DNA of 64,000 bases from Nitrospira sp. KM1 (GTDB lineage: Bacteria; Nitrospirota; Nitrospiria; Nitrospirales; Nitrospiraceae). This document shows positions 1-64,000 of this stretch, piece by piece. The notes beneath the pieces are model-generated. The model saw only the letters and a program-made list of their open reading frames with translations. It did no database searches and was not told the origin of the DNA. Position 1 is the first letter of the stretch, and every line of letters starts with the position of its first letter. The stretch is taken from contig NZ_AP022671.1 in NCBI RefSeq assembly GCF_011405515.1, forward strand, positions 3,906,001 through 3,970,000, read 5' to 3'. Both the position numbers and the translations under genes were made by a program.

Positions 1-1
1 T

Positions 2-925
2 CCCCTCAATATTCCTATTACGAACCGGAGCGATGCCTTTGCGAATGCCGCCGGCGTCTATCTCCAAGACCAGGCGGCGTTGCTCGATAATCTGCATCTG
101 TTGATCGGCGCCAGAGGCGACTACTTCTATCAGCACAGTAGCGCGGGTATTGCGGCAAGAACGGAGACGAAGGCGGAGAATTGGGCGTTCAGTCCCCGGA
201 TCGGCATGACCTTCCAGCCTGTAAAGCCGGTTGCTATTTATGCCAATGTCACTCGTTCCTTCAATCCACAGTTCAACGTATTGGGCAATGCGGACAACCA
301 ATTCAACCCGGAGACGGGGACTCAGTATGAAGCCGGCGTCAAAACCGATGTGGTTCCAGGTCGCTTGACCAGCACGTTGGCGTTTTACCGAATCGTGAAG
401 CGCAATGTCGTGACCGTGGATCCATTCAATCCGTTGCTGTCGGTTCAAACGGGGGAACAACGCAGTCAGGGCATCGAGTTCGACGTTGCGGCGCAATTGT
501 TACCGGGATGGAAGGTCATCGCAACGTATGCCTATACGGATGCACGAATCACGTCCGACAATTTCTTTCCAGTCGGAAACCGTCTGCCGTTGGTGGCACG
601 GCATACGGGTAGTCTCTGGTCGACCTATGACTTTCAGGCGGGGCTCCTTGAAAATTTCGGCGTCGGCGGCGGTCTGTTTGCCGTGGGCGAGCGTGCCGGT
701 GATCTGAATAACACCTTCGAAATTCCAGGGTATGTGCGGGCGGATGCGGCATTGTACTATCGAAAACCAGACATATTTACGCATACCAATTTGATAGCCC
801 AATTGAATGTGCAGAATGCGTTTGACCAGCCCTACTATACCGGCGGGGCTGGGAATCGGTCGGCCGGTTTCTTTCCGGGTGCTCCCCTGAGTTTCATCGG
901 ATCCGTTAAATTGGAATTCTATTGA
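2..925 (+). CDS. TonB-dependent siderophore receptor, C-terminal part (5' end outside window)
   Basis: This frame is open from the first bases of the window, so the gene begins upstream. The visible 307 residues are late outer-membrane beta-barrel strands, with alternating aromatic and polar residues. Repeating blocks such as GEQRSQGIEFDVA and GWKVIATYAYTDARIT are typical of siderophore receptors, and the chain ends in KLEFY with the terminal aromatic residue expected for outer-membrane assembly. The closest relative in the window is the receptor at 45487-48015 (shared SIKLEF/SVKLEF end and DQRYFTG/DQPYYTG block). It is probably the last gene of another sigma/FecR/receptor cassette. The substrate is unknown. 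Confidence 0.9.
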   Translation, partial: PLNIPITNRSDAFANAAGVYLQDQAALLDNLHLLIGARGDYFYQHSSAGIAARTETKAENWAFSPRIGMTFQPVKPVAIYANVTRSFNPQFNVLGNADNQFNPETGTQYEAGVKTDVVPGRLTSTLAFYRIVKRNVVTVDPFNPLLSVQTGEQRSQGIEFDVAAQLLPGWKVIATYAYTDARITSDNFFPVGNRLPLVARHTGSLWSTYDFQAGLLENFGVGGGLFAVGERAGDLNNTFEIPGYVRADAALYYRKPDIFTHTNLIAQLNVQNAFDQPYYTGGAGNRSAGFFPGAPLSFIGSVKLEFY

Positions 926-983
926 TGAACGGAGGCTGATTGAACTTCCTAGGATTTAACAGACACCGTTGAGAGGCAGATTA

Positions 984-1050
984 AGGAGCATTCTACATTG
1001 TGGTCGGCGGCCGAAGTCCACATGGTCGCGAAACTCAGAATGTCCCCGTT
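984..1050. repeat. Degenerate dispersed repeat (GGGGACATTCT family)
   Basis: Contains GCATTCTACATT near 988 and, about 40 nt on in inverted orientation, AGAATGTCCCCGTT at 1037-1050. Related units occur at 10411, 11358 and 18287. The palindromic arrangement resembles REP-type elements. It lies directly beside the toxin remnant and looks like a recombination footprint. Assignment to a named family is not possible from sequence alone. Confidence 0.45.
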
Positions 1051-1065
1051 CGTCAGCCGTGGAGG

Positions 1066-1361
1066 GTTCGTTTCTTCTCTGCTCTGACAGGAGGAGCGTT
1101 CACAGTTCTTCGTACACACTCCGACGGGGCCAGCAAAGATGACATCAATGCAGGATTCACGATCATCGAGCCGATAGATGATGCGATACGTCCGAATGCG
1201 ATAGGCCCGCAGCCCGGCTAATTCAAACCTAAACGCATGTCCGGCAACTTGGTGCTACGAGAAGTTCTTTGATCCCCTGCATGATCTCGCGCTTGACTTG
1301 AGGATCGAATTTCTACACGCTCGGTGGCTTCGCGAGTATAGCGTGCCCGATACCTATTCAC
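1066..1361 (-). pseudogene. RelE/ParE-type toxin remnant
   Basis: Nucleotide-level copy of the intact toxin at 17632-17928, from its 3' region (CTGACAGGAGGAGCGTTC) back to the GTG start codon equivalent at 1359-1361. Small indels break the frame: the recognisable start RYRARYTREATERV soon runs into another frame. No antitoxin gene accompanies this copy. Homology stops at the toxin start codon, where receptor sequence begins, so this is the breakpoint of a rearrangement. It should be non-functional. Confidence 0.8.
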
Positions 1362-1986
1362 ACGCCCATGGTTGGGCTCGTTGTGAAGCCGTGGCACCAT
1401 GTATCAGTCTGCGGAAACTACATTGAAGCTCTGCAACAGGGTTCCACGGCACCGCTGACGGCCGCCAATGCAGACGAAGTCTTTGCACCATTTGTCTCGA
1501 AAGGATATGAAGCTGGCGTCAAGGCGGATCTCGGCCGCATTGCCTCCACATTGGCGGCCTTTCAGATCACAAGACCGAGCGCTTTCGTCGACCCTTCGAC
1601 CAATGTCTTCGGCGTTGATGGTGACCAACGCCATCGTGGATTGGAGTTCAGCGTCTTCGGCGAGTAATGGAGGGTGTTCGCCTTCTCGGCGGCACCAGCT
1701 CTATCGACGCCGAGTTGACGAAGACTCAAGGTGGTCACCAGTCGCGTCACACGCCTCCTCGCAATATGTTAATTTTGCAAATACGCAGAAGACTCGAGAA
1801 TGGACCCAATGGGATTTCGGTGCTCGATATCGGTTTGAGCGACCTGGCGGCAAACCGATCACAGTTCGCCTCAATATCGACAACCTGCTCAACACGAACG
1901 CATGGTACGGGGGAAATTTCGCTTCTGGCTGGATCACTGCACGCGATCCACGCACCTTCTTGCTCTCGGCGACCTTTGATTTTTGA
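1361..1986 (+). pseudogene. TonB-dependent receptor remnant (C-terminal barrel)
   Basis: Corresponds to the last third of the receptors at 7174 and 13336. It starts abruptly at MVGLVVKPWHHVSV, matching MVGLVVKPWQNVSV of the 7174 gene. A one-base shift near 1665 creates a stop after VFGE. The next block (MEGVRLLGGTSSIDAELTKTQGG) is in another frame, and about 100 bases are missing between the TKTQGG and SRVTH blocks. The end (DPRTFLLSATFDF) is in a third frame. The 5' two thirds, the STN domain and the plug are gone. It is a decayed duplicate. Confidence 0.9.
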
Positions 1987-2224
1987 AATGCGAATTGACA
2001 ACTTCAGGCGAGGCAGGCTGTTCCTGAAAGCAACGTGATAGGTCCGCATGTCTCTGTTTTCCTGAACTCCATAGGAGAGTTCTCACTCACTCTCGCGATT
2101 TCTGGAAACGGAACATTCCTTTTCCCAAATGGTTGTGCTAGCCATGGTAAGAAACGAGGTATGCTGGTCAGATGCATGCTACAGACCCTCGCACCTTCTG
2201 CTCTCGGCCACATTTGATTTTTGA
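1984..2224 (+). repeat. 241-bp duplicated segment (copy 1): orphan promoter joined to a receptor tail
   Basis: Matches 9736-9979 closely over its whole length, and each copy directly follows a receptor 3' end. Inside are a sigma-gene-type promoter (2102-2144) and then ACCCTCGCACCTTC...TTTGATTTTTGA, which is the last 40 or so bases of a receptor gene. A promoter fused to a receptor stop codon with nothing between is best explained by deletion of a whole sigma-FecR-receptor body. The duplication suggests the scar formed before the flanking receptor was copied. Confidence 0.8.
2102..2144 (+). promoter_or_regulatory. Orphan copy of the sigma-gene promoter motif
   Basis: CTGGAAACGGAACATTCC at 2102-2119 is followed after 19 nt by the extended -10 TGCTAGCCA (hexamer TAGCCA at 2139). 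It is nearly the same as the element before the sigma gene at 5477, but no sigma gene follows; the next recognisable coding sequence is a receptor 3' end. Confidence 0.6.
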
Positions 2225-2356
2225 TGATCGCGATGGACGGCCCGGGGAGACTGGCACTTTTCCGATCAGCGCCTGCCTCCCGTTACAAAGAGCGGGACTG
2301 GCACCGGCAAAGCCGCAAGATTTCGAGGGGCGGGGATCAAAGAGGCTGGAATCTTT

Positions 2357-2643
2357 TCACGACCCTTTCTTGAACATATCGTAGTCGTAAATCGACTGAT
2401 GATGACCGATGTAGCGAAGCTCGACATGGTTGGGGTCGAGAAATTTGAAGATGACACGATACGCGCGATCGACTCGAAGCTCCAGACCTCGTGATGCTTG
2501 GGATGTAATTTATCGCTGTGAAGGGACGGATGAAAAGGATTCTCTCGGAAGAGGTCGGTCTTGGTGGAGGCTTTCCGCTGAATGGGCTTGGGAAGTTTGG
2601 CGAACAGTTTGTCGAAGGTTGCCGTCGTCGACAGTTCGAGCAT
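2357..2643 (-). pseudogene. RelE-family toxin, single frameshift
   Basis: Begins at ATG 2641-2643, six bases after the antitoxin stop, reading LELSTTATFDKLFAKLPKPI and then HPKHHEVWS. A one-base loss near 2470 moves the rest (VDRAYRVIFKFLDPNHVELR, then YIGHHQSIYDYDMFKKGS, stop at 2357-2359) into another frame. Both halves look like a mRNA-interferase-type RelE fold with the closing aromatic/His-rich strand. With one base restored the gene would be about 95 codons, a normal length. It is either a recently inactivated toxin or a sequence error. Confidence 0.75.
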
Positions 2644-2649
2644 GATCGG

Positions 2650-2847
2650 CTAGGCGATCAGTTCTCGCAGCGACTTGCGTTTGGTCACCCTTCCCGCACG
2701 GTGGTCCTTTTCGGATGCGTCCAACGCGCTCAGAAATTCTCGGCGATAGAGACCGATCGAGTTGCAGAACGACTCAAAATTCTTTTTCGAGACCTCGAAT
2801 TGAAACCTGTTGCGCGTCCGCTTCACGACTTTTGCGGCCAAGGTCAT
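2650..2847 (-). CDS. Antitoxin-like protein of the neighbouring RelE toxin
   Basis: 65 codons from ATG at 2845-2847 (MTLAAKVVKRTRNRFQFEVS) to a TAG six bases before the toxin start. The size, the order antitoxin then toxin, the tight spacing, and a charged C-terminus (TKRKSLRELIA) fit a type II antitoxin whose N-terminal part binds DNA and whose tail wraps the toxin. An upstream extension of the same frame (to 2982) has no good start context. The family is not recognised from sequence alone, so the function rests on context. Confidence 0.6.
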   Translation of the reverse strand: MTLAAKVVKRTRNRFQFEVSKKNFESFCNSIGLYRREFLSALDASEKDHRAGRVTKRKSLRELIA

Positions 2848-3012
2848 AATGTTGTGATTGTTTCGTGTTCCGGTGCAGAGGACAATCCTTCGACAATCAA
2901 TGGAGAGAGGGCATGATCCATTGGCGCGAGAGGGATCGTACCCGGCTCGATACGGAATGGCAACCGGACGAATGAATGTCAAGGCAGTTATTCCAGTTGT
3001 TAGGTGATATTG

Positions 3013-3345
3013 ATGGCGGTCGCGGCGGAGCAGTCAGGACTGTCTGATCGGATGGCAGTTTCAATGTCTAACCGACAGTGGCCCAGTGTGCTCGCACGGA
3101 TCCTGCTCGTGGTGGTCGGTGGGTACGCGGCCGCTGCCGGTTGTGTCGCCGGATTGTCCGCGGCGTTGACCTTAACAGGTATGGAGAGGAGCGATGCGGT
3201 TGTCCTCGCCTCCATGCTTGGTTTTCTCGTTTATCTCGTGCTGCTTCTCTGGGGCTTCACCGAACGCCGGCTCTGGCGGCTCGGCCTTTGCCTCGCCTTG
3301 TGGATCGGCGCCGGCTTTGGTTTCGCGCGACTGATCGGATTATGA
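3013..3345 (+). CDS. DUF3649-type inner-membrane protein
   Basis: 110 residues if translation starts at ATG 3013 (GGTGAT lies just upstream). ATG 3064 (MSNRQWPSV) is an alternative that begins right before the conserved part. Three hydrophobic segments are visible (LLVVVGGYAAAAGCVAGLSAAL, interrupted by a short polar stretch, then LGFLVYLVLLLWG and LALWIGAGFGFARL). Proteins of this family are encoded next to PepSY membrane proteins in iron-acquisition loci. Here it is the first gene of a trio with the PepSY gene (3454) and the DUF3325 gene (5023), just before a sigma/FecR/receptor cassette. The second copy is at 33953. A role in handling ferric siderophores at the inner membrane is inferred. 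Confidence 0.75.
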   Translation: MAVAAEQSGLSDRMAVSMSNRQWPSVLARILLVVVGGYAAAAGCVAGLSAALTLTGMERSDAVVLASMLGFLVYLVLLLWGFTERRLWRLGLCLALWIGAGFGFARLIGL

Positions 3346-3453
3346 TGGAGATTGGCTGCATGGACCGTCGCCACTCCTTGTCCTGGCTAGCTAGCTCAGG
3401 ATACGGGACGGGCATACCTATGGCTTTTGCCGATTTCCCCGGGGGACCCTGAT

Positions 3454-5019
3454 ATGGAATCCTCGTTCCGCCGTTCCATGGATTGGCTGCACACATGGGC
3501 GGGCATCATTTTTGGCGCGTTGCTCTTCGCCATTTTCTGGATGGGCACACTGGCGGTTTTCGACAGGGAGATCGACAGGTGGATGCTGCCGATGACCCGG
3601 CGGGCGGCTGTGGAGTCCGCCATCTCGTTTGAGCAACTCCGGCCTTTCCTCGATACGGCAGCTGCCGTCAAGGCGCCGAATTGGTCCGTCGTCTTCCCGA
3701 CGGACCGCCAACTCGTGCCGTCGGTGCACTGGCGAAAGGGAGAGGAGCAGATCCGGCGCTATTTGGATCCCGCGACGGGAATACCGCTGCCCGGTCCCGG
3801 CTCCTGGGCAGGCTCGCAATTCCTCTATCCGTTCCATTATATGCTGCACATCAAGCTGTGGCAGTTGGGGATGTGGATAGTCGGACTGGCTGCCATGGCC
3901 ATGTTGGCGCTCTGTGTTTCCGGCATCGTCATTCATCGCACGCTCATCGCCGATTTCTTTACCTTTCGGACCCGCGGCAAGCCGCTCCAGCCGATCCTGG
4001 ATCTTCACAATGTCACCGGCGTGCTCGGTTTGCCGTTTCATGTCCTGATTACGCTGTCCGGCCTGATCATCTTCTTCGCCAATTATTTCCCGATCGGGTG
4101 GCAAGCGACCTATCCGACTCGTGAAGCCTTCAACGCGGACGCCTTCGGCACCTATAGCCGCCCAAAGCTGAAGCAACCAGGGTCGCTGGCCTCGCTCGAT
4201 GAGATGATGAGAGAGGCGCAGCGGCGCTGGCAGGGAGAAGCGCCGTCACAACTAACGGTCTTCCATCCCGGCGATGCCGCTGCCTATGTGCGAGTCGTCC
4301 GGCTCACGCACGATCGGGTCACGCGCCAAGTAGACAGCGTATATTTCGACGGCGCAACGGGCCAATTGCTCCAACAGAATTCCGCGCTCCGTCCGGTCAT
4401 GACGACGCAACGGTTTATTTCGGGTCTGCACTTCATTCAATTTCGGCATTGGACGCTGCGGTGGCTCTATTTCGTGCTCGGTCTGTCCGGCTGCGTGCTG
4501 ATTGCGACCGGCTCGTTGTTCTGGATGGAGACGCGGCGCGAGCGGCATGCGCGGTCGAATCTCTCCGGAGTCCGCCTCGTCGAGGGGGTGACGATCGGCA
4601 GCGTGACGGGCCTCATTCTCGCTACACTGGCATTTTTCGTCTCGAACCGCTTGCTGCCGCTCGAGGCCACGTTGCTGGGATACGACCGCGCGGCCTTGGA
4701 AGTTTGGATCTTCTATCTCACCTGGCTGATCACCTTTGCGCATGCATGGCTGCGGCTCAAGCAAGCCTGGATCGAACAGTGCAGAGCCATCAGCGGGCTG
4801 GCTATTGCCGCGGTATTCTTCAACTGGCTGACGACCGGCGATCACCTCGTGTCGAGCTTGGCATCCCGTGAGCTCTGGCCGGTGGCGGGAATGGATCTCC
4901 TGTTGCTCGTGAGCGCGCTCACGGCCTGGCTCGCCGCGCAGAAGCTCCGGTATCGCACAGTGCCGCACCAGCCCCGTCATGAAGCCATGCCCGTCGCCGA
5001 GCCGCAGGGCTTCGGATAA
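3454..5019 (+). CDS. PepSY-associated transmembrane protein (PiuB-like)
   Basis: 521 residues from ATG 3454, preceded by GGGGGA; a TTG 27 bases upstream is less likely. The N-terminus MDWLHTWAGIIFGALLFAIF is the standard first membrane segment of PepSY-TM proteins. Two large periplasmic stretches alternate with at least four further helices (near residues 140-165, 195-215, 335-355 and 380-400), and conserved histidines sit in HYMLHIKLW, DLHNVTG and GLHFIQFRHW. Proteins of this group are iron-regulated and are proposed to reduce ferric siderophores at the inner membrane; the histidines could bind haem or metal. It overlaps neither neighbour and is followed after three bases by the DUF3325 gene, so the trio is an operon. 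Confidence 0.85.
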   Translation: MESSFRRSMDWLHTWAGIIFGALLFAIFWMGTLAVFDREIDRWMLPMTRRAAVESAISFEQLRPFLDTAAAVKAPNWSVVFPTDRQLVPSVHWRKGEEQIRRYLDPATGIPLPGPGSWAGSQFLYPFHYMLHIKLWQLGMWIVGLAAMAMLALCVSGIVIHRTLIADFFTFRTRGKPLQPILDLHNVTGVLGLPFHVLITLSGLIIFFANYFPIGWQATYPTREAFNADAFGTYSRPKLKQPGSLASLDEMMREAQRRWQGEAPSQLTVFHPGDAAAYVRVVRLTHDRVTRQVDSVYFDGATGQLLQQNSALRPVMTTQRFISGLHFIQFRHWTLRWLYFVLGLSGCVLIATGSLFWMETRRERHARSNLSGVRLVEGVTIGSVTGLILATLAFFVSNRLLPLEATLLGYDRAALEVWIFYLTWLITFAHAWLRLKQAWIEQCRAISGLAIAAVFFNWLTTGDHLVSSLASRELWPVAGMDLLLLVSALTAWLAAQKLRYRTVPHQPRHEAMPVAEPQGFG

Positions 5020-5022
5020 GGC

Positions 5023-5334
5023 ATGGCCGATGTCCTGTCTCTCGGCGCACTGTTCGGGTTGATCTTTACAGGGCTCATGCTGCTTGCGCTGAGTCAGAAG
5101 CACCACTGGCGCGCGCTGCGAGGAACCTCCCCGCGGCCTCGCACGCGGATCCTCGTACATCGCGTCATTGCCGGATCACTCCTGGCGTTGAGTCTCCCGC
5201 TCACCCTTTGGCGTGACGGCCCAGGCTTCGGCTCGCTTCTCTGGGGCACGCTGCTCTCGATTGCCGCATACACCACGACGATGATTCTCAGCCGTCGTCC
5301 CGGTTGGCTGAAGGCCGTTGCACGGCTGCTCTAG
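5023..5334 (+). CDS. DUF3325-type inner-membrane protein
   Basis: 103 residues with an N-terminal helix (GALFGLIFTGLMLLALSQ), a second (HRVIAGSLLALSLPLTLW) and a third (GTLLSIAAYTTTMILS). The early sequence ALSQKHHW followed by a basic stretch is typical of the family. It starts three bases after the PepSY stop, so translation is probably coupled. The same three-gene order appears again at 33953-36171. The molecular function is unknown; association with siderophore-receptor loci suggests an accessory subunit of the PepSY protein. Confidence 0.75.
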   Translation: MADVLSLGALFGLIFTGLMLLALSQKHHWRALRGTSPRPRTRILVHRVIAGSLLALSLPLTLWRDGPGFGSLLWGTLLSIAAYTTTMILSRRPGWLKAVARLL

Positions 5335-5388
5335 CAGAGGGCTGCCCTCCGTAATCCGCTCATTGTCAGCTCTCTGAGTTATCGTGTT

Positions 5389-5432
5389 CCGGAAACGGAA
5401 CATTCCTTTTTTAAGATTCTCTGTGCTAGCGT
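5389..5432 (+). promoter_or_regulatory. Promoter/operator motif of sigma gene at 5477
   Basis: CCGGAAACGGAACATTCC (5389-5406) is followed by a 20-nt gap and the extended -10 TGCTAGCGT (TAGCGT at 5427-5432). Transcription would start near 5440 and give a leader of about 37 nt. The motif has dyad character (GGAA ... TTCC) and occurs at the same place before five other sigma genes in the window. Confidence 0.65.
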
Positions 5433-5476
5433 GGCCCGCTCGCAAGGAAGGGTTTTGTTATTGCGGAGGAGTTATC

Positions 5477-5977
5477 TTGGCGACGGAAAAGGATCTGGGC
5501 GCGTTGTTTCTTGCGCATGAGCCCGAGCTGCGCGCCTATCTGACGCGAAAACTCCGCTGTCCGCATATGGCTGCCGATTTTACGCAGGAAATATTCTTGC
5601 GTTTTGCCGAATTGCCCGCAGCCAACGTCATCGACAATGTCCGATCGTACCTCTATCGCACCGCGCACAACCTGATCATCGATCACTTTCGTAAGGAGGA
5701 ACGGCAGCAAACCTTCTCGACGGATCATGAGGCGCTGCTGGCCATTCCGAAGGAAGCCACCGCGATCGACGATGCTCTGGCCGCCCAACAAGAACTGTTG
5801 CGTCTTCAGACGGCTGTACAGCACTTGCCGGCTCGGACACAGTTGGTGTTCAGGCTGAATCGGATCGAAGGCCTGACGTATACGGAAGTTGCACGCCGCC
5901 TGAAGATTTCCGAAAGCTCCGTTCAGAAACATCTGACGAAAGCGCTGGCGCACGTGATGAAGTGTCTTGAGACGTAA
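5477..5977 (+). CDS. ECF sigma factor, FecI type
   Basis: 166 residues from TTG 5477. This start is chosen because GGAGGAG at 5465-5471 is ideally spaced and because upstream codons would run through the promoter motif. Region 2 is visible as AADFTQEIFLRFAEL and the -10-binding helix as YLYRTAHNLIIDHFRKEER. Region 4 reads LPARTQLVFRLNRIEGLTYT and ends in the helix-turn-helix EVARRLKISESSVQKHLTKA. FecI-type factors transcribe the receptor gene when the cognate receptor binds its ferric ligand. The partner FecR begins 14 bases downstream and the receptor follows at 7174. Confidence 0.92.
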   Translation: MATEKDLGALFLAHEPELRAYLTRKLRCPHMAADFTQEIFLRFAELPAANVIDNVRSYLYRTAHNLIIDHFRKEERQQTFSTDHEALLAIPKEATAIDDALAAQQELLRLQTAVQHLPARTQLVFRLNRIEGLTYTEVARRLKISESSVQKHLTKALAHVMKCLET

Positions 5978-5991
5978 CGGGATGAGATGAC

Positions 5992-6981
5992 ATGATGAGT
6001 GCGGTTTCCATTATGAAATCACGCGAGGATCTACAGGCCGAAGCGGCCGAATGGGTCGTGCGGCTCGGCGCCGAATCCGCCACCGATGAAGATCGTGCTG
6101 CCTGTGTCAAATGGAAGGGACAGAGTGCAGCGCATCAGGCGGCTTTCGATTATGCCGATCGCACATGGCGCCACCTGGCGATGTTGGATGCCACTCCGGT
6201 CGCTGTCCAGTCTTTGGCGATTCAGCCTCACACGAGGCGATCGAGGCGGGTGCAATGGCTGGGACTGGCGGCCTGTTTTGCCGGTCTTGCCATCGTACTG
6301 TTTCTGCAGTTCGATGCGCTGCGAACGATGGTCATGGCCGACTACCGGACAGGCAGCGGGGAGCAGCGCCAGATCTCGTTGCCCGACGGCTCTACCGTTT
6401 TCCTCAATACCGCCAGTGCAATTGCGCTTCGTTTTGATGACCACGCGCGACGGGTGGAACTTTTGAGCGGAGAGGCGCTGTTCGTCGCAGCTCCCAAGCA
6501 AGGTTCTGAATCCCGCCCGTTCGTCGTGACCGGAGGCGAGGGGAGTGTACGTGCTTTGGGAACGCAATTTATCGTACGCCGGTTCGAGCACGCGGACGAA
6601 CTGACTGTCATCGAACACTCTGTCGAAGTGTCGGTCGATCGCCACACGCAAGCTGCGGCTCCGGTTATCGTCGAGGCCGGCCAGCGAGTACGGTATGATG
6701 GCCGGTCTGGCCCCGGCTCAGTTGCTGATGTGAACATCGAACAGGTGACTTCATGGCAGCGGGGCCGCTTATTGTTCGATCGTATGCCGCTGGCGGAGGT
6801 CATAGCGGAGATCAATCGCTATCGGCGCGGCCGCATCGTGATCATGAACTCGGATCTGGCGACGCGACGCGTGAGCGGTGTCGTCATGATCGACAAAGTC
6901 GACGATTCACTCTCCATCATCGCTTCAGAGTTGGGCGCTCGAACGGCTTCTCTGACCTCTTACCTCACCCTGCTCTACTGA
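5992..6981 (+). CDS. FecR-type sigma factor regulator
   Basis: 329 residues from ATG 5992 (a second ATG follows directly). The cytoplasmic N-terminus carries the FecR_N motif (EAAEWVVRLGAESATDEDRA ... WKGQSAAHQAAF). One membrane helix sits near residues 88-105 (WLGLAACFAGLAIVLFLQF). The periplasmic FecR domain includes YRTGSGEQRQISLPDGSTVF, LNTASAIALRF and LLSGEALFVAA. A C-terminal STN-like region (LLFDRMPLAEVIAEINRYR) is expected to contact the receptor's STN domain. It relays the signal from the receptor at 7174 to the sigma factor at 5477. Confidence 0.92.
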   Translation: MMSAVSIMKSREDLQAEAAEWVVRLGAESATDEDRAACVKWKGQSAAHQAAFDYADRTWRHLAMLDATPVAVQSLAIQPHTRRSRRVQWLGLAACFAGLAIVLFLQFDALRTMVMADYRTGSGEQRQISLPDGSTVFLNTASAIALRFDDHARRVELLSGEALFVAAPKQGSESRPFVVTGGEGSVRALGTQFIVRRFEHADELTVIEHSVEVSVDRHTQAAAPVIVEAGQRVRYDGRSGPGSVADVNIEQVTSWQRGRLLFDRMPLAEVIAEINRYRRGRIVIMNSDLATRRVSGVVMIDKVDDSLSIIASELGARTASLTSYLTLLY

Positions 6982-7173
6982 CTCCTTCTCATAGCGTCTA
7001 CAGTTGTTATTGGAATTCACCTGGTTTCTGCACTGTTTAGGCGTGAAGCCGGCGCCTTCTGCCCTGACCGTTACCGACTTTTTCCACTGATTCGTCTTCA
7101 CCTATGACACAGGAACTGAGTCCTCTCGACGGACCGCCGAACCGCATCGAGCCAATCAAGGGAGTAGAGAGAG

Positions 7174-9738
7174 ATGAAGAGAACAGAATATGTCCTCATG
7201 GCCATCATCGTCTTGAGCACGATGTCCGTCGGGACAATCAGCCGAGCCGCAGCTTACGCTGAGTCACCGGCCCGAATCCTCGTCGCACAAACAAACCCAT
7301 CCATCGAGTTCGATATTCCCGCGCAGGAATTGAATAGCGCCATCCTGACGTTTGCTGATCGCAGCGGGATACAAGTTTTCTATGACGCCGATCGGATGAG
7401 CGGCCTGCGAACGCAGGGGGTCAATGGCCAGTACAAATGGGAGGACGCTCTCCGAGAGCTTCTGGCAGGCACTGGAATGGGCTATCGCGTCACCGGAGAA
7501 AAGACGGTCACCATTCAGAAGGACAATTCAGACTCGGCCGGAGCGGCGGCGGGTGTGGTCGGTGCGGCAGCTGCTGGTGTTGCCGCCGGAGCCGGAGCAA
7601 TGGCAGCTGACAGCAATGAAAATGGTGCGGCGGCCAGTCCTCAAAAGCCGGTGAAGGTGCCGGAGATTCTCGTAAAGGATGTGAAGCAGCGCGAGACGGC
7701 AGACCTCGGCACTCTTCCGCCCGAATATGCGGGGGGTGATGTCGCACGCGGCGGCCGTGTGGGAATTCTCGGCAATAAGGACATCATGGATACGCCGTTC
7801 ACGCAGATGAACTACACCTCAAAGCTCATTCAGGATCAGCAGGCACGATATCTTGGCGAGGTGCTCAGAAACGATCCGTCCGTCCAACTCACCCAGCCGA
7901 CTTCGGCAGGATTTCTGACTGCCGCAATCCGTGGATTTTCACTCGGTGAGGGCGACCTATTGCTTAACGGGTTGGCGATCGCGCCAGCCATCAATGGGAC
8001 GATGATGACAGAGTCCATCGAGCGAGTTGAAGTCCTGAGAGGGCCCAATGCCCTGCTGAACGGAGCCGCTCCGGGAGGGAGCGTCGGAGGCATGATAAAT
8101 CTCGTGCCGAAGCGTGCCGGCGACGATGCATTAACCCAATTGACTGCCCAATATATGTCTGACACGCAGTTCGGCGGGCACGCGGATATCAGCCGGCGCT
8201 TTGGTTCGCACAAACAGTTCGGCGTTCGTATCAATGGAGTCTACCGAAACGGCGAGCTACCCATCGATCATTTATCACGAAAATCAGCCTTGGCGACACT
8301 GGGCCTCGATTACCGCGGCGACATCGTCCGGCTCTCGGCCGATTTCGGCTATCAAGAACAGGAAATGAAAGGTCTCCGACGGCCAATTTCCGTGGCTCCT
8401 AGCTTGACGGCAATCCCCGAGCCACCCGACACTCGCATCAATGCGAACCAACCGTGGGAGTTCAATCACAACCGGGCGTTGTACGGCACCCTACGTGGCG
8501 AGGTGGACTTGACCAAGCAGATTACCGCATTTGCGGACTTTGGTATCACCCACGACCGTCGGCAAACCATCCTTTCGAATCCTCAGATCTCTAGTCCCAC
8601 GGGCATGTTGGCCGCAGGAAGTACTGCTCTTCTGACATTTGAAGACCAGGTCTTAACGGGCAACGCAGGGCTACGTGGAGTCTTTGACACCGGCCCCGTT
8701 CATCATCAGGCTGTCGCGGCATACACTCAGTACTCACGAGAAAGACCACGATCATCAATAAATTCCTATCCGATCCCTGTGTCCAATATATACAATCCTA
8801 TCTTCGCGCCGCCGCCACCTTCGTCGTTGTTGCCTGGTTATGGTTCTATGACAAAGACCAGTGAAACGACCTTTTCAAGCGGCATGTTTGGAGACACTTT
8901 GTCGATTCTCGATGAGCGCGTGCAACTGACCGGGGGTGTCCGATTTCAACAGATCAAGAATACAAATTTCAATCAGGCGACAGGAGCCGTCATCAGTGAA
9001 TATGAGAAAAGCGCCGCCACGCCGATGGTTGGACTCGTCGTCAAGCCGTGGCAGAATGTGTCGGTATATGGGAATTATATCGAAGGGCTGCAACAGGGTC
9101 CGACGGCGCCACTGACCGCAGCCAATGCAGGTGAGGTCTTTGCGCCGTTTGTCAGCAAAGGGTATGAGGCTGGCGTCAAAGTGGATTTTGGGCGCATCGC
9201 CACCACGCTGGCAGCTTTTCAAATCACCCAGCCTAGCGCCATCCTCGATCCCGTCACAAATATATTTAGCATGGAGGGTGAACAGCGCAATCGCGGGATA
9301 GAACTCAGTGTCTTCGGGGAGGTGATGGAAGGCCTCCGCCTCCTGGGGGGCACTACTTACATCAATGCCGAATTGACGAAAACACAAGGCGGCGTCAATC
9401 AGGGCAACAAAGCACCCGTTGTTCCCTTCCAGCTCACTTTCTACGGCGAGTGGGACCTGCCATTCCACAAAGCAATGACCCTCACCAGCCGTGTGACACA
9501 CGGGTCCTCACAATATCTCAATTTGGCCAACACTCAGAAGGTCCCAGACTGGACCCAATGGGACCTCGGCGCGCGGTACCAGTTTATAGGTTTGAACGGC
9601 AAGCCGATCACAATCCGTGCATTTCTCGAGAATGTCCTCGACAACAACGCTTGGTATGGCAGTCCGAGTCCGACAGCTGGGCAGATCTTTATGAGAGATC
9701 CTCGCACCTTCCTGCTCTCGGCGACCTTTAATTTTTGA
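7174..9738 (+). CDS. TonB-dependent siderophore receptor with STN signalling domain
   Basis: 854 residues from ATG 7174 with a purine-rich ribosome site (GGGAGTAGAGAGAG). A signal peptide ends near AAAYA (residue 29). The STN domain is about 45-105 (FDIPAQELNSAILTFADRSG). An Ala/Gly-rich stretch (about 118-145) leads to the KPVKVPEILVKDVK block, which is probably the TonB box, and then to plug and barrel ending FLLSATFNF. It is the paralogue most similar to 13336-15945, with long identical blocks (GGDVARGGRVGILGNKDIMD), and it was the donor of the fragment at 1361. It imports an unidentified ferric chelate and signals to FecR at 5992. Confidence 0.93.
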   Translation: MKRTEYVLMAIIVLSTMSVGTISRAAAYAESPARILVAQTNPSIEFDIPAQELNSAILTFADRSGIQVFYDADRMSGLRTQGVNGQYKWEDALRELLAGTGMGYRVTGEKTVTIQKDNSDSAGAAAGVVGAAAAGVAAGAGAMAADSNENGAAASPQKPVKVPEILVKDVKQRETADLGTLPPEYAGGDVARGGRVGILGNKDIMDTPFTQMNYTSKLIQDQQARYLGEVLRNDPSVQLTQPTSAGFLTAAIRGFSLGEGDLLLNGLAIAPAINGTMMTESIERVEVLRGPNALLNGAAPGGSVGGMINLVPKRAGDDALTQLTAQYMSDTQFGGHADISRRFGSHKQFGVRINGVYRNGELPIDHLSRKSALATLGLDYRGDIVRLSADFGYQEQEMKGLRRPISVAPSLTAIPEPPDTRINANQPWEFNHNRALYGTLRGEVDLTKQITAFADFGITHDRRQTILSNPQISSPTGMLAAGSTALLTFEDQVLTGNAGLRGVFDTGPVHHQAVAAYTQYSRERPRSSINSYPIPVSNIYNPIFAPPPPSSLLPGYGSMTKTSETTFSSGMFGDTLSILDERVQLTGGVRFQQIKNTNFNQATGAVISEYEKSAATPMVGLVVKPWQNVSVYGNYIEGLQQGPTAPLTAANAGEVFAPFVSKGYEAGVKVDFGRIATTLAAFQITQPSAILDPVTNIFSMEGEQRNRGIELSVFGEVMEGLRLLGGTTYINAELTKTQGGVNQGNKAPVVPFQLTFYGEWDLPFHKAMTLTSRVTHGSSQYLNLANTQKVPDWTQWDLGARYQFIGLNGKPITIRAFLENVLDNNAWYGSPSPTAGQIFMRDPRTFLLSATFNF

Positions 9739-9979
9739 ATGCGAATTGATGACTTTGGGTGAGCGTGGGCTGTTTCCTGAAAGCAACGTAACAGGTCCGC
9801 ATGTCTCTGCTTTTCCTGGCTCTCACCGAGAGTTCTAATCCACTCTCGTGATTTCTGGAAACGGTACATTCCTTTTCCCCAAATGGTTGTGCTAGCCATG
9901 GTATGGAACGAGGAATGCTGGTCAGATGTATGCTGCAGACCCTCGCACCTCCCTGCTCTCGGCCACATTCGATTTTTAA
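9736..9979 (+). repeat. Duplicated segment (copy 2): orphan promoter joined to a receptor tail
   Basis: Second copy of 1984-2224. After the true end of the 7174 receptor it contains the orphan promoter (9855-9898) and then a second receptor tail (ACCCTCGCACCTCCCTGCTC through a TAA at 9977). This tail resembles the end of the gene at 13336, not the adjacent gene. The stretch up to 10038 holds nothing else recognisable. Confidence 0.8.
9855..9898 (+). promoter_or_regulatory. Orphan copy of the sigma-gene promoter motif
   Basis: CTGGAAACGGTACATTCC (9855-9872), a 20-nt gap, then the extended -10 TGCTAGCCA (hexamer from 9893). As with the copy at 2102, no sigma gene follows. One base of the conserved GAACATTCC has changed (GTACATTCC), consistent with relaxed selection. 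Confidence 0.55.
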
Positions 9980-10038
9980 GGACGTCCCTCACATAGGCGA
10001 GAATCAGTGAAAAAATTGGTATCCTGACCTGAAGAAAG

Positions 10039-10308
10039 TCAATAACATTGCATGGACAACGCTGCGGACAAAACATAGGTAGAGGCCGATGGGATTCTGT
10101 TAGGTTGTCCGTTTTCGCCACCCCTCACGAGCGTTCGCAAGGCCTTGTTCACAGATTCCGAGGTTCGAAAAACTTTCGCCATATCTGGAGCAAGAACGAC
10201 GATGTTCGTCCCTTCCGCATAACGCTTGACGTATTTACCGCGGGCACCCTTTCTGAAATCATATTCCGGAAGGATGTCGTGTTGACTCTCTTGTTTCGCC
10301 TTCTTCAT
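10039..10308 (-). CDS. Antitoxin-like protein paired with a truncated BrnT-type toxin
   Basis: 89 residues from ATG 10306-10308 (MKKAKQESQHDILPEYDF). The block RKGARGKYVKRYAEGTNIVV and the following SESVNKALRTL are typical of small antitoxins encoded beside BrnT-like or HEPN-like toxins. The usual family end comes soon after the ALRTL helix. Here the frame continues for some 25 atypical residues (GGENGQPNRIPSAST...), so the 3' end may be shifted. It overlaps the remnant of the toxin gene, whose coding end contains the start codon. Confidence 0.6.
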   Translation of the reverse strand: MKKAKQESQHDILPEYDFRKGARGKYVKRYAEGTNIVVLAPDMAKVFRTSESVNKALRTLVRGGENGQPNRIPSASTYVLSAALSMQCY

Positions 10309-10403
10309 GGTCTTTCCTTTCAGAGTTCGTGGCCTTGCGGGCGCTGATGATCCGAATTCGGCTGCCTCGGTCTGCATGCACAACGACGAGCAGTCTGTGT
10401 TTG
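10259..10403 (-). pseudogene. BrnT-type toxin, C-terminal remnant
   Basis: The frame reads HRLLVVVHADRGSRIRIISA, then RKATNSERKDHEEG, which is the final beta-strand and helix of BrnT ribonuclease toxins including the ISARKAT motif. Everything upstream is missing: homology ends where the dispersed repeat at 10411-10462 begins. The N-terminal half with the rest of the active site is therefore lost and the toxin should be inactive, leaving a solitary antitoxin. Confidence 0.7.
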
Positions 10404-10410
10404 ACTGAAA

Positions 10411-10462
10411 CTGAAAACGGGGACATTCTCCTGTTCAGGTATGAACGTGGCGGGGATGTGAC
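10411..10462 (+). repeat. Direct repeat flanking HigBA (copy 1)
   Basis: GGGGACATTCTCCTGTTCAG followed by GTATGAACGTGGCGGGGATG and TGAC (10419-10462). It matches 11361-11404 at all but about two positions, in the same orientation. It cuts off the BrnT remnant on its left and begins the segment that contains the HigBA genes. A related unit lies at 18287. Confidence 0.75.
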
Positions 10463-10636
10463 CGCTCTGCATGCACGTGCTTGTACCCGTGAACTCGGAA
10501 TGATGGCATTTAGAATGCTGATATTATGTCTAGTGCGCCGGACGAGCATTCCATCTTGACCGCTCTCCCTGGATTCAGCATGGAAGCCCGCCTCGAAGAC
10601 CGTGACCGTTTATTGCAATCCGCGAGAAGAAAGCTT

Positions 10637-11005
10637 CTAGGCCGCGGTCCCGATGAGGCTTTCGAGCGGGATGCGGAGTTTGCGGTGAAGCCGACGGATC
10701 ATTTCAAGAGACAAACTCCGCTTCCTGGTGAGGATTTCGGAAACACGTCCGCGCCCGCCGAGCACGGCTTCCAGTTCTTTGCGGGTCATGCCCAACTGGT
10801 CCATCCTGAATTTAATGGCTTCGATGGGATCGGGCGGGCAAATGGTGTAGTGCTTCGCTTCGTAGGCTTCCACAAGCGTGGCTAAGACGTCTAGCTCGTC
10901 ACCTTCCTTAGTCCCAGGCTTGGCATCCATGAGTTCTTCGACGCGCCGCAACGTGCGCACGTAATCTCGCTTCGATTTGATCGGAGCAATGGTCATGGCG
11001 GTCAC
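10637..11005 (-). CDS. higA: HigA-type antitoxin, XRE helix-turn-helix
   Basis: 122 residues starting MTAMTIAPIKSKRDYVRTLR. The N-terminal half (ELMDAKPGTKEGDELDVLAT, VEAYEAKHYTICPPDPIEAI) is typical of HigA proteins of this length. The HTH is KFRMDQLGMTRKELEAVLGG followed by RGRVSEILTRKRSLSLEMIR. Its start lies six bases after the HigB stop, in the toxin-first order usual for hig operons. It should neutralise the toxin and repress the operon. Confidence 0.85.
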   Translation of the reverse strand: MTAMTIAPIKSKRDYVRTLRRVEELMDAKPGTKEGDELDVLATLVEAYEAKHYTICPPDPIEAIKFRMDQLGMTRKELEAVLGGRGRVSEILTRKRSLSLEMIRRLHRKLRIPLESLIGTAA

Positions 11006-11011
11006 ATCCTT

Positions 11012-11305
11012 TCAGACTGTCGTAGCATCGACGGCGTCATAGTCCTCGTGCGAACCGATGAACCGAATGTACACGATGCGATAGGAGTAATTGATCTTCA
11101 CGATCAACCGGTATCGGTTACCCGCAATATTGAACACGACTCTATTGCCGTGCAGTACGCTGGCCGACCGGAATTGGAGCTTGAGAGTTGAGGGAGAACT
11201 CCAATCGGCTCGCGCAACCTCTTGATGCCAAGCCTCCAAAGGGCCTTTCGCAGTGGGATGCTGAGTCCAGAACTCGCGAAGGCTCCGTCTGGCTACGATG
11301 CGCAC
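11012..11305 (-). CDS. higB: HigB-type mRNA interferase toxin
   Basis: 97 residues from GTG 11303-11305 (MRIVARRSLREFWTQHPTAK). Conserved HigB blocks are LEAWHQEVARADWSSP, VVFNIAGNRYRLIVKINYSY and IVYIRFIGSHEDYDAVDA. In the family it cleaves translated mRNA on the ribosome. With HigA it forms a complete module, bracketed by the direct repeats at 10411 and 11358. Confidence 0.87.
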   Translation of the reverse strand: MRIVARRSLREFWTQHPTAKGPLEAWHQEVARADWSSPSTLKLQFRSASVLHGNRVVFNIAGNRYRLIVKINYSYRIVYIRFIGSHEDYDAVDATTV

Positions 11306-11357
11306 CGTATCACACTAGCATGATCCCAATATGGGAGCAATATCTGAGAAGACGCCA

Positions 11358-11404
11358 AACGCGGACATTCTCCTGTTCAGGTATGAACGTGGCGGGAATG
11401 TGAC
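11358..11404 (+). repeat. Direct repeat flanking HigBA (copy 2)
   Basis: GCGGACATTCTCCTGTTCAG then GTATGAACGTGGCGGGAATG and TGAC (11361-11404). It is the same orientation and nearly the same sequence as 10419-10462. The segment between the two copies is about 900 bp and carries only the HigBA module. Confidence 0.75.
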
Positions 11405-11511
11405 GGCTGAGTCGAGCGGGCATGTGTGGCAAGGCCGATTTCAAGGCTTTTCCCATTCAGCAAGACGAACAAATATCGCCGTTTAGAGCCACCTCCGTTT
11501 CGAGTCAATTT

Positions 11512-11554
11512 CCGGAAAGTAAACATTCCCGTGGCCAGAGGGTTCTGGTATCCT
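11512..11554 (+). promoter_or_regulatory. Promoter/operator motif of sigma gene at 11596
   Basis: CCGGAAAGTAAACATTCC (11512-11529), 19-nt gap, extended -10 TGGTATCCT (TATCCT at 11549-11554). Predicted transcription start near 11561, giving a 35-nt leader before ATG 11596. It shares both motif and spacing with the elements at 5389, 18448, 28840 and 36218. Confidence 0.7.
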
Positions 11555-11595
11555 CCACCCTCTGCAGTACCGATCCCTTTTGCCATCGGGGTCCG

Positions 11596-12114
11596 ATGAG
11601 TCTGACGCATCTTCAACTCGAAGAACTCTTTGCCGGCCAGCGAGAAGCCTTGAGCCGCCGATTGATGAGATTGGTCGGTTCGAAGGAATTGGCGGCGGAT
11701 CTCATACAGGAAACCTTCGTCCGGTTGCTGGGAATCGCGGCCACACAAACCGTGCTCAATCCGCGGGCGCTGCTGTTTCGAACGGCGTCCAACCTGGCTA
11801 TCGATCATTTGCGCAGGCAGAAGATCGAGAACCGGCACATCCGGGAGACCGTCCCGCTCGAAGCGGCCGAGCAGGTCGCCTCTCAGGCGGCTACGCCGGA
11901 ACGGGAGTTGTGGGGGAAGCAGCAGCTTCAGTGCGTGCAAACGGCGATCGACGCACTACCAACTCCGATCAGGGAAGTTTTTCTCCTCCATCGGCTCCAT
12001 GGCTATGCCTACCACGAGATTGCCGCTATGCAGGGCATTTCAGAAAGCGCTGTCGATAAACGGATGAATCGCGCTCTCAAAGAATGTTGGGCGGCTCTCC
12101 AGTCGAAAAAATAA
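11596..12114 (+). CDS. ECF sigma factor, FecI type
   Basis: 172 residues from ATG 11596 (MSLTHLQLEELFAGQREALS). The longer open frame upstream would include the promoter. Region 2: ELAADLIQETFVRLLGIA and LLFRTASNLAIDHLRRQKIE. Region 4: ALPTPIREVFLLHRLHGYAY then HEIAAMQGISESAVDKRMNR. It is most similar to the sigma factor at 43758, sharing the leader helix and the PRALLF block. The cognate FecR gene starts at 12208. Confidence 0.92.
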   Translation: MSLTHLQLEELFAGQREALSRRLMRLVGSKELAADLIQETFVRLLGIAATQTVLNPRALLFRTASNLAIDHLRRQKIENRHIRETVPLEAAEQVASQAATPERELWGKQQLQCVQTAIDALPTPIREVFLLHRLHGYAYHEIAAMQGISESAVDKRMNRALKECWAALQSKK

Positions 12115-12154
12115 TTCTGGCGCCACTACGGAAGTAGCGCGCTCCCTCGTCTAC
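12106..12154 (+). promoter_or_regulatory. Candidate ECF-type promoter before fecR
   Basis: An A6 tract at 12106-12111 lies exactly 42 nt before CGTCTAC (12148-12154), with GGAAGT 17 nt before it. The same geometry appears before the receptors at 13336, 38218 and 45487. CGTC is a common -10 for FecI-like sigma factors. No transcript evidence is available, so this is a prediction. Confidence 0.35.
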
Positions 12155-12207
12155 TGCTTATAGTGCAGCTCCCACTACACCGTTGCCGGTGCTCCGGTGA
12201 GGAACCT

Positions 12208-13182
12208 ATGGATCAACCATCGTCTCCGTTCCTGCCAGGCAAGAATGAGGATGAGATCGCCGACGAAGCGATCGCGTGGTTCTCCCGCCTTCGCATGAGC
12301 ACGGCCACCTCGAAGGATTTGGAGGCATTCGAGCGGTGGTGCGCTACCCATCCATCGCACCGGCAGATTTACGACCGCGTGTCTGCCATGTGGAAAAATC
12401 CGGGGCTGCAGGTTGCAGCCGCACGTGCGGAGCTTGTCAGCGGCGACGGCCGACCTGACACGCATACCAGTTGGCGATCGCTAGCGGCCATTGCGGCATC
12501 TGTCGTCATTTTGGGTTTTGTGACAATCCAGTGGGATCTTTTCACGCGGGCACGCGCGGATTACTACACCGGCGTTGGTGAACAGACGACGGTGCGGCTA
12601 TCCGATCAGTCGGTGGTGACGCTGAATACCCAGACGGCCATCGCAGTCGATTACCAGCCAGGGACTCGAAAGATTCGTCTTCTGAAAGGCCGGGCCCTCT
12701 TCAAGGTTGCTCCGGATTCCTCCCGCCCATTCGTCGTCGACCATCAGGGGATTCACACGAGGGCAGTGGGCACTGAATTCATCGTCAGAGAATTGGCCAG
12801 CGGTGCACTGGTGACCGTGGCAGAGGGCAAAGTCGCCGTTTCGAAACCGGGAGCATCCTGGCCGGAGATTCCGCTGGAAGCCGGACGCGAGGCCCTGATA
12901 GATCAGGCAACGGGCGGGGAGCCATACGACATCGATGTGCCCATGGCCACGGCCTGGCTTCAGGGGCGGCTCGTAGTGACGTCCGTGCAATTAGGTGATG
13001 TGCTCAATGAGGTTCGCAGATATCACCGGGGCACTATCATCATTCTCAACCGTGACATCGAACGCATGCGGGTCACCGGAACCTACAATCTAAACGACCC
13101 TCCCAAACTTCTCGTGACACTGTCCAAGACCCTTCAGTTTCACATCATCTCAGTGGCCGATCGTTTGACCGTCCTCTATTAG
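12208..13182 (+). CDS. FecR-type sigma factor regulator
   Basis: 324 residues from ATG 12208, chosen for GGTGAGGAA six bases upstream; a GTG at 12163 is less likely. FecR_N motif: IADEAIAWFSRLRMSTATSK ... FERWCATHPSHRQIYDRVS. Membrane helix: SLAAIAASVVILGFVTIQWD, near residues 92-110. FecR domain: YYTGVGEQTTVRLSDQSVVT and LLKGRALFKVAPDSSRPFVV. STN-like end: VTSVQLGDVLNEVRRYHRGT. It lies between the sigma gene (11596) and the receptor (13336) as the inner-membrane relay. Confidence 0.92.
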   Translation: MDQPSSPFLPGKNEDEIADEAIAWFSRLRMSTATSKDLEAFERWCATHPSHRQIYDRVSAMWKNPGLQVAAARAELVSGDGRPDTHTSWRSLAAIAASVVILGFVTIQWDLFTRARADYYTGVGEQTTVRLSDQSVVTLNTQTAIAVDYQPGTRKIRLLKGRALFKVAPDSSRPFVVDHQGIHTRAVGTEFIVRELASGALVTVAEGKVAVSKPGASWPEIPLEAGREALIDQATGGEPYDIDVPMATAWLQGRLVVTSVQLGDVLNEVRRYHRGTIIILNRDIERMRVTGTYNLNDPPKLLVTLSKTLQFHIISVADRLTVLY

Positions 13183-13244
13183 CAGGATGTTGAAAAAGGC
13201 CGCTAGTTTTCTTCTAGTCTCTCAACAGCTGCTGGACTCCATAT

Positions 13245-13293
13245 AAAAATATTTTCCGGAAACCTTACGGAGAGAACGCCTCACTTCGTCTAC
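13245..13293 (+). promoter_or_regulatory. Candidate ECF-type promoter before receptor 13336
   Basis: A5T at 13245-13250, then TTTTCCGGAAACC, GGAGAG at 13269 and CGTCTAC at 13287-13293. Aligned base for base with 12106-12154, it shares the A tract, TACGGA and CGTCTACT at the same spacing. It also contains half of the sigma-gene motif (CCGGAAAC), so it may be co-regulated. Confidence 0.4.
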
Positions 13294-13335
13294 TCCTATC
13301 AGTCGGTCATGAATGAGACCAAGGAGGCGTTGGAC

Positions 13336-15945
13336 ATGCACGGGTCGTATCGATGTTTCACCGAGGCAATACTCGGACTCAAGGGTTGTCTCAATGTAAG
13401 AGGTTGGAGAGCAGTGCTCGCCCGCATGCTAGTGGTTGTATTTGCCATGACATGCGTAATGGGTCATGCCGCTGCTGCGGAAGGTCAGACGGAGACCGCA
13501 CTCGATCAACAAAAAGTCGATTTCAACATTCCGCAACAACCGCTTTCTTCCGCATTGCATGTCTTCGCGGGAAACACAGGCTGGGAAGTCAGCAGCCCGG
13601 CGGACTTGACGGAAGGAAAGGTGTCTCATGGCATCGCGGGAGCAGCAACGCCAGAGGATGGGCTGAAAGCCTTGCTCGCGGGCACCGGATTGACCTATCG
13701 GATCATCGGACTCAAAACCGTCACGATCGAGCGCGAGACGTCATCTGGCATCGTGCCGGGGATAGTAGGTGCGGGGACAGCGGGGGTGGCTGCCGATGCA
13801 ATGGCAGGTGCGGGGAGTGAGAATGGCGTGTCGGCAAGTCCTCAGAAGCCGGTCAAGGTGCCGGAGATTCTGGTGAAGGATGTCAGAAATCGTGAAACGG
13901 CGGAACTGGACAATCTTCCACCGGAGTACGCGGGCGGTGACGTTGCACGCGGCGGCCGCGTCGGCATTCTCGGCAACAAGGACATCATGGATACGCCGTT
14001 CACGCAGATGAACTACACCTCCAAGCTCGTTCAAGACCAACAGGCAAGGTTTCTGAACGATGTTCTGAGAAATGATCCATCCGTGCAATTGAACCTGCCG
14101 TCGGCTTCGGGGTTTGCCAGCAGTCCCACGATCCGCGGATTCCAGGTCAATGCCAACGATATTTTGTTCAACAGTTTTGCAATCGCTCCAATCAGTGGAA
14201 CGGTGATGACGGAATTCGTCGAGCGGGTCGAAGTGCTTAGAGGACCGAACGCTTTGCTGAACGGCGCCGCGCCATTTGGGAGCATCGGGGGTATGATCAA
14301 TCTCGTGCCGAAGCGAGCCGGCGATGAAGCGCTGACTCAGCTCACCGGTCAGTACATCTCCGACACACAGGTCGGCGGGCATGCGGATATTGGCCGGCGG
14401 TTCGGTTCAAACAAGCAGTTCGGCGTTCGTATCAACGGTGTCTATCGGACCGGGGATCTCCCTATCGATCATGCCTCGCGGCAATCGGCCTTGGCGACGG
14501 TGGGACTTGATTACCGCGGAGACATCTTTCGTCTCACTGCCGATTTCGGATATCAGGAACAGGAAATTCAAGGCCCGCGTCGCCCATTCCTGGTGGCTAA
14601 CGGAGTGACTGCTATGCCGGTTCCGCCGGATACGCGTACGAATGCGGCCCAGCCCTGGGAATTTGTTCATTCCCGGGCACTCTATGGAACGTTTCGAGGC
14701 GAGGTCGATATGACCAAATACATTACTGGGTTCGCGGGGTTTGGCATCACTGACAATCGCTTTCAGAATATCCTGTCGAATCGACAGATCACCAATGCGC
14801 AGGGCGCGTTGGCTGCAGCGAACAATGCCCTCAATGTCCGAATGTTCGACACGCAGATCCTGACATTCGACGCCGGAGTGAGGGGAGCCTTTGACACAGG
14901 CCCCATCCATCACCAGGCAGTCGCGGCCTATACGTGGTACACCAGGCAGCTCCGAGTAGGCCGGGGAGGAAATGCCAACCTTCCTGCTTCGAATCTCTAC
15001 AACCCGGTTTTTGCGCCGGCGCCGCCCAGCTCGATATTGGCGAATGCGAATTACGGTGATGGGCGGAAAGAAAATGAAACTGATCTCTCCAGTTTTATGC
15101 TGGGCGATACGCTCTCCGTCCTCGATGAACGTGTCCAGCTGACCGGCGGCGTTCGCTTTCAGCAGATCAAGGCAACGAACTTCAATCCGACGACGAGCGC
15201 GGTCACCGACCAGTATGACAAGAGTGCCCCTACGCCGATGCTGGGGCTGGTGGTGAAGCCATGGCAACACGTCTCGCTCTATGCCAACTACATCCAGGCT
15301 TTGCAACAGGGGCCAACGGCTCCGACGACTGCCGTCAACGCGGGTGAAGTCTTTGCCCCGTTTGTGTCCAAGGGATATGAAGCCGGCGTCAAAGTAGATT
15401 TTGGCCGTCTCGCGACCACATTGGCGGTTTATCAAATTACACAGCCGAACGCGTTCATCAATCCTGCCACGAATGTCTTCGGCGTCGACGGTGAACAGCG
15501 TAATCGCGGGGTGGAACTGAGCGTCTTTGGCGAGGTGATGGACGGACTTCGCCTACTTGGGGGGACCAGCTACATCGACGCCGAGTTGACCAAAACACAG
15601 GGTGGGGTCAATGAGGGGAACAAAGCACCGATTTTTCCGTTCCAATTCGTCCTCTACGGTGAATGGGACACGCCGTTCTTCAAAGGGTTCACACTGACCA
15701 GCCGTGTGACGCATGCTTCCTCGCAATACATCAACTTGGCCAATAGCCAAAGGATTCGGGAATGGACTCAATGGGACTTAGGCGCCCGCTACCGGTTCGA
15801 ACGCGCAAACGGCAAGCCCATCACGATCCGTGCGAACCTCGATAATGCCCTCGATACCAACGCATGGTACGGGGCCGCTCTTGCCGGCCAGGTCTTCGTG
15901 AGAGACCCTCGCACCTTCCTGCTCTCGGCCACATTTGATTTTTGA
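13336..15945 (+). CDS. TonB-dependent siderophore receptor with STN signalling domain
   Basis: 869 residues from ATG 13336, preceded by AAGGAGG nine bases upstream; an ATG at 13309 lacks such a site. Long signal sequence ending ...MTCVMGHAAAAEG. STN domain from VDFNIPQQPLSSALHVFAGN. Ala/Gly-rich stretch, then KPVKVPEILVKDVRNRE near residue 171. Plug and barrel follow, ending FLLSATFDF. It is a close paralogue of 7174-9738 through the plug and most of the barrel. The largest differences are in the signal peptide, the STN domain and some barrel loops, suggesting duplication followed by change of partner. Confidence 0.93.
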   Translation: MHGSYRCFTEAILGLKGCLNVRGWRAVLARMLVVVFAMTCVMGHAAAAEGQTETALDQQKVDFNIPQQPLSSALHVFAGNTGWEVSSPADLTEGKVSHGIAGAATPEDGLKALLAGTGLTYRIIGLKTVTIERETSSGIVPGIVGAGTAGVAADAMAGAGSENGVSASPQKPVKVPEILVKDVRNRETAELDNLPPEYAGGDVARGGRVGILGNKDIMDTPFTQMNYTSKLVQDQQARFLNDVLRNDPSVQLNLPSASGFASSPTIRGFQVNANDILFNSFAIAPISGTVMTEFVERVEVLRGPNALLNGAAPFGSIGGMINLVPKRAGDEALTQLTGQYISDTQVGGHADIGRRFGSNKQFGVRINGVYRTGDLPIDHASRQSALATVGLDYRGDIFRLTADFGYQEQEIQGPRRPFLVANGVTAMPVPPDTRTNAAQPWEFVHSRALYGTFRGEVDMTKYITGFAGFGITDNRFQNILSNRQITNAQGALAAANNALNVRMFDTQILTFDAGVRGAFDTGPIHHQAVAAYTWYTRQLRVGRGGNANLPASNLYNPVFAPAPPSSILANANYGDGRKENETDLSSFMLGDTLSVLDERVQLTGGVRFQQIKATNFNPTTSAVTDQYDKSAPTPMLGLVVKPWQHVSLYANYIQALQQGPTAPTTAVNAGEVFAPFVSKGYEAGVKVDFGRLATTLAVYQITQPNAFINPATNVFGVDGEQRNRGVELSVFGEVMDGLRLLGGTSYIDAELTKTQGGVNEGNKAPIFPFQFVLYGEWDTPFFKGFTLTSRVTHASSQYINLANSQRIREWTQWDLGARYRFERANGKPITIRANLDNALDTNAWYGAALAGQVFVRDPRTFLLSATFDF

Positions 15946-16032
15946 GAGTACGGAAGTTCTACATTCCCACCATGGAGTGCTGATGCGACCGAAGCTCGGT
16001 CCATCTGAAGATGGTCTGGTGGCCGGTGAAGA

Positions 16033-16431
16033 CTATCCGTTGCCGCCGCCGATCTGCTTCCGCATCCAGCGGACCAGTTCATCCTTGGTTTGCTCACCGG
16101 CCGCAACACGGCGCGTCGCGGTTTCGAGGTATTGGGGAGGTGGCAACTGCTCGATGCCGTTTACACGCAAAAAAGCCAGAGCCGACAATGCCGCGGTCCG
16201 CTTATTTCCATCAAAAAATGGATGGTTTTGAGCAATGTGGAAAAGATAGGCAGCAGCCATAGCGGCGAAGTCCGGGTGCAAATAGGTTCCGCCGAATTGT
16301 TGGCGAGGCATGGCCACTGCCGCATCGAGAAGTCTATGGTCTCTCACCCCGCCTAGGCCGCCTTCTTCTTCCAGGGTATCGGCATGGGCCAGTAACACAT
16401 CTTCGACATTCAGAAAGATAATGTCGGCCAT
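16033..16431 (-). CDS. doc: Doc-type toxin, Fic fold
   Basis: 132 residues, ATG at 16429-16431. The Fic/Doc catalytic motif is visible as HPFFDGNKRTAALSALAFLR. The N-terminal VLLAHADTLEEEGGLGGVRD and RLLDAAVAMPRQQFGG match death-on-curing toxins. In that family it phosphorylates elongation factor Tu. It starts three bases after the stop of the antitoxin gene, so the two genes form one operon. Confidence 0.9.
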   Translation of the reverse strand: MADIIFLNVEDVLLAHADTLEEEGGLGGVRDHRLLDAAVAMPRQQFGGTYLHPDFAAMAAAYLFHIAQNHPFFDGNKRTAALSALAFLRVNGIEQLPPPQYLETATRRVAAGEQTKDELVRWMRKQIGGGNG

Positions 16432-16434
16432 GAC

Positions 16435-16662
16435 TCAATCAGCCAACCGCTTCAGCATTGGACCGTAGCGTTTCCGTAAGTCTTTGAGTATCTGCTTCAT
16501 GTGCTCCGGTCCTACACCGACGTTGGCCGGCGTGATGACGAGGGCATTGCCGCTGAGTGTGATTTGAAGGGGGGTATCCTCCTGGATGCCGAGCGCTTCC
16601 ATCATCGGTTTTTCGATGACCAGCGCCATGCTGTTCCCGTGCTTCTGAAGGGTTTTGATCAT
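16435..16662 (-). CDS. AbrB/MazE-type antitoxin of Doc
   Basis: 75 residues from ATG 16660-16662, with GGAGGT upstream. The N-terminal swapped-hairpin fold is recognisable: MIKTLQKHGNSMALVIEKPM and LQITLSGNALVITP. The C-terminal helix (GPEHMKQILKDLRKRYGPML) should bind the toxin. Doc is classically paired with Phd; the AbrB-type partner is a known alternative arrangement. It probably represses its own promoter through the palindrome at 16683. Confidence 0.82.
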   Translation of the reverse strand: MIKTLQKHGNSMALVIEKPMMEALGIQEDTPLQITLSGNALVITPANVGVGPEHMKQILKDLRKRYGPMLKRLAD

Positions 16663-16682
16663 CACGCACCTCCGTTTGTACA

Positions 16683-16694
16683 ATGTTATAACAT
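16683..16694. promoter_or_regulatory. Perfect 12-bp palindrome, likely operator of the Doc module
   Basis: ATGTTATAACAT is self-complementary and lies about 20 bases before the antitoxin start, where the minus-strand -10 region is expected. A second palindrome, CATGGCCATG, adjoins it. The position fits auto-regulation by the AbrB-like antitoxin. Confidence 0.5.
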
Positions 16695-16781
16695 GGCCAT
16701 GTCGATGTCCATGGCGTCTTCATGTTCATGACGCGAGAAATTTTTTCAGTCTGTGGAATCTCCCCCTGATTCTTGTTTAGT

Positions 16782-17373
16782 GGGGTCAGTTCTTGACTTT
16801 GCACCGGAGGCTGCTGCAGCGTTCGCCCGTATGGTTCGCCCGCTGCGCGTACCGGCGGTTTGTCGCCGACGGCCTCCAGCAGGTGCTGCAGCACGTTGCC
16901 ACGGCGTATCGGCTTCACGCCGCGCGTCATCGACCGGGCGCATCAGGCGGCATACCGGAACCGCCGTGTATCTCAAGCGCCCAAATGGGGGTCAGTTCTT
17001 GACTTTGCACGTGGCAAAGACTCGGGCTTGATGCGGTGAACGAGGTGCGGCTTCGATCGCCGTGTGAATTTTTCGAGATTGGCGACAGGGAGATGCAAAA
17101 GCGCACCGCGACGGTCTGCAGCGGTTCATCGCCACGCCCGGCAGCAAGTATGCCGCGGTGTGGAAGGCCTCGCGATGTGAGTCTTCGATGACGGCACTCA
17201 CGGCGGAGTAGGTGGATAAACTGCCGCCGATCGCCGTCATCAGGGAAGATAGAGGGTTGAGCTTTCCCGCGCACGGTGATGGGGTAGAGGGCGCTGGAAA
17301 ATTCGAGACGGAGCGGGCGAGCCATGGCACGAGACGATATGGTGGAGCTGGTGCAAAGTCAAGAACTGACCCC
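16782..17373. mobile_element. Decayed REP-associated transposase element
   Basis: Three copies of a 23-bp end sequence beginning GGGGTCAGTTCTTGACTTTG occur at 16782-16804 and 16988-17010 (plus orientation) and 17351-17373 (inverted). The inner part next to the inverted copy carries the start of a Y1-type (IS200-like, RAYT) transposase gene on the minus strand. The 16805-16987 stretch between the two direct copies has no recognisable gene. The structure suggests an element bounded by 16988 and 17373 with an additional copy of one end. Confidence 0.7.
17010..17325 (-). pseudogene. REP-associated tyrosine transposase (RAYT) remnant
   Basis: ATG at 17323-17325 begins MARPLRLEFSSALYPITVRG and continues with QPSIFPDDGDRRQFIHLL. 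This is the standard N-terminus of RAYT transposases (usually MARPLR.EFPGA.YHV..RG). The conserved His-x-His metal site and most of the remaining 200 or so residues are lost or out of frame. The gene cannot encode an active enzyme. Confidence 0.72.
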
Positions 17374-17631
17374 CTATTTGGCGTGTCAGTGATCTCAGTG
17401 CCCGATCCATCATCGTCCGCATTCTCAGCCGCTTCGCGTTGTTTGAATCTGATCACGATCGTTGTCCTGATCAGCGGTCTCTATCTCTGGTGGGAAAACG
17501 GATTGTTCGTTCGGACGTCCTCAGGTTGTTCATCCTCTCATGCACCCGGTCTTGATCTGGAAGAGAGTCTTTTTCCATAGGAATTTTCCCATGGGGATGA
17601 CCGTCCCCATCGTGAGGCTCGAGGGGGAGGT

Positions 17632-17928
17632 TTAGTTTCTTCTCTGTTCTGACAGGAGGAGCGTTCGCAGTTCTTCGTATACGCTCCGACGGGGGCCCGC
17701 AAAGATGACATCGATGCAGGCTTCACCATCATTGAGTCGATAGATAATGCGATACGTCCGAATGCGATAGGCGCGCAGTCCGGCCAATTCAAACTGAAGC
17801 GCATGTCCGGCAACTGGTGCCACGAGAAGTTCTTTGATACCTTGCTTGATCTCGCGCTTGACTTGAGGATGGAATTTCCGGATTCGCTCGGCCGCTTCGC
17901 GCGTATAGCGTGCCCGATACCCCTTCAC
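17632..17928 (-). CDS. RelE/ParE-family toxin
   Basis: 98 residues from GTG 17926-17928, overlapping the antitoxin stop (GTGA). The sequence RYTREAAERIRKFHPQVKRE followed by FELAGLRAYRIRTYRIIYRL and IDVIFAGPRRSVYEELRTLL is a complete RelE fold with basic residues on the last strands. A broken copy of the same gene lies at 1066-1361. The family inhibits translation (RelE) or DNA gyrase (ParE); which applies here is not decidable by eye. Confidence 0.85.
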   Translation of the reverse strand: MKGYRARYTREAAERIRKFHPQVKREIKQGIKELLVAPVAGHALQFELAGLRAYRIRTYRIIYRLNDGEACIDVIFAGPRRSVYEELRTLLLSEQRRN

Positions 17929-18203
17929 TGAGTGTCACGGCCAAACACCGCCTCATGGGAGACCCACTGCTTTTTCTCGGCCTGTTTCAACGACCGGCGA
18001 AGCCCGCGCATCGCTTTCTGATCGCTCAGAATCTCAATGGTCTCCATCAGTCCCTCGAACTGGTCCATACTCAGCAGCACCGCTGAAGGCACGCCATCGC
18101 GCGTAATCGCAACGATTTCCTGTTTGTGTTTCATGCGTCGGATCAAATCCAACAGCTTGTTCTTGGCCTCACTGACAGAGATAAATTCATCGACCTGCGG
18201 CAT
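17925..18203 (-). CDS. Phd/YefM-family antitoxin
   Basis: 92 residues, ATG 18201-18203 preceded by GGAGGTGAGGGT. The N-terminus EFISVSEAKNKLLDLIRRMK with VAITRDGVPSAVLLSMDQFE is the Phd/YefM DNA-binding domain. The helical tail (LRRSLKQAEKKQWVSHEAVF) binds the toxin encoded four bases out of phase downstream. The promoter carries a palindrome at 18232-18247. Confidence 0.87.
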   Translation of the reverse strand: MPQVDEFISVSEAKNKLLDLIRRMKHKQEIVAITRDGVPSAVLLSMDQFEGLMETIEILSDQKAMRGLRRSLKQAEKKQWVSHEAVFGRDTQ

Positions 18204-18231
18204 ACCCTCACCTCCGATAGGCTATAGTAGT

Positions 18232-18247
18232 GGCTATTATAATGGCC
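18232..18247. promoter_or_regulatory. Operator palindrome over the -10 box of the Phd/RelE module
   Basis: GGCTATTATAATGGCC is a near-perfect palindrome. Read on the minus strand it contains a consensus -10, TATAAT (18236-18241). It lies about 30 bases before the antitoxin start. Binding of the antitoxin here would block its own transcription. Confidence 0.6.
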
Positions 18248-18286
18248 TTCGCGAATGCCGGCAAGCCAGTTGGACATGGTCGTCAG

Positions 18287-18344
18287 TGAAAACGGGACAT
18301 TCTACATTTCAACTCTGAACGTGATGGGAATTGGAACATTCTGC
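18287..18344 (+). repeat. Dispersed repeat variant
   Basis: GAAAACGGGACATTCTACAT followed by TTCAACTCTGAACGTGATGG and GAATTGGAACATTCTG. It shares its start and the GAACGTG-GGGAAT core with the copies at 10411 and 11358. An inverted partner, AAAGTCCCCGTTT, occurs near 18390. Together they form an imperfect long palindrome before the sigma gene promoter. Confidence 0.5.
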
Positions 18345-18447
18345 GTCTCGGTCGATCGCATATGGCTGGAATTGGCCTGAGGAAAAGTAGAAAGTCCCCG
18401 TTTCTCGCCTTGAGCCTCCTATGAAGCTCATCCCTCTCCTGCCTTTT

Positions 18448-18490
18448 CCGGAATCTAAACATTCCCATGTGCTGTGAAAATCGTTAAGCT
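18448..18490 (+). promoter_or_regulatory. Promoter/operator motif of sigma gene at 18532
   Basis: CCGGAATCTAAACATTCC (18448-18465), 19-nt gap, TAAGCT at 18485-18490 as -10 (extended TG absent). The leader before ATG 18532 would be about 35 nt. It shares the motif's right half AACATTCC exactly. Confidence 0.62.
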
Positions 18491-18531
18491 GCGGCCCCGT
18501 AATAAATCTACGGAAGCAGGCCGTCACGATC

Positions 18532-19044
18532 ATGATCGCCGGAAAAGCGCAATTTTTAGCCCTTGCCGCCAGCCGTTACTATGACGAACTCTTCGCGTTC
18601 GTGACGGCGAAGCTGCATTGCCGGCACGAAGCGGCTGATGTGGTGCAGGAGACCTTCGTGCGTCTCGTCGAGGTGGAGGATCCCGGCGTCATACAGCAGC
18701 CGCGGGCATTTCTCTATCGAATCGCGCATAATCTCTCCGTCGATGTGTTTCGTAAGCAACAAGTAAGGCACGCGCATCTGGTTGACGTTCCCGATCTGAC
18801 CGCGATACCGTCGAGCAGCCGTGGCCCGGACGAGGCGATCCAAGAGGATCAGGAATTTCGCGCGCTGCGAGAGGCCATTGCATCGCTGCCTCCGCGGCGC
18901 CGGCAGGTGTTTGCGCTCTATCGGTTCAAGAATATGCCTCAGACTGAAATTGCCGCCAAGTTGGGGATCTCCGTCACCATGGTCGAACGGCATGTGAGAA
19001 AAGCCATGCTCCATTGCCGAGAACGCATGAAGGCTTCGCGATGA
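18532..19044 (+). CDS. ECF sigma factor, FecI type
   Basis: 170 residues from ATG 18532. Region 2: HEAADVVQETFVRLVEVEDP and FLYRIAHNLSVDVFRKQQVR. Region 4: SLPPRRRQVFALYRFKNMPQ then TEIAAKLGISVTMVERHVRK. Its stop overlaps the FecR start (ATGA, 19041-19044), so translation of the pair is coupled. It serves the receptor at 20239. Confidence 0.92.
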   Translation: MIAGKAQFLALAASRYYDELFAFVTAKLHCRHEAADVVQETFVRLVEVEDPGVIQQPRAFLYRIAHNLSVDVFRKQQVRHAHLVDVPDLTAIPSSSRGPDEAIQEDQEFRALREAIASLPPRRRQVFALYRFKNMPQTEIAAKLGISVTMVERHVRKAMLHCRERMKASR

Positions 19045-20081
19045 GCACACATTCGCAACAGGCGGTCGATTGGTTCCTTCGGCTCCGATCCGAGGGTTGT
19101 ACGGAGGCAGACCGTGCCGCGTTTCAATCGTGGCTCAGCGCCGATCCGGATCACCGGAAGGAATTTACGGAAGTCAGGTCGATGTGGGGAGGCATGGACA
19201 AAGTGCTGGCCAGGCCGTTTCCCGAGTTGGAAGCCTGTCTCGCGTTGCCACCCCGGCCGGCCTCTTCGCTTGCCGGCGGCCTCACCTCACTCGGCCGTTG
19301 GCTGACGTGGTCGCCGGCAAACCAATTCATCCCTGCCCTTCTTGCGCTCGTGCTGGTTGCAGGCGGTTGGTGGTTATGGGAGGCGCTGTCGGTCCAAACG
19401 GCAATCTATGAAACCGCCGTGGGCGAGCAGAAAACCGTCACGCTGGCCGATGGATCGCGACTGGATCTGAACACGGGAACTCGCGTGACAACGGCGTTCT
19501 CATCGCGGCGTCGATCGATCGAGCTGCTCCAAGGCGAGGCCGCTTTCACCGTCGTCCATCAGTCCGACCGATCCTTTACGGTTTCGGCGGGAGGACGGCA
19601 CATCTTAGATATCGGCACACAATTCGTCGTGCATCAACATCAAAACCGGATTGATGTGACTGTCACGCAGGGATCGGTGCTGATCAGTCGCGACGAAAAG
19701 GCGGGTTCTTCATCATCAGGGGAGAGCGTCGTGCTCGAGGCCGGACACCGTCTGCGATATGTGGTTGGTGGCCAGGATGATGGAGGGGTGATCGCGCTCG
19801 ATCCGACCGAATCACACCGTTCGACTGCCTGGCGAGACGGCAAGCTGATTTTTTCAGGAGTGCGACTTGCCGAAGCCGTTCAAGAGGTCAATCGATATTG
19901 GCCCGGACAAATCGTGATCGACGCCCCAAATCTGGCCGATGTGAAAGTCCAAGGAGTATTCAACGTACGTCAGTTGGATCAGTTCTTTACCACGCTGCCA
20001 CGCATCTTGCCGGTCGAGGTTTCACGGCGATCCCCTCAATACATTCTCATTACTGCTCGCCACTCCGGTTCTTCGAACTGA
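19041..20081 (+). CDS. FecR-type sigma factor regulator
   Basis: 346 residues from ATG 19041, which overlaps the sigma stop; an in-frame ATG at 19014 lies inside the sigma gene. FecR_N: SQQAVDWFLRLRSEGCTEAD ... FQSWLSADPDHRKEF. Membrane helix near residues 97-114: FIPALLALVLVAGGWWLWEA. FecR domain: YETAVGEQKTVTLADGSRLD and LLQGEAAFTVVHQSDRSFTV. STN-like end: IFSGVRLAEAVQEVNRYWPG. Confidence 0.92.
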   Translation: MSTHSQQAVDWFLRLRSEGCTEADRAAFQSWLSADPDHRKEFTEVRSMWGGMDKVLARPFPELEACLALPPRPASSLAGGLTSLGRWLTWSPANQFIPALLALVLVAGGWWLWEALSVQTAIYETAVGEQKTVTLADGSRLDLNTGTRVTTAFSSRRRSIELLQGEAAFTVVHQSDRSFTVSAGGRHILDIGTQFVVHQHQNRIDVTVTQGSVLISRDEKAGSSSSGESVVLEAGHRLRYVVGGQDDGGVIALDPTESHRSTAWRDGKLIFSGVRLAEAVQEVNRYWPGQIVIDAPNLADVKVQGVFNVRQLDQFFTTLPRILPVEVSRRSPQYILITARHSGSSN

Positions 20082-20238
20082 CAGGTCAGTCTCCGGTTCC
20101 CACTCCAACCCATCACTCAGAGTGAGTTGTGCTTTTCATCCACGCAGGGGGGTTAGGGCAGGGCTCTGTCTCACGTCTAACCCACTGAGACTGACATTCT
20201 GGTTGCAACGTGTAGGGGTGGGGAGGAGGAGACGGCGC

Positions 20239-22749
20239 ATGGCGTTTTCAAGGTTTCGCAACAGCAAAGACTCGTTCCGCATCGTTGGAGAGGTAGCACT
20301 GCTCGCACTGGTGCTGTGTATTGGCTTGTCATCCATGGCGTCCGCAGCGGAACAGCAGACCGTCAGGTCATTCAACATTCCCGCTCAGCCGCTCAAGACC
20401 TCGCTCGAACAGTTTGCCGAGCAAGCAGATGTTCAAATGCTCTACGCGCTGGATGTCGTCGAAGGTCTGCAGTCGCAGCCGGTGGTGGGGGACTACACAC
20501 CCGAACAGGCGCTCGGGATCATGCTTGCCGGGACCGGCCTGATCATGGAACGAACCGATTCCAATACGATGGCCGTCAGGAAGCCGACTAATGTAGGCGC
20601 TGCTGCAGGAGCCGCAGCGGCCGGTGGTGCCGCATCGCAAAAGCCAGTCAAGGTGCCGGAGATTCTGGTGAAGGACATTCGCGAGCGCGACAACGATACG
20701 AAATCGTTCGTAGCTGAAGAAGCTTCGACGGCGACCCGGACCGACACACCGATCCGCGATGTCCCACAATCGATTCAGGTGATCACACGCAAGGTGATCG
20801 AGGAGCAGCGGGCGTTTCGTCTGATCGAGGCTACGCAGAATGTTTCTGGCATCAACACTGGCGGAGGCACCGGACCGACAGGAGTATTTGATAATTTCAT
20901 CATCCGAGGATTTCAAGCCAATACGAACAATTTTTTCCGCAATGGCCTCTGGGACGGTGTTGCCCAACAAGTTGGCCCGGATACCTATAACATTCAACGA
21001 TTAGAGGTGCTGAAAGGGCCGGCTTCGGTCCTTTACGGACAGGGCGATCCTGGCGGCATTATTAACATTGTCACGCGCAAGCCGCTGCCGGATCCTCGCT
21101 ATTCAGGGAATGTCACATTGGGGAACTTCAATTTCTACCGATCAGAAATTGATGCAACGGGACCGTTAAATGCTGGCAAAACGTTCCTGTATCGTCTCAG
21201 CGTGGCAGGCCAAAAGGCCAACAGCTTCATCGATTTTGTCAATCGCGACATGATGGCCATCGCCCCTTCCGTGACCTGGCTCATGAGCGCTCGAACGACG
21301 CTGACCGTTGAAGCGGATTACTTGCGCCGCTGGTACAACAATATTCCGTCGTTCGCCGTTCCGGGGCAGGGCTCGGTTCTGCCGAACATCAATGGAGAAC
21401 TTCCGCGCAGTATGTACACCGGACTTCCGAATTTCGATAAGAATGACCGGAGGTCTTATCGCATCAGCTATGACCTCACCCATCAGTTCAACGATCGCTG
21501 GTCCATCCGGAATGCGTATCGCTATGCCATTCTCGAATACGATGCGTTTAACGCGGCTCCGAATAACTTGCTCGCTGATCAGCGGACACTAACCCGACTC
21601 TGGACTAACAATGAATCGAGCGTCACTCGGCGACATCAACAGAGCATGATTACGAATCTGGTCGGACACTTCCGACTATTGGAGATGGACCATACTTTAT
21701 TGACCGGCGTCGAACTACGACAAGATCAGAATAACCCTCAGATTCTGACTAACCGCCCCGTTCCATCTCTCGACCTGTTTGCTCCGAATTATGCGTTGGT
21801 GCCCGGTGCTCCCACAGGAACGTCATTTTCCGGATCGGACACCAAACTCGCTGGATTCTATCTTCAGGATCAGATCGCGCTCTTGCCGAATCTCAAGTTC
21901 ATGGGTGGCTTTCGGTTTGACTATGTCCATCAGACCATCACATCTGGTACCACTGAGGCGACGGGAGTTGAACGGGATTCCGATAATACGGCTGTCAGTC
22001 CTCGACTCGGCCTCGTCTATCAACCGATCGAAGAGGTATCGCTGTATACATCATGGATGCGTGGGTTTCTACCGAATGCCCCGACAGTCTTCAATCCCAA
22101 TGGGACTTTATTCGAACCTGAACGCTCGACCCAATATGAGATTGGCATTAAGAACTTTTTCCTCAACAATCGGGTCTCCACTACTTTGGCCTGGTTCCAT
22201 TTAACGCGCGAAAACCTGCTGACGCAGGACCCGGTGATTCCATTCTTTCAGGTGCAAACTGGGAAGCAGCGGAGCCAGGGGATTGAGCTCGATGTGACGG
22301 CGAGTCTGATCGCCGGTTGGAACGTCATCGCCAGCTATGCGTATACGGATGCCGAGGTGACGGCTGATAATAATCCGGCCTTGCTCAACAAACGCCTCGG
22401 CAACGTTCCGTACAACAAAGCGACTATCTGGTCCACCTATCATTTCCAGGAGGGACCCCTAAAGGGATTCGGTCTTGGCGGGGGGATCTATGGTTATACC
22501 AGCCGCAATGCCTCGATCTTTGGTCCTGGGCAAACGGAGATTCCTGGCTATGTGCGGGTGGATACGGCATTCTATTACGACCGTGAGCTGCCGCAGGGCA
22601 ATTGGCTGAGGGCGAAGGAAGTCAATGTTGCACTTAACTTCCGCAATCTGCTCGATCAACGGTATGTCGACTCGGCGCAGAATCCGCTGACGCGTTTCTG
22701 GTTCGGTGAACCCCGCACCGTGCTGGCCACAGTCGGGTTGCGGTTCTGA
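20239..22749 (+). CDS. TonB-dependent siderophore receptor with STN signalling domain
   Basis: 836 residues from ATG 20239, preceded by GGAGGAGGA; earlier codons lack a ribosome site. The signal peptide ends near SSMASAAE. STN: FNIPAQPLKTSLEQFAEQAD. Ala/Gly-rich linker, then KPVKVPEILVKDIRERD near residue 135. Plug: QSIQVITRKVIEEQRAFRLI ... VLKGPASVLYGQGDPGGIIN. The barrel ends FGEPRTVLATVGLRF. It is a close paralogue of 24618-27197, with shared blocks NIQRLEVLKGPASVLYG and LGNVPYNKAT. The plug sequence resembles hydroxamate or pyoverdine-type receptors; the ligand is not known. Confidence 0.93.
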   Translation: MAFSRFRNSKDSFRIVGEVALLALVLCIGLSSMASAAEQQTVRSFNIPAQPLKTSLEQFAEQADVQMLYALDVVEGLQSQPVVGDYTPEQALGIMLAGTGLIMERTDSNTMAVRKPTNVGAAAGAAAAGGAASQKPVKVPEILVKDIRERDNDTKSFVAEEASTATRTDTPIRDVPQSIQVITRKVIEEQRAFRLIEATQNVSGINTGGGTGPTGVFDNFIIRGFQANTNNFFRNGLWDGVAQQVGPDTYNIQRLEVLKGPASVLYGQGDPGGIINIVTRKPLPDPRYSGNVTLGNFNFYRSEIDATGPLNAGKTFLYRLSVAGQKANSFIDFVNRDMMAIAPSVTWLMSARTTLTVEADYLRRWYNNIPSFAVPGQGSVLPNINGELPRSMYTGLPNFDKNDRRSYRISYDLTHQFNDRWSIRNAYRYAILEYDAFNAAPNNLLADQRTLTRLWTNNESSVTRRHQQSMITNLVGHFRLLEMDHTLLTGVELRQDQNNPQILTNRPVPSLDLFAPNYALVPGAPTGTSFSGSDTKLAGFYLQDQIALLPNLKFMGGFRFDYVHQTITSGTTEATGVERDSDNTAVSPRLGLVYQPIEEVSLYTSWMRGFLPNAPTVFNPNGTLFEPERSTQYEIGIKNFFLNNRVSTTLAWFHLTRENLLTQDPVIPFFQVQTGKQRSQGIELDVTASLIAGWNVIASYAYTDAEVTADNNPALLNKRLGNVPYNKATIWSTYHFQEGPLKGFGLGGGIYGYTSRNASIFGPGQTEIPGYVRVDTAFYYDRELPQGNWLRAKEVNVALNFRNLLDQRYVDSAQNPLTRFWFGEPRTVLATVGLRF

Positions 22750-22806
22750 GCGGCTCCATAAAGCCCCGGCCAGAGTGATAACAGAAAATTCTGTTGCATC
22801 TCCCAC

Positions 22807-22849
22807 CTGGCGAGTGAACATGTCCTCGGTGTTACGAATGGTGTAGACT
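22807..22849 (+). promoter_or_regulatory. Degenerate sigma-gene promoter motif before 22905
   Basis: CTGGCGAGTGAACATGTCC (22807-22825), 18-nt gap, then TGTAGACT with hexamer TAGACT at 22844-22849. It resembles the element at 28686 (CTGGAAACCGAACATGGCC) in the right half but has lost the AAA of the left half. Confidence 0.45.
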
Positions 22850-22904
22850 CCGCCCCCCATCACATTGCCATTTTACACGTTTGAGGTGTTGGGGATATGC
22901 CGTA

Positions 22905-23462
22905 ATGCACAGCGATATCCTTCAAGTCTTTCAGGCCTGTGCGGCGGATCTCCGGCGGTTTTTTACCGGCCGTGTCCGTTGCGAGCAGACGGCGGCCGAT
23001 CTGACGCAGGAAATTTATCTCCGCCTGACGCGGCTCGAGCAGCCGCATCTCATCGCCGATCTCCGTACCTATCTCTTTCGGATCGCTGCCAACCTTGCGA
23101 CCGATCATGAACGGGCCCGGCAACGTCGTGCGGCCCTGGTCAACGAGGAAGCGGATTGGCAGTCCGTGCCGGATCACGGCGCCTCTCCCGAGACAGCCCT
23201 GTTGGCCAAGGAAGAGCTCCGGCTCGTGGAAGAAGCCTTGAGTGAATTATCGCCCCTCTGCCGCACCATTTTTCTGCTGAATCGTTTCGAAGGGCTTGCG
23301 CACAGCGACATTGCGGCTCGCTTGGGCGTCTGTAAGAGTACGGTGGAAAAAAACATCGCGCGAGCGCTGAACCATTGCCGGGAGCGGGTGCAGCATCCCG
23401 ACCGGCGCCGGCCATCCGGGTCGAGTCGCTTCATTCGTCTTTTTGAGAGACGCCATGATTGA
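22905..23462 (+). CDS. ECF sigma factor, FecI type
   Basis: 185 residues from ATG 22905 (MHSDILQVFQACAADLRRFF). Region 2: QTAADLTQEIYLRLTRLEQP and LFRIAANLATDHERARQRRA; the motif reads DH-ER instead of the more common DHLR. Region 4: SELSPLCRTIFLLNRFEGLA then HSDIAARLGVCKSTVEKNIA. An Arg-rich C-terminal tail of about 20 residues (DRRRPSGSSRFIRLFERR) is not found in the other six. It overlaps FecR (23455). Confidence 0.91.
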   Translation: MHSDILQVFQACAADLRRFFTGRVRCEQTAADLTQEIYLRLTRLEQPHLIADLRTYLFRIAANLATDHERARQRRAALVNEEADWQSVPDHGASPETALLAKEELRLVEEALSELSPLCRTIFLLNRFEGLAHSDIAARLGVCKSTVEKNIARALNHCRERVQHPDRRRPSGSSRFIRLFERRHD

Positions 23463-24492
23463 AAAGATGGTGCGGGTGTCGTATCTCTGGTGGACTGTGG
23501 ACAAGGATGGCATCAACCGCCCTGAGCAGCCGGGGGACCGGGATGAGCTCGACCGGGAGGCGGTCGCCTGGCTGGTTCGGCTGACATCCGGTGAAGCCAC
23601 GCAGGCAGATGAGGAGCAAGCACGCGCATGGCGGGCGCGCAGCGCTTCCCACGAGCAGGCGTTTCAAGCGGCACGGCGAGTATGGGACGGCATGGAGCCG
23701 CTTCGCGAGCGGATTCCTCAACTTCACACAGACCTACGGACCGTACCGTTGAGAGGCCGGCAAACATCGCTTCAATGGGGTGCCATCGCCGCCATGCTGG
23801 CGTTGATCACGCTGGGAATTGTCTACGAGAACGGCACGCTGAGTATCTGGCTTGCCGACCATCATACGGCGACCGGCCAGCAACAGAGCCTGCGATTGGC
23901 TGACGGCACCGTCGCACACTTGAACACGGACACTGCCCTATCCGTCGAGTACAGCGATCAGGCACGCCGAGTCACCCTGCTGACAGGAGAAGCGGCATTT
24001 GTCGTTGCCAAGGATTCGTCGCGGCCTTTCATCGTGAACGCGGCGGCCGGTGCCATCGAAGCCGTGGGAACCGAATTCGTCGTCCGCCGCAACGCGGACC
24101 GCATCACGGTCACCATGCTGGAAGGCTCCACCCGTGTGACGTATGGAGAGGGACGGCAACAGCCGTCTGCCGCAACCCCGTTGCATGCGCCGCAGCGAGT
24201 TCAGTACAGTCAGGAGACCGGCCTCGGTCATGTGGAACAGGCTGACCTTCGCCTGGAAAGCGCGTGGAGAAGAGGCAAGTTGATTTTTGAAGGCGCGCCT
24301 CTCTCGACCGTGCTGCAAGAGATCAACCGGTATCGGCCCGGCCATGTCTGGACTCTGCGCCAAGAGCTCGCCGCGATGCCGGTGAGCGGAGTCTTCGATC
24401 TCGATCGATTGGACGAGGCGGTCACGGTCATCGAGCACACCTTGCATCTCAAGGTCGTCAGTGTCGGCCATCGGTGGATCTTCCTGCTATAG
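23455..24492 (+). CDS. FecR-type sigma factor regulator
   Basis: 345 residues from ATG 23455, overlapping the sigma gene by eight bases. FecR_N: LDREAVAWLVRLTSGEATQA ... ARAWRARSASHEQAF. Membrane helix: LQWGAIAAMLALITLGIVYE. FecR domain: HHTATGQQQSLRLADGTVAH and LLTGEAAFVVAKDSSRPFIV. STN-like C-terminus: IFEGAPLSTVLQEINRYRPG. It is the regulator of the cassette with receptor 24618. Confidence 0.92.
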   Translation: MIEKMVRVSYLWWTVDKDGINRPEQPGDRDELDREAVAWLVRLTSGEATQADEEQARAWRARSASHEQAFQAARRVWDGMEPLRERIPQLHTDLRTVPLRGRQTSLQWGAIAAMLALITLGIVYENGTLSIWLADHHTATGQQQSLRLADGTVAHLNTDTALSVEYSDQARRVTLLTGEAAFVVAKDSSRPFIVNAAAGAIEAVGTEFVVRRNADRITVTMLEGSTRVTYGEGRQQPSAATPLHAPQRVQYSQETGLGHVEQADLRLESAWRRGKLIFEGAPLSTVLQEINRYRPGHVWTLRQELAAMPVSGVFDLDRLDEAVTVIEHTLHLKVVSVGHRWIFLL

Positions 24493-24617
24493 CATTCTCC
24501 CTCCGTTGCAAAATCTTCGTGCCGGCTGCTGGTAAAAAAATCCGTCCGGTTTCGTTCTGCTCAAACGTGTTCTAGGCGAAGACCGAATCGATTGAGTCAC
24601 GACCTAGGAGCCGAACG

Positions 24618-27197
24618 ATGTCCAGACCCGTACGTTCACGCAGATATCTGATTCCTGCCATCGTCATGATCACTGCGGCTTTTACTACATTGCCCGCGGC
24701 CGGCCAATCGCTTGGGACGCCATCTGACGCCACGATGCCGGTTGCACGGCTTATGGCCCAAGCCGACACCGTGGCCTTCAATATTGCGCCTCAGGACTTG
24801 AAAACCGCGCTGACCGCATTTGCCGAGGTCAGCGGATGGCAACTCTTCTACAGTACCGAGATGGCCGAAGGCCGACGAACCTCCGGGTTGTCCGGTCAAT
24901 ACGCACCCGAAGATGGACTTCGGCAACTCCTTGCCGGTACGGGGGTGGGCTACCGCCTGACCGGACCCAAAACCGTCACGCTCAAGCGGGCAGACGGGTC
25001 CGCACTTGTTCCCGTGCCGCTGGCGGCGGGAGCAGCAGCGGCGGCAGCTGAAGGCGCTGCTACGACTGGAACGGCGAACCAAAAGCCGGTCAAGGTGCCG
25101 GAAATCATGGTGAAGGACGTGCGCGAGCGGGATGCCGACACGAAATCCTATGTGGCCGAGGAGGCCAGTACGGCCACACGAACCGATACACCAGTTCGCG
25201 ATATCCCACAATCAATTCAGGTCATTACTCGAAAAGTGATTGAGGAACAACGGGCTTTTCGCTTAAGCGAGGCGCTACAAAATATCAGTGGATTCAATGC
25301 ATTTCTTCCGACGAGTCAGACGTTCGAAGGATTTATCATCCGCGGCTTTACCGCGAACAATAACAATTTCTTTCGGAACGGTCTTTTCGATCGGTTTGGC
25401 GCACAGTTTGGTGCTGATACCTATAACATCCAGCGCCTGGAAGTGCTCAAGGGGCCGGCGTCAGTTCTCTATGGCCTAGGAGATCCGGGCGGAATTATCA
25501 ACGTTGTGACGAGAAAGCCTTTGCCGGATGCAGCTTACAGTGGCAATGTCACCCTCGGAAATTTCAATTTCTATAGATCAGAGCTCGATGCCACTGGTCC
25601 ATTGAACGCAAACAAAACCCTTATGTATCGTCTCAATGTGGTTGGGCAAAAAGCCAATACGTTTATGGACATTGCCCGCCGTGATCTGGTCGCGCTAACA
25701 CCCTCTGTTACCTGGCTCATGTCTTCTCGTACAACTCTCACCGTGCAGGGCGAATATATTCGGCGTTGGTATAACGATTTGTCGGCGGCCGCCGTACCCG
25801 CTCAGGGAACAGTACTGCCGAATGCGAATGGTGAGCTTTCACGAAACTTCTTCGGAGGGTTTGGAGAGTTCGACAAGAATAATCGTACGCTGTATCGCAT
25901 AGGATACGATTTTAATCATGAGCTTGGACACAACTGGTCGATTCGGAATGCCTATCAATATTCCATATTGGAAATTGATCAGTTTGGAAATAGGCCTCTC
26001 GCCCTGCTGGACCAACGCACCTTGACTCGTAGTCCAAACGCGAATCCCGAATCAAGCATTTCCCGCAGCCATATGCACAGCATGGTGACGAATTTAGTAG
26101 GACATTTCAAAATCTTGGAAATGGACCATACATTATTGACCGGCTTGGAGTTGCGCCAGGAAAGAGCGAACCCCACCGTTCTAACTAACCGTGGCGGTGC
26201 CTCTTTAAATCTAGATATCTTCTCGCCAAACTACGGAATCAACCCCTTCAATGCCCCAATCACCGCCACCAACTATCAAGAGGGCGAACTTAAGCTTGCC
26301 GGAGTCTATCTCCAGGATCAGATCGCTCTGCTGCCAAACCTCAAGTTTGTTGGCGGCGTTCGGTTCGACTATGTGAATCAGTCCGCAATTTTTGCACCGC
26401 TCGCGAGCAACCCTCCTGACCAAACATCGGATGATACAGCGGTCAGTCCTCGGCTTGGGCTTGTTTACCAGCCCATTGAGCCGGTTTCATTGTATGCCAC
26501 TTGGATGCGTGGCTTTTTGCCAGTCTCTCCCGGTACGTTCAATCCAGGCGGAGCATTATTTAAGCCTGAACGTTCGACACTCTACGAGATCGGAGTGAAG
26601 ACATTCTTTTTCGAGAACCGAGTTTCAACCACGCTAGCATGGTACCGCCTGACCAGGGATAACATACTGACTCTTGATCCTTTGGCGCCTGGGTTTCAAG
26701 TGCAAACTGGTCAACAGCGCAGCCAAGGGATTGAGTTGGATGTTACCGCTACCCTGACCAGCGGATGGAATGTGATTGCCAGTTATGCCTATACAGATGC
26801 GGAAGTAACGCAGGACAACGATCTTACAATTGTTCATAAGCGACTGGGCAATGTGCCATATAATAAGGCTACGCTCTGGTCTACGTATCACTTTCAGGAT
26901 GGTTCACTGAAAGGCTTTGGAGTTGGAGGTGGAGTTTACGGCTATACCAGCCGCAACGCATCAATATTTGGTCCAGGTCAATTAGAGATTCCTGGCGCTG
27001 TGACGATCAATACAGCATTGTACTATGATAGAGACCTTCCGGCAGGCAACTGGTTAGGTGCGAAGGTTGTCAATGTAGCGTTGAATTTTAGAAACCTGTT
27101 TGATCAGCGCTATGTCGAGTCGGCGCAAAATACGACAACGAGACTGTACTTCGGTGAACCCCGTACCGTCCTGGCCACGGTGGGGCTGCGGTTTTGA
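24618..27197 (+). CDS. TonB-dependent siderophore receptor with STN signalling domain
   Basis: 859 residues from ATG 24618 with AGGAG eight bases upstream. Signal peptide to about FTTLPAAGQ. STN: FNIAPQDLKTALTAFAEVSG. An Ala-run linker (PLAAGAAAAAAEGAATTG) precedes KPVKVPEIMVKDVRERD near residue 155. Plug VITRKVIEEQRAFRLSEALQ. The barrel ends GEPRTVLATVGLRF. It is the close paralogue of 20239-22749. Codon use in the barrel half is more AT-rich than in the neighbour (for example around 25850-26250), hinting at a different recombination history. Confidence 0.93.
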   Translation: MSRPVRSRRYLIPAIVMITAAFTTLPAAGQSLGTPSDATMPVARLMAQADTVAFNIAPQDLKTALTAFAEVSGWQLFYSTEMAEGRRTSGLSGQYAPEDGLRQLLAGTGVGYRLTGPKTVTLKRADGSALVPVPLAAGAAAAAAEGAATTGTANQKPVKVPEIMVKDVRERDADTKSYVAEEASTATRTDTPVRDIPQSIQVITRKVIEEQRAFRLSEALQNISGFNAFLPTSQTFEGFIIRGFTANNNNFFRNGLFDRFGAQFGADTYNIQRLEVLKGPASVLYGLGDPGGIINVVTRKPLPDAAYSGNVTLGNFNFYRSELDATGPLNANKTLMYRLNVVGQKANTFMDIARRDLVALTPSVTWLMSSRTTLTVQGEYIRRWYNDLSAAAVPAQGTVLPNANGELSRNFFGGFGEFDKNNRTLYRIGYDFNHELGHNWSIRNAYQYSILEIDQFGNRPLALLDQRTLTRSPNANPESSISRSHMHSMVTNLVGHFKILEMDHTLLTGLELRQERANPTVLTNRGGASLNLDIFSPNYGINPFNAPITATNYQEGELKLAGVYLQDQIALLPNLKFVGGVRFDYVNQSAIFAPLASNPPDQTSDDTAVSPRLGLVYQPIEPVSLYATWMRGFLPVSPGTFNPGGALFKPERSTLYEIGVKTFFFENRVSTTLAWYRLTRDNILTLDPLAPGFQVQTGQQRSQGIELDVTATLTSGWNVIASYAYTDAEVTQDNDLTIVHKRLGNVPYNKATLWSTYHFQDGSLKGFGVGGGVYGYTSRNASIFGPGQLEIPGAVTINTALYYDRDLPAGNWLGAKVVNVALNFRNLFDQRYVESAQNTTTRLYFGEPRTVLATVGLRF

Positions 27198-27335
27198 ACT
27201 ATTTAACTTTCGCAGGGCTGTTTTGCGTAGACTCACGCCGGCAGCCCAGGATTCTTCGGCAGGATAGTAGATAAATCGTAGAATTTTCAGTAGACTTGAT
27301 CGCCACGTGTTGCTGAGTATGGTGAAGAACGCACG

Positions 27336-27572
27336 GTGAAATTCACCAGGTACTTCGAATTCATTCGGATGCGTCCTGATCGGGCTCTCATTCGCAAAGA
27401 GTGGATCGAACAAGTGGTCAACAATCCCGTGAAGGAAGTAGTCCAAAGAGACGGACGAATCCGTCGATGGAGGCCTATCGAAGAAATGGAAAACAGATAT
27501 TTGCGTGTTGTGTTATTGCCTGACCGCAACACCGTCCACAATGCTTTCTTCGACAGGGGATTCAAGCCATGA
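27336..27572 (+). CDS. Small conserved protein upstream of DUF2283 (DUF4258-like)
   Basis: 78 residues, MKFTRYFEFIRMRPDRALIR ... WIEQVVNNPVKEVVQRDGRI ... LRVVLLPDRNTVHNAFFDRG. The pattern (aromatic strand, RxxWIE, a strand ending in LP..TVHNAFFD) recurs in bacterial gene pairs with DUF2283 proteins. The last strand resembles RelE/BrnT-like folds, so a toxin role is possible but unproven. Its stop overlaps the next start (ATGA at 27569). Confidence 0.7.
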   Translation: MKFTRYFEFIRMRPDRALIRKEWIEQVVNNPVKEVVQRDGRIRRWRPIEEMENRYLRVVLLPDRNTVHNAFFDRGFKP

Positions 27573-27766
27573 CCATCAAGTATTTTCAAGACACCGATAC
27601 CTTGCATATTGAGTTCAAGGCGGTACAAATTGCAGAGACGAGAGATTTGGACGAGAACACGCAACTTGACCTTGATAAGGACGGTAATATCTGCGCCATC
27701 ACCATTGAACATGCCCACGATCGAGCAGACATCCCGCATTTCTCTTTTGAACAAATCGCAGCCTAA
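27569..27766 (+). CDS. DUF2283 family protein
   Basis: 65 residues: MTIKYFQDTDTLHIEFKAVQ, then AETRDLDENTQLDLDKDGNI and ITIEHAHDRADIP. This is a full-length DUF2283 domain. It overlaps the upstream gene by four bases, suggesting coupled translation. Pairs of this type are candidates for toxin-antitoxin modules; the biochemical role is not established. Confidence 0.85.
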   Translation: MTIKYFQDTDTLHIEFKAVQIAETRDLDENTQLDLDKDGNICAITIEHAHDRADIPHFSFEQIAA

Positions 27767-27909
27767 TCAGAGCCACATCCATATCTACTGTCAAGGAGGC
27801 TGGCACAAATTCTGTCTGCACTTCGATTCTGACGAGCGCATCGATCAGCGCATTCTAAAAGGAATTCAAAGTCTTCACTCGTGACAGTGCCTCTTAATCG
27901 GCTCGATCG

Positions 27910-28587
27910 TTATTTCGACTCCCGGATCTTCTTGATTTCCTCTTCAGTGAATTGGTGCTTAACCTGGTTGGACGTGTTTTCGCCAAAATGCTGAAATGCC
28001 GCATCCACCATGAGTGGCGCCAATTCCTTCAGATCCCGTGAACCGCTCGTATTCATCGTTTCACCACGCCATAGCTCCACCGCAGACCCGGTGGAGTTCG
28101 ACTTCTGAAAATCCACGACGACGATGACGAGCTGATTGGTATAGAGGCGCTGCCCCGTGGATCCTGCAGGCGCGCTGCCCATTCCATAGCCGCCACCGCC
28201 GCCGTATGAACCTCCACCGCCTCCCGGACCCATCCCTCCACTGGGGCCCATGCTTCCGCCTCCGGGAGGAAGACCCCCTCCCGCATTGCTGATAGCCCTG
28301 GACCCTTCAGTCGTGCCGTACGCAAGGAAGATCCCAAGCTGAGCGGTTTTGGTGCTGGTCTGTTTATAGCCGCGGGCATCCATTTTAGTACTCACGAGGC
28401 GTGCATATTCGGGAAAGTCCTGATCCTTTTCCACTTCGTTCGTGGGCAGGACGGTGTAGGTGACGTGTTGAGGGATCGATTCGCCGGATTTGCTCGATCC
28501 CGTCACGTTGACCGCGACGGTTTGCGCGCACCCGGCGCACAGCAGCAAGAGTCCGACGATGGTGACGGTGCTGAGCGTTCTCTCCAT
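27910..28587 (-). CDS. DUF4136-like lipoprotein, glycine-rich
   Basis: 225 residues from ATG 28585-28587 with GGGAGG upstream. Signal peptide and lipobox: VGLLLLCAGC, cleaved before Cys 20, so it is membrane-anchored. The mature part has strands typical of DUF4136 (HVTYTVLPTNEVEKDQDFPE, YARLVSTKMDARGYKQTS). A central glycine/proline-rich loop of about 45 residues (GGGLPPGGGSMGPSGG...GGGGSYGGGGGYG) is inserted, and the strands TNQLVIVVVDFQ and AVELWRGETM follow. A Fur-like site overlaps its promoter region (28608-28626), so iron control is likely. Function unknown. Confidence 0.75.
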   Translation of the reverse strand: MERTLSTVTIVGLLLLCAGCAQTVAVNVTGSSKSGESIPQHVTYTVLPTNEVEKDQDFPEYARLVSTKMDARGYKQTSTKTAQLGIFLAYGTTEGSRAISNAGGGLPPGGGSMGPSGGMGPGGGGGSYGGGGGYGMGSAPAGSTGQRLYTNQLVIVVVDFQKSNSTGSAVELWRGETMNTSGSRDLKELAPLMVDAAFQHFGENTSNQVKHQFTEEEIKKIRESK

Positions 28588-28607
28588 GCGATGCCTCCCT
28601 ACTAAGT

Positions 28608-28626
28608 GATAGCGATCATGATAATG
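28608..28626. promoter_or_regulatory. Fur box-like site
   Basis: GATAGCGATCATGATAATG can also be read as three GATAAT-like hexamers in a row. On the minus strand it matches the 19-bp Fur consensus at 13 positions. It lies 21-39 bases before the lipoprotein start (28587), where repression by Fur would be effective. Confidence 0.55.
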
Positions 28627-28685
28627 ATGGATGGTTCCGGTCATGAGTTCAAGAGCTATCACGGTCTGAAAAAATATTTACAGAT

Positions 28686-28728
28686 CTGGAAACCGAACAT
28701 GGCCTATTGGCTGCTTAGTGTCTAATCT
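28686..28728 (+). promoter_or_regulatory. First of two sigma-gene promoter motifs before 28926
   Basis: CTGGAAACCGAACATGGCC (28686-28704), 18-nt gap, TAATCT at 28723-28728. It is preceded by an A-tract (AAAAAATATTT) like that before the element at 36218. It lies about 150 bases upstream of a second copy, so the gene may have two start sites. Confidence 0.5.
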
Positions 28729-28839
28729 GCATTCTCTGCCTGTTCGTCTTTCGTCTTCCGTGGTTGACGGCGGACGCAGTTTCATTGTGTCTTCATAACC
28801 GCCATTCGACCTGTGCGCCATCACTTGCGCGCATCGAAT

Positions 28840-28881
28840 CCGGAAAGTAAACATTCCCTTCTTCTCTTCCTCATGTATAGA
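28840..28881 (+). promoter_or_regulatory. Second sigma-gene promoter motif before 28926
   Basis: CCGGAAAGTAAACATTCC (28840-28857) is identical to the motif at 11512. After 18 nt comes TATAGA (28876-28881). The predicted leader before ATG 28926 is about 38 nt. Confidence 0.7.
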
Positions 28882-28925
28882 TTGCTCCGCTCACACTGAT
28901 CGCTGATGATGGTGTCACTGGAGTC

Positions 28926-29432
28926 ATGAGTCAAAGCGAATTGCTTCAGGCCTTTGAAACGCATGCCCTCGACCTGCGTCGATTTCTAGCCAAGCGGGTG
29001 CAGTGTGAAGAAACTGCGGCTGATCTCGTGCAGGAGACGTATTTAAGATTGTCGGGAATTGCCCGTTCAGAGCCGATTCAGAACATCCGAGCCTTTCTCT
29101 TTCAGGTTGCCGACAATCTGGCGATCGACCATTTGCGATCCCGAACGAGATTTTACCAGCGCTATGCCGGAACCCCATCCCCGGACCTCATGGGCTCCAC
29201 GCCGTTGCCGGATCGGGAGTTGGCTGCGAAACAGGAGTGGTCGATCATTCAACAGGCGATCAGCGAATTGACTCCGAAATGCCGGACGGCGTTTCTGTTG
29301 CACCGAGTGCAACACCTGAGCTATAGCCAAATTGCCGCGAAATTGGACATTTCACAGCGGACGGTCGAGAAACATATTAGTAAAGCGTTAGCGCATTGCC
29401 GGTTGCGAATCGATCGTGCCGGGATGCCGTGA
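28926..29432 (+). CDS. ECF sigma factor, FecI type
   Basis: 168 residues from ATG 28926 (MSQSELLQAFETHALDLRRF). Region 2: ETAADLVQETYLRLSGIARS and FLFQVADNLAIDHLRSRTRF. Region 4: SELTPKCRTAFLLHRVQHLS then YSQIAAKLDISQRTVEKHIS. It heads the cassette with FecR 29486 and receptor 30797. Confidence 0.92.
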   Translation: MSQSELLQAFETHALDLRRFLAKRVQCEETAADLVQETYLRLSGIARSEPIQNIRAFLFQVADNLAIDHLRSRTRFYQRYAGTPSPDLMGSTPLPDRELAAKQEWSIIQQAISELTPKCRTAFLLHRVQHLSYSQIAAKLDISQRTVEKHISKALAHCRLRIDRAGMP

Positions 29433-29485
29433 ATGCGTATGACCGCTGCGAAGAAGGCGGCTGACATCGTTCACCTGGATTTGCG

Positions 29486-30523
29486 ATGATACGGGAGCAC
29501 ATCTTCTCTCATCCGGTTGCAATTATGGGGCGTACGCCCGATTCTGATCGGTACGAAAAACTTGTCGGAGAAGCATCCGATTGGTTCGCCCGTCTCCGTG
29601 CAGAAGACGCCACGGAGGATGACCGCTGCGCATTTATCCGCTGGAAGTCGCAAAGTCCTGCCCATCATGATGCCTATGAGTCTGTCCGGCTGCTGTGGGA
29701 TAGCATGGCTCAGCCGGCCGGTGCGTGGCCTGAGATCGATTTGCAGAGTCTCGAACGCGATCGTGTCAACGATCTCTCTCCACGCCGATCACGTTCTGCC
29801 ATGGCCGGAGTCTTCCGAACGGTCGGGATGGCCACCATGGTGGCAGCGGTGGCAGTCGCCGCCGCTCTGTGGGGTCCCGACGTCCTGCAACGTTGGCAGA
29901 GTGATTATTCGACTTCTGCCGGTGAGCATCGAGAGGTGCAGCTATCGGACGGTTCAACGGTCCTCTTGAATACGGCCAGCGCACTCGCGCTCGGCACGTG
30001 GGATCACGAGCGGGTCGTCAAGATTCTCAAGGGCGAGGCGGCGTTTTCTGTTGCAGCCGATTCAACAAAGCCGTTCATCGTGAAAGCGGGGGCCGGTGAA
30101 GTCCGCGTTGTCGGCACAAAATTCTCGATCCGGACATGGCCCGGTCGTACCACCGTCACGGTCACGGAAGGAGTCGTGACGGTTGGAACGGATGCGGAGT
30201 CCGACACTGTCCAGGTCAGAGCCGGGGAAGAGGTCTCGTACGGCGGGCAGGGGATGGGGGCGATCGTCAAGGCCGATCCCATGAGAAGCCTGGCCTGGCA
30301 GCGCGGACAACTGGTTTTCACGATGGAGCCTCTGAGCGCAGTCATCGAAGAACTGAACCGCTATCATTCCGGCGCGATCATGGTGGTCAATCCCTCTCTG
30401 AAAACACGCATGGTCAGCGGGGTGTTTGCAACCGATGATCCTGTACGAGTCATCAGTGCCGTCACCCGGACTCTGCACGTGCGTTCGTTTTCTTTGACCG
30501 ATCGGTTCGTCTTTCTCTACTGA
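29486..30523 (+). CDS. FecR-type sigma factor regulator
   Basis: 345 residues from ATG 29486; ATG 29525 (MGRTPDSDRYEKLV) is an alternative start and neither has a strong ribosome site. FecR_N: VGEASDWFARLRAEDATEDD ... FIRWKSQSPAHHDAY. Membrane helix: TVGMATMVAAVAVAAALWGP. FecR domain: YSTSAGEHREVQLSDGSTVL and ILKGEAAFSVAADSTKPFIV. STN-like end: VFTMEPLSAVIEELNRYHSG. It links receptor 30797 with sigma 28926. Confidence 0.91.
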   Translation: MIREHIFSHPVAIMGRTPDSDRYEKLVGEASDWFARLRAEDATEDDRCAFIRWKSQSPAHHDAYESVRLLWDSMAQPAGAWPEIDLQSLERDRVNDLSPRRSRSAMAGVFRTVGMATMVAAVAVAAALWGPDVLQRWQSDYSTSAGEHREVQLSDGSTVLLNTASALALGTWDHERVVKILKGEAAFSVAADSTKPFIVKAGAGEVRVVGTKFSIRTWPGRTTVTVTEGVVTVGTDAESDTVQVRAGEEVSYGGQGMGAIVKADPMRSLAWQRGQLVFTMEPLSAVIEELNRYHSGAIMVVNPSLKTRMVSGVFATDDPVRVISAVTRTLHVRSFSLTDRFVFLY

Positions 30524-30796
30524 AGGCCAGCCTGTACCCACTTCATTAGCTTCAGATCTCAATTCCACGTCTCTCGCCCCGACTGATACTTGAAACAGGA
30601 GTCTGCCGATCCATCTCTCCATACGCCTCTAATTGGCTCGGGATGCCAGTTCCGGCCCGCTCGGTTCTTGGGCCGCACACGCCATGAAATTTTTCTATGG
30701 GGGTCATGCCCGGTTGGTTCGTCTAGAGAGAACATTGCCGCAGAGCGGCTCAACGAATCACGGCCACGATCACATCACTTCATAGGAGTCGAGCGC

Positions 30797-33265
30797 ATGA
30801 GACGGTTCGGAGTTCTCGTTTGGTCATTCATCGCAGTCATCGCCATACTGGGCGCGCTTGGTCCCGCATCAGGATACGGAGCAGACGGGTCGCACACCGG
30901 GAGCCCGGTCGCGTTTGATATTGCGCCGCAGCCACTGACCGATGCCTTGATCGCTTTCTCGGCTCACACCCATCTTCAAGTATTGTATGAAGGGCCAATC
31001 ACAGAGGGCATACAAAGTTCCGGCGTGTCGGGAGAAATGATGCCGATGGTTGCTCTCGACCGGCTGCTGGCCGGGACCGGCCTGTCTTACCGGTTGGCGG
31101 AGGGCGATACCATTACCCTGGTGCGCGATTCGTCGTCCGGCATCGTCCCAGGGATGGTTGGGGCGGGCGTTGCTGCCGGTGCCATGGCTGTGTCAGATGG
31201 GTCCGACGAGGCAGTGCAACCAACCCAGAAGCCGGTGAAGGTACCGGAGATTCTGGTGAAAGACGTGCGGCAACGCGGGGCGGACACCTCCTACGTGGCG
31301 GAAGAAACGAACACGGCGACGAAAAGCGATGTCCCGTTGTTGGAAACGCCGCAATCGATCACGGTGATTACCCGCGCCCGCATGCAGTCGCAGGAGGTCA
31401 ACACGCTGGCCGAAGCGTTACGGTATGCGGCGGGTGTGCAAGGTGAGCCGGCCGGATTTGAACCTCGTTTGACATGGCTTCGCTTGCGCGGATTCGAGAG
31501 CTCGACGGACGGAATTTTCAAAGACGGGTTACAGCTCCGCAATCCCGCCTTCGGCACCACCTACAACTTGGAACCCTACGGTGCGGAGCAGTTGGACGTC
31601 TTGCGCGGTCCCGCGTCGTTTCTCTACGGACAAGGAAGCCCGGGCGGGCTCTTGAACTTCATTACGAAGCGGCCGACCAAGGAATCGTTGCACGAAGCGC
31701 AGTTTCTCGTCGGCAACTACGGTCGCTACGAAGGCCGGTTCGATTTGGGTGGGAAGATCAATGACAACGACAAACTCTTGTTTCGTGTGACCGGGCTTTT
31801 CCGCGAGAGCGGCACGCAGATCGACAATGTGCCCTACGATCGGATCTTCATCGCCCCGGCCTTGACGTGGCAGATGGCGTCGAGAACCAGCCTCACGCTG
31901 TTAGCCACCTATCAAAAGGACAATGTCAATGCGTTGCAATGGTTGCCGTCGGACGGGACCTTGCTGCCGAATCCCAACGGTGTCGTCACGCCGCGGCGAT
32001 TTGCGGGGCAGCCCGGCGTCGATCATTACCGGCGGACCGAGTTCCATATCGGCTATGAGTTCCGCCATGAATTCTCCGACAGCTGGAACTTTCTTCAGAA
32101 GGTTCGCTACAACGAGAACAATCTCGACCAGACCACGACGTACATCTACGCCATGGATCCGGACCGGCGGACAGGTCTTCGTGACGAGTGGGCCGACGTC
32201 GGCAAACTCGGCGGTCTGGCGATGGACAATCAGCTGCATGGTAGGTTTTCAACCGGTTCGCTGCACCACGCCTTCCTCGGCGGTCTCGACTTTCAACGGG
32301 TGACCTTTGCACTGAAGCGGCAGTTCGCGGAGGCGTCTTCGATTGACGTGTTCAACCGGTACGACTACGGTCTTCCGGGTGTCGTTCCCTATTTCAACAG
32401 CAATCAGGAGATCACGCAGTACCAGACCGGCCTCTACGTGCAGGATCAGGTCAAGTACGATCAATGGCTGCTGACGATCGGCGGGCGCCACGATTGGGCG
32501 AAAAACGAAACGACCGACCTCCTTGCCAATACGAGCCAGAGCCAGACCGACAATAAGTTTACCGGCCGTGCCGCCCTGACCTATGTTTTTAAGTCGGGCA
32601 TCGCGCCGTATGTCAGTTATTCGACGTTCTTTCTGCCGTCGATTGGAACCGATCCCGAAGGACAGCCGTTCAAACCAGAAACCGGACGCCAGTATGAGGC
32701 GGGCATCAAATATCAGATTCCCAACACACGCGCATTCCTGACGGCGGCCGTGTTCGACCTGACACGGGAGAACTATGTGCAGACCGATCCCGGAACGTTC
32801 TTGCCGGTCCAGCGAGGGAAGGCTCGTTCACGGGGCGTCGAACTGGAAGGTGCGGCGAGCTTCGATTCCGGCATCGATGTCATTGCAGCCTATACCATTC
32901 TCAATACGCGGATTATCCAGACGACAGAGCCGACAGAGCAGGATAAAATGTTCATCCAGACGCCGGCACAATTCGGATCACTCTGGGTGAAATACACGGT
33001 TCCGGAAGGTACGATGAAGGGGCTCGGAATCGGCGGCGGCGCGCGATACACCGGCTATACGTATGGCGACGCTGCGAACAACTTCAAGGTGCCCAGCTAC
33101 GTGCTTGGCGATGCGGTCGCAGATTACCTTTGGGGCCATTGGCGGTTTGCCTTGAACATCAGCAATATCTTCAACCGCCATACGTTCGCCTGCTTCAACG
33201 AGGGACAGACCTGTACGTACAACGAACTTCGCCAGGTGGTCGGTACGGTTGCGTATCGGTGGTAG
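30797..33265 (+). CDS. TonB-dependent siderophore receptor (FhuA-like) with STN domain
   Basis: 822 residues from ATG 30797, with TAGGAG eight bases upstream; about 70 upstream in-frame codons are not signal-like. Signal peptide MRRFGVLVWSFIAVIAILGA...GYGA. STN: FDIAPQPLTDALIAFSAHTH. Linker with PGMVGAGVAAGAMAVSDG, then KPVKVPEILVKDVRQRG near residue 145. Plug: PQSITVITRARMQSQEVNTL and LDVLRGPASFLYGQGSPGGL. The barrel ends QVVGTVAYRW, with CFNEGQTCTYNE near the end, a cysteine pair typical of ferrichrome/ferrioxamine-type receptors. A hydroxamate ligand is therefore plausible. Confidence 0.92.
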   Translation: MRRFGVLVWSFIAVIAILGALGPASGYGADGSHTGSPVAFDIAPQPLTDALIAFSAHTHLQVLYEGPITEGIQSSGVSGEMMPMVALDRLLAGTGLSYRLAEGDTITLVRDSSSGIVPGMVGAGVAAGAMAVSDGSDEAVQPTQKPVKVPEILVKDVRQRGADTSYVAEETNTATKSDVPLLETPQSITVITRARMQSQEVNTLAEALRYAAGVQGEPAGFEPRLTWLRLRGFESSTDGIFKDGLQLRNPAFGTTYNLEPYGAEQLDVLRGPASFLYGQGSPGGLLNFITKRPTKESLHEAQFLVGNYGRYEGRFDLGGKINDNDKLLFRVTGLFRESGTQIDNVPYDRIFIAPALTWQMASRTSLTLLATYQKDNVNALQWLPSDGTLLPNPNGVVTPRRFAGQPGVDHYRRTEFHIGYEFRHEFSDSWNFLQKVRYNENNLDQTTTYIYAMDPDRRTGLRDEWADVGKLGGLAMDNQLHGRFSTGSLHHAFLGGLDFQRVTFALKRQFAEASSIDVFNRYDYGLPGVVPYFNSNQEITQYQTGLYVQDQVKYDQWLLTIGGRHDWAKNETTDLLANTSQSQTDNKFTGRAALTYVFKSGIAPYVSYSTFFLPSIGTDPEGQPFKPETGRQYEAGIKYQIPNTRAFLTAAVFDLTRENYVQTDPGTFLPVQRGKARSRGVELEGAASFDSGIDVIAAYTILNTRIIQTTEPTEQDKMFIQTPAQFGSLWVKYTVPEGTMKGLGIGGGARYTGYTYGDAANNFKVPSYVLGDAVADYLWGHWRFALNISNIFNRHTFACFNEGQTCTYNELRQVVGTVAYRW

Positions 33266-33574
33266 TGGCGGTGAGGGCAACGGATTCCGAGTACATGGAG
33301 GAGCAGAATCTCGTGCCGTTGACAGCCACGATCGGACGGTATTAATTGGTTGGATCGTTTAGGCTGTTCGACTCCGGTTTTCATGACACTGTAATCGGAG
33401 GATTTGAAAAGGGTTTCTCTTACCGTAAGTATCCGAATTCGTCCAAGTCAGCTGACCCACGCACCAGGATGTTCTCGGGCCGTACGTGGACCGACCACGC
33501 CAGACTGAACCTCTGAGCCCTATTTCTCAGCCTCGCGAGTGTAGTAAGGTACACCTCCCTGTCGCTGGTGCGTA
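33266..33574. other. Gap without recognisable gene
   Basis: Between the receptor and the small lipoprotein. Short open frames on both strands have no ribosome sites or known domains. No terminator-like hairpin or copy of the window's regulatory motifs is visible. Confidence 0.5.
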
Positions 33575-33907
33575 ATGAAGGTGAGGTTTTCCCAGCTTCA
33601 TGCGTCAATGTTAGAGAGACGGAGTATTTCCAGCCGTGATTGGGGGATTATGCTGATCCTACTGCTCATACCTCTATTCCTGGTCTCGTGCGCTGAAGGC
33701 CGCTGGGCACATCCGACAAAGACGGAAGCTCAGGCTCAACAGGATTGGGAAGTATGCAAATCTGAAGTGTTATCCGGGGCCGAACATCAAAAGGACACGA
33801 TGGCGGGCAGCATCAATCTGAGCGGCTGCATGCAGTCAAAGGGATATCGATACGTAGAGGATGAGCACCCCAAATATCCCAGCGCAGACAGTCCCGTTCC
33901 TCATTAA
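33575..33907 (+). CDS. Small putative lipoprotein
   Basis: 110 residues from ATG 33575; internal ATGs at 33608 and 33650 are also possible starts. A signal sequence ends in the lipobox LFLVSC (residues 34-39), so the mature product would be about 70 residues with two further cysteines (WEVCKSE, LSGCMQSKGY). The motif CMQSKGYRYVE is seen at the end of many small outer-membrane-associated lipoproteins. It lies just before the second DUF3649/PepSY/DUF3325 trio. Function unknown. Confidence 0.65.
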   Translation: MKVRFSQLHASMLERRSISSRDWGIMLILLLIPLFLVSCAEGRWAHPTKTEAQAQQDWEVCKSEVLSGAEHQKDTMAGSINLSGCMQSKGYRYVEDEHPKYPSADSPVPH

Positions 33908-33952
33908 GCCATCAATCCAGCCTGGCCAAGGCGATGCGCTTGGGAGATTTGC

Positions 33953-34255
33953 ATGGGGAATGTCAAAGGGATCAAGAGAGTTTCGTGGCAGCATGTCGCT
34001 TCACGGACCGCCGCAGCGGTGCTTGGCGGCTATGCGCTGGCGTACGCGGCAACGGCCTGCCTGACGCTCATCCTGCCCTTGGCGAAATCTGAAGCGGTGT
34101 TGACCGCGGCCATGCTCTCTTTTGTCTGGTATACCGGCGCCATTCTCTGGGCTTTTGCCGCAGCCACGCCACGACGCGCCTGGATTGGAGTCGTGGTTCC
34201 AACCATCTGCTTCGCGGCGGTCGCCTTTCAGCTTACATCGGTTCTTGGTCCGTAA
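33953..34255 (+). CDS. DUF3649-type inner-membrane protein (second copy)
   Basis: 100 residues from ATG 33953. It shares with 3013-3345 the start of the domain (ASRTAAAVLGGYALAYAATA), a middle helix (SEAVLTAAMLSFVWYTGAIL) and the last helix (IGVVVPTICFAAVAF). First gene of the second iron-handling trio, 38 bases before the PepSY gene. The two copies are well diverged, so the duplication is old or the second trio was acquired independently. Confidence 0.75.
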   Translation: MGNVKGIKRVSWQHVASRTAAAVLGGYALAYAATACLTLILPLAKSEAVLTAAMLSFVWYTGAILWAFAAATPRRAWIGVVVPTICFAAVAFQLTSVLGP

Positions 34256-34293
34256 ACGACGCCATACCCTGACATGCAGGACCGGCTTCAGCG

Positions 34294-35835
34294 ATGAAGG
34301 ACAGTTTCTCACAGTCCATGGACTGGTTGCATACGTGGGGCGGCCTATTGTTTGGCTGGCTCTTGTTTGCCATCTTTCTCACCGGTACCCTGACCGTTTT
34401 CGATAAAGACATTACCTACTGGATGCGGCCAGAACTGCATGCTCTTACGCCTTCGACGCCGAACGTGGAAGCCGCAGCGAACCAGCTTTCAAAGCTTGGA
34501 GTTCATGCGGATGAATGGTGGATCGAATTCCCGCATGTGCGAGATCCCGCGTTCACGATTTATTGGGAAGACAAGGGTGCGGGAACCATGGAAGAACGCC
34601 ATCTCGATCCCGCCACTGGCGATGTCCTTCGCGTGCGAGGAACGAGAGGGGGGGATTTTTTCTATCGATTTCACTATCAGCTTCACTTGGATCGGCCCGG
34701 TATTTGGATCGTCGGGGCTTCGGCCATGGCGATGTTGACAGCACTGGTCACTGGGCTCGTCATTCATCGGCGGATCTTCAAGGACTTTTTTACATTCAGG
34801 CCCCGAGCCACGCCGCATCGGGCTTGGTTGGACGCCCATAACGTCACCAGTATTCTGGTGCTGCCGTTCCATCTCATCATCACGTTCACAGGGTTGGTCA
34901 TTTTCTGGAACACGTATATGCCCGCCGGTGTAGACCTCTTGTACGAAGGCAAGCCGGAGCTGGCGTACAAGGATGTAGAACGTCGCATGGAGCGCGAGCC
35001 GGCCAACGTTCAGGCCTCACTGGGGTCCTTAGTCGACGCGGACCGTAGGGCTCGGACATATTGGCGCGGAGGCAACACCGAGTGGCTCGGTGTGAAGCAT
35101 CCTGGTGATCGCCACGCCCTCGTCGAGGTCACGCGCCGTGCCGATGACCGACTCGCTTTGATTTCGGATCGTGTCACGTTCGACGGAGTCACCGGCGAGG
35201 TTTTGCAAGTCTGGACAGACAACCGGCCGGCATTTTTGACATATTCCGTCTTGATCGGGCTTCATTACCTCTGGTTCGATCATATGGCGATTCGCTGGTT
35301 GTATTTCTTCATGGGGCTCTCTGCCACTGTCATGATCGGGACGGGTCTGATGTTGTGGATCGTCAAGAGACGCGATTGTCACACAGGCTATCGACGCGGA
35401 TTTCAGATAGTTGAAGGGCTCAACATTGCCGTCCTGGCTGGTTTACCGGTAGCCATCGCGGTGTTCTTTTGGGGGAATCGCTTGCTGCCGGTTGATGTAG
35501 CGGATCGGGCCTTGTGGGAAATGCGGCTGTTCTTTCTAGCCTGGAGCCTCTGCGCCGTCTACAGCTTTACGCAGCAGGATGCGCTCGGGCTTTGGAAGCG
35601 GCTGCTCCACATATCGGGATTGCTGTTTGTTTTGCTGCCGGTTCTGAATATGGTTACGACCGAAAGCCATGTTGTTCAATCGTTGGCTGACCACAATTGG
35701 AGACTGGCCGGGGTGGATCTCGTGAGCCTGGGTGTGGGCAGCATATTGTGCTGGACCGCCTGGCGTATTAGCCGTCCGTCACGAGAAGCGGTCGCGCACT
35801 CAACCGATTCCTTGGTGAACGCCGGGCAGGTTTGA
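34294..35835 (+). CDS. PepSY-associated transmembrane protein (second copy)
   Basis: 513 residues from ATG 34294. N-terminal MDWLHTWGGLLFGWLLFAIF matches the 3454 protein closely. Conserved histidines lie in HYQLHLDRPG, DAHNVTSILVLPFH and GLHYLWFDHMAIRWLYF. The periplasmic part includes HLDPATGDVLRVRGTRGGDF. Five or six membrane helices. As with the first copy, reduction or processing of a ferric chelate at the inner membrane is inferred from family and context, not proven. It is followed after three bases by the DUF3325 gene. Confidence 0.85.
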   Translation: MKDSFSQSMDWLHTWGGLLFGWLLFAIFLTGTLTVFDKDITYWMRPELHALTPSTPNVEAAANQLSKLGVHADEWWIEFPHVRDPAFTIYWEDKGAGTMEERHLDPATGDVLRVRGTRGGDFFYRFHYQLHLDRPGIWIVGASAMAMLTALVTGLVIHRRIFKDFFTFRPRATPHRAWLDAHNVTSILVLPFHLIITFTGLVIFWNTYMPAGVDLLYEGKPELAYKDVERRMEREPANVQASLGSLVDADRRARTYWRGGNTEWLGVKHPGDRHALVEVTRRADDRLALISDRVTFDGVTGEVLQVWTDNRPAFLTYSVLIGLHYLWFDHMAIRWLYFFMGLSATVMIGTGLMLWIVKRRDCHTGYRRGFQIVEGLNIAVLAGLPVAIAVFFWGNRLLPVDVADRALWEMRLFFLAWSLCAVYSFTQQDALGLWKRLLHISGLLFVLLPVLNMVTTESHVVQSLADHNWRLAGVDLVSLGVGSILCWTAWRISRPSREAVAHSTDSLVNAGQV

Positions 35836-35838
35836 ACA

Positions 35839-36171
35839 ATGCGTTGGGTGGCAATCGCACTTTGTTATGGAGGATTGCTGAGTTTGTGTCTGGCCATGCC
35901 AAAGCATTATAGGCAACTTTTGCATCGGAATTCTTCTTCGACTGTTCGAATCGCTTGGACCATAGCAGGGTGGGGAGGGTTAGCCGCCTCGTTGGCGGCT
36001 GCGATATCGGCCGATGGATGGGCATTCGGGACAGTTGCGTGGGTATCTCAATTGGCTGTCATCGGACTGTTGCTGGTGTTAATGCTTCCCCATATGCCTC
36101 GATTCGCGCTGGCCGTAGGGGTACTCAGTCTCGGGTCTGTATTGACGCTGTTGCTCTTGTCGCTCCGTTAG
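35839..36171 (+). CDS. DUF3325-type inner-membrane protein (second copy)
   Basis: 110 residues, ATG 35839 three bases after the PepSY stop. Helices: VAIALCYGGLLSLCLAMPKH, IAWTIAGWGGLAASLAAAIS and VAWVSQLAVIGLLLVLML. The early AMPKHYRQLL corresponds to ALSQKHHWRAL of the first copy. It closes the second trio; the sigma gene promoter motif follows 46 bases later. Confidence 0.75.
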   Translation: MRWVAIALCYGGLLSLCLAMPKHYRQLLHRNSSSTVRIAWTIAGWGGLAASLAAAISADGWAFGTVAWVSQLAVIGLLLVLMLPHMPRFALAVGVLSLGSVLTLLLLSLR

Positions 36172-36217
36172 GCGGGGGTTCCGCCGCGTCGTCATATAGT
36201 CGAAAATAAATATATTT

Positions 36218-36260
36218 CCGGAAACCGAACATGCCCTAACGCCATCCATTCTGGTAGGGT
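36218..36260 (+). promoter_or_regulatory. Promoter/operator motif of sigma gene at 36333
   Basis: CCGGAAACCGAACATGCC (36218-36235), 19-nt gap, extended -10 TGGTAGGGT (TAGGGT at 36255-36260). An A/T-rich stretch (AAAATAAATATATTT) directly upstream could act as an UP element. The leader is about 66 nt, longer than at the other sigma genes. Confidence 0.65.
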
Positions 36261-36332
36261 AGGCTCCGTCTGTGCTCCGGCCGGCAGAGTTTCCAAGCCG
36301 AGGTTTACCTGTTCGCCGACTGAGGATCCACG

Positions 36333-36932
36333 ATGACAGATTGGTCGAACAATCCAGGCATCCCGCCGTTTTCATTGTCCTGCTCCTCGGGGGAAACCTC
36401 CGATCATCCTGTTCCTACTCATCTGGATACACTTGTTGAATTCGTGAAGAAGGAACAGGCTGAGTTACTCAGGTTTCTGACCTGGAAGGTCCAATGTCCC
36501 TCTGCAGCGGCTGACCTCGTCCAGGAAGTCTATCTCCGAATCGTTACGCTGACCAGGCCGGAGGCCATTCGTGATCCTCGTGGTTTTCTGTATACGACGG
36601 CTAAACATCTCGCCATAGACTATTTGCGGAAGAAGGATCGCACGCTTCCCAGGTCCGAACCACTTGAGCAGGCTGTGTCCGTCCCCGCATCGACTCCGGA
36701 TGCCGAAACCACGCTCGACGCCAAAAAACGGTTGGCCGCAGTGCTGCAGGCAATTGAAGAGCTTCCTGCCAGGCAACGTGTGGTGTTCATCATGTTTAAG
36801 TTCGAACATCGAACGTACGGAGAGATTGCTCAGGCGTTGAACATCTCGACAAAGACGGTCGAACATCACCTCACCAGAGCTATGGCTCATTGTCGCGCCC
36901 GTTTCGAGGGATTAGATAGTCCGGTAGAATGA
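36333..36932 (+). CDS. ECF sigma factor, FecI type
   Basis: 199 residues from ATG 36333 with GAGGA upstream. An N-terminal extension of about 30 residues (MTDWSNNPGIPPFSLSCSSG) precedes the usual start of region 2 (LVEFVKKEQAELLRFLTWKV). Region 2: SAAADLVQEVYLRIVTLTRP and FLYTTAKHLAIDYLRKKDRT. Region 4: ELPARQRVVFIMFKFEHRTY then GEIAQALNISTKTVEHHLTR. It controls the cassette with the FecA-like receptor 38218. Confidence 0.91.
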   Translation: MTDWSNNPGIPPFSLSCSSGETSDHPVPTHLDTLVEFVKKEQAELLRFLTWKVQCPSAAADLVQEVYLRIVTLTRPEAIRDPRGFLYTTAKHLAIDYLRKKDRTLPRSEPLEQAVSVPASTPDAETTLDAKKRLAAVLQAIEELPARQRVVFIMFKFEHRTYGEIAQALNISTKTVEHHLTRAMAHCRARFEGLDSPVE

Positions 36933-37028
36933 TCCCGCATGGGCCATTGAGTCGCCATTGCCATCTCAATTATCATATGAGTCCGAGTTTGCAGGTCAGA
37001 ATATTCTGCACCCCATCCTGGTCGGTGT

Positions 37029-38045
37029 ATGTCTGAACAAGAACGTGTAACGATTGGTCGGCGGAATAATGTTTCCCCTGTATGGGAAGAGGCCAATGCA
37101 CGGCTTCTGCGCCTACATTCCGGCCTGATGTCCGAAGCAGAACATCAAGAATTGGCGAAGTGGCGTGAAGATTCAGCCCATGAACTTGAATTTCGTCAGG
37201 CTGAGCTGTTCTGGAATGCGCTGGACGGATTGGGAGGGCAGGTCTCTCGTCCGATTACAACCGTACTGACGGGACAGGTTCGGCCTGCGGCCAAGGCCGC
37301 ATCGTACGACCCGTCGAGAACCCGATTCGGATCATGGCGTCGATTCTCATTGGCCGCTGCAGCCATGGTGCTGACGGTTGTCCTGGTCTCGGTTCTGTGG
37401 TCTGCTGTTGACTTCTGGCTGAGCGACTATCGTACATACACCGGAGAGCAGACGTCCGTGGCCCTTGCCGATGGCTCGACTGTGTACCTGAACACGCAAT
37501 CCGCTTTGTCAGTGGATTTATCCGCCAGTCGTCGTGCACTTGTGCTCAAACGGGGAGAGGCCTTGTTCGAAGTCGCTCATGATCCCTCAAGACCCTTTGA
37601 CGTGAGTGTCAACGGCGTGGTTGTGCGGGCTGTCGGGACGACGTTCAACATCGATGCTCACGGCAAAATGACCGCTGTCAGCGTCATTGAAGGGGCTGTG
37701 AGATTAGTCGATCAAGGGGCGCAATATGACATACCTGCAGGGTATCGTCTCGCATATGAATCGGGATCTCGCCCCGGTGCTATTGAACCGATCAGCCCAC
37801 CGAAAGTGACCGCTTGGCGTCAACACGAGTTCCTATTTGACGACATGCCGCTGGACAAGATCGTCGCGCAGTTGAATCGCTATCGATCTGGGGCAATTGT
37901 TGTTATGGATTCGAAACTCAGATCTCAACGATTGACGGGGAGCATTGCCCTCGATAACCCTGAGCATTCTCTCAAAATGCTTCAGCAGGTACTGCCATTT
38001 CATGTCAGGCAAGTGACGCCCTACCTCACGCTCATTTCCTCCTGA
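37029..38045 (+). CDS. FecR-type sigma factor regulator
   Basis: 338 residues from ATG 37029. The N-terminal domain (WEEANARLLRLHSGLMSEAE ... LAKWREDSAHELEF) is more diverged than in the other six FecR proteins. Membrane helix: FSLAAAAMVLTVVLVSVLWS. FecR domain: YRTYTGEQTSVALADGSTVY and LKRGEALFEVAHDPSRPFDV. STN-like end: LFDDMPLDKIVAQLNRYRSG. Divergence together with a FecA-like receptor suggests that this whole cassette has a separate origin. Confidence 0.91.
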   Translation: MSEQERVTIGRRNNVSPVWEEANARLLRLHSGLMSEAEHQELAKWREDSAHELEFRQAELFWNALDGLGGQVSRPITTVLTGQVRPAAKAASYDPSRTRFGSWRRFSLAAAAMVLTVVLVSVLWSAVDFWLSDYRTYTGEQTSVALADGSTVYLNTQSALSVDLSASRRALVLKRGEALFEVAHDPSRPFDVSVNGVVVRAVGTTFNIDAHGKMTAVSVIEGAVRLVDQGAQYDIPAGYRLAYESGSRPGAIEPISPPKVTAWRQHEFLFDDMPLDKIVAQLNRYRSGAIVVMDSKLRSQRLTGSIALDNPEHSLKMLQQVLPFHVRQVTPYLTLISS

Positions 38046-38106
38046 CTCCCTGGACACCAGAGCATTCGTCCAATAGGTACGATCGGCATAAGCTATGACG
38101 AAATTT

Positions 38107-38165
38107 TGAGAATGATTGTAAAAAATATTCATATCGAGTAGGGAAACCCATATTCCCATGTCGTC
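38107..38165 (+). promoter_or_regulatory. Fur-like half site and candidate ECF promoter before receptor 38218
   Basis: TGAGAATGATTGTAAAAAAT (38107-38126) matches the left half of a Fur box (GAGAATGAT). Its A6 tract (38120-38125) lies 42 nt before CGTC (38162-38165), with GGAAAC at 38142. The same A-tract/CGTC spacing occurs at 12106, 13245 and 45373. Overlap of a Fur half site with an ECF promoter would give double iron control. Confidence 0.4.
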
Positions 38166-38217
38166 CTTTGTCCTGAGGTGTCCGACAAGCGCGGGTTCAT
38201 CAGGGAAAGGAGTCTGT

Positions 38218-40776
38218 ATGTGGAGGGTACGAGCGTTCTTGCTTGTTTTGGTATGGGTAGTGATAGGGGAGGGATTCGACCAGGATGCCTTCGCCCAACA
38301 ACCGGTTGGACTACGAGGTGGCATCATCGCATTTGATATTCCGCCACAACCTCTGCCTATGGCGCTGAACACATTTCGTGAACAGAGCGGGGTGCGATTT
38401 CTTCATCGGGCCGAGCTGACACAATCACAACAGTCTCAAGGAGTGGTCGGCCGATACTCAGCGGAAGACGCGCTCTCTATTCTACTCCAGGGTACGGGAT
38501 TGACCTTCTACGTTGCAGAAACCGACACCGTGATTCTCGAGAGGGCGTCGTCTTCAGATGTAGGACCAGCGATCCCTCTAGCGGCAACGCCAACCGGCGA
38601 AGAAACCTTAAAAGTGCCCCTGGTCGAAGTGATTGGAACCGCGCCCAATGCACTCGATCACATACCGGGATCCGGCCGTGTTGTGACGAGCGAATCGATT
38701 CAGAACAATCGCCGCTTTACCATCAATGAAGCGCTGCGCGAAGTGCCGGGAGTGCATGTGCGCGATGAGGAAGGATTCGGATTGCGCCCCAACATCGGTG
38801 TTCGCGGTCTGAATCCGACAAGGAGTTCGAAGCTTCACATCATGGAAGACGGCGTGCCGATCATGATCATGCCGTACGGCGACTCCACATCATATTATTT
38901 TCCTCCACTGTTCCGATTCGATCGTATCGAGGTATTGAAGGGAAGCGGACAGCTTCTCTACGGTCCTCAAAATATCGGCGGGGTCATGAATCTCATCACA
39001 AGAAATCCCCCAGCCACTCCCGAAGGTCATTTGGAGGTCAGGGGCGGGAGTCTCAGCTATCTCATGACCCATCTGGATTATGGAGGGACGTGGGGCACCG
39101 GAGGCTACTATGCCGACTATACTCATTACCAGGGAACAACCCCTCGGTTTTTCAATCAGCGCGCAGAGGTCGATGACGTCACATTTAAGACGGTTCAAGA
39201 GATCAGTCAGCGCTCGTCCATTATGGCAAAGTTCAACTACTACCGAGAGGATTCGACCATCGGTTATCAGGGTATCTCGCAGTTTCAATACAACACCAAT
39301 CCTCGCAACAACGGCTTCAACAACGATGCCTTCGATTTTCGGCGCATCGGCATGCAAGTCGCACATCAATACATGTTCACGGCGAATCTGAATGTCACTA
39401 CGAATTTCTTCGGCCACTACATATCCCGAGACTGGGGACGTCAGAGCACGGATCTTGACGGCAACCCGGCGACCGCCAATCCTTCGTTTAATACCGGGAA
39501 TACCATCAATGGAAGTGCGACGCAGGCTATTCCCACGAATGGCCGGTTCTTGAACGCGCGTGATTATTTTGTATACGGCGTGGAACCCCGTTTTCATTAC
39601 GACCACAGTCTATTCGGCATTAAATCTGAGGCGGACTTCGGAGCCAGATTTATGCACGAAGAGTCGACGAGACGGCAGTTCCAGAACTTGACGTCAGGAA
39701 TAGGGCTCACCTGTCCTACGACCCAAACCGGTTGCCTTGGTGAGGATACCTTTCGTACGACCAATGCCTATGCGTTCTTCTTCCAGGACAAGTTCTATTT
39801 TATGCAGGACAAGATTACCGTGACTCCTGGCGTTCGAGTTGAACAGGTGAATTACGACCAGAACAACAGGCTGGCGAATGGAGGGACGGGAGCATATTCG
39901 AGCGCTCATACGATCGAACCCATGCCTGGAATCGGTGTGACGTATACGCCGGTAAAGGACTATACCTTTTTCGGCGGCGTTCATCGGGGGTTCGCCCCTC
40001 CAACCATTCCTGACGCGGTACAAATCGTCAATGGTGTTCAAGCCGATTTGAACGCAGAACTGAGTTGGAATTATGAGCTCGGAGTTCGCGGAACGCCGAC
40101 CAAGTGGGCGGGGTTCGAATTCACTTTGTTTCAGATGGATTTCCAGAATCAGGTCATCGCACAGTCTTTGGCTGGTGGTTCAGGAGCCACACTTACGAAT
40201 GGCGGGCGCACGCGCCATCGAGGGCTCGAGTTTGCGACGAAAATCGATTTGCTCGATATGGTGACCGGGCAGAATCCTGATCAGGACATTATTTTTGACG
40301 TCAATTACACGTGGGTGGCTGATGCGGAATTCCGCGGCACCAGATTCAGCAATCTGAACTGTAATCCGCTCGCGGCAGGAGGAAACAACAACTGTCCACT
40401 GTTGCCCGGAGAGCCGGCGGTCGTCAGTGTGAGCGGGAATCGCTTGACCTATGCTCCGAAGCACTTATTGTCTGCGGGTCTTGGATATAACAATCGTACC
40501 ATCGGCTTTAACGCCCGCGTTGAAACGCAGTGCATCAGCGACCAGTTCAGCGACGATCGCAATACGGTGAATGCGACACCGAATGGTCAACGCGGAATTA
40601 TTCGGGGTTGGTGCATCCTGAACGCCGTGGCGAACCAGTATGTGAAGCCAATCAAGACGACGTTCTTCCTGGATGGCAAGAACCTGTTGGATCAACTCTT
40701 TATTGTCGATCGCTCCCGCGGTATCTATCCGGGATTGCCGCTCCTGGTTCAAGGGGGTGCGCGATGGACGTTCTGA
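38218..40776 (+). CDS. FecA-like TonB-dependent receptor (ferric citrate type) with STN domain
   Basis: 852 residues from ATG 38218, with AAGGAG eight bases upstream. Signal peptide MWRVRAFLLVLVWVVIGEGF...AFAQ. STN: FDIPPQPLPMALNTFREQSG. In place of the KPVKVPE block it has LKVPLVEVIGTAPNALDHIP. The plug is of FecA type: EALREVPGVHVRDEEGFGLR, IGVRGLNPTRSSKLHIMEDG and SYYFPPLFRFDRIEVLKGSG. Barrel to GLPLLVQGGARWTF. It is the only one of the seven receptors in this subfamily, and a citrate-like ligand is likely by homology. It differs from its neighbours in sequence but keeps the same gene order. Confidence 0.92.
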   Translation: MWRVRAFLLVLVWVVIGEGFDQDAFAQQPVGLRGGIIAFDIPPQPLPMALNTFREQSGVRFLHRAELTQSQQSQGVVGRYSAEDALSILLQGTGLTFYVAETDTVILERASSSDVGPAIPLAATPTGEETLKVPLVEVIGTAPNALDHIPGSGRVVTSESIQNNRRFTINEALREVPGVHVRDEEGFGLRPNIGVRGLNPTRSSKLHIMEDGVPIMIMPYGDSTSYYFPPLFRFDRIEVLKGSGQLLYGPQNIGGVMNLITRNPPATPEGHLEVRGGSLSYLMTHLDYGGTWGTGGYYADYTHYQGTTPRFFNQRAEVDDVTFKTVQEISQRSSIMAKFNYYREDSTIGYQGISQFQYNTNPRNNGFNNDAFDFRRIGMQVAHQYMFTANLNVTTNFFGHYISRDWGRQSTDLDGNPATANPSFNTGNTINGSATQAIPTNGRFLNARDYFVYGVEPRFHYDHSLFGIKSEADFGARFMHEESTRRQFQNLTSGIGLTCPTTQTGCLGEDTFRTTNAYAFFFQDKFYFMQDKITVTPGVRVEQVNYDQNNRLANGGTGAYSSAHTIEPMPGIGVTYTPVKDYTFFGGVHRGFAPPTIPDAVQIVNGVQADLNAELSWNYELGVRGTPTKWAGFEFTLFQMDFQNQVIAQSLAGGSGATLTNGGRTRHRGLEFATKIDLLDMVTGQNPDQDIIFDVNYTWVADAEFRGTRFSNLNCNPLAAGGNNNCPLLPGEPAVVSVSGNRLTYAPKHLLSAGLGYNNRTIGFNARVETQCISDQFSDDRNTVNATPNGQRGIIRGWCILNAVANQYVKPIKTTFFLDGKNLLDQLFIVDRSRGIYPGLPLLVQGGARWTF

Positions 40777-40978
40777 GCTGAAAAATTTGACTTCTAGTCG
40801 AACGGGAAATCAGCGCGCACGGGCTGTCCTCAAAGATCGGGAACCTCGTCGCGGTACAGCGTGATTGCGGTGATGTGGCGACAACGTAACTTTATCCGCT
40901 CGAAAACATGTCCCGAAATGATTGGATTGTGCAGGAACATGCGATGCGAAGCGGATCTGCTGCTTGTTTGACGAGCCC

Positions 40979-40994
40979 TGTTATGTGTATAACA
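40979..40994. promoter_or_regulatory. Zur box-like palindrome before the ZIP transporter
   Basis: TGTTATGTGTATAACA is a perfect inverted repeat (TGTTAT/ATAACA, 4-bp spacer), close to the proteobacterial Zur core TGTTATANTATAACA and followed by TTGC. A -35 (TTGACG, 40968-40973) and a -10 (TAACAT at 40990) frame it, so a bound repressor would block the promoter. The rest of 40777-41097 shows nothing recognisable. Confidence 0.6.
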
Positions 40995-41097
40995 TTGCCC
41001 GCTTAAAGAGTGGGCGTGTCTCTGATCGTGTCAGCGTCAAGACGCGCATTAAGGGCACGATCTAAATGCTGGTCAACAAGTTCATGCGGGGTTGCCA

Positions 41098-41853
41098 ATG
41101 ATCGATCTCATCGGGTTAGGCTTCATTGCCGGTGTCATTCCCGTATATGCAGGGATCGTTGTAGCCCTAGTACTGGGTAAGGTATTGCCTCGCACCTGGG
41201 AAGGAGGCTTGATCGGGATCGCTACCGGCGTGCTCGTGTATTTGTTCTTTGATCTGATGCACGAATCAGTCGAGCTGACTGGTGCACGCGATCCGATCTC
41301 GTGGCTGGTATTTTTGGGCAGTCTGGGTATCAGTTTTGTCGGCCTCGTGGCCTTCGAGAGAAATCAAATGGTCGGAAGTCGTCGTGCTCCAAGTCGATGG
41401 GCCACCTTGCCGTATATGATTGCGATCGGCATGGGGTTGCATAATCTTGGAGAGGGACTGGCTATCGGGGCAAGTTATGCAAATGGGGAGTGGGTTTTGA
41501 GTGCACTGCTAGTGGCTGGTTTCGGTTTCCACAATGGAACAGAGGGATTTGGTATCGTCGGTGCTGCAGGCAAAAACTCTGTGACGGGCACCGATGCTCT
41601 TCTGTTGGGTTTAGTGGCCGGTGCCCCCACGTGTCTAGGCACCTTGTTAAGCGGGCAAGGATTATCACCGTATTTTACGATTCTGTTTTATACATTCGCC
41701 GCTGGATCGCTACTGTATGTCGTGTTCACTCTCACCGCAATGTCCTATACCGCAACTCGCCGGCTCCAAATGGCCTTTGGCGTCTTCATGGGCATCAGCC
41801 TCATGTATATCACCGCCATGGTTCTGACCCTCGTCGGCGGCATCAAGACGTAG
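41098..41853 (+). CDS. ZIP-family metal transporter
   Basis: 251 residues from ATG 41098 (GCGGGG upstream); TTG 41092 is an alternative. Eight hydrophobic segments can be traced. The metal-site helices are intact: MGLHNLGEGLAIGASYANGE (helix 4) and FGFHNGTEGFGIVGAAG (helix 5), with the histidines and glutamates that bind the ion in the ZIP channel. A further HES motif lies in FDLMHESVEL. Zinc import is most likely, supported by the Zur-like operator upstream, but iron or manganese cannot be excluded. It is followed by the predicted Fur-regulated transcript. Confidence 0.9.
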   Translation: MIDLIGLGFIAGVIPVYAGIVVALVLGKVLPRTWEGGLIGIATGVLVYLFFDLMHESVELTGARDPISWLVFLGSLGISFVGLVAFERNQMVGSRRAPSRWATLPYMIAIGMGLHNLGEGLAIGASYANGEWVLSALLVAGFGFHNGTEGFGIVGAAGKNSVTGTDALLLGLVAGAPTCLGTLLSGQGLSPYFTILFYTFAAGSLLYVVFTLTAMSYTATRRLQMAFGVFMGISLMYITAMVLTLVGGIKT

Positions 41854-41887
41854 GTTTCTCGCTTAAAAAAATAGTTCGGAAAACTGC

Positions 41888-41928
41888 TTGACACTACGCT
41901 CACTAAATGATATTGAGAATACATATCA
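41888..41928 (+). promoter_or_regulatory. Sigma70-type promoter overlapped by a Fur box
   Basis: -35 TTGACA (41888-41893, consensus), 17-bp spacer, extended -10 TGATATTGA (hexamer TATTGA, 41911-41916), with an A7 tract just upstream as UP element. TGATATTGAGAATACATATC plus A (41908-41928) matches the 21-bp Fur consensus at 16 positions and covers the -10 and start site. This is the expected layout of an iron-repressed promoter. Confidence 0.7.
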
Positions 41929-42007
41929 AATAGTGATCGCTTGTGAGGCCAGCGGTCTCAAGGACCTGAGCCCAAGGTTAGAACGGTTATACCTTGGGCT
42001 TTCGTTT
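41923..42007 (+). ncRNA. Candidate Fur-repressed small RNA (or operon leader)
   Basis: The promoter at 41888 would start transcription near 41923. An intrinsic terminator ends at about 42007, giving a transcript of roughly 85 nt. No ATG-started frame with a ribosome site lies between them. The 5' part (ATAGTGATCGCTTGTGAGGC ...) is predicted to be mostly unpaired up to a short hairpin GGTC-TCAAG-GACC at 41954-41966. Size, terminator and Fur control resemble RyhB/PrrF-type iron-sparing RNAs, but no homology is claimed. Alternatively it is an attenuated leader of the small-gene operon starting at 42082. Confidence 0.55.
41969..42007 (+). terminator. Rho-independent terminator
   Basis: Perfect 10-bp stem AGCCCAAGGT (41969-41978) / ACCTTGGGCT (41991-42000), 12-nt loop, followed by TTCGTTT, which with the last T of the stem gives a U-rich tail. 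It is the strongest hairpin-plus-tail structure I found in the window. Confidence 0.75.
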
Positions 42008-42081
42008 ACTCAGGAATGCTTGGGACTCTGGCGCGATGGCGGTGAAGAGCATTTTACACGTGAAACCAATGGAGCATATCT

Positions 42082-42273
42082 ATGATGCATCAAGCCAGAT
42101 CTCGGGGAAGTGAATCATGCCAGCGATGCAGAGGATTGCTGGTGGTGGACAAGCGATTGGATTTCTATGGATCGCTACCTGCGTGGAAATGTGTGAATTG
42201 CGGATGGTGTTCGGAGGTACAGCATGCGCAGTCGAATCATTCGCACGCAACGGCAAGGGGAGCCTACAAATAA
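42082..42273 (+). CDS. Small zinc-ribbon protein
   Basis: 63 residues from ATG 42082 (second ATG at 42085; TGGAGC upstream). Two CxxC knuckles: CQRCRGLLVVDKRLDF and WKCVNCGWCSE. Same architecture as the 84-residue protein at 60515 (CRRCQGCMTQDHFVDL, SWRCINCGYVLDP) and the 54-residue one at 43082. These are probably structural zinc or metal-binding domains. First of a row of very small genes after the predicted Fur-regulated transcript. Function unknown. Confidence 0.78.
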   Translation: MMHQARSRGSESCQRCRGLLVVDKRLDFYGSLPAWKCVNCGWCSEVQHAQSNHSHATARGAYK

Positions 42274-42299
42274 ACGGATCCACTAAAGGAGAGACACGA

Positions 42300-42812
42300 A
42301 TGAAACAGAACGGTTCATATGTGTTGAATTTTCGAGGGCCCGCATTGGTGGGGCAGCAACTGACGTTCGTACACGGGAAGCAGTTCGAAGGACGCACGAT
42401 GGCATTGTGCTTTCTGCCGTATGCGGGTTTGATTGCTCCAGATAAGGCAGATCATGCGTCGGAACAGTTCGAGTTCGTGGGTACCACCCTCGTGATCGTT
42501 GTTTCGGGTGCATATCCCATGCATAGGCTATGGAGTCCTCATAGTGAAAAGCCCAGAACGACGATTTTGGCTGATCCTTGTGGCCGGCTTCATCGGTCGT
42601 TTGGCGTCATGGATTCGCAGCCGTCGTCTCGATGCCGGACCTTCCTGATCGATCGCGAGGGAATCCTCCGTCTCAGAGTGACTCATGATTTCATCGAACA
42701 GGATCTCGAGGCGATTCGGACCATCGCCGGTTTAAGCCACCACCCGTCGCTTCGCGGCAATGGAACCACAGAACCGGCTTGTAATGTCCATATGGAGTAT
42801 TTGCCGGTGTAG
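42300..42812 (+). CDS. Peroxiredoxin-like (AhpC/TSA fold) protein without peroxidatic cysteine
   Basis: 170 residues from ATG 42300, with AAAGGAGAG upstream; an earlier in-frame ATG at 42117 lies inside the zinc-ribbon gene. The thioredoxin-fold landmarks are present: TMALCFLPYAGLIAPDKADH, TTLVIVVSGAY, ILADPCGRLHRSFGVMDS and CRTFLIDREGILRLRV. At the active-site loop, where peroxiredoxins have PxxxTxxC, this protein has P-YAG-L-IA-P, so both Thr and Cys are replaced. It may be a binding protein, or may use another cysteine (C107 or C125 by rough count). Function unknown. Confidence 0.7.
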   Translation: MKQNGSYVLNFRGPALVGQQLTFVHGKQFEGRTMALCFLPYAGLIAPDKADHASEQFEFVGTTLVIVVSGAYPMHRLWSPHSEKPRTTILADPCGRLHRSFGVMDSQPSSRCRTFLIDREGILRLRVTHDFIEQDLEAIRTIAGLSHHPSLRGNGTTEPACNVHMEYLPV

Positions 42813-42861
42813 CCGCGCCATTGCAAAGCCACGCGCATTACTTAATCAATGGAGGGGTACG

Positions 42862-43065
42862 ATGCTCGGTCACGGTCAGGGCAAACTTGCGATGTGCGGA
42901 TGCGGGAAATGTCATTTCACCTATGGATCCGTCACATTACATTTTGACAGGGAAGAGTTTCTCCTTTTCGCGGATTCCGTGGGGCGCTTGGGCGCTATGA
43001 TCAGACAGGTCGGTCAGGAGCCGGCCGCGTCATGGCATCCCCCGAGTGCCAATACCTGTCACTAA
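42862..43065 (+). CDS. Small cysteine/histidine-containing protein
   Basis: 67 residues from ATG 42862 with GGAGGGG upstream. It reads MLGHGQGKLAMCGCGKCHFT, then YGSVTLHFDREEFLLFADSV. The CGCGKCH cluster followed by a GSVTLHFDREEF strand-helix resembles small DUF6686-like proteins found near iron genes in other phyla; the match is by pattern only. The cluster could bind iron or zinc. It lies 49 bases after the peroxiredoxin-like gene and 16 before the next small gene. Confidence 0.7.
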   Translation: MLGHGQGKLAMCGCGKCHFTYGSVTLHFDREEFLLFADSVGRLGAMIRQVGQEPAASWHPPSANTCH

Positions 43066-43081
43066 CTAGGGGACACGTCCG

Positions 43082-43246
43082 ATGAAGATTCGTCATTGTC
43101 CACGCTGTCAGCGAAACAGCCTTTATCAGACCGGCGCATTCTGGGCTTGTGGAGTGTGCGGGTACGCCATCACTCAAAGTGCCTTACTGGTAGATGAGTC
43201 GAGGGGCAAGAGATCCCAACCTGGAAACTTGAATCCGAATCCCTAA
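43082..43246 (+). CDS. Small zinc-ribbon protein
   Basis: 54 residues from ATG 43082: MKIRHCPRCQRNSLYQTGAF, then WACGVCGYAITQSALLVDES. Two CxxC pairs form a zinc ribbon like those at 42082 and 60515. It begins 16 bases after the previous stop. The C-terminal tail is basic and proline-rich (RGKRSQPGNLNPNP). Function unknown; probably co-transcribed with its neighbours. Confidence 0.68.
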   Translation: MKIRHCPRCQRNSLYQTGAFWACGVCGYAITQSALLVDESRGKRSQPGNLNPNP

Positions 43247-43272
43247 GAAGAGGGGATGGCAGGAAGCACTTG

Positions 43273-43392
43273 ATGGATAAATTGCGTTCACGTCTGAAAG
43301 ACGAACTGGCAGTAGGCCTCAGTCTCGCGGCTGCGCTAGGAATGATCATCGGTGCAATCGCCACCATCTGGATCCGTAGCGTCGCGTCATGA
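43273..43392 (+). CDS. Single-pass membrane microprotein
   Basis: 39 residues from ATG 43273, with AGGAAG six bases upstream. A charged start (MDKLRSRLKDELA) is followed by a transmembrane segment of about 20 residues (VGLSLAAALGMIIGAIATIW) and a short basic end (IRSVAS). The stop overlaps the next possible start (ATGA at 43389). A clear ribosome site and typical topology support a real gene. Confidence 0.6.
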   Translation: MDKLRSRLKDELAVGLSLAAALGMIIGAIATIWIRSVAS

Positions 43393-43553
43393 GAACAGCC
43401 GATTCGTGCACATATACCCATTGCATCCAATCACTCGAGTGGCTTCAGACATACAGGACGATCACGCATGTGACTGGAGCAGTCGAAGGTCAAATTCTCA
43501 AAGTGCGAATCCCTCTTTCTGATAACACCCGTTGCCATGCCTCCGAGGTCTAG
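43389..43553 (+). CDS. Possible translationally coupled small protein
   Basis: 54 residues from ATG 43389, which overlaps the microprotein stop by one base pair step (ATGA). Sequence MRTADSCTYTHCIQSLEWLQ ... ITHVTGAVEGQILKVRIPLS. Three cysteines. No recognised domain. It is listed because of the overlap and the absence of a competing frame; it could be chance. Confidence 0.4.
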   Translation: MRTADSCTYTHCIQSLEWLQTYRTITHVTGAVEGQILKVRIPLSDNTRCHASEV

Positions 43554-43757
43554 ACTTTTGATCAGGTACAGACGTACAATCATCCACCACTGAGACTGTT
43601 TCTCAAAATCATGGTATGGTTGGAATGGTCACGTCGACAGGGCTTGCAGGTGGATACAGTCCAATGCAGTTGGAGAAGCAATTAGCATCAACGCGTGACG
43701 GGGGATGATTCAGTATCTTTTGGCATGACACCCCCGGATGCCAACGACTCTATAGCC

Positions 43758-44273
43758 ATGAATCTAAGTTACGAAGACATCGAGCATCTCTTTCATGAAC
43801 ATCGATATGAAGTTACGCGTTCGCTCTACCGAATGGTGAGGTGTGAGCAAACGGCAGCGGATCTCACGCAGGAAACATTCATGCGATTAGTCAATTTGGC
43901 GCAAACCAGTTCGGTTATGTATCCGCGGGCGCTCTTATTCAAGACAGCCACCAACCTTGCTATCGACTACCTTCGGAAAGGCAAGTCTGAGCAACACAGT
44001 GGCGAAGCCCTTGAGCTCGCTTTGGAAGTTCCGTCCGGAGCCCCATCAGCGGAACGGACTATCCTGGACAAGCAACGGCTTCAGATTTTCTTGAACGCCA
44101 TAAATACCCTGCCACAGCGCAGCCGCGAAGCATTTCTTCTTCATCGGGTGCATGACTGCTCGTATCGAGAAATCGCAACACGGTTGAACATTTCGGAAAG
44201 CGCGGTCGAAAAGTTGATCATGCGTGCGCTGCTGTACTGTAGGCGGGCTCTTCAAGAGCATGACACGGACTGA
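43758..44273 (+). CDS. ECF sigma factor, FecI type
   Basis: 171 residues from ATG 43758 (MNLSYEDIEHLFHEHRYEVT). This start aligns with the start of the 11596 protein; GTG 43695 and ATG 43725 are alternatives. Region 2: QTAADLTQETFMRLVNLAQT and LLFKTATNLAIDYLRKGKSE. Region 4: TLPQRSREAFLLHRVHDCSY then REIATRLNISESAVEKLIMR. It is the only sigma gene in the array without a recognisable CYGGAAA-N3-AACATTCC motif upstream. Confidence 0.91.
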   Translation: MNLSYEDIEHLFHEHRYEVTRSLYRMVRCEQTAADLTQETFMRLVNLAQTSSVMYPRALLFKTATNLAIDYLRKGKSEQHSGEALELALEVPSGAPSAERTILDKQRLQIFLNAINTLPQRSREAFLLHRVHDCSYREIATRLNISESAVEKLIMRALLYCRRALQEHDTD

Positions 44274-44362
44274 GGTGAGGGACTGGCACGTGGATTCGTC
44301 ACAAGGATATACTCGGCCCCTTGGTGTCGTTCCGCGCAGTTTAAACCCGTCAGGCTGTCGTC

Positions 44363-45364
44363 ATGTCGCCAGATTCCGATTCGCAGAAGTCTTCACGTCC
44401 TACGGACGACGACCATGCAATAGCTGAGGAAGCGGCCCGCTGGTTTGTCCGCCTTCGTGCTCAAGACATATCAACTGATGAGCGCCGAGCGTTTGAACGC
44501 TGGCGGGCGCAGCGTTCCCTTCACGATCGTGCCTACAGGGAGATCTGTGATCTTTGGAATGATGCTGCCTTCAACGCGGCCTCCATACAAAGCGAAGAAG
44601 AGGGATCTCATGCATCAAGCCGGTTTCCATTCAGAATCTGGCGTCGATCAAATTTCACCCGATATCTTGCAGCCGCGGCCATTGCAGGCCTGCTAATTGT
44701 TCTCGGGCTACAATTTGACCTCCCGCTCCTGTTTACAGCTGAATATCGGACGGCGACAGGGGACAGGCGCGTCATCTCTTTGCCCGATCAATCGCTTGTA
44801 ACCCTTAATACCCACAGCGCCATTTCGACTGATTTTCTCCCGCATGAACGTCGCATCCATCTGCTGAGTGGAGAGGCGCACTTCAAAGTTCATTCCGACG
44901 AACGGCGGCCTTTCGTAGTCGACCACCATCATATCCATTCCCGCGCCGTCGGCACGTCCTTTGTGGTTCGGGAGGAGGCTCAGGGTATCCGCCTTACGGT
45001 TGCAGAAGGGGTCGTCGAGTTATCTCCACGGGAGGGCTCTTGGAACTCTTTGCAAGTAACGGCGGGTCAACAAGTACTTGTCGATCAGGATGGGCCAGGG
45101 CCGATACGGCCTGTGGACATACACGCCGTAACTGGATGGATGCGCGGACGGCTCGTTTTCGACAATGTGTCGTTAGAACAAGTCGTGACGGAGATCCGGC
45201 GCTATCACAATGGATTGATCATATTATGGAACCCGGCTCTGGCTAATATACGTGTCAGTGGCAGTTATAATCTCTCGGATACGACCGCCATTCTTACCAC
45301 CCTTACACAAACCCTTCCGATTCATCTGACACGGCTCACAGACCGTCTAGTGATCCTTTTTTAA
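44363..45364 (+). CDS. FecR-type sigma factor regulator
   Basis: 333 residues from ATG 44363. FecR_N: IAEEAARWFVRLRAQDISTD ... FERWRAQRSLHDRAY. Membrane helix: YLAAAAIAGLLIVLGLQFDL. FecR domain: YRTATGDRRVISLPDQSLVT and LLSGEAHFKVHSDERRPFVV. STN-like end: VFDNVSLEQVVTEIRRYHNG. It is closest to the 12208 protein. Partner of sigma 43758 and receptor 45487. Confidence 0.92.
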   Translation: MSPDSDSQKSSRPTDDDHAIAEEAARWFVRLRAQDISTDERRAFERWRAQRSLHDRAYREICDLWNDAAFNAASIQSEEEGSHASSRFPFRIWRRSNFTRYLAAAAIAGLLIVLGLQFDLPLLFTAEYRTATGDRRVISLPDQSLVTLNTHSAISTDFLPHERRIHLLSGEAHFKVHSDERRPFVVDHHHIHSRAVGTSFVVREEAQGIRLTVAEGVVELSPREGSWNSLQVTAGQQVLVDQDGPGPIRPVDIHAVTGWMRGRLVFDNVSLEQVVTEIRRYHNGLIILWNPALANIRVSGSYNLSDTTAILTTLTQTLPIHLTRLTDRLVILF

Positions 45365-45372
45365 ACAATCAG

Positions 45373-45418
45373 TAAAAATTTTCTCAAACCGGGTGAGGGA
45401 AAACTCTCTCAGGCCGTC
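45373..45418 (+). promoter_or_regulatory. Candidate ECF-type promoter before receptor 45487
   Basis: TAAAAA at 45373-45378 lies 42 nt before CGTC (45415-45418), with GGAAAA starting at 45398. Same geometry as at 12106, 13245 and 38120. Placed 69 bases before the receptor start. Confidence 0.35.
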
Positions 45419-45486
45419 ATTAGAGGGCAATCCATTTTATTTTGTCTTGATTAGCTCTTTCATGTCGAACCGGGGGAGAGACTCCA

Positions 45487-48015
45487 ATGGGAAGTCATGT
45501 TTCATATAGAACAGTCGTCATCATATTCTTATGTTTGGCTATGTCGATCATGCACGTCGCTTTGCCGGCATCAGCCCAATCCGCGGCGAATGCTAGGACA
45601 GGGGAGGTGGCTGCGACCACCTACGACATTCCTGCGCAGCCTCTGACCTCGGCCCTGAACGCGTTCGCGGAAACATCCGGTCTTCAGGTGAGTTTCCCTT
45701 CCGAGTTGGCAACCGGCGTCGATTCTCCGGGATTGAACGGCAGCTATACGCCGGCGGCGGCGCTCGACACACTTCTCGGAGGCACCGGACTCGGGTATCG
45801 GTACACGAATCCACACACAGTCACCCTGACCAATAAACAAACATCACAATTAATGCTGACGCAGGAACAGGATGCTCAAGGGGCCGTACAGGCCGATTCG
45901 CCTGCTCCTGCAGCCACGAAACCCGTCAAGGTGCCGGAAGTGATAGTCAAAGATGTCAGAGAACGAGACGATACCTATGTCAATGAGGATGCAAGCACGG
46001 CGACAAGACTTCCGGTTCCCATTCAGGACATGCCGAAGTCAATTGAAACGGTCACACGTCAGGTCATATCGGATCAGAGGGTGATTCGACTGGAAGATGC
46101 CCTCAGAAACGTCAGCGGTACATTTGCTCCAAACAACAATGGTGGGAGAGCGGCCGACTTCACAATACGTGGCTTCCAAAGCGGCTTGAACGTGTTCAAA
46201 AATGGCTTCCGCGACGATAGCACTTTCGGGGGCCGAGCGGCTAGAGACATCCTGAATCTGCAAAACGTGGAAGTAGTGAAAGGACCACCCTCCTATCTCT
46301 ATGGCCGATCGGATCCGGGTGGTGTCATCAATCAAATTACCAAAGATCCTCTGAAGACCCCATATTATTCCGGGGAGATGATCATCGGCAGTTATGATCT
46401 CTATCGGCCGACCATGGACATCGGCGGTCCGATGAATGAGAGCAAGACACTTACCTACCGGTTAAACGCGCTGTACGAAACCGCTGGCTCCTATAGAGAG
46501 GGTGTGCGAAGTCAGCGCATCTTTATCGCGCCGACCTTAGGATGGGATATCGGATCACGCACCACTCTCCGGTTTGAGGGAGAATATCTTTATAACAATG
46601 CACCGATCGATCGGGGACTCGTTGCCTATGGAAATGGGGTTGCTCCAATTCCCATCGGCCGTTTTCTGGGGGATCCTAACAGGAAGCTTGAAGTCAATCA
46701 GGGGAAAGCGACTCTGATATTGATCCATCAGTTCAATGATATGTTCAAATATCGGAGCGCATTTCGTGCAGCGGTGTCAAAGCAACGATATTCAAGCCTT
46801 GAATCGAACTTTCTTGATGAAGCGACTGGAGACTTGAATCTTGCAAGGTACGAATTGCCCGGGCTGTTCCAAAGTCACTACTGGCAAAACGAAATCCATG
46901 GGAAATTTGCGACCGGCTCGATTAAACATACCGCGTTGATCGGAGTCGAGTTGGGCAGAGAAGCGACGACCCAACAGGCCGCCGGGGATTTTGGAACCAA
47001 CTTAAGCTTCATCAATATTTTCAACCCCAATAGTCGTCTCTTTGTTGACGGTCCGATATCAAAGTTCAATGACTCATCTCAGACGAATAACATTTTGGGT
47101 GCGTATTTCGGCGATCAAATCGATCTCTTGGATAACCTGCATCTCCATGCGGGAGGCCGATTCGATCTATTCGAGCAGAAGTTGACGAATCGCCCCACTG
47201 ATTTTTCGCCGAATCAAACGACTGACAGCCAAACAGACCGAGCTTTCAGTCCTTCGGTCGGCCTCTCGTACAATATTGTGAAACAAGTAGCTGTCTATGC
47301 CAACTGGACCACTTCCTTCGCCCCCCAAGTGGGAGGGTCGAGAAGCGTTGACGGCAATCTCTTCAGTCCAGAGCGTGGGCGTTCTTACGAGGGTGGTCTG
47401 AAGTTTCAGACCGCCGATCACCGGGTTCGTTCCACGTTAGCTGTGTTCGAAATCACAAAAAAGAATGTCTTAACAGCTGATCCAACACAGCCACCTGGAT
47501 CTGGTTTCTCCGTAGCGACCGGCGAACAGCGGAGTAAGGGCGTGGAGTTTGACGTGGCCGGTCAAATACTGCCCGGGTGGGATGTGATCGGAAATTATGC
47601 GTATGTTGATGCACGGGTCACGCAGGATCCTCAATTCGTCGTTGGGAGCAGGCTTCCCAATGTCCCTCTCCATCAAGGAAGTCTCTGGACAACTTATTTC
47701 TTCCAGGAGGGGGTGGCCAAAGGTTTTGGAGCCGGGATTGGAATGTACGCCCAGGGGAAGCGCCAAGGGCTTCTCTCTTGTCAGGATCCGACATTGTGCC
47801 AGGCACCCTTTGACTTGCAGGGATTCGTGCGAATGGACGCAGCGCTCTATTATCGCAAGCCGGAATTTTTTAACAGAACCAATCTCCATGCCGCGATCAA
47901 TTTCACCAACCTCCTTGATCAACGCTATTTCACAGGCGTAGGAAACTTCCGCGAAGTCGTCTACACTGGTGCGCCGTTGACGGTTATTGGGTCTATTAAA
48001 CTGGAATTTAACTAA
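45487..48015 (+). CDS. TonB-dependent siderophore receptor with STN signalling domain
   Basis: 842 residues from ATG 45487, with GGGGGAGAG upstream. Signal peptide ending ALPASAQSA. STN: YDIPAQPLTSALNAFAETSG. The linker is Gln/Ala-rich without the long Gly runs of the others. KPVKVPEVIVKDVRERD occurs near residue 148. Plug: PKSIETVTRQVISDQRVIRL and VEVVKGPPSYLYGRSDPGGV. Barrel to TVIGSIKLEFN. Near its end a CQDPTLCQAPF loop has a likely disulphide. Closest relative in the window: the truncated receptor at 2-925. Last cassette of the array; an RND pump follows. Confidence 0.93.
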   Translation: MGSHVSYRTVVIIFLCLAMSIMHVALPASAQSAANARTGEVAATTYDIPAQPLTSALNAFAETSGLQVSFPSELATGVDSPGLNGSYTPAAALDTLLGGTGLGYRYTNPHTVTLTNKQTSQLMLTQEQDAQGAVQADSPAPAATKPVKVPEVIVKDVRERDDTYVNEDASTATRLPVPIQDMPKSIETVTRQVISDQRVIRLEDALRNVSGTFAPNNNGGRAADFTIRGFQSGLNVFKNGFRDDSTFGGRAARDILNLQNVEVVKGPPSYLYGRSDPGGVINQITKDPLKTPYYSGEMIIGSYDLYRPTMDIGGPMNESKTLTYRLNALYETAGSYREGVRSQRIFIAPTLGWDIGSRTTLRFEGEYLYNNAPIDRGLVAYGNGVAPIPIGRFLGDPNRKLEVNQGKATLILIHQFNDMFKYRSAFRAAVSKQRYSSLESNFLDEATGDLNLARYELPGLFQSHYWQNEIHGKFATGSIKHTALIGVELGREATTQQAAGDFGTNLSFINIFNPNSRLFVDGPISKFNDSSQTNNILGAYFGDQIDLLDNLHLHAGGRFDLFEQKLTNRPTDFSPNQTTDSQTDRAFSPSVGLSYNIVKQVAVYANWTTSFAPQVGGSRSVDGNLFSPERGRSYEGGLKFQTADHRVRSTLAVFEITKKNVLTADPTQPPGSGFSVATGEQRSKGVEFDVAGQILPGWDVIGNYAYVDARVTQDPQFVVGSRLPNVPLHQGSLWTTYFFQEGVAKGFGAGIGMYAQGKRQGLLSCQDPTLCQAPFDLQGFVRMDAALYYRKPEFFNRTNLHAAINFTNLLDQRYFTGVGNFREVVYTGAPLTVIGSIKLEFN

Positions 48016-48098
48016 AGTAATCGAGACATGTATATCATCAGGTGGTCAAGGACCACCTAGCGCTCACTCACTTTATCTAGTAAACTTCCGCCAACTTG

Positions 48099-48138
48099 CC
48101 GCACCATCTAATGAATGATGGTGCGGTTCCTTGCTTTT
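48099..48138 (+). terminator. Probable intrinsic terminator after receptor 45487
   Basis: Stem CCGCACCAT (48099-48107) / ATGGTGCGG (48118-48126), 10-nt loop, followed by TTCCTTGCTTTT. The tail is only moderately T-rich, so efficiency is uncertain. It separates the receptor cassette from the efflux operon. Confidence 0.55.
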
Positions 48139-48143
48139 CATAC

Positions 48144-48161
48144 GTCTATACATAAATAGAC
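48144..48161. promoter_or_regulatory. Inverted repeat before the RND operon
   Basis: GTCTATACATAAATAGAC: perfect 6-bp arms with a 6-bp spacer, directly before TTGACTGC and some 50 bases ahead of the adaptor gene. It has the size and position of an operator for a small dimeric repressor, but no repressor gene is adjacent. Confidence 0.45.
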
Positions 48162-48213
48162 ATTGACTGCAATTCAGAATGCCTGGCGCATGGGCGCATC
48201 AGGGTGGCTTGCA

Positions 48214-49269
48214 ATGACCTTCAAGCGCATCTTCCTGACTCTTGTATTACTAGGCCTCGCCGGTGTTCTTACGCTGAGGATCTGGGACAGGCCGGCCAGT
48301 GAGTCGGCTGTGCCTGCCGTCTCTGAGAGAACTGCTCTCGTCGACATTTCCCAAGTCACGCTAGGATCAGTCACCGAATCTATTCAGGCAGTCGGCACCC
48401 TTCAGGCTATCGCATCGATCATGATCAGACCTGAGATTGCGGGGTTAGTGCGTCGAATCCATTTTATCGACGGCCAGTTGATTGAGCGAATGGCCCCCAT
48501 GGTCGAACTCGACCAAGAAGAACTGCAAGCGCAAGCCAATCAAGCCGTTGCTCAGGAGCGAATCGCTCAAGTCACGTTCGAACGGCTCAAACGATTGGCA
48601 GCGCAACAGACCACCATTGTACCTGCTCAACAGGTTGACGAGGCCCGTTTGGCACTTCAGGCTGCGGCCGCCAATAGTGTGCTGTATGCCACTCGACTCA
48701 AGAAGAGCATTCTCAGAGCCCCCTTCAGCGGGACCGTGGGGTTACGACGGGTATCCGTAGGGGATTATGTGCAGCCGGGACAGGACATCGTCAATCTTGA
48801 GGATCTGCATACCCTCCACGTTGATTTTAAAGTCCCGGAAATCTGGCTCAGCAGACTCTCTAATGATCAGTCCGTCCAAGTCACGACCGATGCGTTTCCC
48901 AGCCTGGTCTTTGAGGGACATGTCACCGCAATAGATCCCAGAGTCGACTCGGTGAACCGCACAGTTTCTGCCAGGGCCGCAGTGCCGAATCCTGACGGTA
49001 AACTTCGTCCGGGACTTTTTGCAACAGTCGGCGTCAAGTTGGGACAAGACGTTCATGCGCTACTGATTCCTGAGGAAGCGGTCTTCATGCAAAAGGACAA
49101 AGCCATGGTATTTCGCATTGAGGATAACATCGCGCGCCTCACCGAAGTTACTGTCGGAGTTCATGCGCAGGGTATGGTTCAGATTCGCAGCGGTCTGACC
49201 GAAGGAAGCTCCGTGGTTCGGACCGGGACGCATAAGATCCGCGATGGAATGCGTCTGGCTCTCAAGTGA
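48214..49269 (+). CDS. RND efflux periplasmic adaptor (membrane fusion protein)
   Basis: 351 residues from ATG 48214 (MTFKRIFLTLVLLGLAGVLT); ATG 48190 is possible. N-terminal membrane anchor, then a lipoyl/barrel-sandwich half (GTLQAIASIMIRPEIAGLVR, FIDGQLIERMAPMVELDQEE). A helical hairpin covers about 110-160 (LQAQANQAVAQERIAQVTFE). The second lipoyl half is LRAPFSGTVGLRRVSVGDYV. A beta-barrel (LHVDFKVPEIWLSRLSNDQS) and a membrane-proximal domain (LIPEEAVFMQKDKAMVFRIE) follow. It joins the RND transporter encoded next to an outer-membrane channel that is not in the window. Confidence 0.9.
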   Translation: MTFKRIFLTLVLLGLAGVLTLRIWDRPASESAVPAVSERTALVDISQVTLGSVTESIQAVGTLQAIASIMIRPEIAGLVRRIHFIDGQLIERMAPMVELDQEELQAQANQAVAQERIAQVTFERLKRLAAQQTTIVPAQQVDEARLALQAAAANSVLYATRLKKSILRAPFSGTVGLRRVSVGDYVQPGQDIVNLEDLHTLHVDFKVPEIWLSRLSNDQSVQVTTDAFPSLVFEGHVTAIDPRVDSVNRTVSARAAVPNPDGKLRPGLFATVGVKLGQDVHALLIPEEAVFMQKDKAMVFRIEDNIARLTEVTVGVHAQGMVQIRSGLTEGSSVVRTGTHKIRDGMRLALK

Positions 49270-49333
49270 TTCGCCTTGTAGCACATGCCGCTCCCATTTC
49301 ATTTATCCGATCTCCGCTTAAGGATAGCCTCGC

Positions 49334-52300
49334 ATGAAACTGGCGACCGTCTCAATTCACCGACCGGTATTCGCGGTCGTCATGACCCTTCTTCTCGTGC
49401 TATTCGGCGTGCTCAGCTTTCTGCGTCTTTCTGTCAGAGAATATCCTGACATCAAACCCCCGGTCGTCCAAGTCCGCACAGTGTACCCAGGAGCCAGCGC
49501 ATCCGTCATAGAGATTGATGTCACCACACCTCTGGAGGACGTCCTCAGCGGTATTCAAGGACTCAGGACGATTACTTCGAACAGCAGAGAAGAAGCGTCC
49601 ACGATCACGCTGGAGTTCGAGATCGATCGGGATCTTGATGGGGCGACTAACGACGTTCGCGACAGAATTGGATCCATTCGGACCTCACTCCCGCTGGGGA
49701 TTCTCGAGCCTGTCGTGTACAAAGCTGCAACCGATAGCAGTGAGGTGTTGTGGCTCGCTGTGGCCAGCGACCGGCATACGGAGCTTGAAATGACGGACAT
49801 CGCCGACCGGTTCATCAGGCCAAGGCTTGTCATTATTCCAGGGGTTTCCAGCGTATTTCTTGACGGCGAACGTCGTTACGCCATGCGAGTGTGGCTCGAT
49901 CCTGAACGACTGGCGGCGCGCCGGCTGACGGTGCAGGACGTGGAAGAGGCTCTGCGCGATCAGAACGCGTCGATTCCATCGGGACGCATCGAGAGTGACC
50001 GCGTCGAATTCGGTGTCTCGCTGAAGGGTACGCTGCACAATCCGGAAGAATTCGAAGCCATCATTGTCGCATACCGAAACGGATATCCCGTGCGCATGCG
50101 GGATATCGCACGTGTCGAATTGGGAGCGGAAGATACTAGAAAGCTTAGCCGGGTGAACGGAACCCCTTGCATCGGGGTTTCCGTCATGAAGCAGTCAAAA
50201 GCCAACGCGCTGACCGTTGCCAGGATTTTAAAGGAACGCCTTCCTGGAATCACTGAAACGCTGCCTGAGGGCATGACGCTCATCGTGGCGTGGGACAGTA
50301 CGGCTTCTATTGAGCGGTCGCTCTATGAAGTGTATCTCGCGCTCGGAATGTCCTTAACGCTAGTGGTCCTTGTCATTTTTGGATTTTTGGGAAGCGGGCG
50401 GGCGACGATTGTTCCGGCCGTCGCGATTCCCGCTTCAATTATCGGGACATTCACAGTCATGGCATTGACCGGATGCTCGCTCAATGTCCTGACGTTGTTA
50501 GGTCTCGTGTTGGCCGTGGGACTCGTTGTCGACGATGCCATCATCGTGTTGGAAAACATCCATCGACGTATTATCGATGGAATGCCTCCGATGCAGGCGG
50601 CCGTAGAAGGTACGAAAGAAATAGGCTTCGCGGTATTGGCAACCACCATTGCACTCGTCACCGTATTCATTCCAATCGCCTTCTTGACCGGTATCGTCGG
50701 CCGATTATTTGCTGAGTTGGCCATCGCTGTAGCTTCGGCGGTCCTGCTCTCAGGATTTGTGGCACTGACACTGACGCCCATGATGTGCAGTCGATTACTG
50801 CGGGCGAATTCGCATGTCAGCGCCGCCCAGAGCTTCGGGGAACGGCTGATCGACCGGCTTCGGTTTGGCTATCGGGCGAAATTGATTCGTGCCATGGACA
50901 CGAAAGTCACGGTCGTGATCATCGGGATCGGGGCGAGCCTTGCGAGCCTTGCCTTGCTGTTCCAACTGCCTTCGGAATTGGCGCCGGCAGAGGACGTCGG
51001 GTGGTTCGCTGGACATGTGACGGCACCCCAGGGGTCGTCGATTCGCTATACCGATACGTATGTGCGTGAACTCGAGAGCATGATCAAAGCCGTTCCAGAA
51101 GTGGAAATGATGTATACCGTTGTGGCGCGCGGCGAACGCCCGACGATCGTGAACAAAGCGGCAAGCTGGGTGACCTTGAAAGATTGGAGCGATCGCAGCC
51201 GGTCTCAACAAGAGATCGTTGCCAAACTGAATCAACACATTCCAGCGCTCACCGGCGTCAAAGCGTTTCTTTTGAATCCCGCCTCACTTAGCGATTGGTC
51301 GGAGAAACAGTCGATGCAAGTCGTCATCGGAGGTCTGGACTACCAAGAACTCGAGCGGACTGCCAGAACAATATTGAAAAAAATGGAGGACAATCCAGGA
51401 TTTATTTCTCCGGAATTGGATCTTGCTCTCGATACTCCGCACATCGCCGTCGAGGCCTATCGGTCCAAATCTGCCGACTTAGGTGTTTCCGTATCGGTCA
51501 TCGGCCGCACACTTGAGACACTCTTGAGCGGTCGCGCGGTGAATACATTTACGCAGAACGGACGACAGTATAAAGTGATCGCGAAAGTCGATGATCGACG
51601 TCGTGAGAGGCCTTCTGATATTAGCGGACTCTACGTGAGAGGCAATGGTGGGGAGTTAGTTCAATTAGACAATGTCGTGACCGTCAAGCAAGCTTCGGCT
51701 CCTGAATCGCTCAATCATGTGGATCGTATGCGCGCGGTCACTGTCAGCGCAGGGTTGAGGGACGGATTTGCCATGGGGCAGGCGCTGCAATACATGGATC
51801 GCATCGCAAAGGAAGTGCTGGCACCGGGCATGCGGACCAGTTATGCGGGCGAGGCCAAGGAATACGTTGAGAGTAATCGCAATCTATACGTCACGTTTGG
51901 GTTGGCACTCGCCGTGATCTATCTCGTGCTGTCCGCGCAATTCGAGAGCTTTCGTCACCCGGTTACGATTCTGCTCGCGGTACCTCCTGCTGTCATGGGA
52001 GCGCTTATGGCTCTGACGGCGATTGGGGGCACATTGACGATCTTCAGTCAGATCGGATTGGTCATTTTGATCGGCCTGGTGAGTAAGAATGCGATTCTCA
52101 TCGTGGAGTTTGCCAATCAATTGAGGGATCAAGGCATGAACGTAAAGGAGGCTGTCGTAGAGGCAGCCAGTCTACGACTTCGTCCGATACTCATGACGAC
52201 GGGAGCGACGATTCTTGGTGCCCTTCCGCTTGCGTTGGCGACCGGTGCAGGTGCGGCTGGTCGACGCCAAATCGGCATGGTCTTAATCGGCGGGTTGATC

Positions 52301-52432
52301 GTTTCGACCGTTGTGTCCCTGTTTCTGGTTCCCGCCGCCTACGCGATCGTATCCAGACCTTCACTGCGACCAACTGCCCAGCGAGCGTCCGAACGCATTG
52401 AGCCAGTTGGGCATGTTTCGCCGGGTATATGA
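49334..52432 (+). CDS. RND efflux transporter, HAE1/MexB type
   Basis: 1032 residues, ATG 49334 with TAAGGA upstream, full length for the family. N-terminal helix ending FLRLSVREYPDIKPPVVQVR. Porter domain with TPLEDVLSGIQGLRTITSNS. The proton-relay aspartate pair is in helix 4: VLAVGLVVDDAIIVLENIHR. The matching lysine is in helix 10: LIGLVSKNAILIVEFANQLR. It exports hydrophobic compounds with proton antiport. Adjacent to the receptor array, it might export a siderophore or metallophore or an unrelated drug; the sequence does not decide. Adaptor is the gene upstream (64 bases apart). Confidence 0.93.
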   Translation: MKLATVSIHRPVFAVVMTLLLVLFGVLSFLRLSVREYPDIKPPVVQVRTVYPGASASVIEIDVTTPLEDVLSGIQGLRTITSNSREEASTITLEFEIDRDLDGATNDVRDRIGSIRTSLPLGILEPVVYKAATDSSEVLWLAVASDRHTELEMTDIADRFIRPRLVIIPGVSSVFLDGERRYAMRVWLDPERLAARRLTVQDVEEALRDQNASIPSGRIESDRVEFGVSLKGTLHNPEEFEAIIVAYRNGYPVRMRDIARVELGAEDTRKLSRVNGTPCIGVSVMKQSKANALTVARILKERLPGITETLPEGMTLIVAWDSTASIERSLYEVYLALGMSLTLVVLVIFGFLGSGRATIVPAVAIPASIIGTFTVMALTGCSLNVLTLLGLVLAVGLVVDDAIIVLENIHRRIIDGMPPMQAAVEGTKEIGFAVLATTIALVTVFIPIAFLTGIVGRLFAELAIAVASAVLLSGFVALTLTPMMCSRLLRANSHVSAAQSFGERLIDRLRFGYRAKLIRAMDTKVTVVIIGIGASLASLALLFQLPSELAPAEDVGWFAGHVTAPQGSSIRYTDTYVRELESMIKAVPEVEMMYTVVARGERPTIVNKAASWVTLKDWSDRSRSQQEIVAKLNQHIPALTGVKAFLLNPASLSDWSEKQSMQVVIGGLDYQELERTARTILKKMEDNPGFISPELDLALDTPHIAVEAYRSKSADLGVSVSVIGRTLETLLSGRAVNTFTQNGRQYKVIAKVDDRRRERPSDISGLYVRGNGGELVQLDNVVTVKQASAPESLNHVDRMRAVTVSAGLRDGFAMGQALQYMDRIAKEVLAPGMRTSYAGEAKEYVESNRNLYVTFGLALAVIYLVLSAQFESFRHPVTILLAVPPAVMGALMALTAIGGTLTIFSQIGLVILIGLVSKNAILIVEFANQLRDQGMNVKEAVVEAASLRLRPILMTTGATILGALPLALATGAGAAGRRQIGMVLIGGLIVSTVVSLFLVPAAYAIVSRPSLRPTAQRASERIEPVGHVSPGI

Positions 52433-53122
52433 GATATCAACAAGCCGCCTGATTCGTGGTCTCGACCATGGCTTGGATGGTCAAGGGGCTGCAGGCTTCC
52501 GGGTGAGCGCGCTTCCACTGCGTATTCAAATCCTGAAGGCAATTGGCCGAGAAAGCGGGCTGACAAGAAATAGCCCAGCCTCGATTCACCACTCTGAAAC
52601 TCGAACAAGAACGGACCGAGTTTGGAGCCTAGACCTTCTTTGGACGTTCCAACACCAAATCACTTAAACGCACCCGCATCGAGGAAACGCGGTTTCGCGT
52701 TCCAGCCTTCGATCCATACCGTGGCAGATTCACATATGATGGAATAGTCAGTTCCTCCCACACCTTGGAACACAACCGAAAGTGGACTGGAACCTGACTG
52801 GCGTAATGAGTGAGTTGTACGACGTTGGCTGGATGATAAAAGAAGCGATCGATGCCTACCGTGTGAAAGAGGGGTGCACCACCGTGGGTTTGGCCGTCAT
52901 CACAAAGCATATTCTGCGAGGGTATCCTGGCTGAATCGGCTTTTGTGATAGGGACGATGATAAACGAGTCCCTGCCAACCTTCATAGGCCCATGAACTTG
53001 TCCCAAATCTCACGGTTCCTGGAGGTGAGATCATATTTTGATATGTGGCATTGTCAGAAATCCCGAGCTAGAACAATGGGATACCTTGACTTGCTGGCGT
53101 TGATCACTCACACTCTGTGGTC
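52433..53122. other. 690-bp gap without supported gene
   Basis: Open frames on both strands are short and patchy, with no recognisable domain or ribosome site. A 42-codon frame at 52806 (MSELYDVGWMIKEAIDAYRV ...) reads plausibly but has no further support. The stretch could hold an old gene remnant. No regulatory motif shared with the rest of the window was found. Confidence 0.4.
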
Positions 53123-55411
53123 ATGTCGGAGCCTACCGAAGAATCACTACTTGCGGCGCTTGCTGAGCGGGTTGGCATCGCTAACCATTATCACGATATT
53201 GCCGGCACGTACCATGCGACAACTAACCAAACTAAGCGCGCATTACTGTCTGCAATGGGGTTTGCCGTTCAATCGGCTGCCGAACTCGTCCAGGCCATCA
53301 AAGCATGGGACGAAGCTCCGTGGCGTCGTCTATGCGATCCGGTTCGCATCATCCGTGCGGGATCCAAGGATCATCTTTCCTGCACTCTCCCTCTGGAAGA
53401 CGGGAGAGAACGAGACATCGTGCTGCACTGGAGATTGTCGGATGAGACCGGTGCAATGGTGCGGCGCGGCCAGACGGGTCCGTCATTGGAAGCAGCCGAA
53501 GTTCGTTTTTTAGACGGCAGGCGCTACGTTCGAGTTGAGATTGCCCTTCCCGACGATGTGTCGATCGGGTATTACACGTTCTCAATCCAAGTTGAGGGAG
53601 CGATTGATGCACCGGTGAGTTCGATGCGGCTCATCGTCGCACCGGAGCAGTGCTATGTACCTCAGGAACTGGAACACCATTCTGTCTGGGGATTTGCACT
53701 GCAACTCTATTCTCTGTCTTCAGCGCGCAACTGGGGCTGCGGTGATTTCACGGATTTGAACAAAGTCGTTGAATGGGCTGCAAAACATCTCGGAGCTCAC
53801 CTGATCGGACTCAATCCGCTCCACGCTCTCCGCAATACCTTCCCACATCACACCAGCCCGTACGCGCCGTTCAATCGGTTATATCTTAATGAGTTGTATA
53901 TTGATCTCGAACGCCTGCCGGAGTTTTTCAGTTCTGAGGACGCGCGACGAGCCTTTGCCACGACAGAGTTTCAAGCTCAACTGAAGCTGTTACGAGATAG
54001 CCGACGAGTTGATTATGACTCGATTGCGTCAGCCAAGCGGACAATGCTGGACTTCGCCTACCGCCAATTTCTCAAAGAAAACTATCGCGGTGAGGAGCCC
54101 GAACTTGCGGCCCAGACCCCGCGGGCCAAGCTATTGGAGCGCTTTATCGAGACCGAAGGTGAGCCGTTAGAACTCTATGCCATTTTTCAGACATTGGAAG
54201 AAGAGCGGCGACTCATTCAATCCAAGATGACGATGTGGCAGGATTGGCCGGCTCAGTTCAGGTCCCCCGGGCAGGCTGCCCGAGAATACGGAAGACGTCA
54301 CCGCAAACGTGTTCGCTTCTTCCAGTACATTCAGTGGGTGGCATCCGAACAGTTAAAAGAGACTCAACGTTTGGCAAAAGAATCAGGCATGGCGATTGGC
54401 TTATACAACGATTTGGCCTTGGGCGCGGAGCGAAACGGGGCGGAGTCCTGGATGTATCAGCGGTTTCTCATCCACGATGCCGACTGTGGCGCTCCTCCCG
54501 ATGCATTTGCGCCGGAAGGACAAAACTGGGGAATGGCGCCCTGGAATCCCATTGCGCTCAAGGAGAGTGGATACGAACCGATCATTCGTTTGCTGCGAAA
54601 CAATCTCCGATTCGGAGGGGCTATCCGTTTGGATCATGTCATGGCGTTGGCCCGGCTCTTCTGGATTCCCCGCGACAGGGCTGCATCGGAAGGCACGTAC
54701 GTTCACTATCCATTCCAGGACTTGCTCGCGATTGTGGCGTTGGAAAGCGCGCGCGCAAAAAATCTCGTCATCGGCGAGGATCTTGGCACGGTTCCCGACT
54801 ACGTGAGAGAGCAGTTGGCTAAAAGCCGCATCTTTTCCTATCGTGTGCTCTACTTTGAGCGCCATGAGGACGGCGCGTTGAAGGGGCCGGAGGAATTTCC
54901 TGAACAGTCTCTTGCTGTCGTCACGACCCATGATCTGCCTACGCTGACAGGATTTTGGTCGGGAGAAGACTTACGCGTGCGTGCCGGTCTCAGCGCAGTT
55001 CCGGATGACGCATCCAAGCAACAGGCATGGGATGAGCGACAACGTGACAAAGGACATCTACTCTGTGCGCTCAAAAAGGAGTTGTTGTTGCCCCCCGGCA
55101 TGACGGAGGATCCGTCCTCGGTGCCGCTCATGACACCTGCGCTGTGTCAGGCCCTTCATCTCTATCTGGCTCGAACATCCTCTTTGCTCGTCCTGGCGAA
55201 TTTGGAAGACGCTCTGGAGGAGTTGTCTCAAACCAATCTGCCGGGAACCGTGGAAGCCCATCCGAATTGGACACGGAAATATGCGGTTTCGGTCGATGGG
55301 TTCCTCGGCGATCCAAGGCTTCGTGACTTGGCCGCTGTCTTGCGTTCCGCCCGCCGCTACGATAAGAGTTCGCATGATTCCACGGCCTCGGCTGGCCGTC
55401 TTGAGCCTTAA
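53123..55411 (+). CDS. malQ: 4-alpha-glucanotransferase (amylomaltase, GH77)
   Basis: 762 residues from ATG 53123 (GTG 53117 also in frame). It transfers alpha-1,4-glucan segments between maltodextrins or glycogen in the cytoplasm. The GH77 catalytic residues are present: nucleophile Asp in GGAIRLDHVMALARLFWI, acid/base Glu in LVIGEDLGTVPDYV, and the transition-state Asp in VVTTHDLPTLTGFWSGEDL. Substrate loop: GLNPLHALRNTFPHHTSPYA. An N-terminal beta-sandwich-like domain of about 170 residues precedes the barrel, as in the longer MalQ proteins. Not linked functionally to the iron genes upstream. Followed 41 bases later by the histidine kinase. Confidence 0.93.
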   Translation: MSEPTEESLLAALAERVGIANHYHDIAGTYHATTNQTKRALLSAMGFAVQSAAELVQAIKAWDEAPWRRLCDPVRIIRAGSKDHLSCTLPLEDGRERDIVLHWRLSDETGAMVRRGQTGPSLEAAEVRFLDGRRYVRVEIALPDDVSIGYYTFSIQVEGAIDAPVSSMRLIVAPEQCYVPQELEHHSVWGFALQLYSLSSARNWGCGDFTDLNKVVEWAAKHLGAHLIGLNPLHALRNTFPHHTSPYAPFNRLYLNELYIDLERLPEFFSSEDARRAFATTEFQAQLKLLRDSRRVDYDSIASAKRTMLDFAYRQFLKENYRGEEPELAAQTPRAKLLERFIETEGEPLELYAIFQTLEEERRLIQSKMTMWQDWPAQFRSPGQAAREYGRRHRKRVRFFQYIQWVASEQLKETQRLAKESGMAIGLYNDLALGAERNGAESWMYQRFLIHDADCGAPPDAFAPEGQNWGMAPWNPIALKESGYEPIIRLLRNNLRFGGAIRLDHVMALARLFWIPRDRAASEGTYVHYPFQDLLAIVALESARAKNLVIGEDLGTVPDYVREQLAKSRIFSYRVLYFERHEDGALKGPEEFPEQSLAVVTTHDLPTLTGFWSGEDLRVRAGLSAVPDDASKQQAWDERQRDKGHLLCALKKELLLPPGMTEDPSSVPLMTPALCQALHLYLARTSSLLVLANLEDALEELSQTNLPGTVEAHPNWTRKYAVSVDGFLGDPRLRDLAAVLRSARRYDKSSHDSTASAGRLEP

Positions 55412-55452
55412 TCCAGGGCTCGCGCCGTTTCCGATATCGCGCCACAATATTT

Positions 55453-56607
55453 ATGGCGAATCAGAATAGAATTCTGCTGGCCATTTCCGGAACGGTGTTC
55501 CTCGCCATTGTGATCCTCGAAACCGTCGCCCCGGCGAATATCGTATGGGCCTATGCGTTTGTCTTGCCGATTCTTCTCGTCGCGACGATGCGCAGTCGTG
55601 CGCTTATGGTGTTCACCGTCCTTGCCTGCGTAGGCGCCACGTATTTGGGTCTCATGCAACCGACCAAACCCGGACGTTTTCAGGCAGCGGTCATCAATCG
55701 ATCGGTCGTGGCCGGTGTGTTGGTGGTCGTGGCGTATATCGGGATGACAAGGGAGGAACGGAAGGCACGAGAGGAGACTGCGAGGGTCGCTCTTGCCCAG
55801 CAGACGGAAAGTTTGCTTCGAGCGAATTCACTGTTGGTTGAAGCCAAGGATCAACTCAATCGGTCAGAGCGTCTCGCCGCTGTCGGCCAGCTCGTGGCCT
55901 CGGTCGCTCATGAAGTCGGCACCCCGTTGCACTCGATCGCCTGGCATGTCCAAGCTCTCGCGGAAGAGCCTCAGGCGACACCAGACATGAAAAAGCGAAT
56001 CACGATTATCGATGAGCAGCTGAATCGAGTGGTCCGGATCATCCAAGATTTATTGTCTTCGACGAGGCAAAGAAAGCCCGAGCCGTCATGGATGTCGGTT
56101 GAGCGCGTGATTAGTCCGGCAACCGCCCTCATGGAGCCAGCCTTTCATGCGAAGGGAGTGACTTTGCGGACGGATCTGGCGATCGGAGTTCCTTTGGTAT
56201 GGGCTGATGCGGAAAAGGTGCATCAGGTCCTCGTCAACCTGTTGACCAATGCGTTGGCCGCGACTGCCCAGTACGGATCGGTGACGGTTCGCGTCGGAGG
56301 TCGTTCGACGTCTCCCGACGAACTAGAAGCCGGACGTCGCTTCGCGTCTGACATGTCCCCTATGATGGTCACTGTTGCTGTGCGCGATACCGGCGTTGGA
56401 ATGCCAAAAGAAGATGTTCGAAAAGCGTTTCAACCATTTTTTACGACGAAAGAGGTTGGAAAGGGGACTGGGCTGGGATTGTTCCTGAGCCGAGAAACCG
56501 TGGCGGCGCATGGAGGCAGCCTCACGTTGGAAAGTGAAGCTGGTCACGGGACAACGGTGACCATTGCCTTATTGGGGAAAATGCCCCAGCCACCAGCCGT
56601 CTTGTAA
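55453..56607 (+). CDS. Membrane histidine kinase
   Basis: 384 residues from ATG 55453. Three hydrophobic segments at the N-terminus (about 7-24, 30-45, 51-67) and a fourth (85-97), with almost no periplasmic domain, so the signal is probably sensed in the membrane. A coiled linker of some 40 residues follows. Phosphoacceptor His153 in SVAHEVGTPLHSIAWHVQAL. ATP-binding boxes: N box NLLTNALAATAQY, G1 DTGVGMPKEDV, F box FQPFFTTKEVGKGTGLGLFL, G2 HGTTVTI. Paired with the sigma54-dependent regulator encoded next. Confidence 0.92.
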   Translation: MANQNRILLAISGTVFLAIVILETVAPANIVWAYAFVLPILLVATMRSRALMVFTVLACVGATYLGLMQPTKPGRFQAAVINRSVVAGVLVVVAYIGMTREERKAREETARVALAQQTESLLRANSLLVEAKDQLNRSERLAAVGQLVASVAHEVGTPLHSIAWHVQALAEEPQATPDMKKRITIIDEQLNRVVRIIQDLLSSTRQRKPEPSWMSVERVISPATALMEPAFHAKGVTLRTDLAIGVPLVWADAEKVHQVLVNLLTNALAATAQYGSVTVRVGGRSTSPDELEAGRRFASDMSPMMVTVAVRDTGVGMPKEDVRKAFQPFFTTKEVGKGTGLGLFLSRETVAAHGGSLTLESEAGHGTTVTIALLGKMPQPPAVL

Positions 56608-56693
56608 AAATCCGACGTCGCCTTGTCTCGTCTCCCGCTGTTATAACTAAACGTCAGATTGGAGACGCTCAACATCCCAATTGAGAGGAATTG

Positions 56694-58103
56694 ATGCAAG
56701 CTGCAACCATTCTTGTCGTGGACGATGATTCTGTGGCGCGTGAGTTGCTGGCCGAAGCGCTGAAAAAGGAAGGTTATGACGTCGAGGCTTTCTCAAGCGG
56801 GGAGGAGGCTATTGCACGCGGTAGGCAAGGCCGAGTCGACTTGGTGTTGACAGACATTCGCATGGGAGCGGTGGATGGCTTGGCAGTCTTGCGCGAATTC
56901 AAGCGGTTCAGCCCAGGCACGGAGATCGTGGTCCTGACAGCATTCGGCTCTCTCGAGGGAGCCATCGAAGCGATCAAACAGGGAGCCTATGATTACCTGG
57001 CCAAGCCGTTCAAGAAAGAGGAAATCAAGCTTGTCGTGCAGCGTAGTCTCGATCACTGCCGGCTTGTCCGTGAAAATGAACGGTTCCGGGAAGAATTGAA
57101 GGAGAAAGATGATTGGTCCCCGTTAGTCGGCAACAGTCCTCCTATGATGGAAGTATTTAAGCTTGTGGCACGGGTGTCCGAGAGCAAGAGTACGGTGTTG
57201 TTGCAGGGGGAAAGCGGAACGGGCAAGGAACTCATTGCTCGCGCGATTCATTCAAACAGCCCTCGCAGGGATAAGCCGTTCGTGCCTGTGAATTGCGGTG
57301 CGTTGCCGGATACGCTTCTCGAATCGGAAATGTTTGGTTACGAAAAAGGTGCGTTTACGGGAGCCGTAGGCAGCAAATTGGGATTGTTCACCGCGGCGAA
57401 CGGCGGGACGCTGTTCTTGGACGAAATTGGAGAATTGGGTCCTGCGGTTCAGGTCAAGTTGCTTCGTTTCATGCAGGATCACGAAGTACGGCGAGTCGGG
57501 GGGACGGGACTGATCAAGGTCGATGTCCGGATCATTGTGGCGACAAATCGCAACCTCGAACAACTGGTCAAGGAAGGAAAATTTAGGGACGATTTGTTCT
57601 ATCGGCTGAATGTCGTTCGCATTACACTTCCTTCGTTGGTTGATCGGAGCGAAGATATTCCCATGCTCGCTCAGCACTTTCTCTATAAATATGCCAACAG
57701 CGCGGCAAGACCGGTCCATGGATTCTTGCCAGAAACAATGGAACTGCTCTCACGATATCGATGGCCTGGAAATGTCCGCGAATTGGAGAATGCCATTGAG
57801 CGAGCGGTTTCACTCAGCCACGGTCCGCTGTTAACGCCTGAGGATCTGCCTTCCAGCATTCGTCAAACCCATAATGAAGTTGGCAGAAAAAGCGATGCAC
57901 CCGAATTGACGACGACGGAAGTCTGCCTCACTCTAGAAGAGGTTGAAAAGCGTCATTTAGTGCGTGTCCTCAAGGAGACAAAGGGCAATAAAGTCAAAGC
58001 CGCTAAAATTCTCGGCATCGATCGGAGAACCCTCTACCGGATGGCAGAACGATTCGGCGTTGATTTGGGAGACGAATTGGATGGTGGCGAGAGGGATGCG
58101 TAG
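56694..58103 (+). CDS. NtrC-family sigma54-dependent response regulator
   Basis: 469 residues from ATG 56694 with GAGAGGA upstream. Receiver domain 1-120, phosphorylated Asp54 in RVDLVLTDIRMG and Lys in YLAKPFKKEE. AAA+ domain about 145-380 with Walker A QGESGTGKELIARAIH, the sigma54-contact loop EKGAFTGAVGSK and Walker B GGTLFLDEIGEL. C-terminal Fis-type helix-turn-helix KVKAAKILGIDRRTLYRMAE. Complete and apparently functional; it activates sigma54 promoters when phosphorylated by the kinase at 55453. Targets are not visible in the window. Confidence 0.94.
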   Translation: MQAATILVVDDDSVARELLAEALKKEGYDVEAFSSGEEAIARGRQGRVDLVLTDIRMGAVDGLAVLREFKRFSPGTEIVVLTAFGSLEGAIEAIKQGAYDYLAKPFKKEEIKLVVQRSLDHCRLVRENERFREELKEKDDWSPLVGNSPPMMEVFKLVARVSESKSTVLLQGESGTGKELIARAIHSNSPRRDKPFVPVNCGALPDTLLESEMFGYEKGAFTGAVGSKLGLFTAANGGTLFLDEIGELGPAVQVKLLRFMQDHEVRRVGGTGLIKVDVRIIVATNRNLEQLVKEGKFRDDLFYRLNVVRITLPSLVDRSEDIPMLAQHFLYKYANSAARPVHGFLPETMELLSRYRWPGNVRELENAIERAVSLSHGPLLTPEDLPSSIRQTHNEVGRKSDAPELTTTEVCLTLEEVEKRHLVRVLKETKGNKVKAAKILGIDRRTLYRMAERFGVDLGDELDGGERDA

Positions 58104-58547
58104 TTACAAGATGCGCAGCGTGTTTTTGATCAGTCGAAGCTGGTGTTCTGCACTCTGAGGCAACGCGGTCGGTGCCGTATCCCAACGCGTTAGTATGCCG
58201 TCTTTGCCCTCGTAAAGGACGCTCATATACAAGTGCGAGGTCGTCTCATGGTCGGCCGTGACGGTCGCTTCGACACGACTTCTGACAGTCCCCAGCCGCC
58301 AGCGCAACAACCAGTCCCAGGGGCCGGCCATTTCCTCTCTATAGTCTGTGGTGAGCCGCTGTGCATCCTCACGCACTGTATATCCGCCTTCAGAGAGCAC
58401 CTCGATCACCGCCATCTTGACCTTGTCAGATGGTGCAGGCAGGACGACATCGATGACATCCGGTTCGTGAGGTATTGATTGACCGGCGCAGCCCGGGATG
58501 CCGACGGCAAGGATTAACAGTAACAGGTATAAGCGGGAGGCGGTCAC
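58104..58547 (-). CDS. Small lipoprotein
   Basis: 147 residues from GTG 58545-58547, overlapping the stop of the RAM-domain gene (GTGA). Signal peptide with lipobox AVGIPGC, lipidated at Cys 20. The mature part (VIDVVLPAPSDKVKMAVIEV, LSEGGYTVREDAQRLTTDYR, WRLGTVRSRVEATVTADHET) has the alternating pattern of a small alpha/beta fold as in BamC/DUF3576-like lipoproteins; no exact family is recognised. Last gene of a three-gene minus-strand operon. Confidence 0.75.
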   Translation of the reverse strand: MTASRLYLLLLILAVGIPGCAGQSIPHEPDVIDVVLPAPSDKVKMAVIEVLSEGGYTVREDAQRLTTDYREEMAGPWDWLLRWRLGTVRSRVEATVTADHETTSHLYMSVLYEGKDGILTRWDTAPTALPQSAEHQLRLIKNTLRIL

Positions 58548-58798
58548 CTAATTTTGGCTTCCTTTAAGCGATAGACAAGATGGGTGTCGGTCTGTGTGAC
58601 GCCTTCAATTGCATGAATGCGGCTGAGAACGAGTTGTGTCAGCGCATCCTGGTCGGAAACTTCCACGACGGTGATGATGTCCGGCTTCCCCCAACAAGGA
58701 TCCACGGTCTTAATCTGTTTGATTTCCCGCAGGGAGCGAACCACCGCACTCGTTTGGCCCGGTAACACGTGAATCAGAACGTAGGCACGGTCTGCCAT
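58544..58798 (-). CDS. RAM (Lrp/AsnC ligand-binding) domain protein
   Basis: 84 residues from ATG 58796-58798, with GGTGGAG upstream. A longer version starting at ATG 58970-58972, overlapping the upstream stop, is possible (142 residues). The sequence AYVLIHVLPGQTSAVVRSLR, then IKTVDPCWGKPDIITVVEVS and HAIEGVTQTDTHLVY is a stand-alone RAM domain. It lacks the DNA-binding half of Lrp proteins. Such domains bind amino acids or other small ligands and form oligomers. Its partner here is unknown. Confidence 0.82.
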   Translation of the reverse strand: MADRAYVLIHVLPGQTSAVVRSLREIKQIKTVDPCWGKPDIITVVEVSDQDALTQLVLSRIHAIEGVTQTDTHLVYRLKEAKIR

Positions 58799-58968
58799 GA
58801 CTACTCCACCGTCCACCGGCGCGTGAATCGTGCAGGGCACCGCCGGAATGGCAGGCGCACCGTCAACGTAACGGATGCCCGGCGCACCTGTCAATGTTGC
58901 ACCGGCAGCCACGGCTTTCGATACCGGTTGTAGCGCGGCGCTGGATTTTCCTCGTTTCATGGGCAGCC

Positions 58969-60333
58969 TCATTTAGGTGCAATGAACACATCGACTGTCA
59001 ATTGATCAGTGATCCGCATCACGTCGGTTTCCAGTCCACGGGGATTTCCGATGCGGCCTTCCGGATCATAGACGAAGCATAAGAGAGTGGCCTTCTGCTT
59101 GATCGTGTGGCAATACTCGACATCGGCACGAAGCTGGCCCGCCAAATCCTTGCTGGACAGCCCGGTCCTCGTCTTCTTGACGATCAAAACGAGTTGACCA
59201 TCGTCCAGAAGGAACATGACTCGATGCGCTCCGTTTGCATAGGAAGGCGTCCACTCTTCGGTATCGATGTCATCAAAGTGCAGGCGTAACAATGCATGCA
59301 TCAAGTCCTGAACGTCGAACTCATCCTCAACGTCGAGTGTTGCACGATACTCCCCTCGAAGACGCAATTGACGCGCAACCATGTGAAATCTCTTACAGAG
59401 GGATTTCACTTGTTGAAGAGAGTCGATGGTGGAGACAGTGGGAGACAGTAGTCGTGACATATTTGCCGCCTCGAAGGATGGTATGGTCTCAGATGTTTGC
59501 CTAGCCGGCTTGATTGGAATAGACATGGATAAATCCGGAGCGTCTGTGGCGACGGTGTTTTGGTTGGGCGATGCATGAGAGATATCGGTCTTAGGCGTTG
59601 AGCTTGCTGATGAAGCAGAATGCTCAACCGGTGCAATCGAAGTAATGGTTTTGTTCTCAGAATCCAATAGGGCTGGCGCAGCAGGTGTCGTAACCCTTTC
59701 AGCCGCCATACCAGGCATTGATGTGTGTAATGGTGAGGGAGCGGTTGGGTCGCTCGTAGGCGGGATAGGAGGAGATGGAGGTGAAACCGAGGAGGGGGAA
59801 ACGGAAGTCAAGTCAAGGTTCGTTGTTAGTGCCACTGACATGGTGATGGGAGGAGGCTGGGGAGGGGGTGCGGCTGTGATCGTGACATGGGCAGTAGGAG
59901 GCGATAATGGAGCTGACGGCGGAACGAGGGCCATCTTCGGTTTCGACAGGGGGGAGGAGGGTAGATGATGTACAGACGGTTCCGAGTCGGGAGATGGTGA
60001 CTTGAGTCCTTGAATTTCTAATTTTCTATCTTCTAGAGACGTAATGAGCCCCCGCACTAGGGAGATGCTTTTCTTAGTGTCTGCGGGAGTCTCCATGGAT
60101 AATTTATGTTGGCGGTATGTTTGATATTCAATGGACTTGTCACCAAAGATCTTTCGGATGCATTCCCGCAATTGCAACTCCGTCCTTGACCGTGCGCCTT
60201 CAAGATACGGAAAACCTTCTCGGCCCAAGTCCTCTATCTGGGAAAGAAAGCCTTGAAGTTTTTCAATTCCGAGGGCCAGATCCTCGAGAGCCGTGGGTTT
60301 TGCTTTTGATCGCTCGGGCTTCGCGCGTGCCAT
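58969..60333 (-). CDS. DpnII/MboI-fold nuclease-like protein with long Ser/Pro/Thr linker
   Basis: 454 residues, ATG 60331-60333. N-terminal domain 1-105 (LEDLALGIEKLQGFLSQIED ... LQLRECIRKIFGDKSIEYQT) of unknown function. A disordered Pro/Ser/Thr-rich linker spans about 110-300. The C-terminal domain 305-454 begins RFHMVARQLRLRGEYRATLD, matching the DpnII/MboI-type restriction-endonuclease fold. In relatives the core reads DFLL ... VIEVKKTR; here it is MFLLDDGQLVLIVKKTR, so the catalytic Asp and Glu positions hold Met and Ile and only the Lys remains. Possibly a binding or regulatory derivative. First gene of the operon with the RAM protein. Confidence 0.78.
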   Translation of the reverse strand: MARAKPERSKAKPTALEDLALGIEKLQGFLSQIEDLGREGFPYLEGARSRTELQLRECIRKIFGDKSIEYQTYRQHKLSMETPADTKKSISLVRGLITSLEDRKLEIQGLKSPSPDSEPSVHHLPSSPLSKPKMALVPPSAPLSPPTAHVTITAAPPPQPPPITMSVALTTNLDLTSVSPSSVSPPSPPIPPTSDPTAPSPLHTSMPGMAAERVTTPAAPALLDSENKTITSIAPVEHSASSASSTPKTDISHASPNQNTVATDAPDLSMSIPIKPARQTSETIPSFEAANMSRLLSPTVSTIDSLQQVKSLCKRFHMVARQLRLRGEYRATLDVEDEFDVQDLMHALLRLHFDDIDTEEWTPSYANGAHRVMFLLDDGQLVLIVKKTRTGLSSKDLAGQLRADVEYCHTIKQKATLLCFVYDPEGRIGNPRGLETDVMRITDQLTVDVFIAPK

Positions 60334-60514
60334 GTATGTGGCAAGAGTCTAGCCCACGGCTCATAACGTGACAAGAAAACAACGCAAATCTGGCTCAATG
60401 CAACCGACTCTGCTAATGACACGGAGAAAAGAGCCTAGTTGTCTCCTCCGAACTAGTTCGGACTTCTAGTTCCAGCACAAGTTTTATGGTCTCATCTTCT
60501 GAACGGCTGTCCAT

Positions 60515-60769
60515 TTACGCGGCTATATCGAAATCGCGATCTGCCTGATCAAGAAGCGACTCCACTTGTCTAGTCGAACTGGTGACGGCGGGGACAGTGG
60601 CAGAGGTTATAGCAACCTGTTGCTTTTGGCGATTCTGTTCGAGTACAGGATCGAGGACGTATCCACAGTTAATGCAACGCCAGCTTTGCGTCCACCATTC
60701 TCCACCGCTTTCGAGCAAATCTACGAAGTGATCCTGAGTCATGCAGCCCTGACAGCGACGACAATTCAT
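60515..60769 (-). CDS. Zinc-ribbon protein
   Basis: 84 residues from ATG 60767-60769 with GAGGGA upstream. Knuckles CRRCQGCMTQDHFVDL and WRCINCGYVLDPVL, with a hydrophilic tail (NRQKQQVAITSATVPA ... VESLLDQADRDFDIAA). A paralogue of the proteins at 42082 and 43082 with a longer C-terminus. The same DHFVDLLESGGEWW pattern is familiar from conserved small proteins of this kind of genome. Function unknown. Confidence 0.8.
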   Translation of the reverse strand: MNCRRCQGCMTQDHFVDLLESGGEWWTQSWRCINCGYVLDPVLEQNRQKQQVAITSATVPAVTSSTRQVESLLDQADRDFDIAA

Positions 60770-61211
60770 GGTGTTCCCTCCCTGACTTGTGAGTAATGAT
60801 GACATACCAAGACTAGCCGGGAAGGCATACTCGCGTTAGACCCAAACGAAGTACTTCGGAAGAGGGGGATGGATCCAACCTGAATTTGATGTGCGGGAAC
60901 GGGCACTCCCAAAATCCCTACCAGGCTGCTGTTTAATGAAGCAATTCAGACAAGAATTTGGATGAAGTTAGCGGTAACGTTGTAGCACAATCCTAGCACC
61001 GCGTAGGAGTTTCCAATGCCTCTAGGTTTTAAAAATCCTCGGATCTCACTTCCTAATGAACGCCGGCACGACCACCCCGTTAGTTACCGATGGACAGGAC
61101 CCTTCTAACCTCCTCTGTCAATTCTGACAGTTTTGGGAGACTGATTACTAAGTAAAATGGCATTGTCTCGGGACATTGGTTGTCAGATGGCTGTAGGCGG
61201 AGCCTATTCTC
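60770..61211. other. 442-bp gap without recognisable gene
   Basis: Nothing with domain similarity or a good ribosome site on either strand. No motif shared with the rest of the window. It should contain the divergent promoters for the zinc-ribbon gene and the oxidoreductase, but none stands out. Confidence 0.5.
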
Positions 61212-62132
61212 ATGAAAGCGATAGGGTTACACCACCTCGGTGGGTCGGAATCCCTGGTCTATGAGGAGACACCAAAACCGATTCCGAAGAACAACCAGGT
61301 GCTGGTCCAGGTCTGTGCTACGGCCATCACACCGACGGAGTTCGAATGGTACCCCACGTCTCATACCCCTGAAGGCGGGAAAAGGCCGTTCCCAATTATT
61401 TTGGGTCACGAATTCTCGGGCGTTCTCGATGCAGTCGGATCGGATTGTACTGATGTCCAAGTTGGCGAACACATCTATGGACTGAGCGATTGGTTCATAA
61501 ACGGTGCTCAGGCTGAATATTGTTTGACTGTGCCTGCCCACATTGCGCCGAAGCCAATCACTCTTGAGCATACTCAGGCCGCGGTCGTCCCGATCTCCGC
61601 TCTGACCGCCTGGCAGGCGCTCATAGATCGCGCACACCTTTCAGCAGGACAACGAGTGTTGATCCATGGCGCAGCCGGTGGTGTGGGAAGTTTTGCCGTG
61701 CAGTTGGCTCGGCGTCAGAACGCACACGTCATCGCCACGGCCTCACCGGCGAACATAGACTTTCTTGAAGCTCTCGGTGCCGATGAAGTCATCAATTACC
61801 AGATCACGCCATTTGAACCGCCGTTAGGGACGTGGATGTGGTGTTTGATACGGTCGGAAGCGATATGAGAGATCGTTCCTGGGAGGTGCTTAAAAAGGGT
61901 GGTCGGTTGGTGACCATCGCAGCAGACGCCGAAGGATCGAAGGAACAGCGGGTGCGTGATGCGTATATCATCGTCGAGCCAAACCGGAGCCAGTTGATGA
62001 CCGTTTCGCAGCTGATTGATAGCGGCATTATCCGACCCATTGTAGATGCCGTTTTCTCGATGGAAAACTTTAGGGAAGCCTACAAACACAAAACCTGTGC
62101 GCGGCAAGAATGTATTTCGTATCGCTGAGTAG
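61212..62132 (+). pseudogene. Zinc-type alcohol dehydrogenase/quinone oxidoreductase, frameshifted
   Basis: Starts at ATG 61212 with MKAIGLHHLGGSESLVYEET, GHEFSGVLDAVGSDCTDVQV and the NADPH-binding motif GAAGGVGSFAVQLAR. After FEPPL (about 61825) the frame changes: DVVFDTVGSDMRDRSWEVLK continues one frame over. Near 62093 a second shift is needed to reach PVRGKNVFRIAE and the TAG at 62130. Corrected, the protein would be about 306 residues, a normal length for the medium-chain dehydrogenase family. Inactive unless the shifts are sequence errors. Confidence 0.8.
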
Positions 62133-62169
62133 AAACTGACGCACAGATTTACCGGAAAGGAACACGTCA

Positions 62170-62615
62170 ATGATGACGATCTCATCGTGTGGCTGCACAG
62201 TCGCAAGACAGACTCTGTACTGGACAGTACTGGTCGGCATGACTCTGGTACTGAGACAGGTAGCGTTGGCAGAAGACGCCGTGTCGGAGCTGCTGAAGCG
62301 GCAGTTGGCTGACATGAGCGGCAAAGAGGGTACCCTCATAACCGTGACTATGCCCCAGGCGCTGCATCCGACTCACACGTTCATCCGGGGTCGGTGTTCG
62401 CCTACGTCTTAGAGGGAGCCGTAGTCTCGCAATTAGAGGGAGAGAAGCCGGTGATCTATTCAAAAGGTCAGAGTTGGTATGAATCTCCTAAAAAACCGCA
62501 CGTCGTGTCCAAGAATGTAAGTAATACTGCACCGGCAAGGCTCTTGGTGTTTCTGCTTTCGCAGGAGGGCGAGGCGCTGGTACTGCCGATGAAATCCCCA
62601 GACAGTACAAAGTGA
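62170..62615 (+). pseudogene. Cupin-domain secreted protein, frameshifted
   Basis: First frame: signal-like start (TLYWTVLVGMTLVLRQVALA) and LLKRQLADMSGKEGTLITVT. After ATGCCCC near 62354 the reading moves to the frame PGAASDSHVHPGSVFAYVLE, continuing GQSWYESPKKPHVVSKNVSN and LLVFLLSQEGEALVLP. The cupin metal site (HVHPG ... E ... H) is complete in the corrected product of about 148 residues. A single missing C in a C-run explains the break. Confidence 0.75.
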
Positions 62616-62703
62616 TGCTCCTGGAAAGATTCTTCGCAGGCAGTAACACGGCCTCTGCAGCAGGGTTTGCAACTCATGTGCAATCCATCAAGGAGGACGA
62701 ACT

Positions 62704-63126
62704 ATGAAACGGACTGCTTTGTTGCTGTTCGCAGTTGCGATGGTTTTTGATGTTGCCCCCGTCCAGGCCGAAACTTCTACGCCAGCTAATGAACCTCCAC
62801 CCAAACTGATTGTGGGGTCGCCAGCTCCTGACCTCTTGGCTCAGGGCGTCGTGTGGATTGAATGGCACGCTGAGAACGTGAACATCGTGCCTGTATTTGG
62901 CAAGGAAGCCCTCGACGTATCTCCTCGAGTGGGCCATCTGCATGTACACGTGGACGACCTGCCGTGGCTGTGGGCGGACATGAGTACGAACCCGATCGAC
63001 GTGGCCCTACTGCCGCCCGGCCAGCACAAGATCAGAATCGAATTGGTTAACGCCATCCATCGACCCGTTCCCGGTCAGTCCAAGACAGTGACTTTCACCA
63101 TCCCTGAGGGAGCGTCTCCTCACTGA
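62704..63126 (+). CDS. Secreted DUF6130-type protein
   Basis: 140 residues from ATG 62704, with AAGGAGG nine bases upstream. Signal peptide MKRTALLLFAVAMVFDVAPV...AE. The mature part IVPVFGKEALDVSPRVGHLH and VHVDDLPWLWADMSTNPIDV, then LLPPGQHKIRIELVNAIHRP, is a complete DUF6130 domain with an immunoglobulin-like strand pattern. Periplasmic, function unknown. It is the only intact gene in the 61.2-63.4 kb stretch. Confidence 0.82.
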   Translation: MKRTALLLFAVAMVFDVAPVQAETSTPANEPPPKLIVGSPAPDLLAQGVVWIEWHAENVNIVPVFGKEALDVSPRVGHLHVHVDDLPWLWADMSTNPIDVALLPPGQHKIRIELVNAIHRPVPGQSKTVTFTIPEGASPH

Positions 63127-63186
63127 AGGTCGCGGAGGTTGGGACAAGGAGGATCTGAGGAGCGTCAGCACATATGTGGAAGGTTC

Positions 63187-63400
63187 ATGGTCGATAACGG
63201 ACCGATACTTGTAACCGGGGCAGCCGGTCAGCTCGGAGCCGTCGGCCGAAACGGTGACCAAGCTACTTCTCAACCGAGGTCTTCGGGTTCGCGCCATGGT
63301 CCGCCGTCAGGGACGACCGGGCTGCGGTCTTGCGAGTTGCTGGTGCCGAGGTGGCGGTTGGCGACCTACTCGAACCGGATGACGTCTATCGCACCGTAAC
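63187..63400 (+). pseudogene. NAD(P)-binding (NmrA/SDR-like) protein, decayed fragment
   Basis: MVDNGPILVTGAAGQLGAVG carries the GxxGxxG dinucleotide motif. A shift then moves reading to TVTKLLLNRGLRVRAMVRRQ and a second to AVLRVAGAEVAVGDLLEPDD. The blocks together are the first third of an NmrA-like protein. Nothing of the remaining 200 residues follows, so the gene is truncated as well as frameshifted. Confidence 0.72.
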
Positions 63401-63563
63401 TCGGCGGCGTGCAGCGAGTGACTGGCCGGCCGGCAACGAGCATCCGGGAATTTGTCTCACTTTATCCAGAGCAATTTGACGATCGTAAAGCTTGAAAGTG
63501 AGCCCCGGGAAAAATGAAACGTGATCGGATATGGAAAGCGCATGTGAGCGGGATCATTCTCTA

Positions 63564-63833
63564 ATGAAAACACGATTGCATCATTGTTTGGGTGCGCAAG
63601 ATGAACAGCAAAAGACTTCGCCTATTGCCTGCGTCTTTATTGAGGCAATCCAAAAAGCAGATTACAGGGCGGTAGAGTACGGTTGCCTTGGTGTCCTTAC
63701 TATCAAGTGGGTTAGCCAAGGGTTCTCAAACAAAGGAGAGGTGAGTTCAACAAGTCACGGCAACACCATTTGGTCGGCTGTTTATGCTGGCCCCTATCAA
63801 TATTTACGCGTGTCGGAGGCTTTTCTGGAGTGA
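63564..63833 (+). CDS. Hypothetical protein
   Basis: 89 residues from ATG 63564 (a longer frame begins at 63531). It reads MKTRLHHCLGAQDEQQKTSP ... FIEAIQKADYRAVEYGCLGV. No recognised domain and only a weak ribosome site, but the frame has no competitor. The remaining bases to 64000 show no identifiable gene start. Confidence 0.35.
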   Translation: MKTRLHHCLGAQDEQQKTSPIACVFIEAIQKADYRAVEYGCLGVLTIKWVSQGFSNKGEVSSTSHGNTIWSAVYAGPYQYLRVSEAFLE

Positions 63834-64000
63834 ACCCTTCTCTGTTAACTCTTCATCAAGTTTTGGCGAGAAGCATTGACGAACGCCTGCGTGTCTTCTA
63901 TCGTCCCTGGCATTGTTCGACGTAGATCACTTTCCTTCGGGTGTCTATCTGAAGCAGCGGGCGAGTCCGGTGGGAGGGATGGGCACTCTTCAGATGAGCG

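Follow-up and report, generated by a model that had tools for sequence, protein, structure and literature searches.

RyhB in Enterobacteria and PrrF in Pseudomonas are RNAs of ~80–120 nt that are expressed from a Fur-repressed promoter, end at a 3' terminator and are encoded by free-standing genes; PrrF also occurs in tandem. Terminator-type orphan riboswitch candidates and protein-responsive attenuators combine conserved unpaired bases and covarying helices with a terminator placed shortly ahead of the start codon, and occur in several phyla around one physiological theme. More generally, a recurrent module close upstream of start codons in which conserved unpaired bases accompany a terminator has the usual anatomy of an attenuator or riboswitch. 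Nitrospira, a leading group of nitrite oxidisers, depend on iron-rich enzymes. No description of RNA-level iron control in Nitrospira was found in the literature searched, and searches of three surveys of structured RNAs yielded nothing relevant on iron, TonB, Fur or Nitrospira (PMC11109978, PMC8632094, PMC2864571). The published transcriptome of N. moscoviensis had small RNAs removed (PMC6606698).

The locus analyzed here lies within a 64,000-nt stretch of the Nitrospira sp. KM1 genome (hereafter, the window). With RyhB and PrrF it shares a predicted Fur-repressed promoter, the length and the 3' terminator, and the paired boxed copies seen in some genomes recall the tandem arrangement of PrrF. 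Unlike these RNAs, the module described below has no Rfam match, and its copies are located in gene leaders, preceding same-strand genes; Hfq was not found here, nor were targets in a search with one 10-mer. The orphan riboswitch candidates and attenuators are similar in all the properties listed above, but the module is very small (~45 nt before the tail) and the one alternative fold considered for it is energetically unfavourable. The features of the locus are the following.

41098–41853, + strand: upstream gene for a ZIP-like transporter (PF02535 at 5e-7, below the cut-off)
41888–41893 and 41911–41916, + strand: predicted promoter, TTGACA, 17-nt spacer and TATTGA (from the sequence and the conservation of TTGAC)
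41908–41928, + strand: predicted Fur-type operator that extends across the -10 (unchanged behind the ZIP gene of four relatives; 37.6 of 38.7 with the matrix)
41945–41953, + strand: unpaired 5' element GAGGCCAGC, consensus GAGGCCAGA (alignments A1 and A3; R3 match)
41954–41966, + strand: predicted hairpin 1, GGTC at 41954–41957 with GACC at 41963–41966 (three of the four pairs changed on both sides)
41967–42008, + strand: GAGCCC, predicted intrinsic terminator hairpin and T-rich tail (from the sequence and pairing across 67 copies)
42082–42273, + strand: first gene downstream of the proposed leader, encoding a CxxC/zinc-ribbon-like protein of 63 aa (no family match)
42300–42812, + strand: AhpC/TSA-like (peroxiredoxin-like) gene of the same operon (PF00578 at 1.5e-4, below the cut-off)
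42862–43065, + strand: 67-aa CGCG protein of the same operon (no Pfam or NCBIfam match)

The ZIP gene and the small-gene operon are surrounded by an iron-uptake island (37029–48015) with two FecR genes, two TonB-dependent receptors and one ECF sigma gene.

The sigma70 promoter reported in the preliminary description holds, with two corrections. The TTGACA hexamer, the 17-nt spacing and a TG one base upstream of the -10 are present, and TTGAC is conserved in relatives, but the -10 hexamer TATTGA taken alone is weak (3/6), and generic scans of the window picked up neither a promoter nor a terminator element here; the support for both elements thus comes from conservation. Behind the ZIP gene of six relatives (G005, G053, G090, G091, G074 and G001), TTGAC is always located 14–15 nt upstream of the Fur-type box, which has no mismatches in the first four and 1–2 mismatches in the last two. 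The bases around the box vary between these relatives while the box and its spacing from TTGAC stay fixed, suggesting that the promoter-operator is real. Transcription would start at ~41922–41924.

The box itself, TGATATTGAGAATACATATCA, matches TGATAATGATAATCATTATCA at 16/21 positions, the single such match in the window, with none in ten Markov surrogates. Scored against a matrix derived from 21 sites in other genomes, it reaches 37.6 of 38.7, followed in the window by 18.4 (before fecI, 43591) and then by 1.3. A scan with the strict Fur consensus and up to 3 mismatches allowed finds nothing in the window, the local box differing from that consensus at 5 positions. The Fur box over the -10, as originally read, is borne out, and the operator is predicted to be bound by Fur. 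At 43591–43611, in front of the ECF sigma gene, there is a second predicted Fur-type box, TGAGACTGTTTCTCAAAATCA; unlike in the fecI leaders of related genomes, the R3 search found no module after this box in the window.

Downstream of the box, most relatives carry a second conserved block that consists of GAGGCCAGA, a short hairpin, RGAGCCC and a terminator. In the window, this module spans 41945–42008 (R3 match of 48.3 bits), with a 4-bp hairpin 1 and a terminator stem in which AGCCCAAGGT (41969–41978) pairs with ACCTTGGGCT (41991–42000) over 10 bp, followed by TTCGTTT. The copy in the window has diverged from the rest of the family: it carries GCG for GAG and an imperfect U-tract. The 88-nt RNA folds better than its shuffles (z -3.0), and the 5' part upstream of the module is longer, variable and not conserved between copies. 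All four signals on which the preliminary description relied (promoter, Fur box, a short gene-free interval and a terminator) are found where it placed them, including the 10-bp stem and T-rich tail, but the conserved part at 41945–41968 and the existence of a multi-copy RNA family escaped it.

The consensus fold was derived from a first alignment of 31 copies made without structure, in which compensatory changes are already visible. In the 67-copy alignment, which like the other larger ones was fitted to a covariance model, a procedure that favours structure, 97% of cells are paired, 10 of the 17 pairs have changed on both sides, and cells changed on both sides number 137 vs 23 in shuffles. 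The terminator hairpin contributes 7 of 13 pairs with two-sided changes (97.9% of cells paired), and hairpin 1 contributes 3 of 4. Sliding the pairing partners abolishes the signal, and addition of distant copies to the alignment gives the same picture. Both hairpins covary strongly. The search of related genomes for the promoter, Fur box and terminator and for covariation, as the preliminary description suggested, shows that the promoter and Fur box are kept and that in most relatives a covarying two-hairpin module including the terminator accompanies them. The segment 41945–42008 is a real copy of a recurrent family of small structured RNAs, apparently undescribed.

With the covariance model R1, matches were obtained in 140 of the 175 family genomes, and multiple matches in one genome are common; R2 detects the module in 133 of the 396 genomes available for the phylum. 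A scan with a strict pattern, covering 84,980 genomes, yielded 67 stretches, mostly from Nitrospira, with others from MAGs named Deltaproteobacteria, Myxococcota, Chloroflexi and Elusimicrobia. Most of these stretches score 35–50 bits with R2; a Clostridia stretch does not and is probably a chance match. In one order outside the phylum, the module was found in 9 of 35 genomes. No Rfam family scored above its gathering threshold for the module, in the window, in the stretch L002 that holds the KM1 copy or in other copies. Weak covariance matches to NsiR1 (RF02399), the cyanobacterial nitrogen-stress sRNA, were obtained for two copies (24.5 and 30.2 bits), but these scores are below the gathering score of 39, NsiR1 belongs to other taxa, and the matches probably reflect shared terminator features only. 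We propose that the module represents a new orphan leader-RNA family; no description of it was found in the open-licence literature, and an earlier description elsewhere is possible.

The KM1 genome contains three R1 matches, the window copy included, and five R2 matches, three of them with a position among the matches listed. The other two copies among these, 3428469–3428528 and 2879883–2879944, both precede AraC-type genes, and the only two Fur-family genes found in KM1 are located within ~1.5 kb of these two copies; a ferritin-domain gene lies near the former.

A Fur-type box occurs within 170 nt of 16 of the 26 copies that were fetched by the RNA model alone (hand-counted from the list, with loci fetched by the box pattern left out), vs 1.6% of control stretches. 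Some module copies lack such a box. Conversely, G005 and G001 keep the promoter and the Fur-type box behind the ZIP gene but lack the module there (L004 8996 and L066), so that the operon can do without it; in both of these genomes the module is present before fecI, and in G001 also before tonB.

Nearly all examined copies precede same-strand genes, and the terminator often ends 12–30 nt before the start codon. Flanks were read and the downstream DNA was compared with reference proteins. In 71 of the 91 aligned copies, a recurring gene type is encoded on the same strand within 1.5 kb, namely, the small-gene operon (22), FecI-type sigma (15), HD-GYP (14), AraC (7), TonB (5), diheme-like (5), TonB receptor (2) and CbiX-like (1); given that the reference classes were picked from these same loci, some of which are duplicate records of one genome, these counts are a description rather than an enrichment test. 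Homologous small-gene operons are found behind other class A copies, and a relative of the 67-aa CGCG protein is encoded 10 nt behind the module in a deltaproteobacterial MAG (L204). The copies associated with FecI-type ECF sigma genes carry a Fur-type box, one of them (L004) also a TAGACA-17-TATAAT promoter, and the HD-GYP copies are located between genes, without a box. Outside the phylum, copies lie 3' of genes for Fur or FTR1, or 5' of those for ExbB or cupredoxin (all Pfam-confirmed). The Chloroflexi copies (L157, L172) are found between TetR-like and acyl-CoA dehydrogenase-like genes, as read from the sequence, with no evident iron genes, indicating that the iron link of the module is not universal.

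In other Nitrospirales (L185, L187, L213, L219, L222), the module is located 3' of a gene for a conserved 170-aa membrane protein, and in several of these it precedes a diheme-peroxidase-like gene; neither protein has a Pfam match.

From these comparisons we consider it probable that the element is a cis-acting transcription attenuator under Fur control, serving as 5' leader to the small-gene operon that begins at 42082. An attenuated leader of this operon had been mentioned only as an alternative in the preliminary description, and it fits best, with copies located in leaders and terminators often 12–30 nt ahead of start codons. When iron is scarce, Fur would leave the operator at 41908–41928 and transcription would start near 41923. 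Some 80 nt further, the polymerase would reach the end of the module (GAGGCCAGA, hairpin 1, GAGCCC and the terminator), which would either halt transcription or be passed, providing a second, RNA-level control of the operon besides Fur. Readthrough would presumably depend on recognition of the conserved single strands and hairpin 1, either by a ligand or by an RNA-binding factor, for which GGCCAGAG and the second CAGAG are possible sites. In two loci (L068, L138), the module begins 8–9 nt after the box, which leaves no room for a leader peptide and rules out leader-peptide attenuation as the general mechanism. An antiterminator formed by pairing of GAGGCC with GGCUUU is energetically poor: for this one candidate, forcing GGCC onto GGCU costs 4.6–16 kcal/mol. 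No convincing alternative antiterminator fold was found, with this one candidate, made by the 5' strand, considered.

The reading originally favoured for this locus was a trans-acting, iron-sparing sRNA of the RyhB/PrrF kind, that is, a Fur-repressed RNA of ~85 nt that ends at the terminator and silences mRNAs of iron-using proteins by base pairing. Fur control and a structured RNA with a terminator at its end are both supported by conservation across dozens of genomes. The promoter, the length and the terminator fit, and a leader released at the terminator would itself be an RNA of this kind; two boxed copies ~1.1 kb apart, furthermore, occur in some genomes. The action in trans, in contrast, is less likely, with copies located in same-strand leaders of several gene types and 5' parts that are variable. 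Hfq (PF17209) was not found in the KM1 genome, which is 99.99% complete, and was found in 5 of 14 control genomes. Sites complementary to a 10-mer of the conserved strand are not in excess (15 vs 23 for the reversed control, one 10-mer searched). The proposed covariance search with RyhB and PrrF models was negative both in the window (at gathering score) and in L002 (with E up to 2). We therefore regard a purely trans-acting RNA as quite unlikely. An attenuator in cis whose released 85-nt leader additionally acts in trans would yield a product that is abundant under iron starvation, and the conserved unpaired GAGGCCAGA could serve as a pairing or protein-binding site; the one-10-mer search and the search for Hfq speak against this combination as well, and we consider it quite improbable.

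The terminator is the strongest part of the module and, with no antiterminator found, might be passive, insulating the operon or fixing a low level of readthrough, and possibly spread as a repeat. However, a bare terminator needs neither the invariant GGCCAGAG nor a covarying first hairpin, and the module recurs before iron genes in several phyla, so this explanation carries little probability. With respect to the nature of the signal read by the proposed attenuator, the module is a candidate iron- or heme-sensing RNA, and its small size makes it amenable to direct testing in vitro. A more speculative extension, which we put forward tentatively and deem rather unlikely, is that it constitutes a new, very small riboswitch class that senses Fe2+, heme or another iron-linked metabolite. 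Such a class would supplement Fur control in Nitrospirota with a checkpoint at the RNA level, and it would also be present in the FTR1/Fur operons of other phyla. A leader RNA that recurs in iron-related operons of several phyla would amount to a new layer of regulation alongside Fur.

Two Fur-type boxes ~1.1–1.3 kb apart were observed in several loci (L070, at 2096 and 3169, L076, L078 and L082). In these pairs, the second box is followed by a longer (~150 nt), partly conserved leader before fecI.
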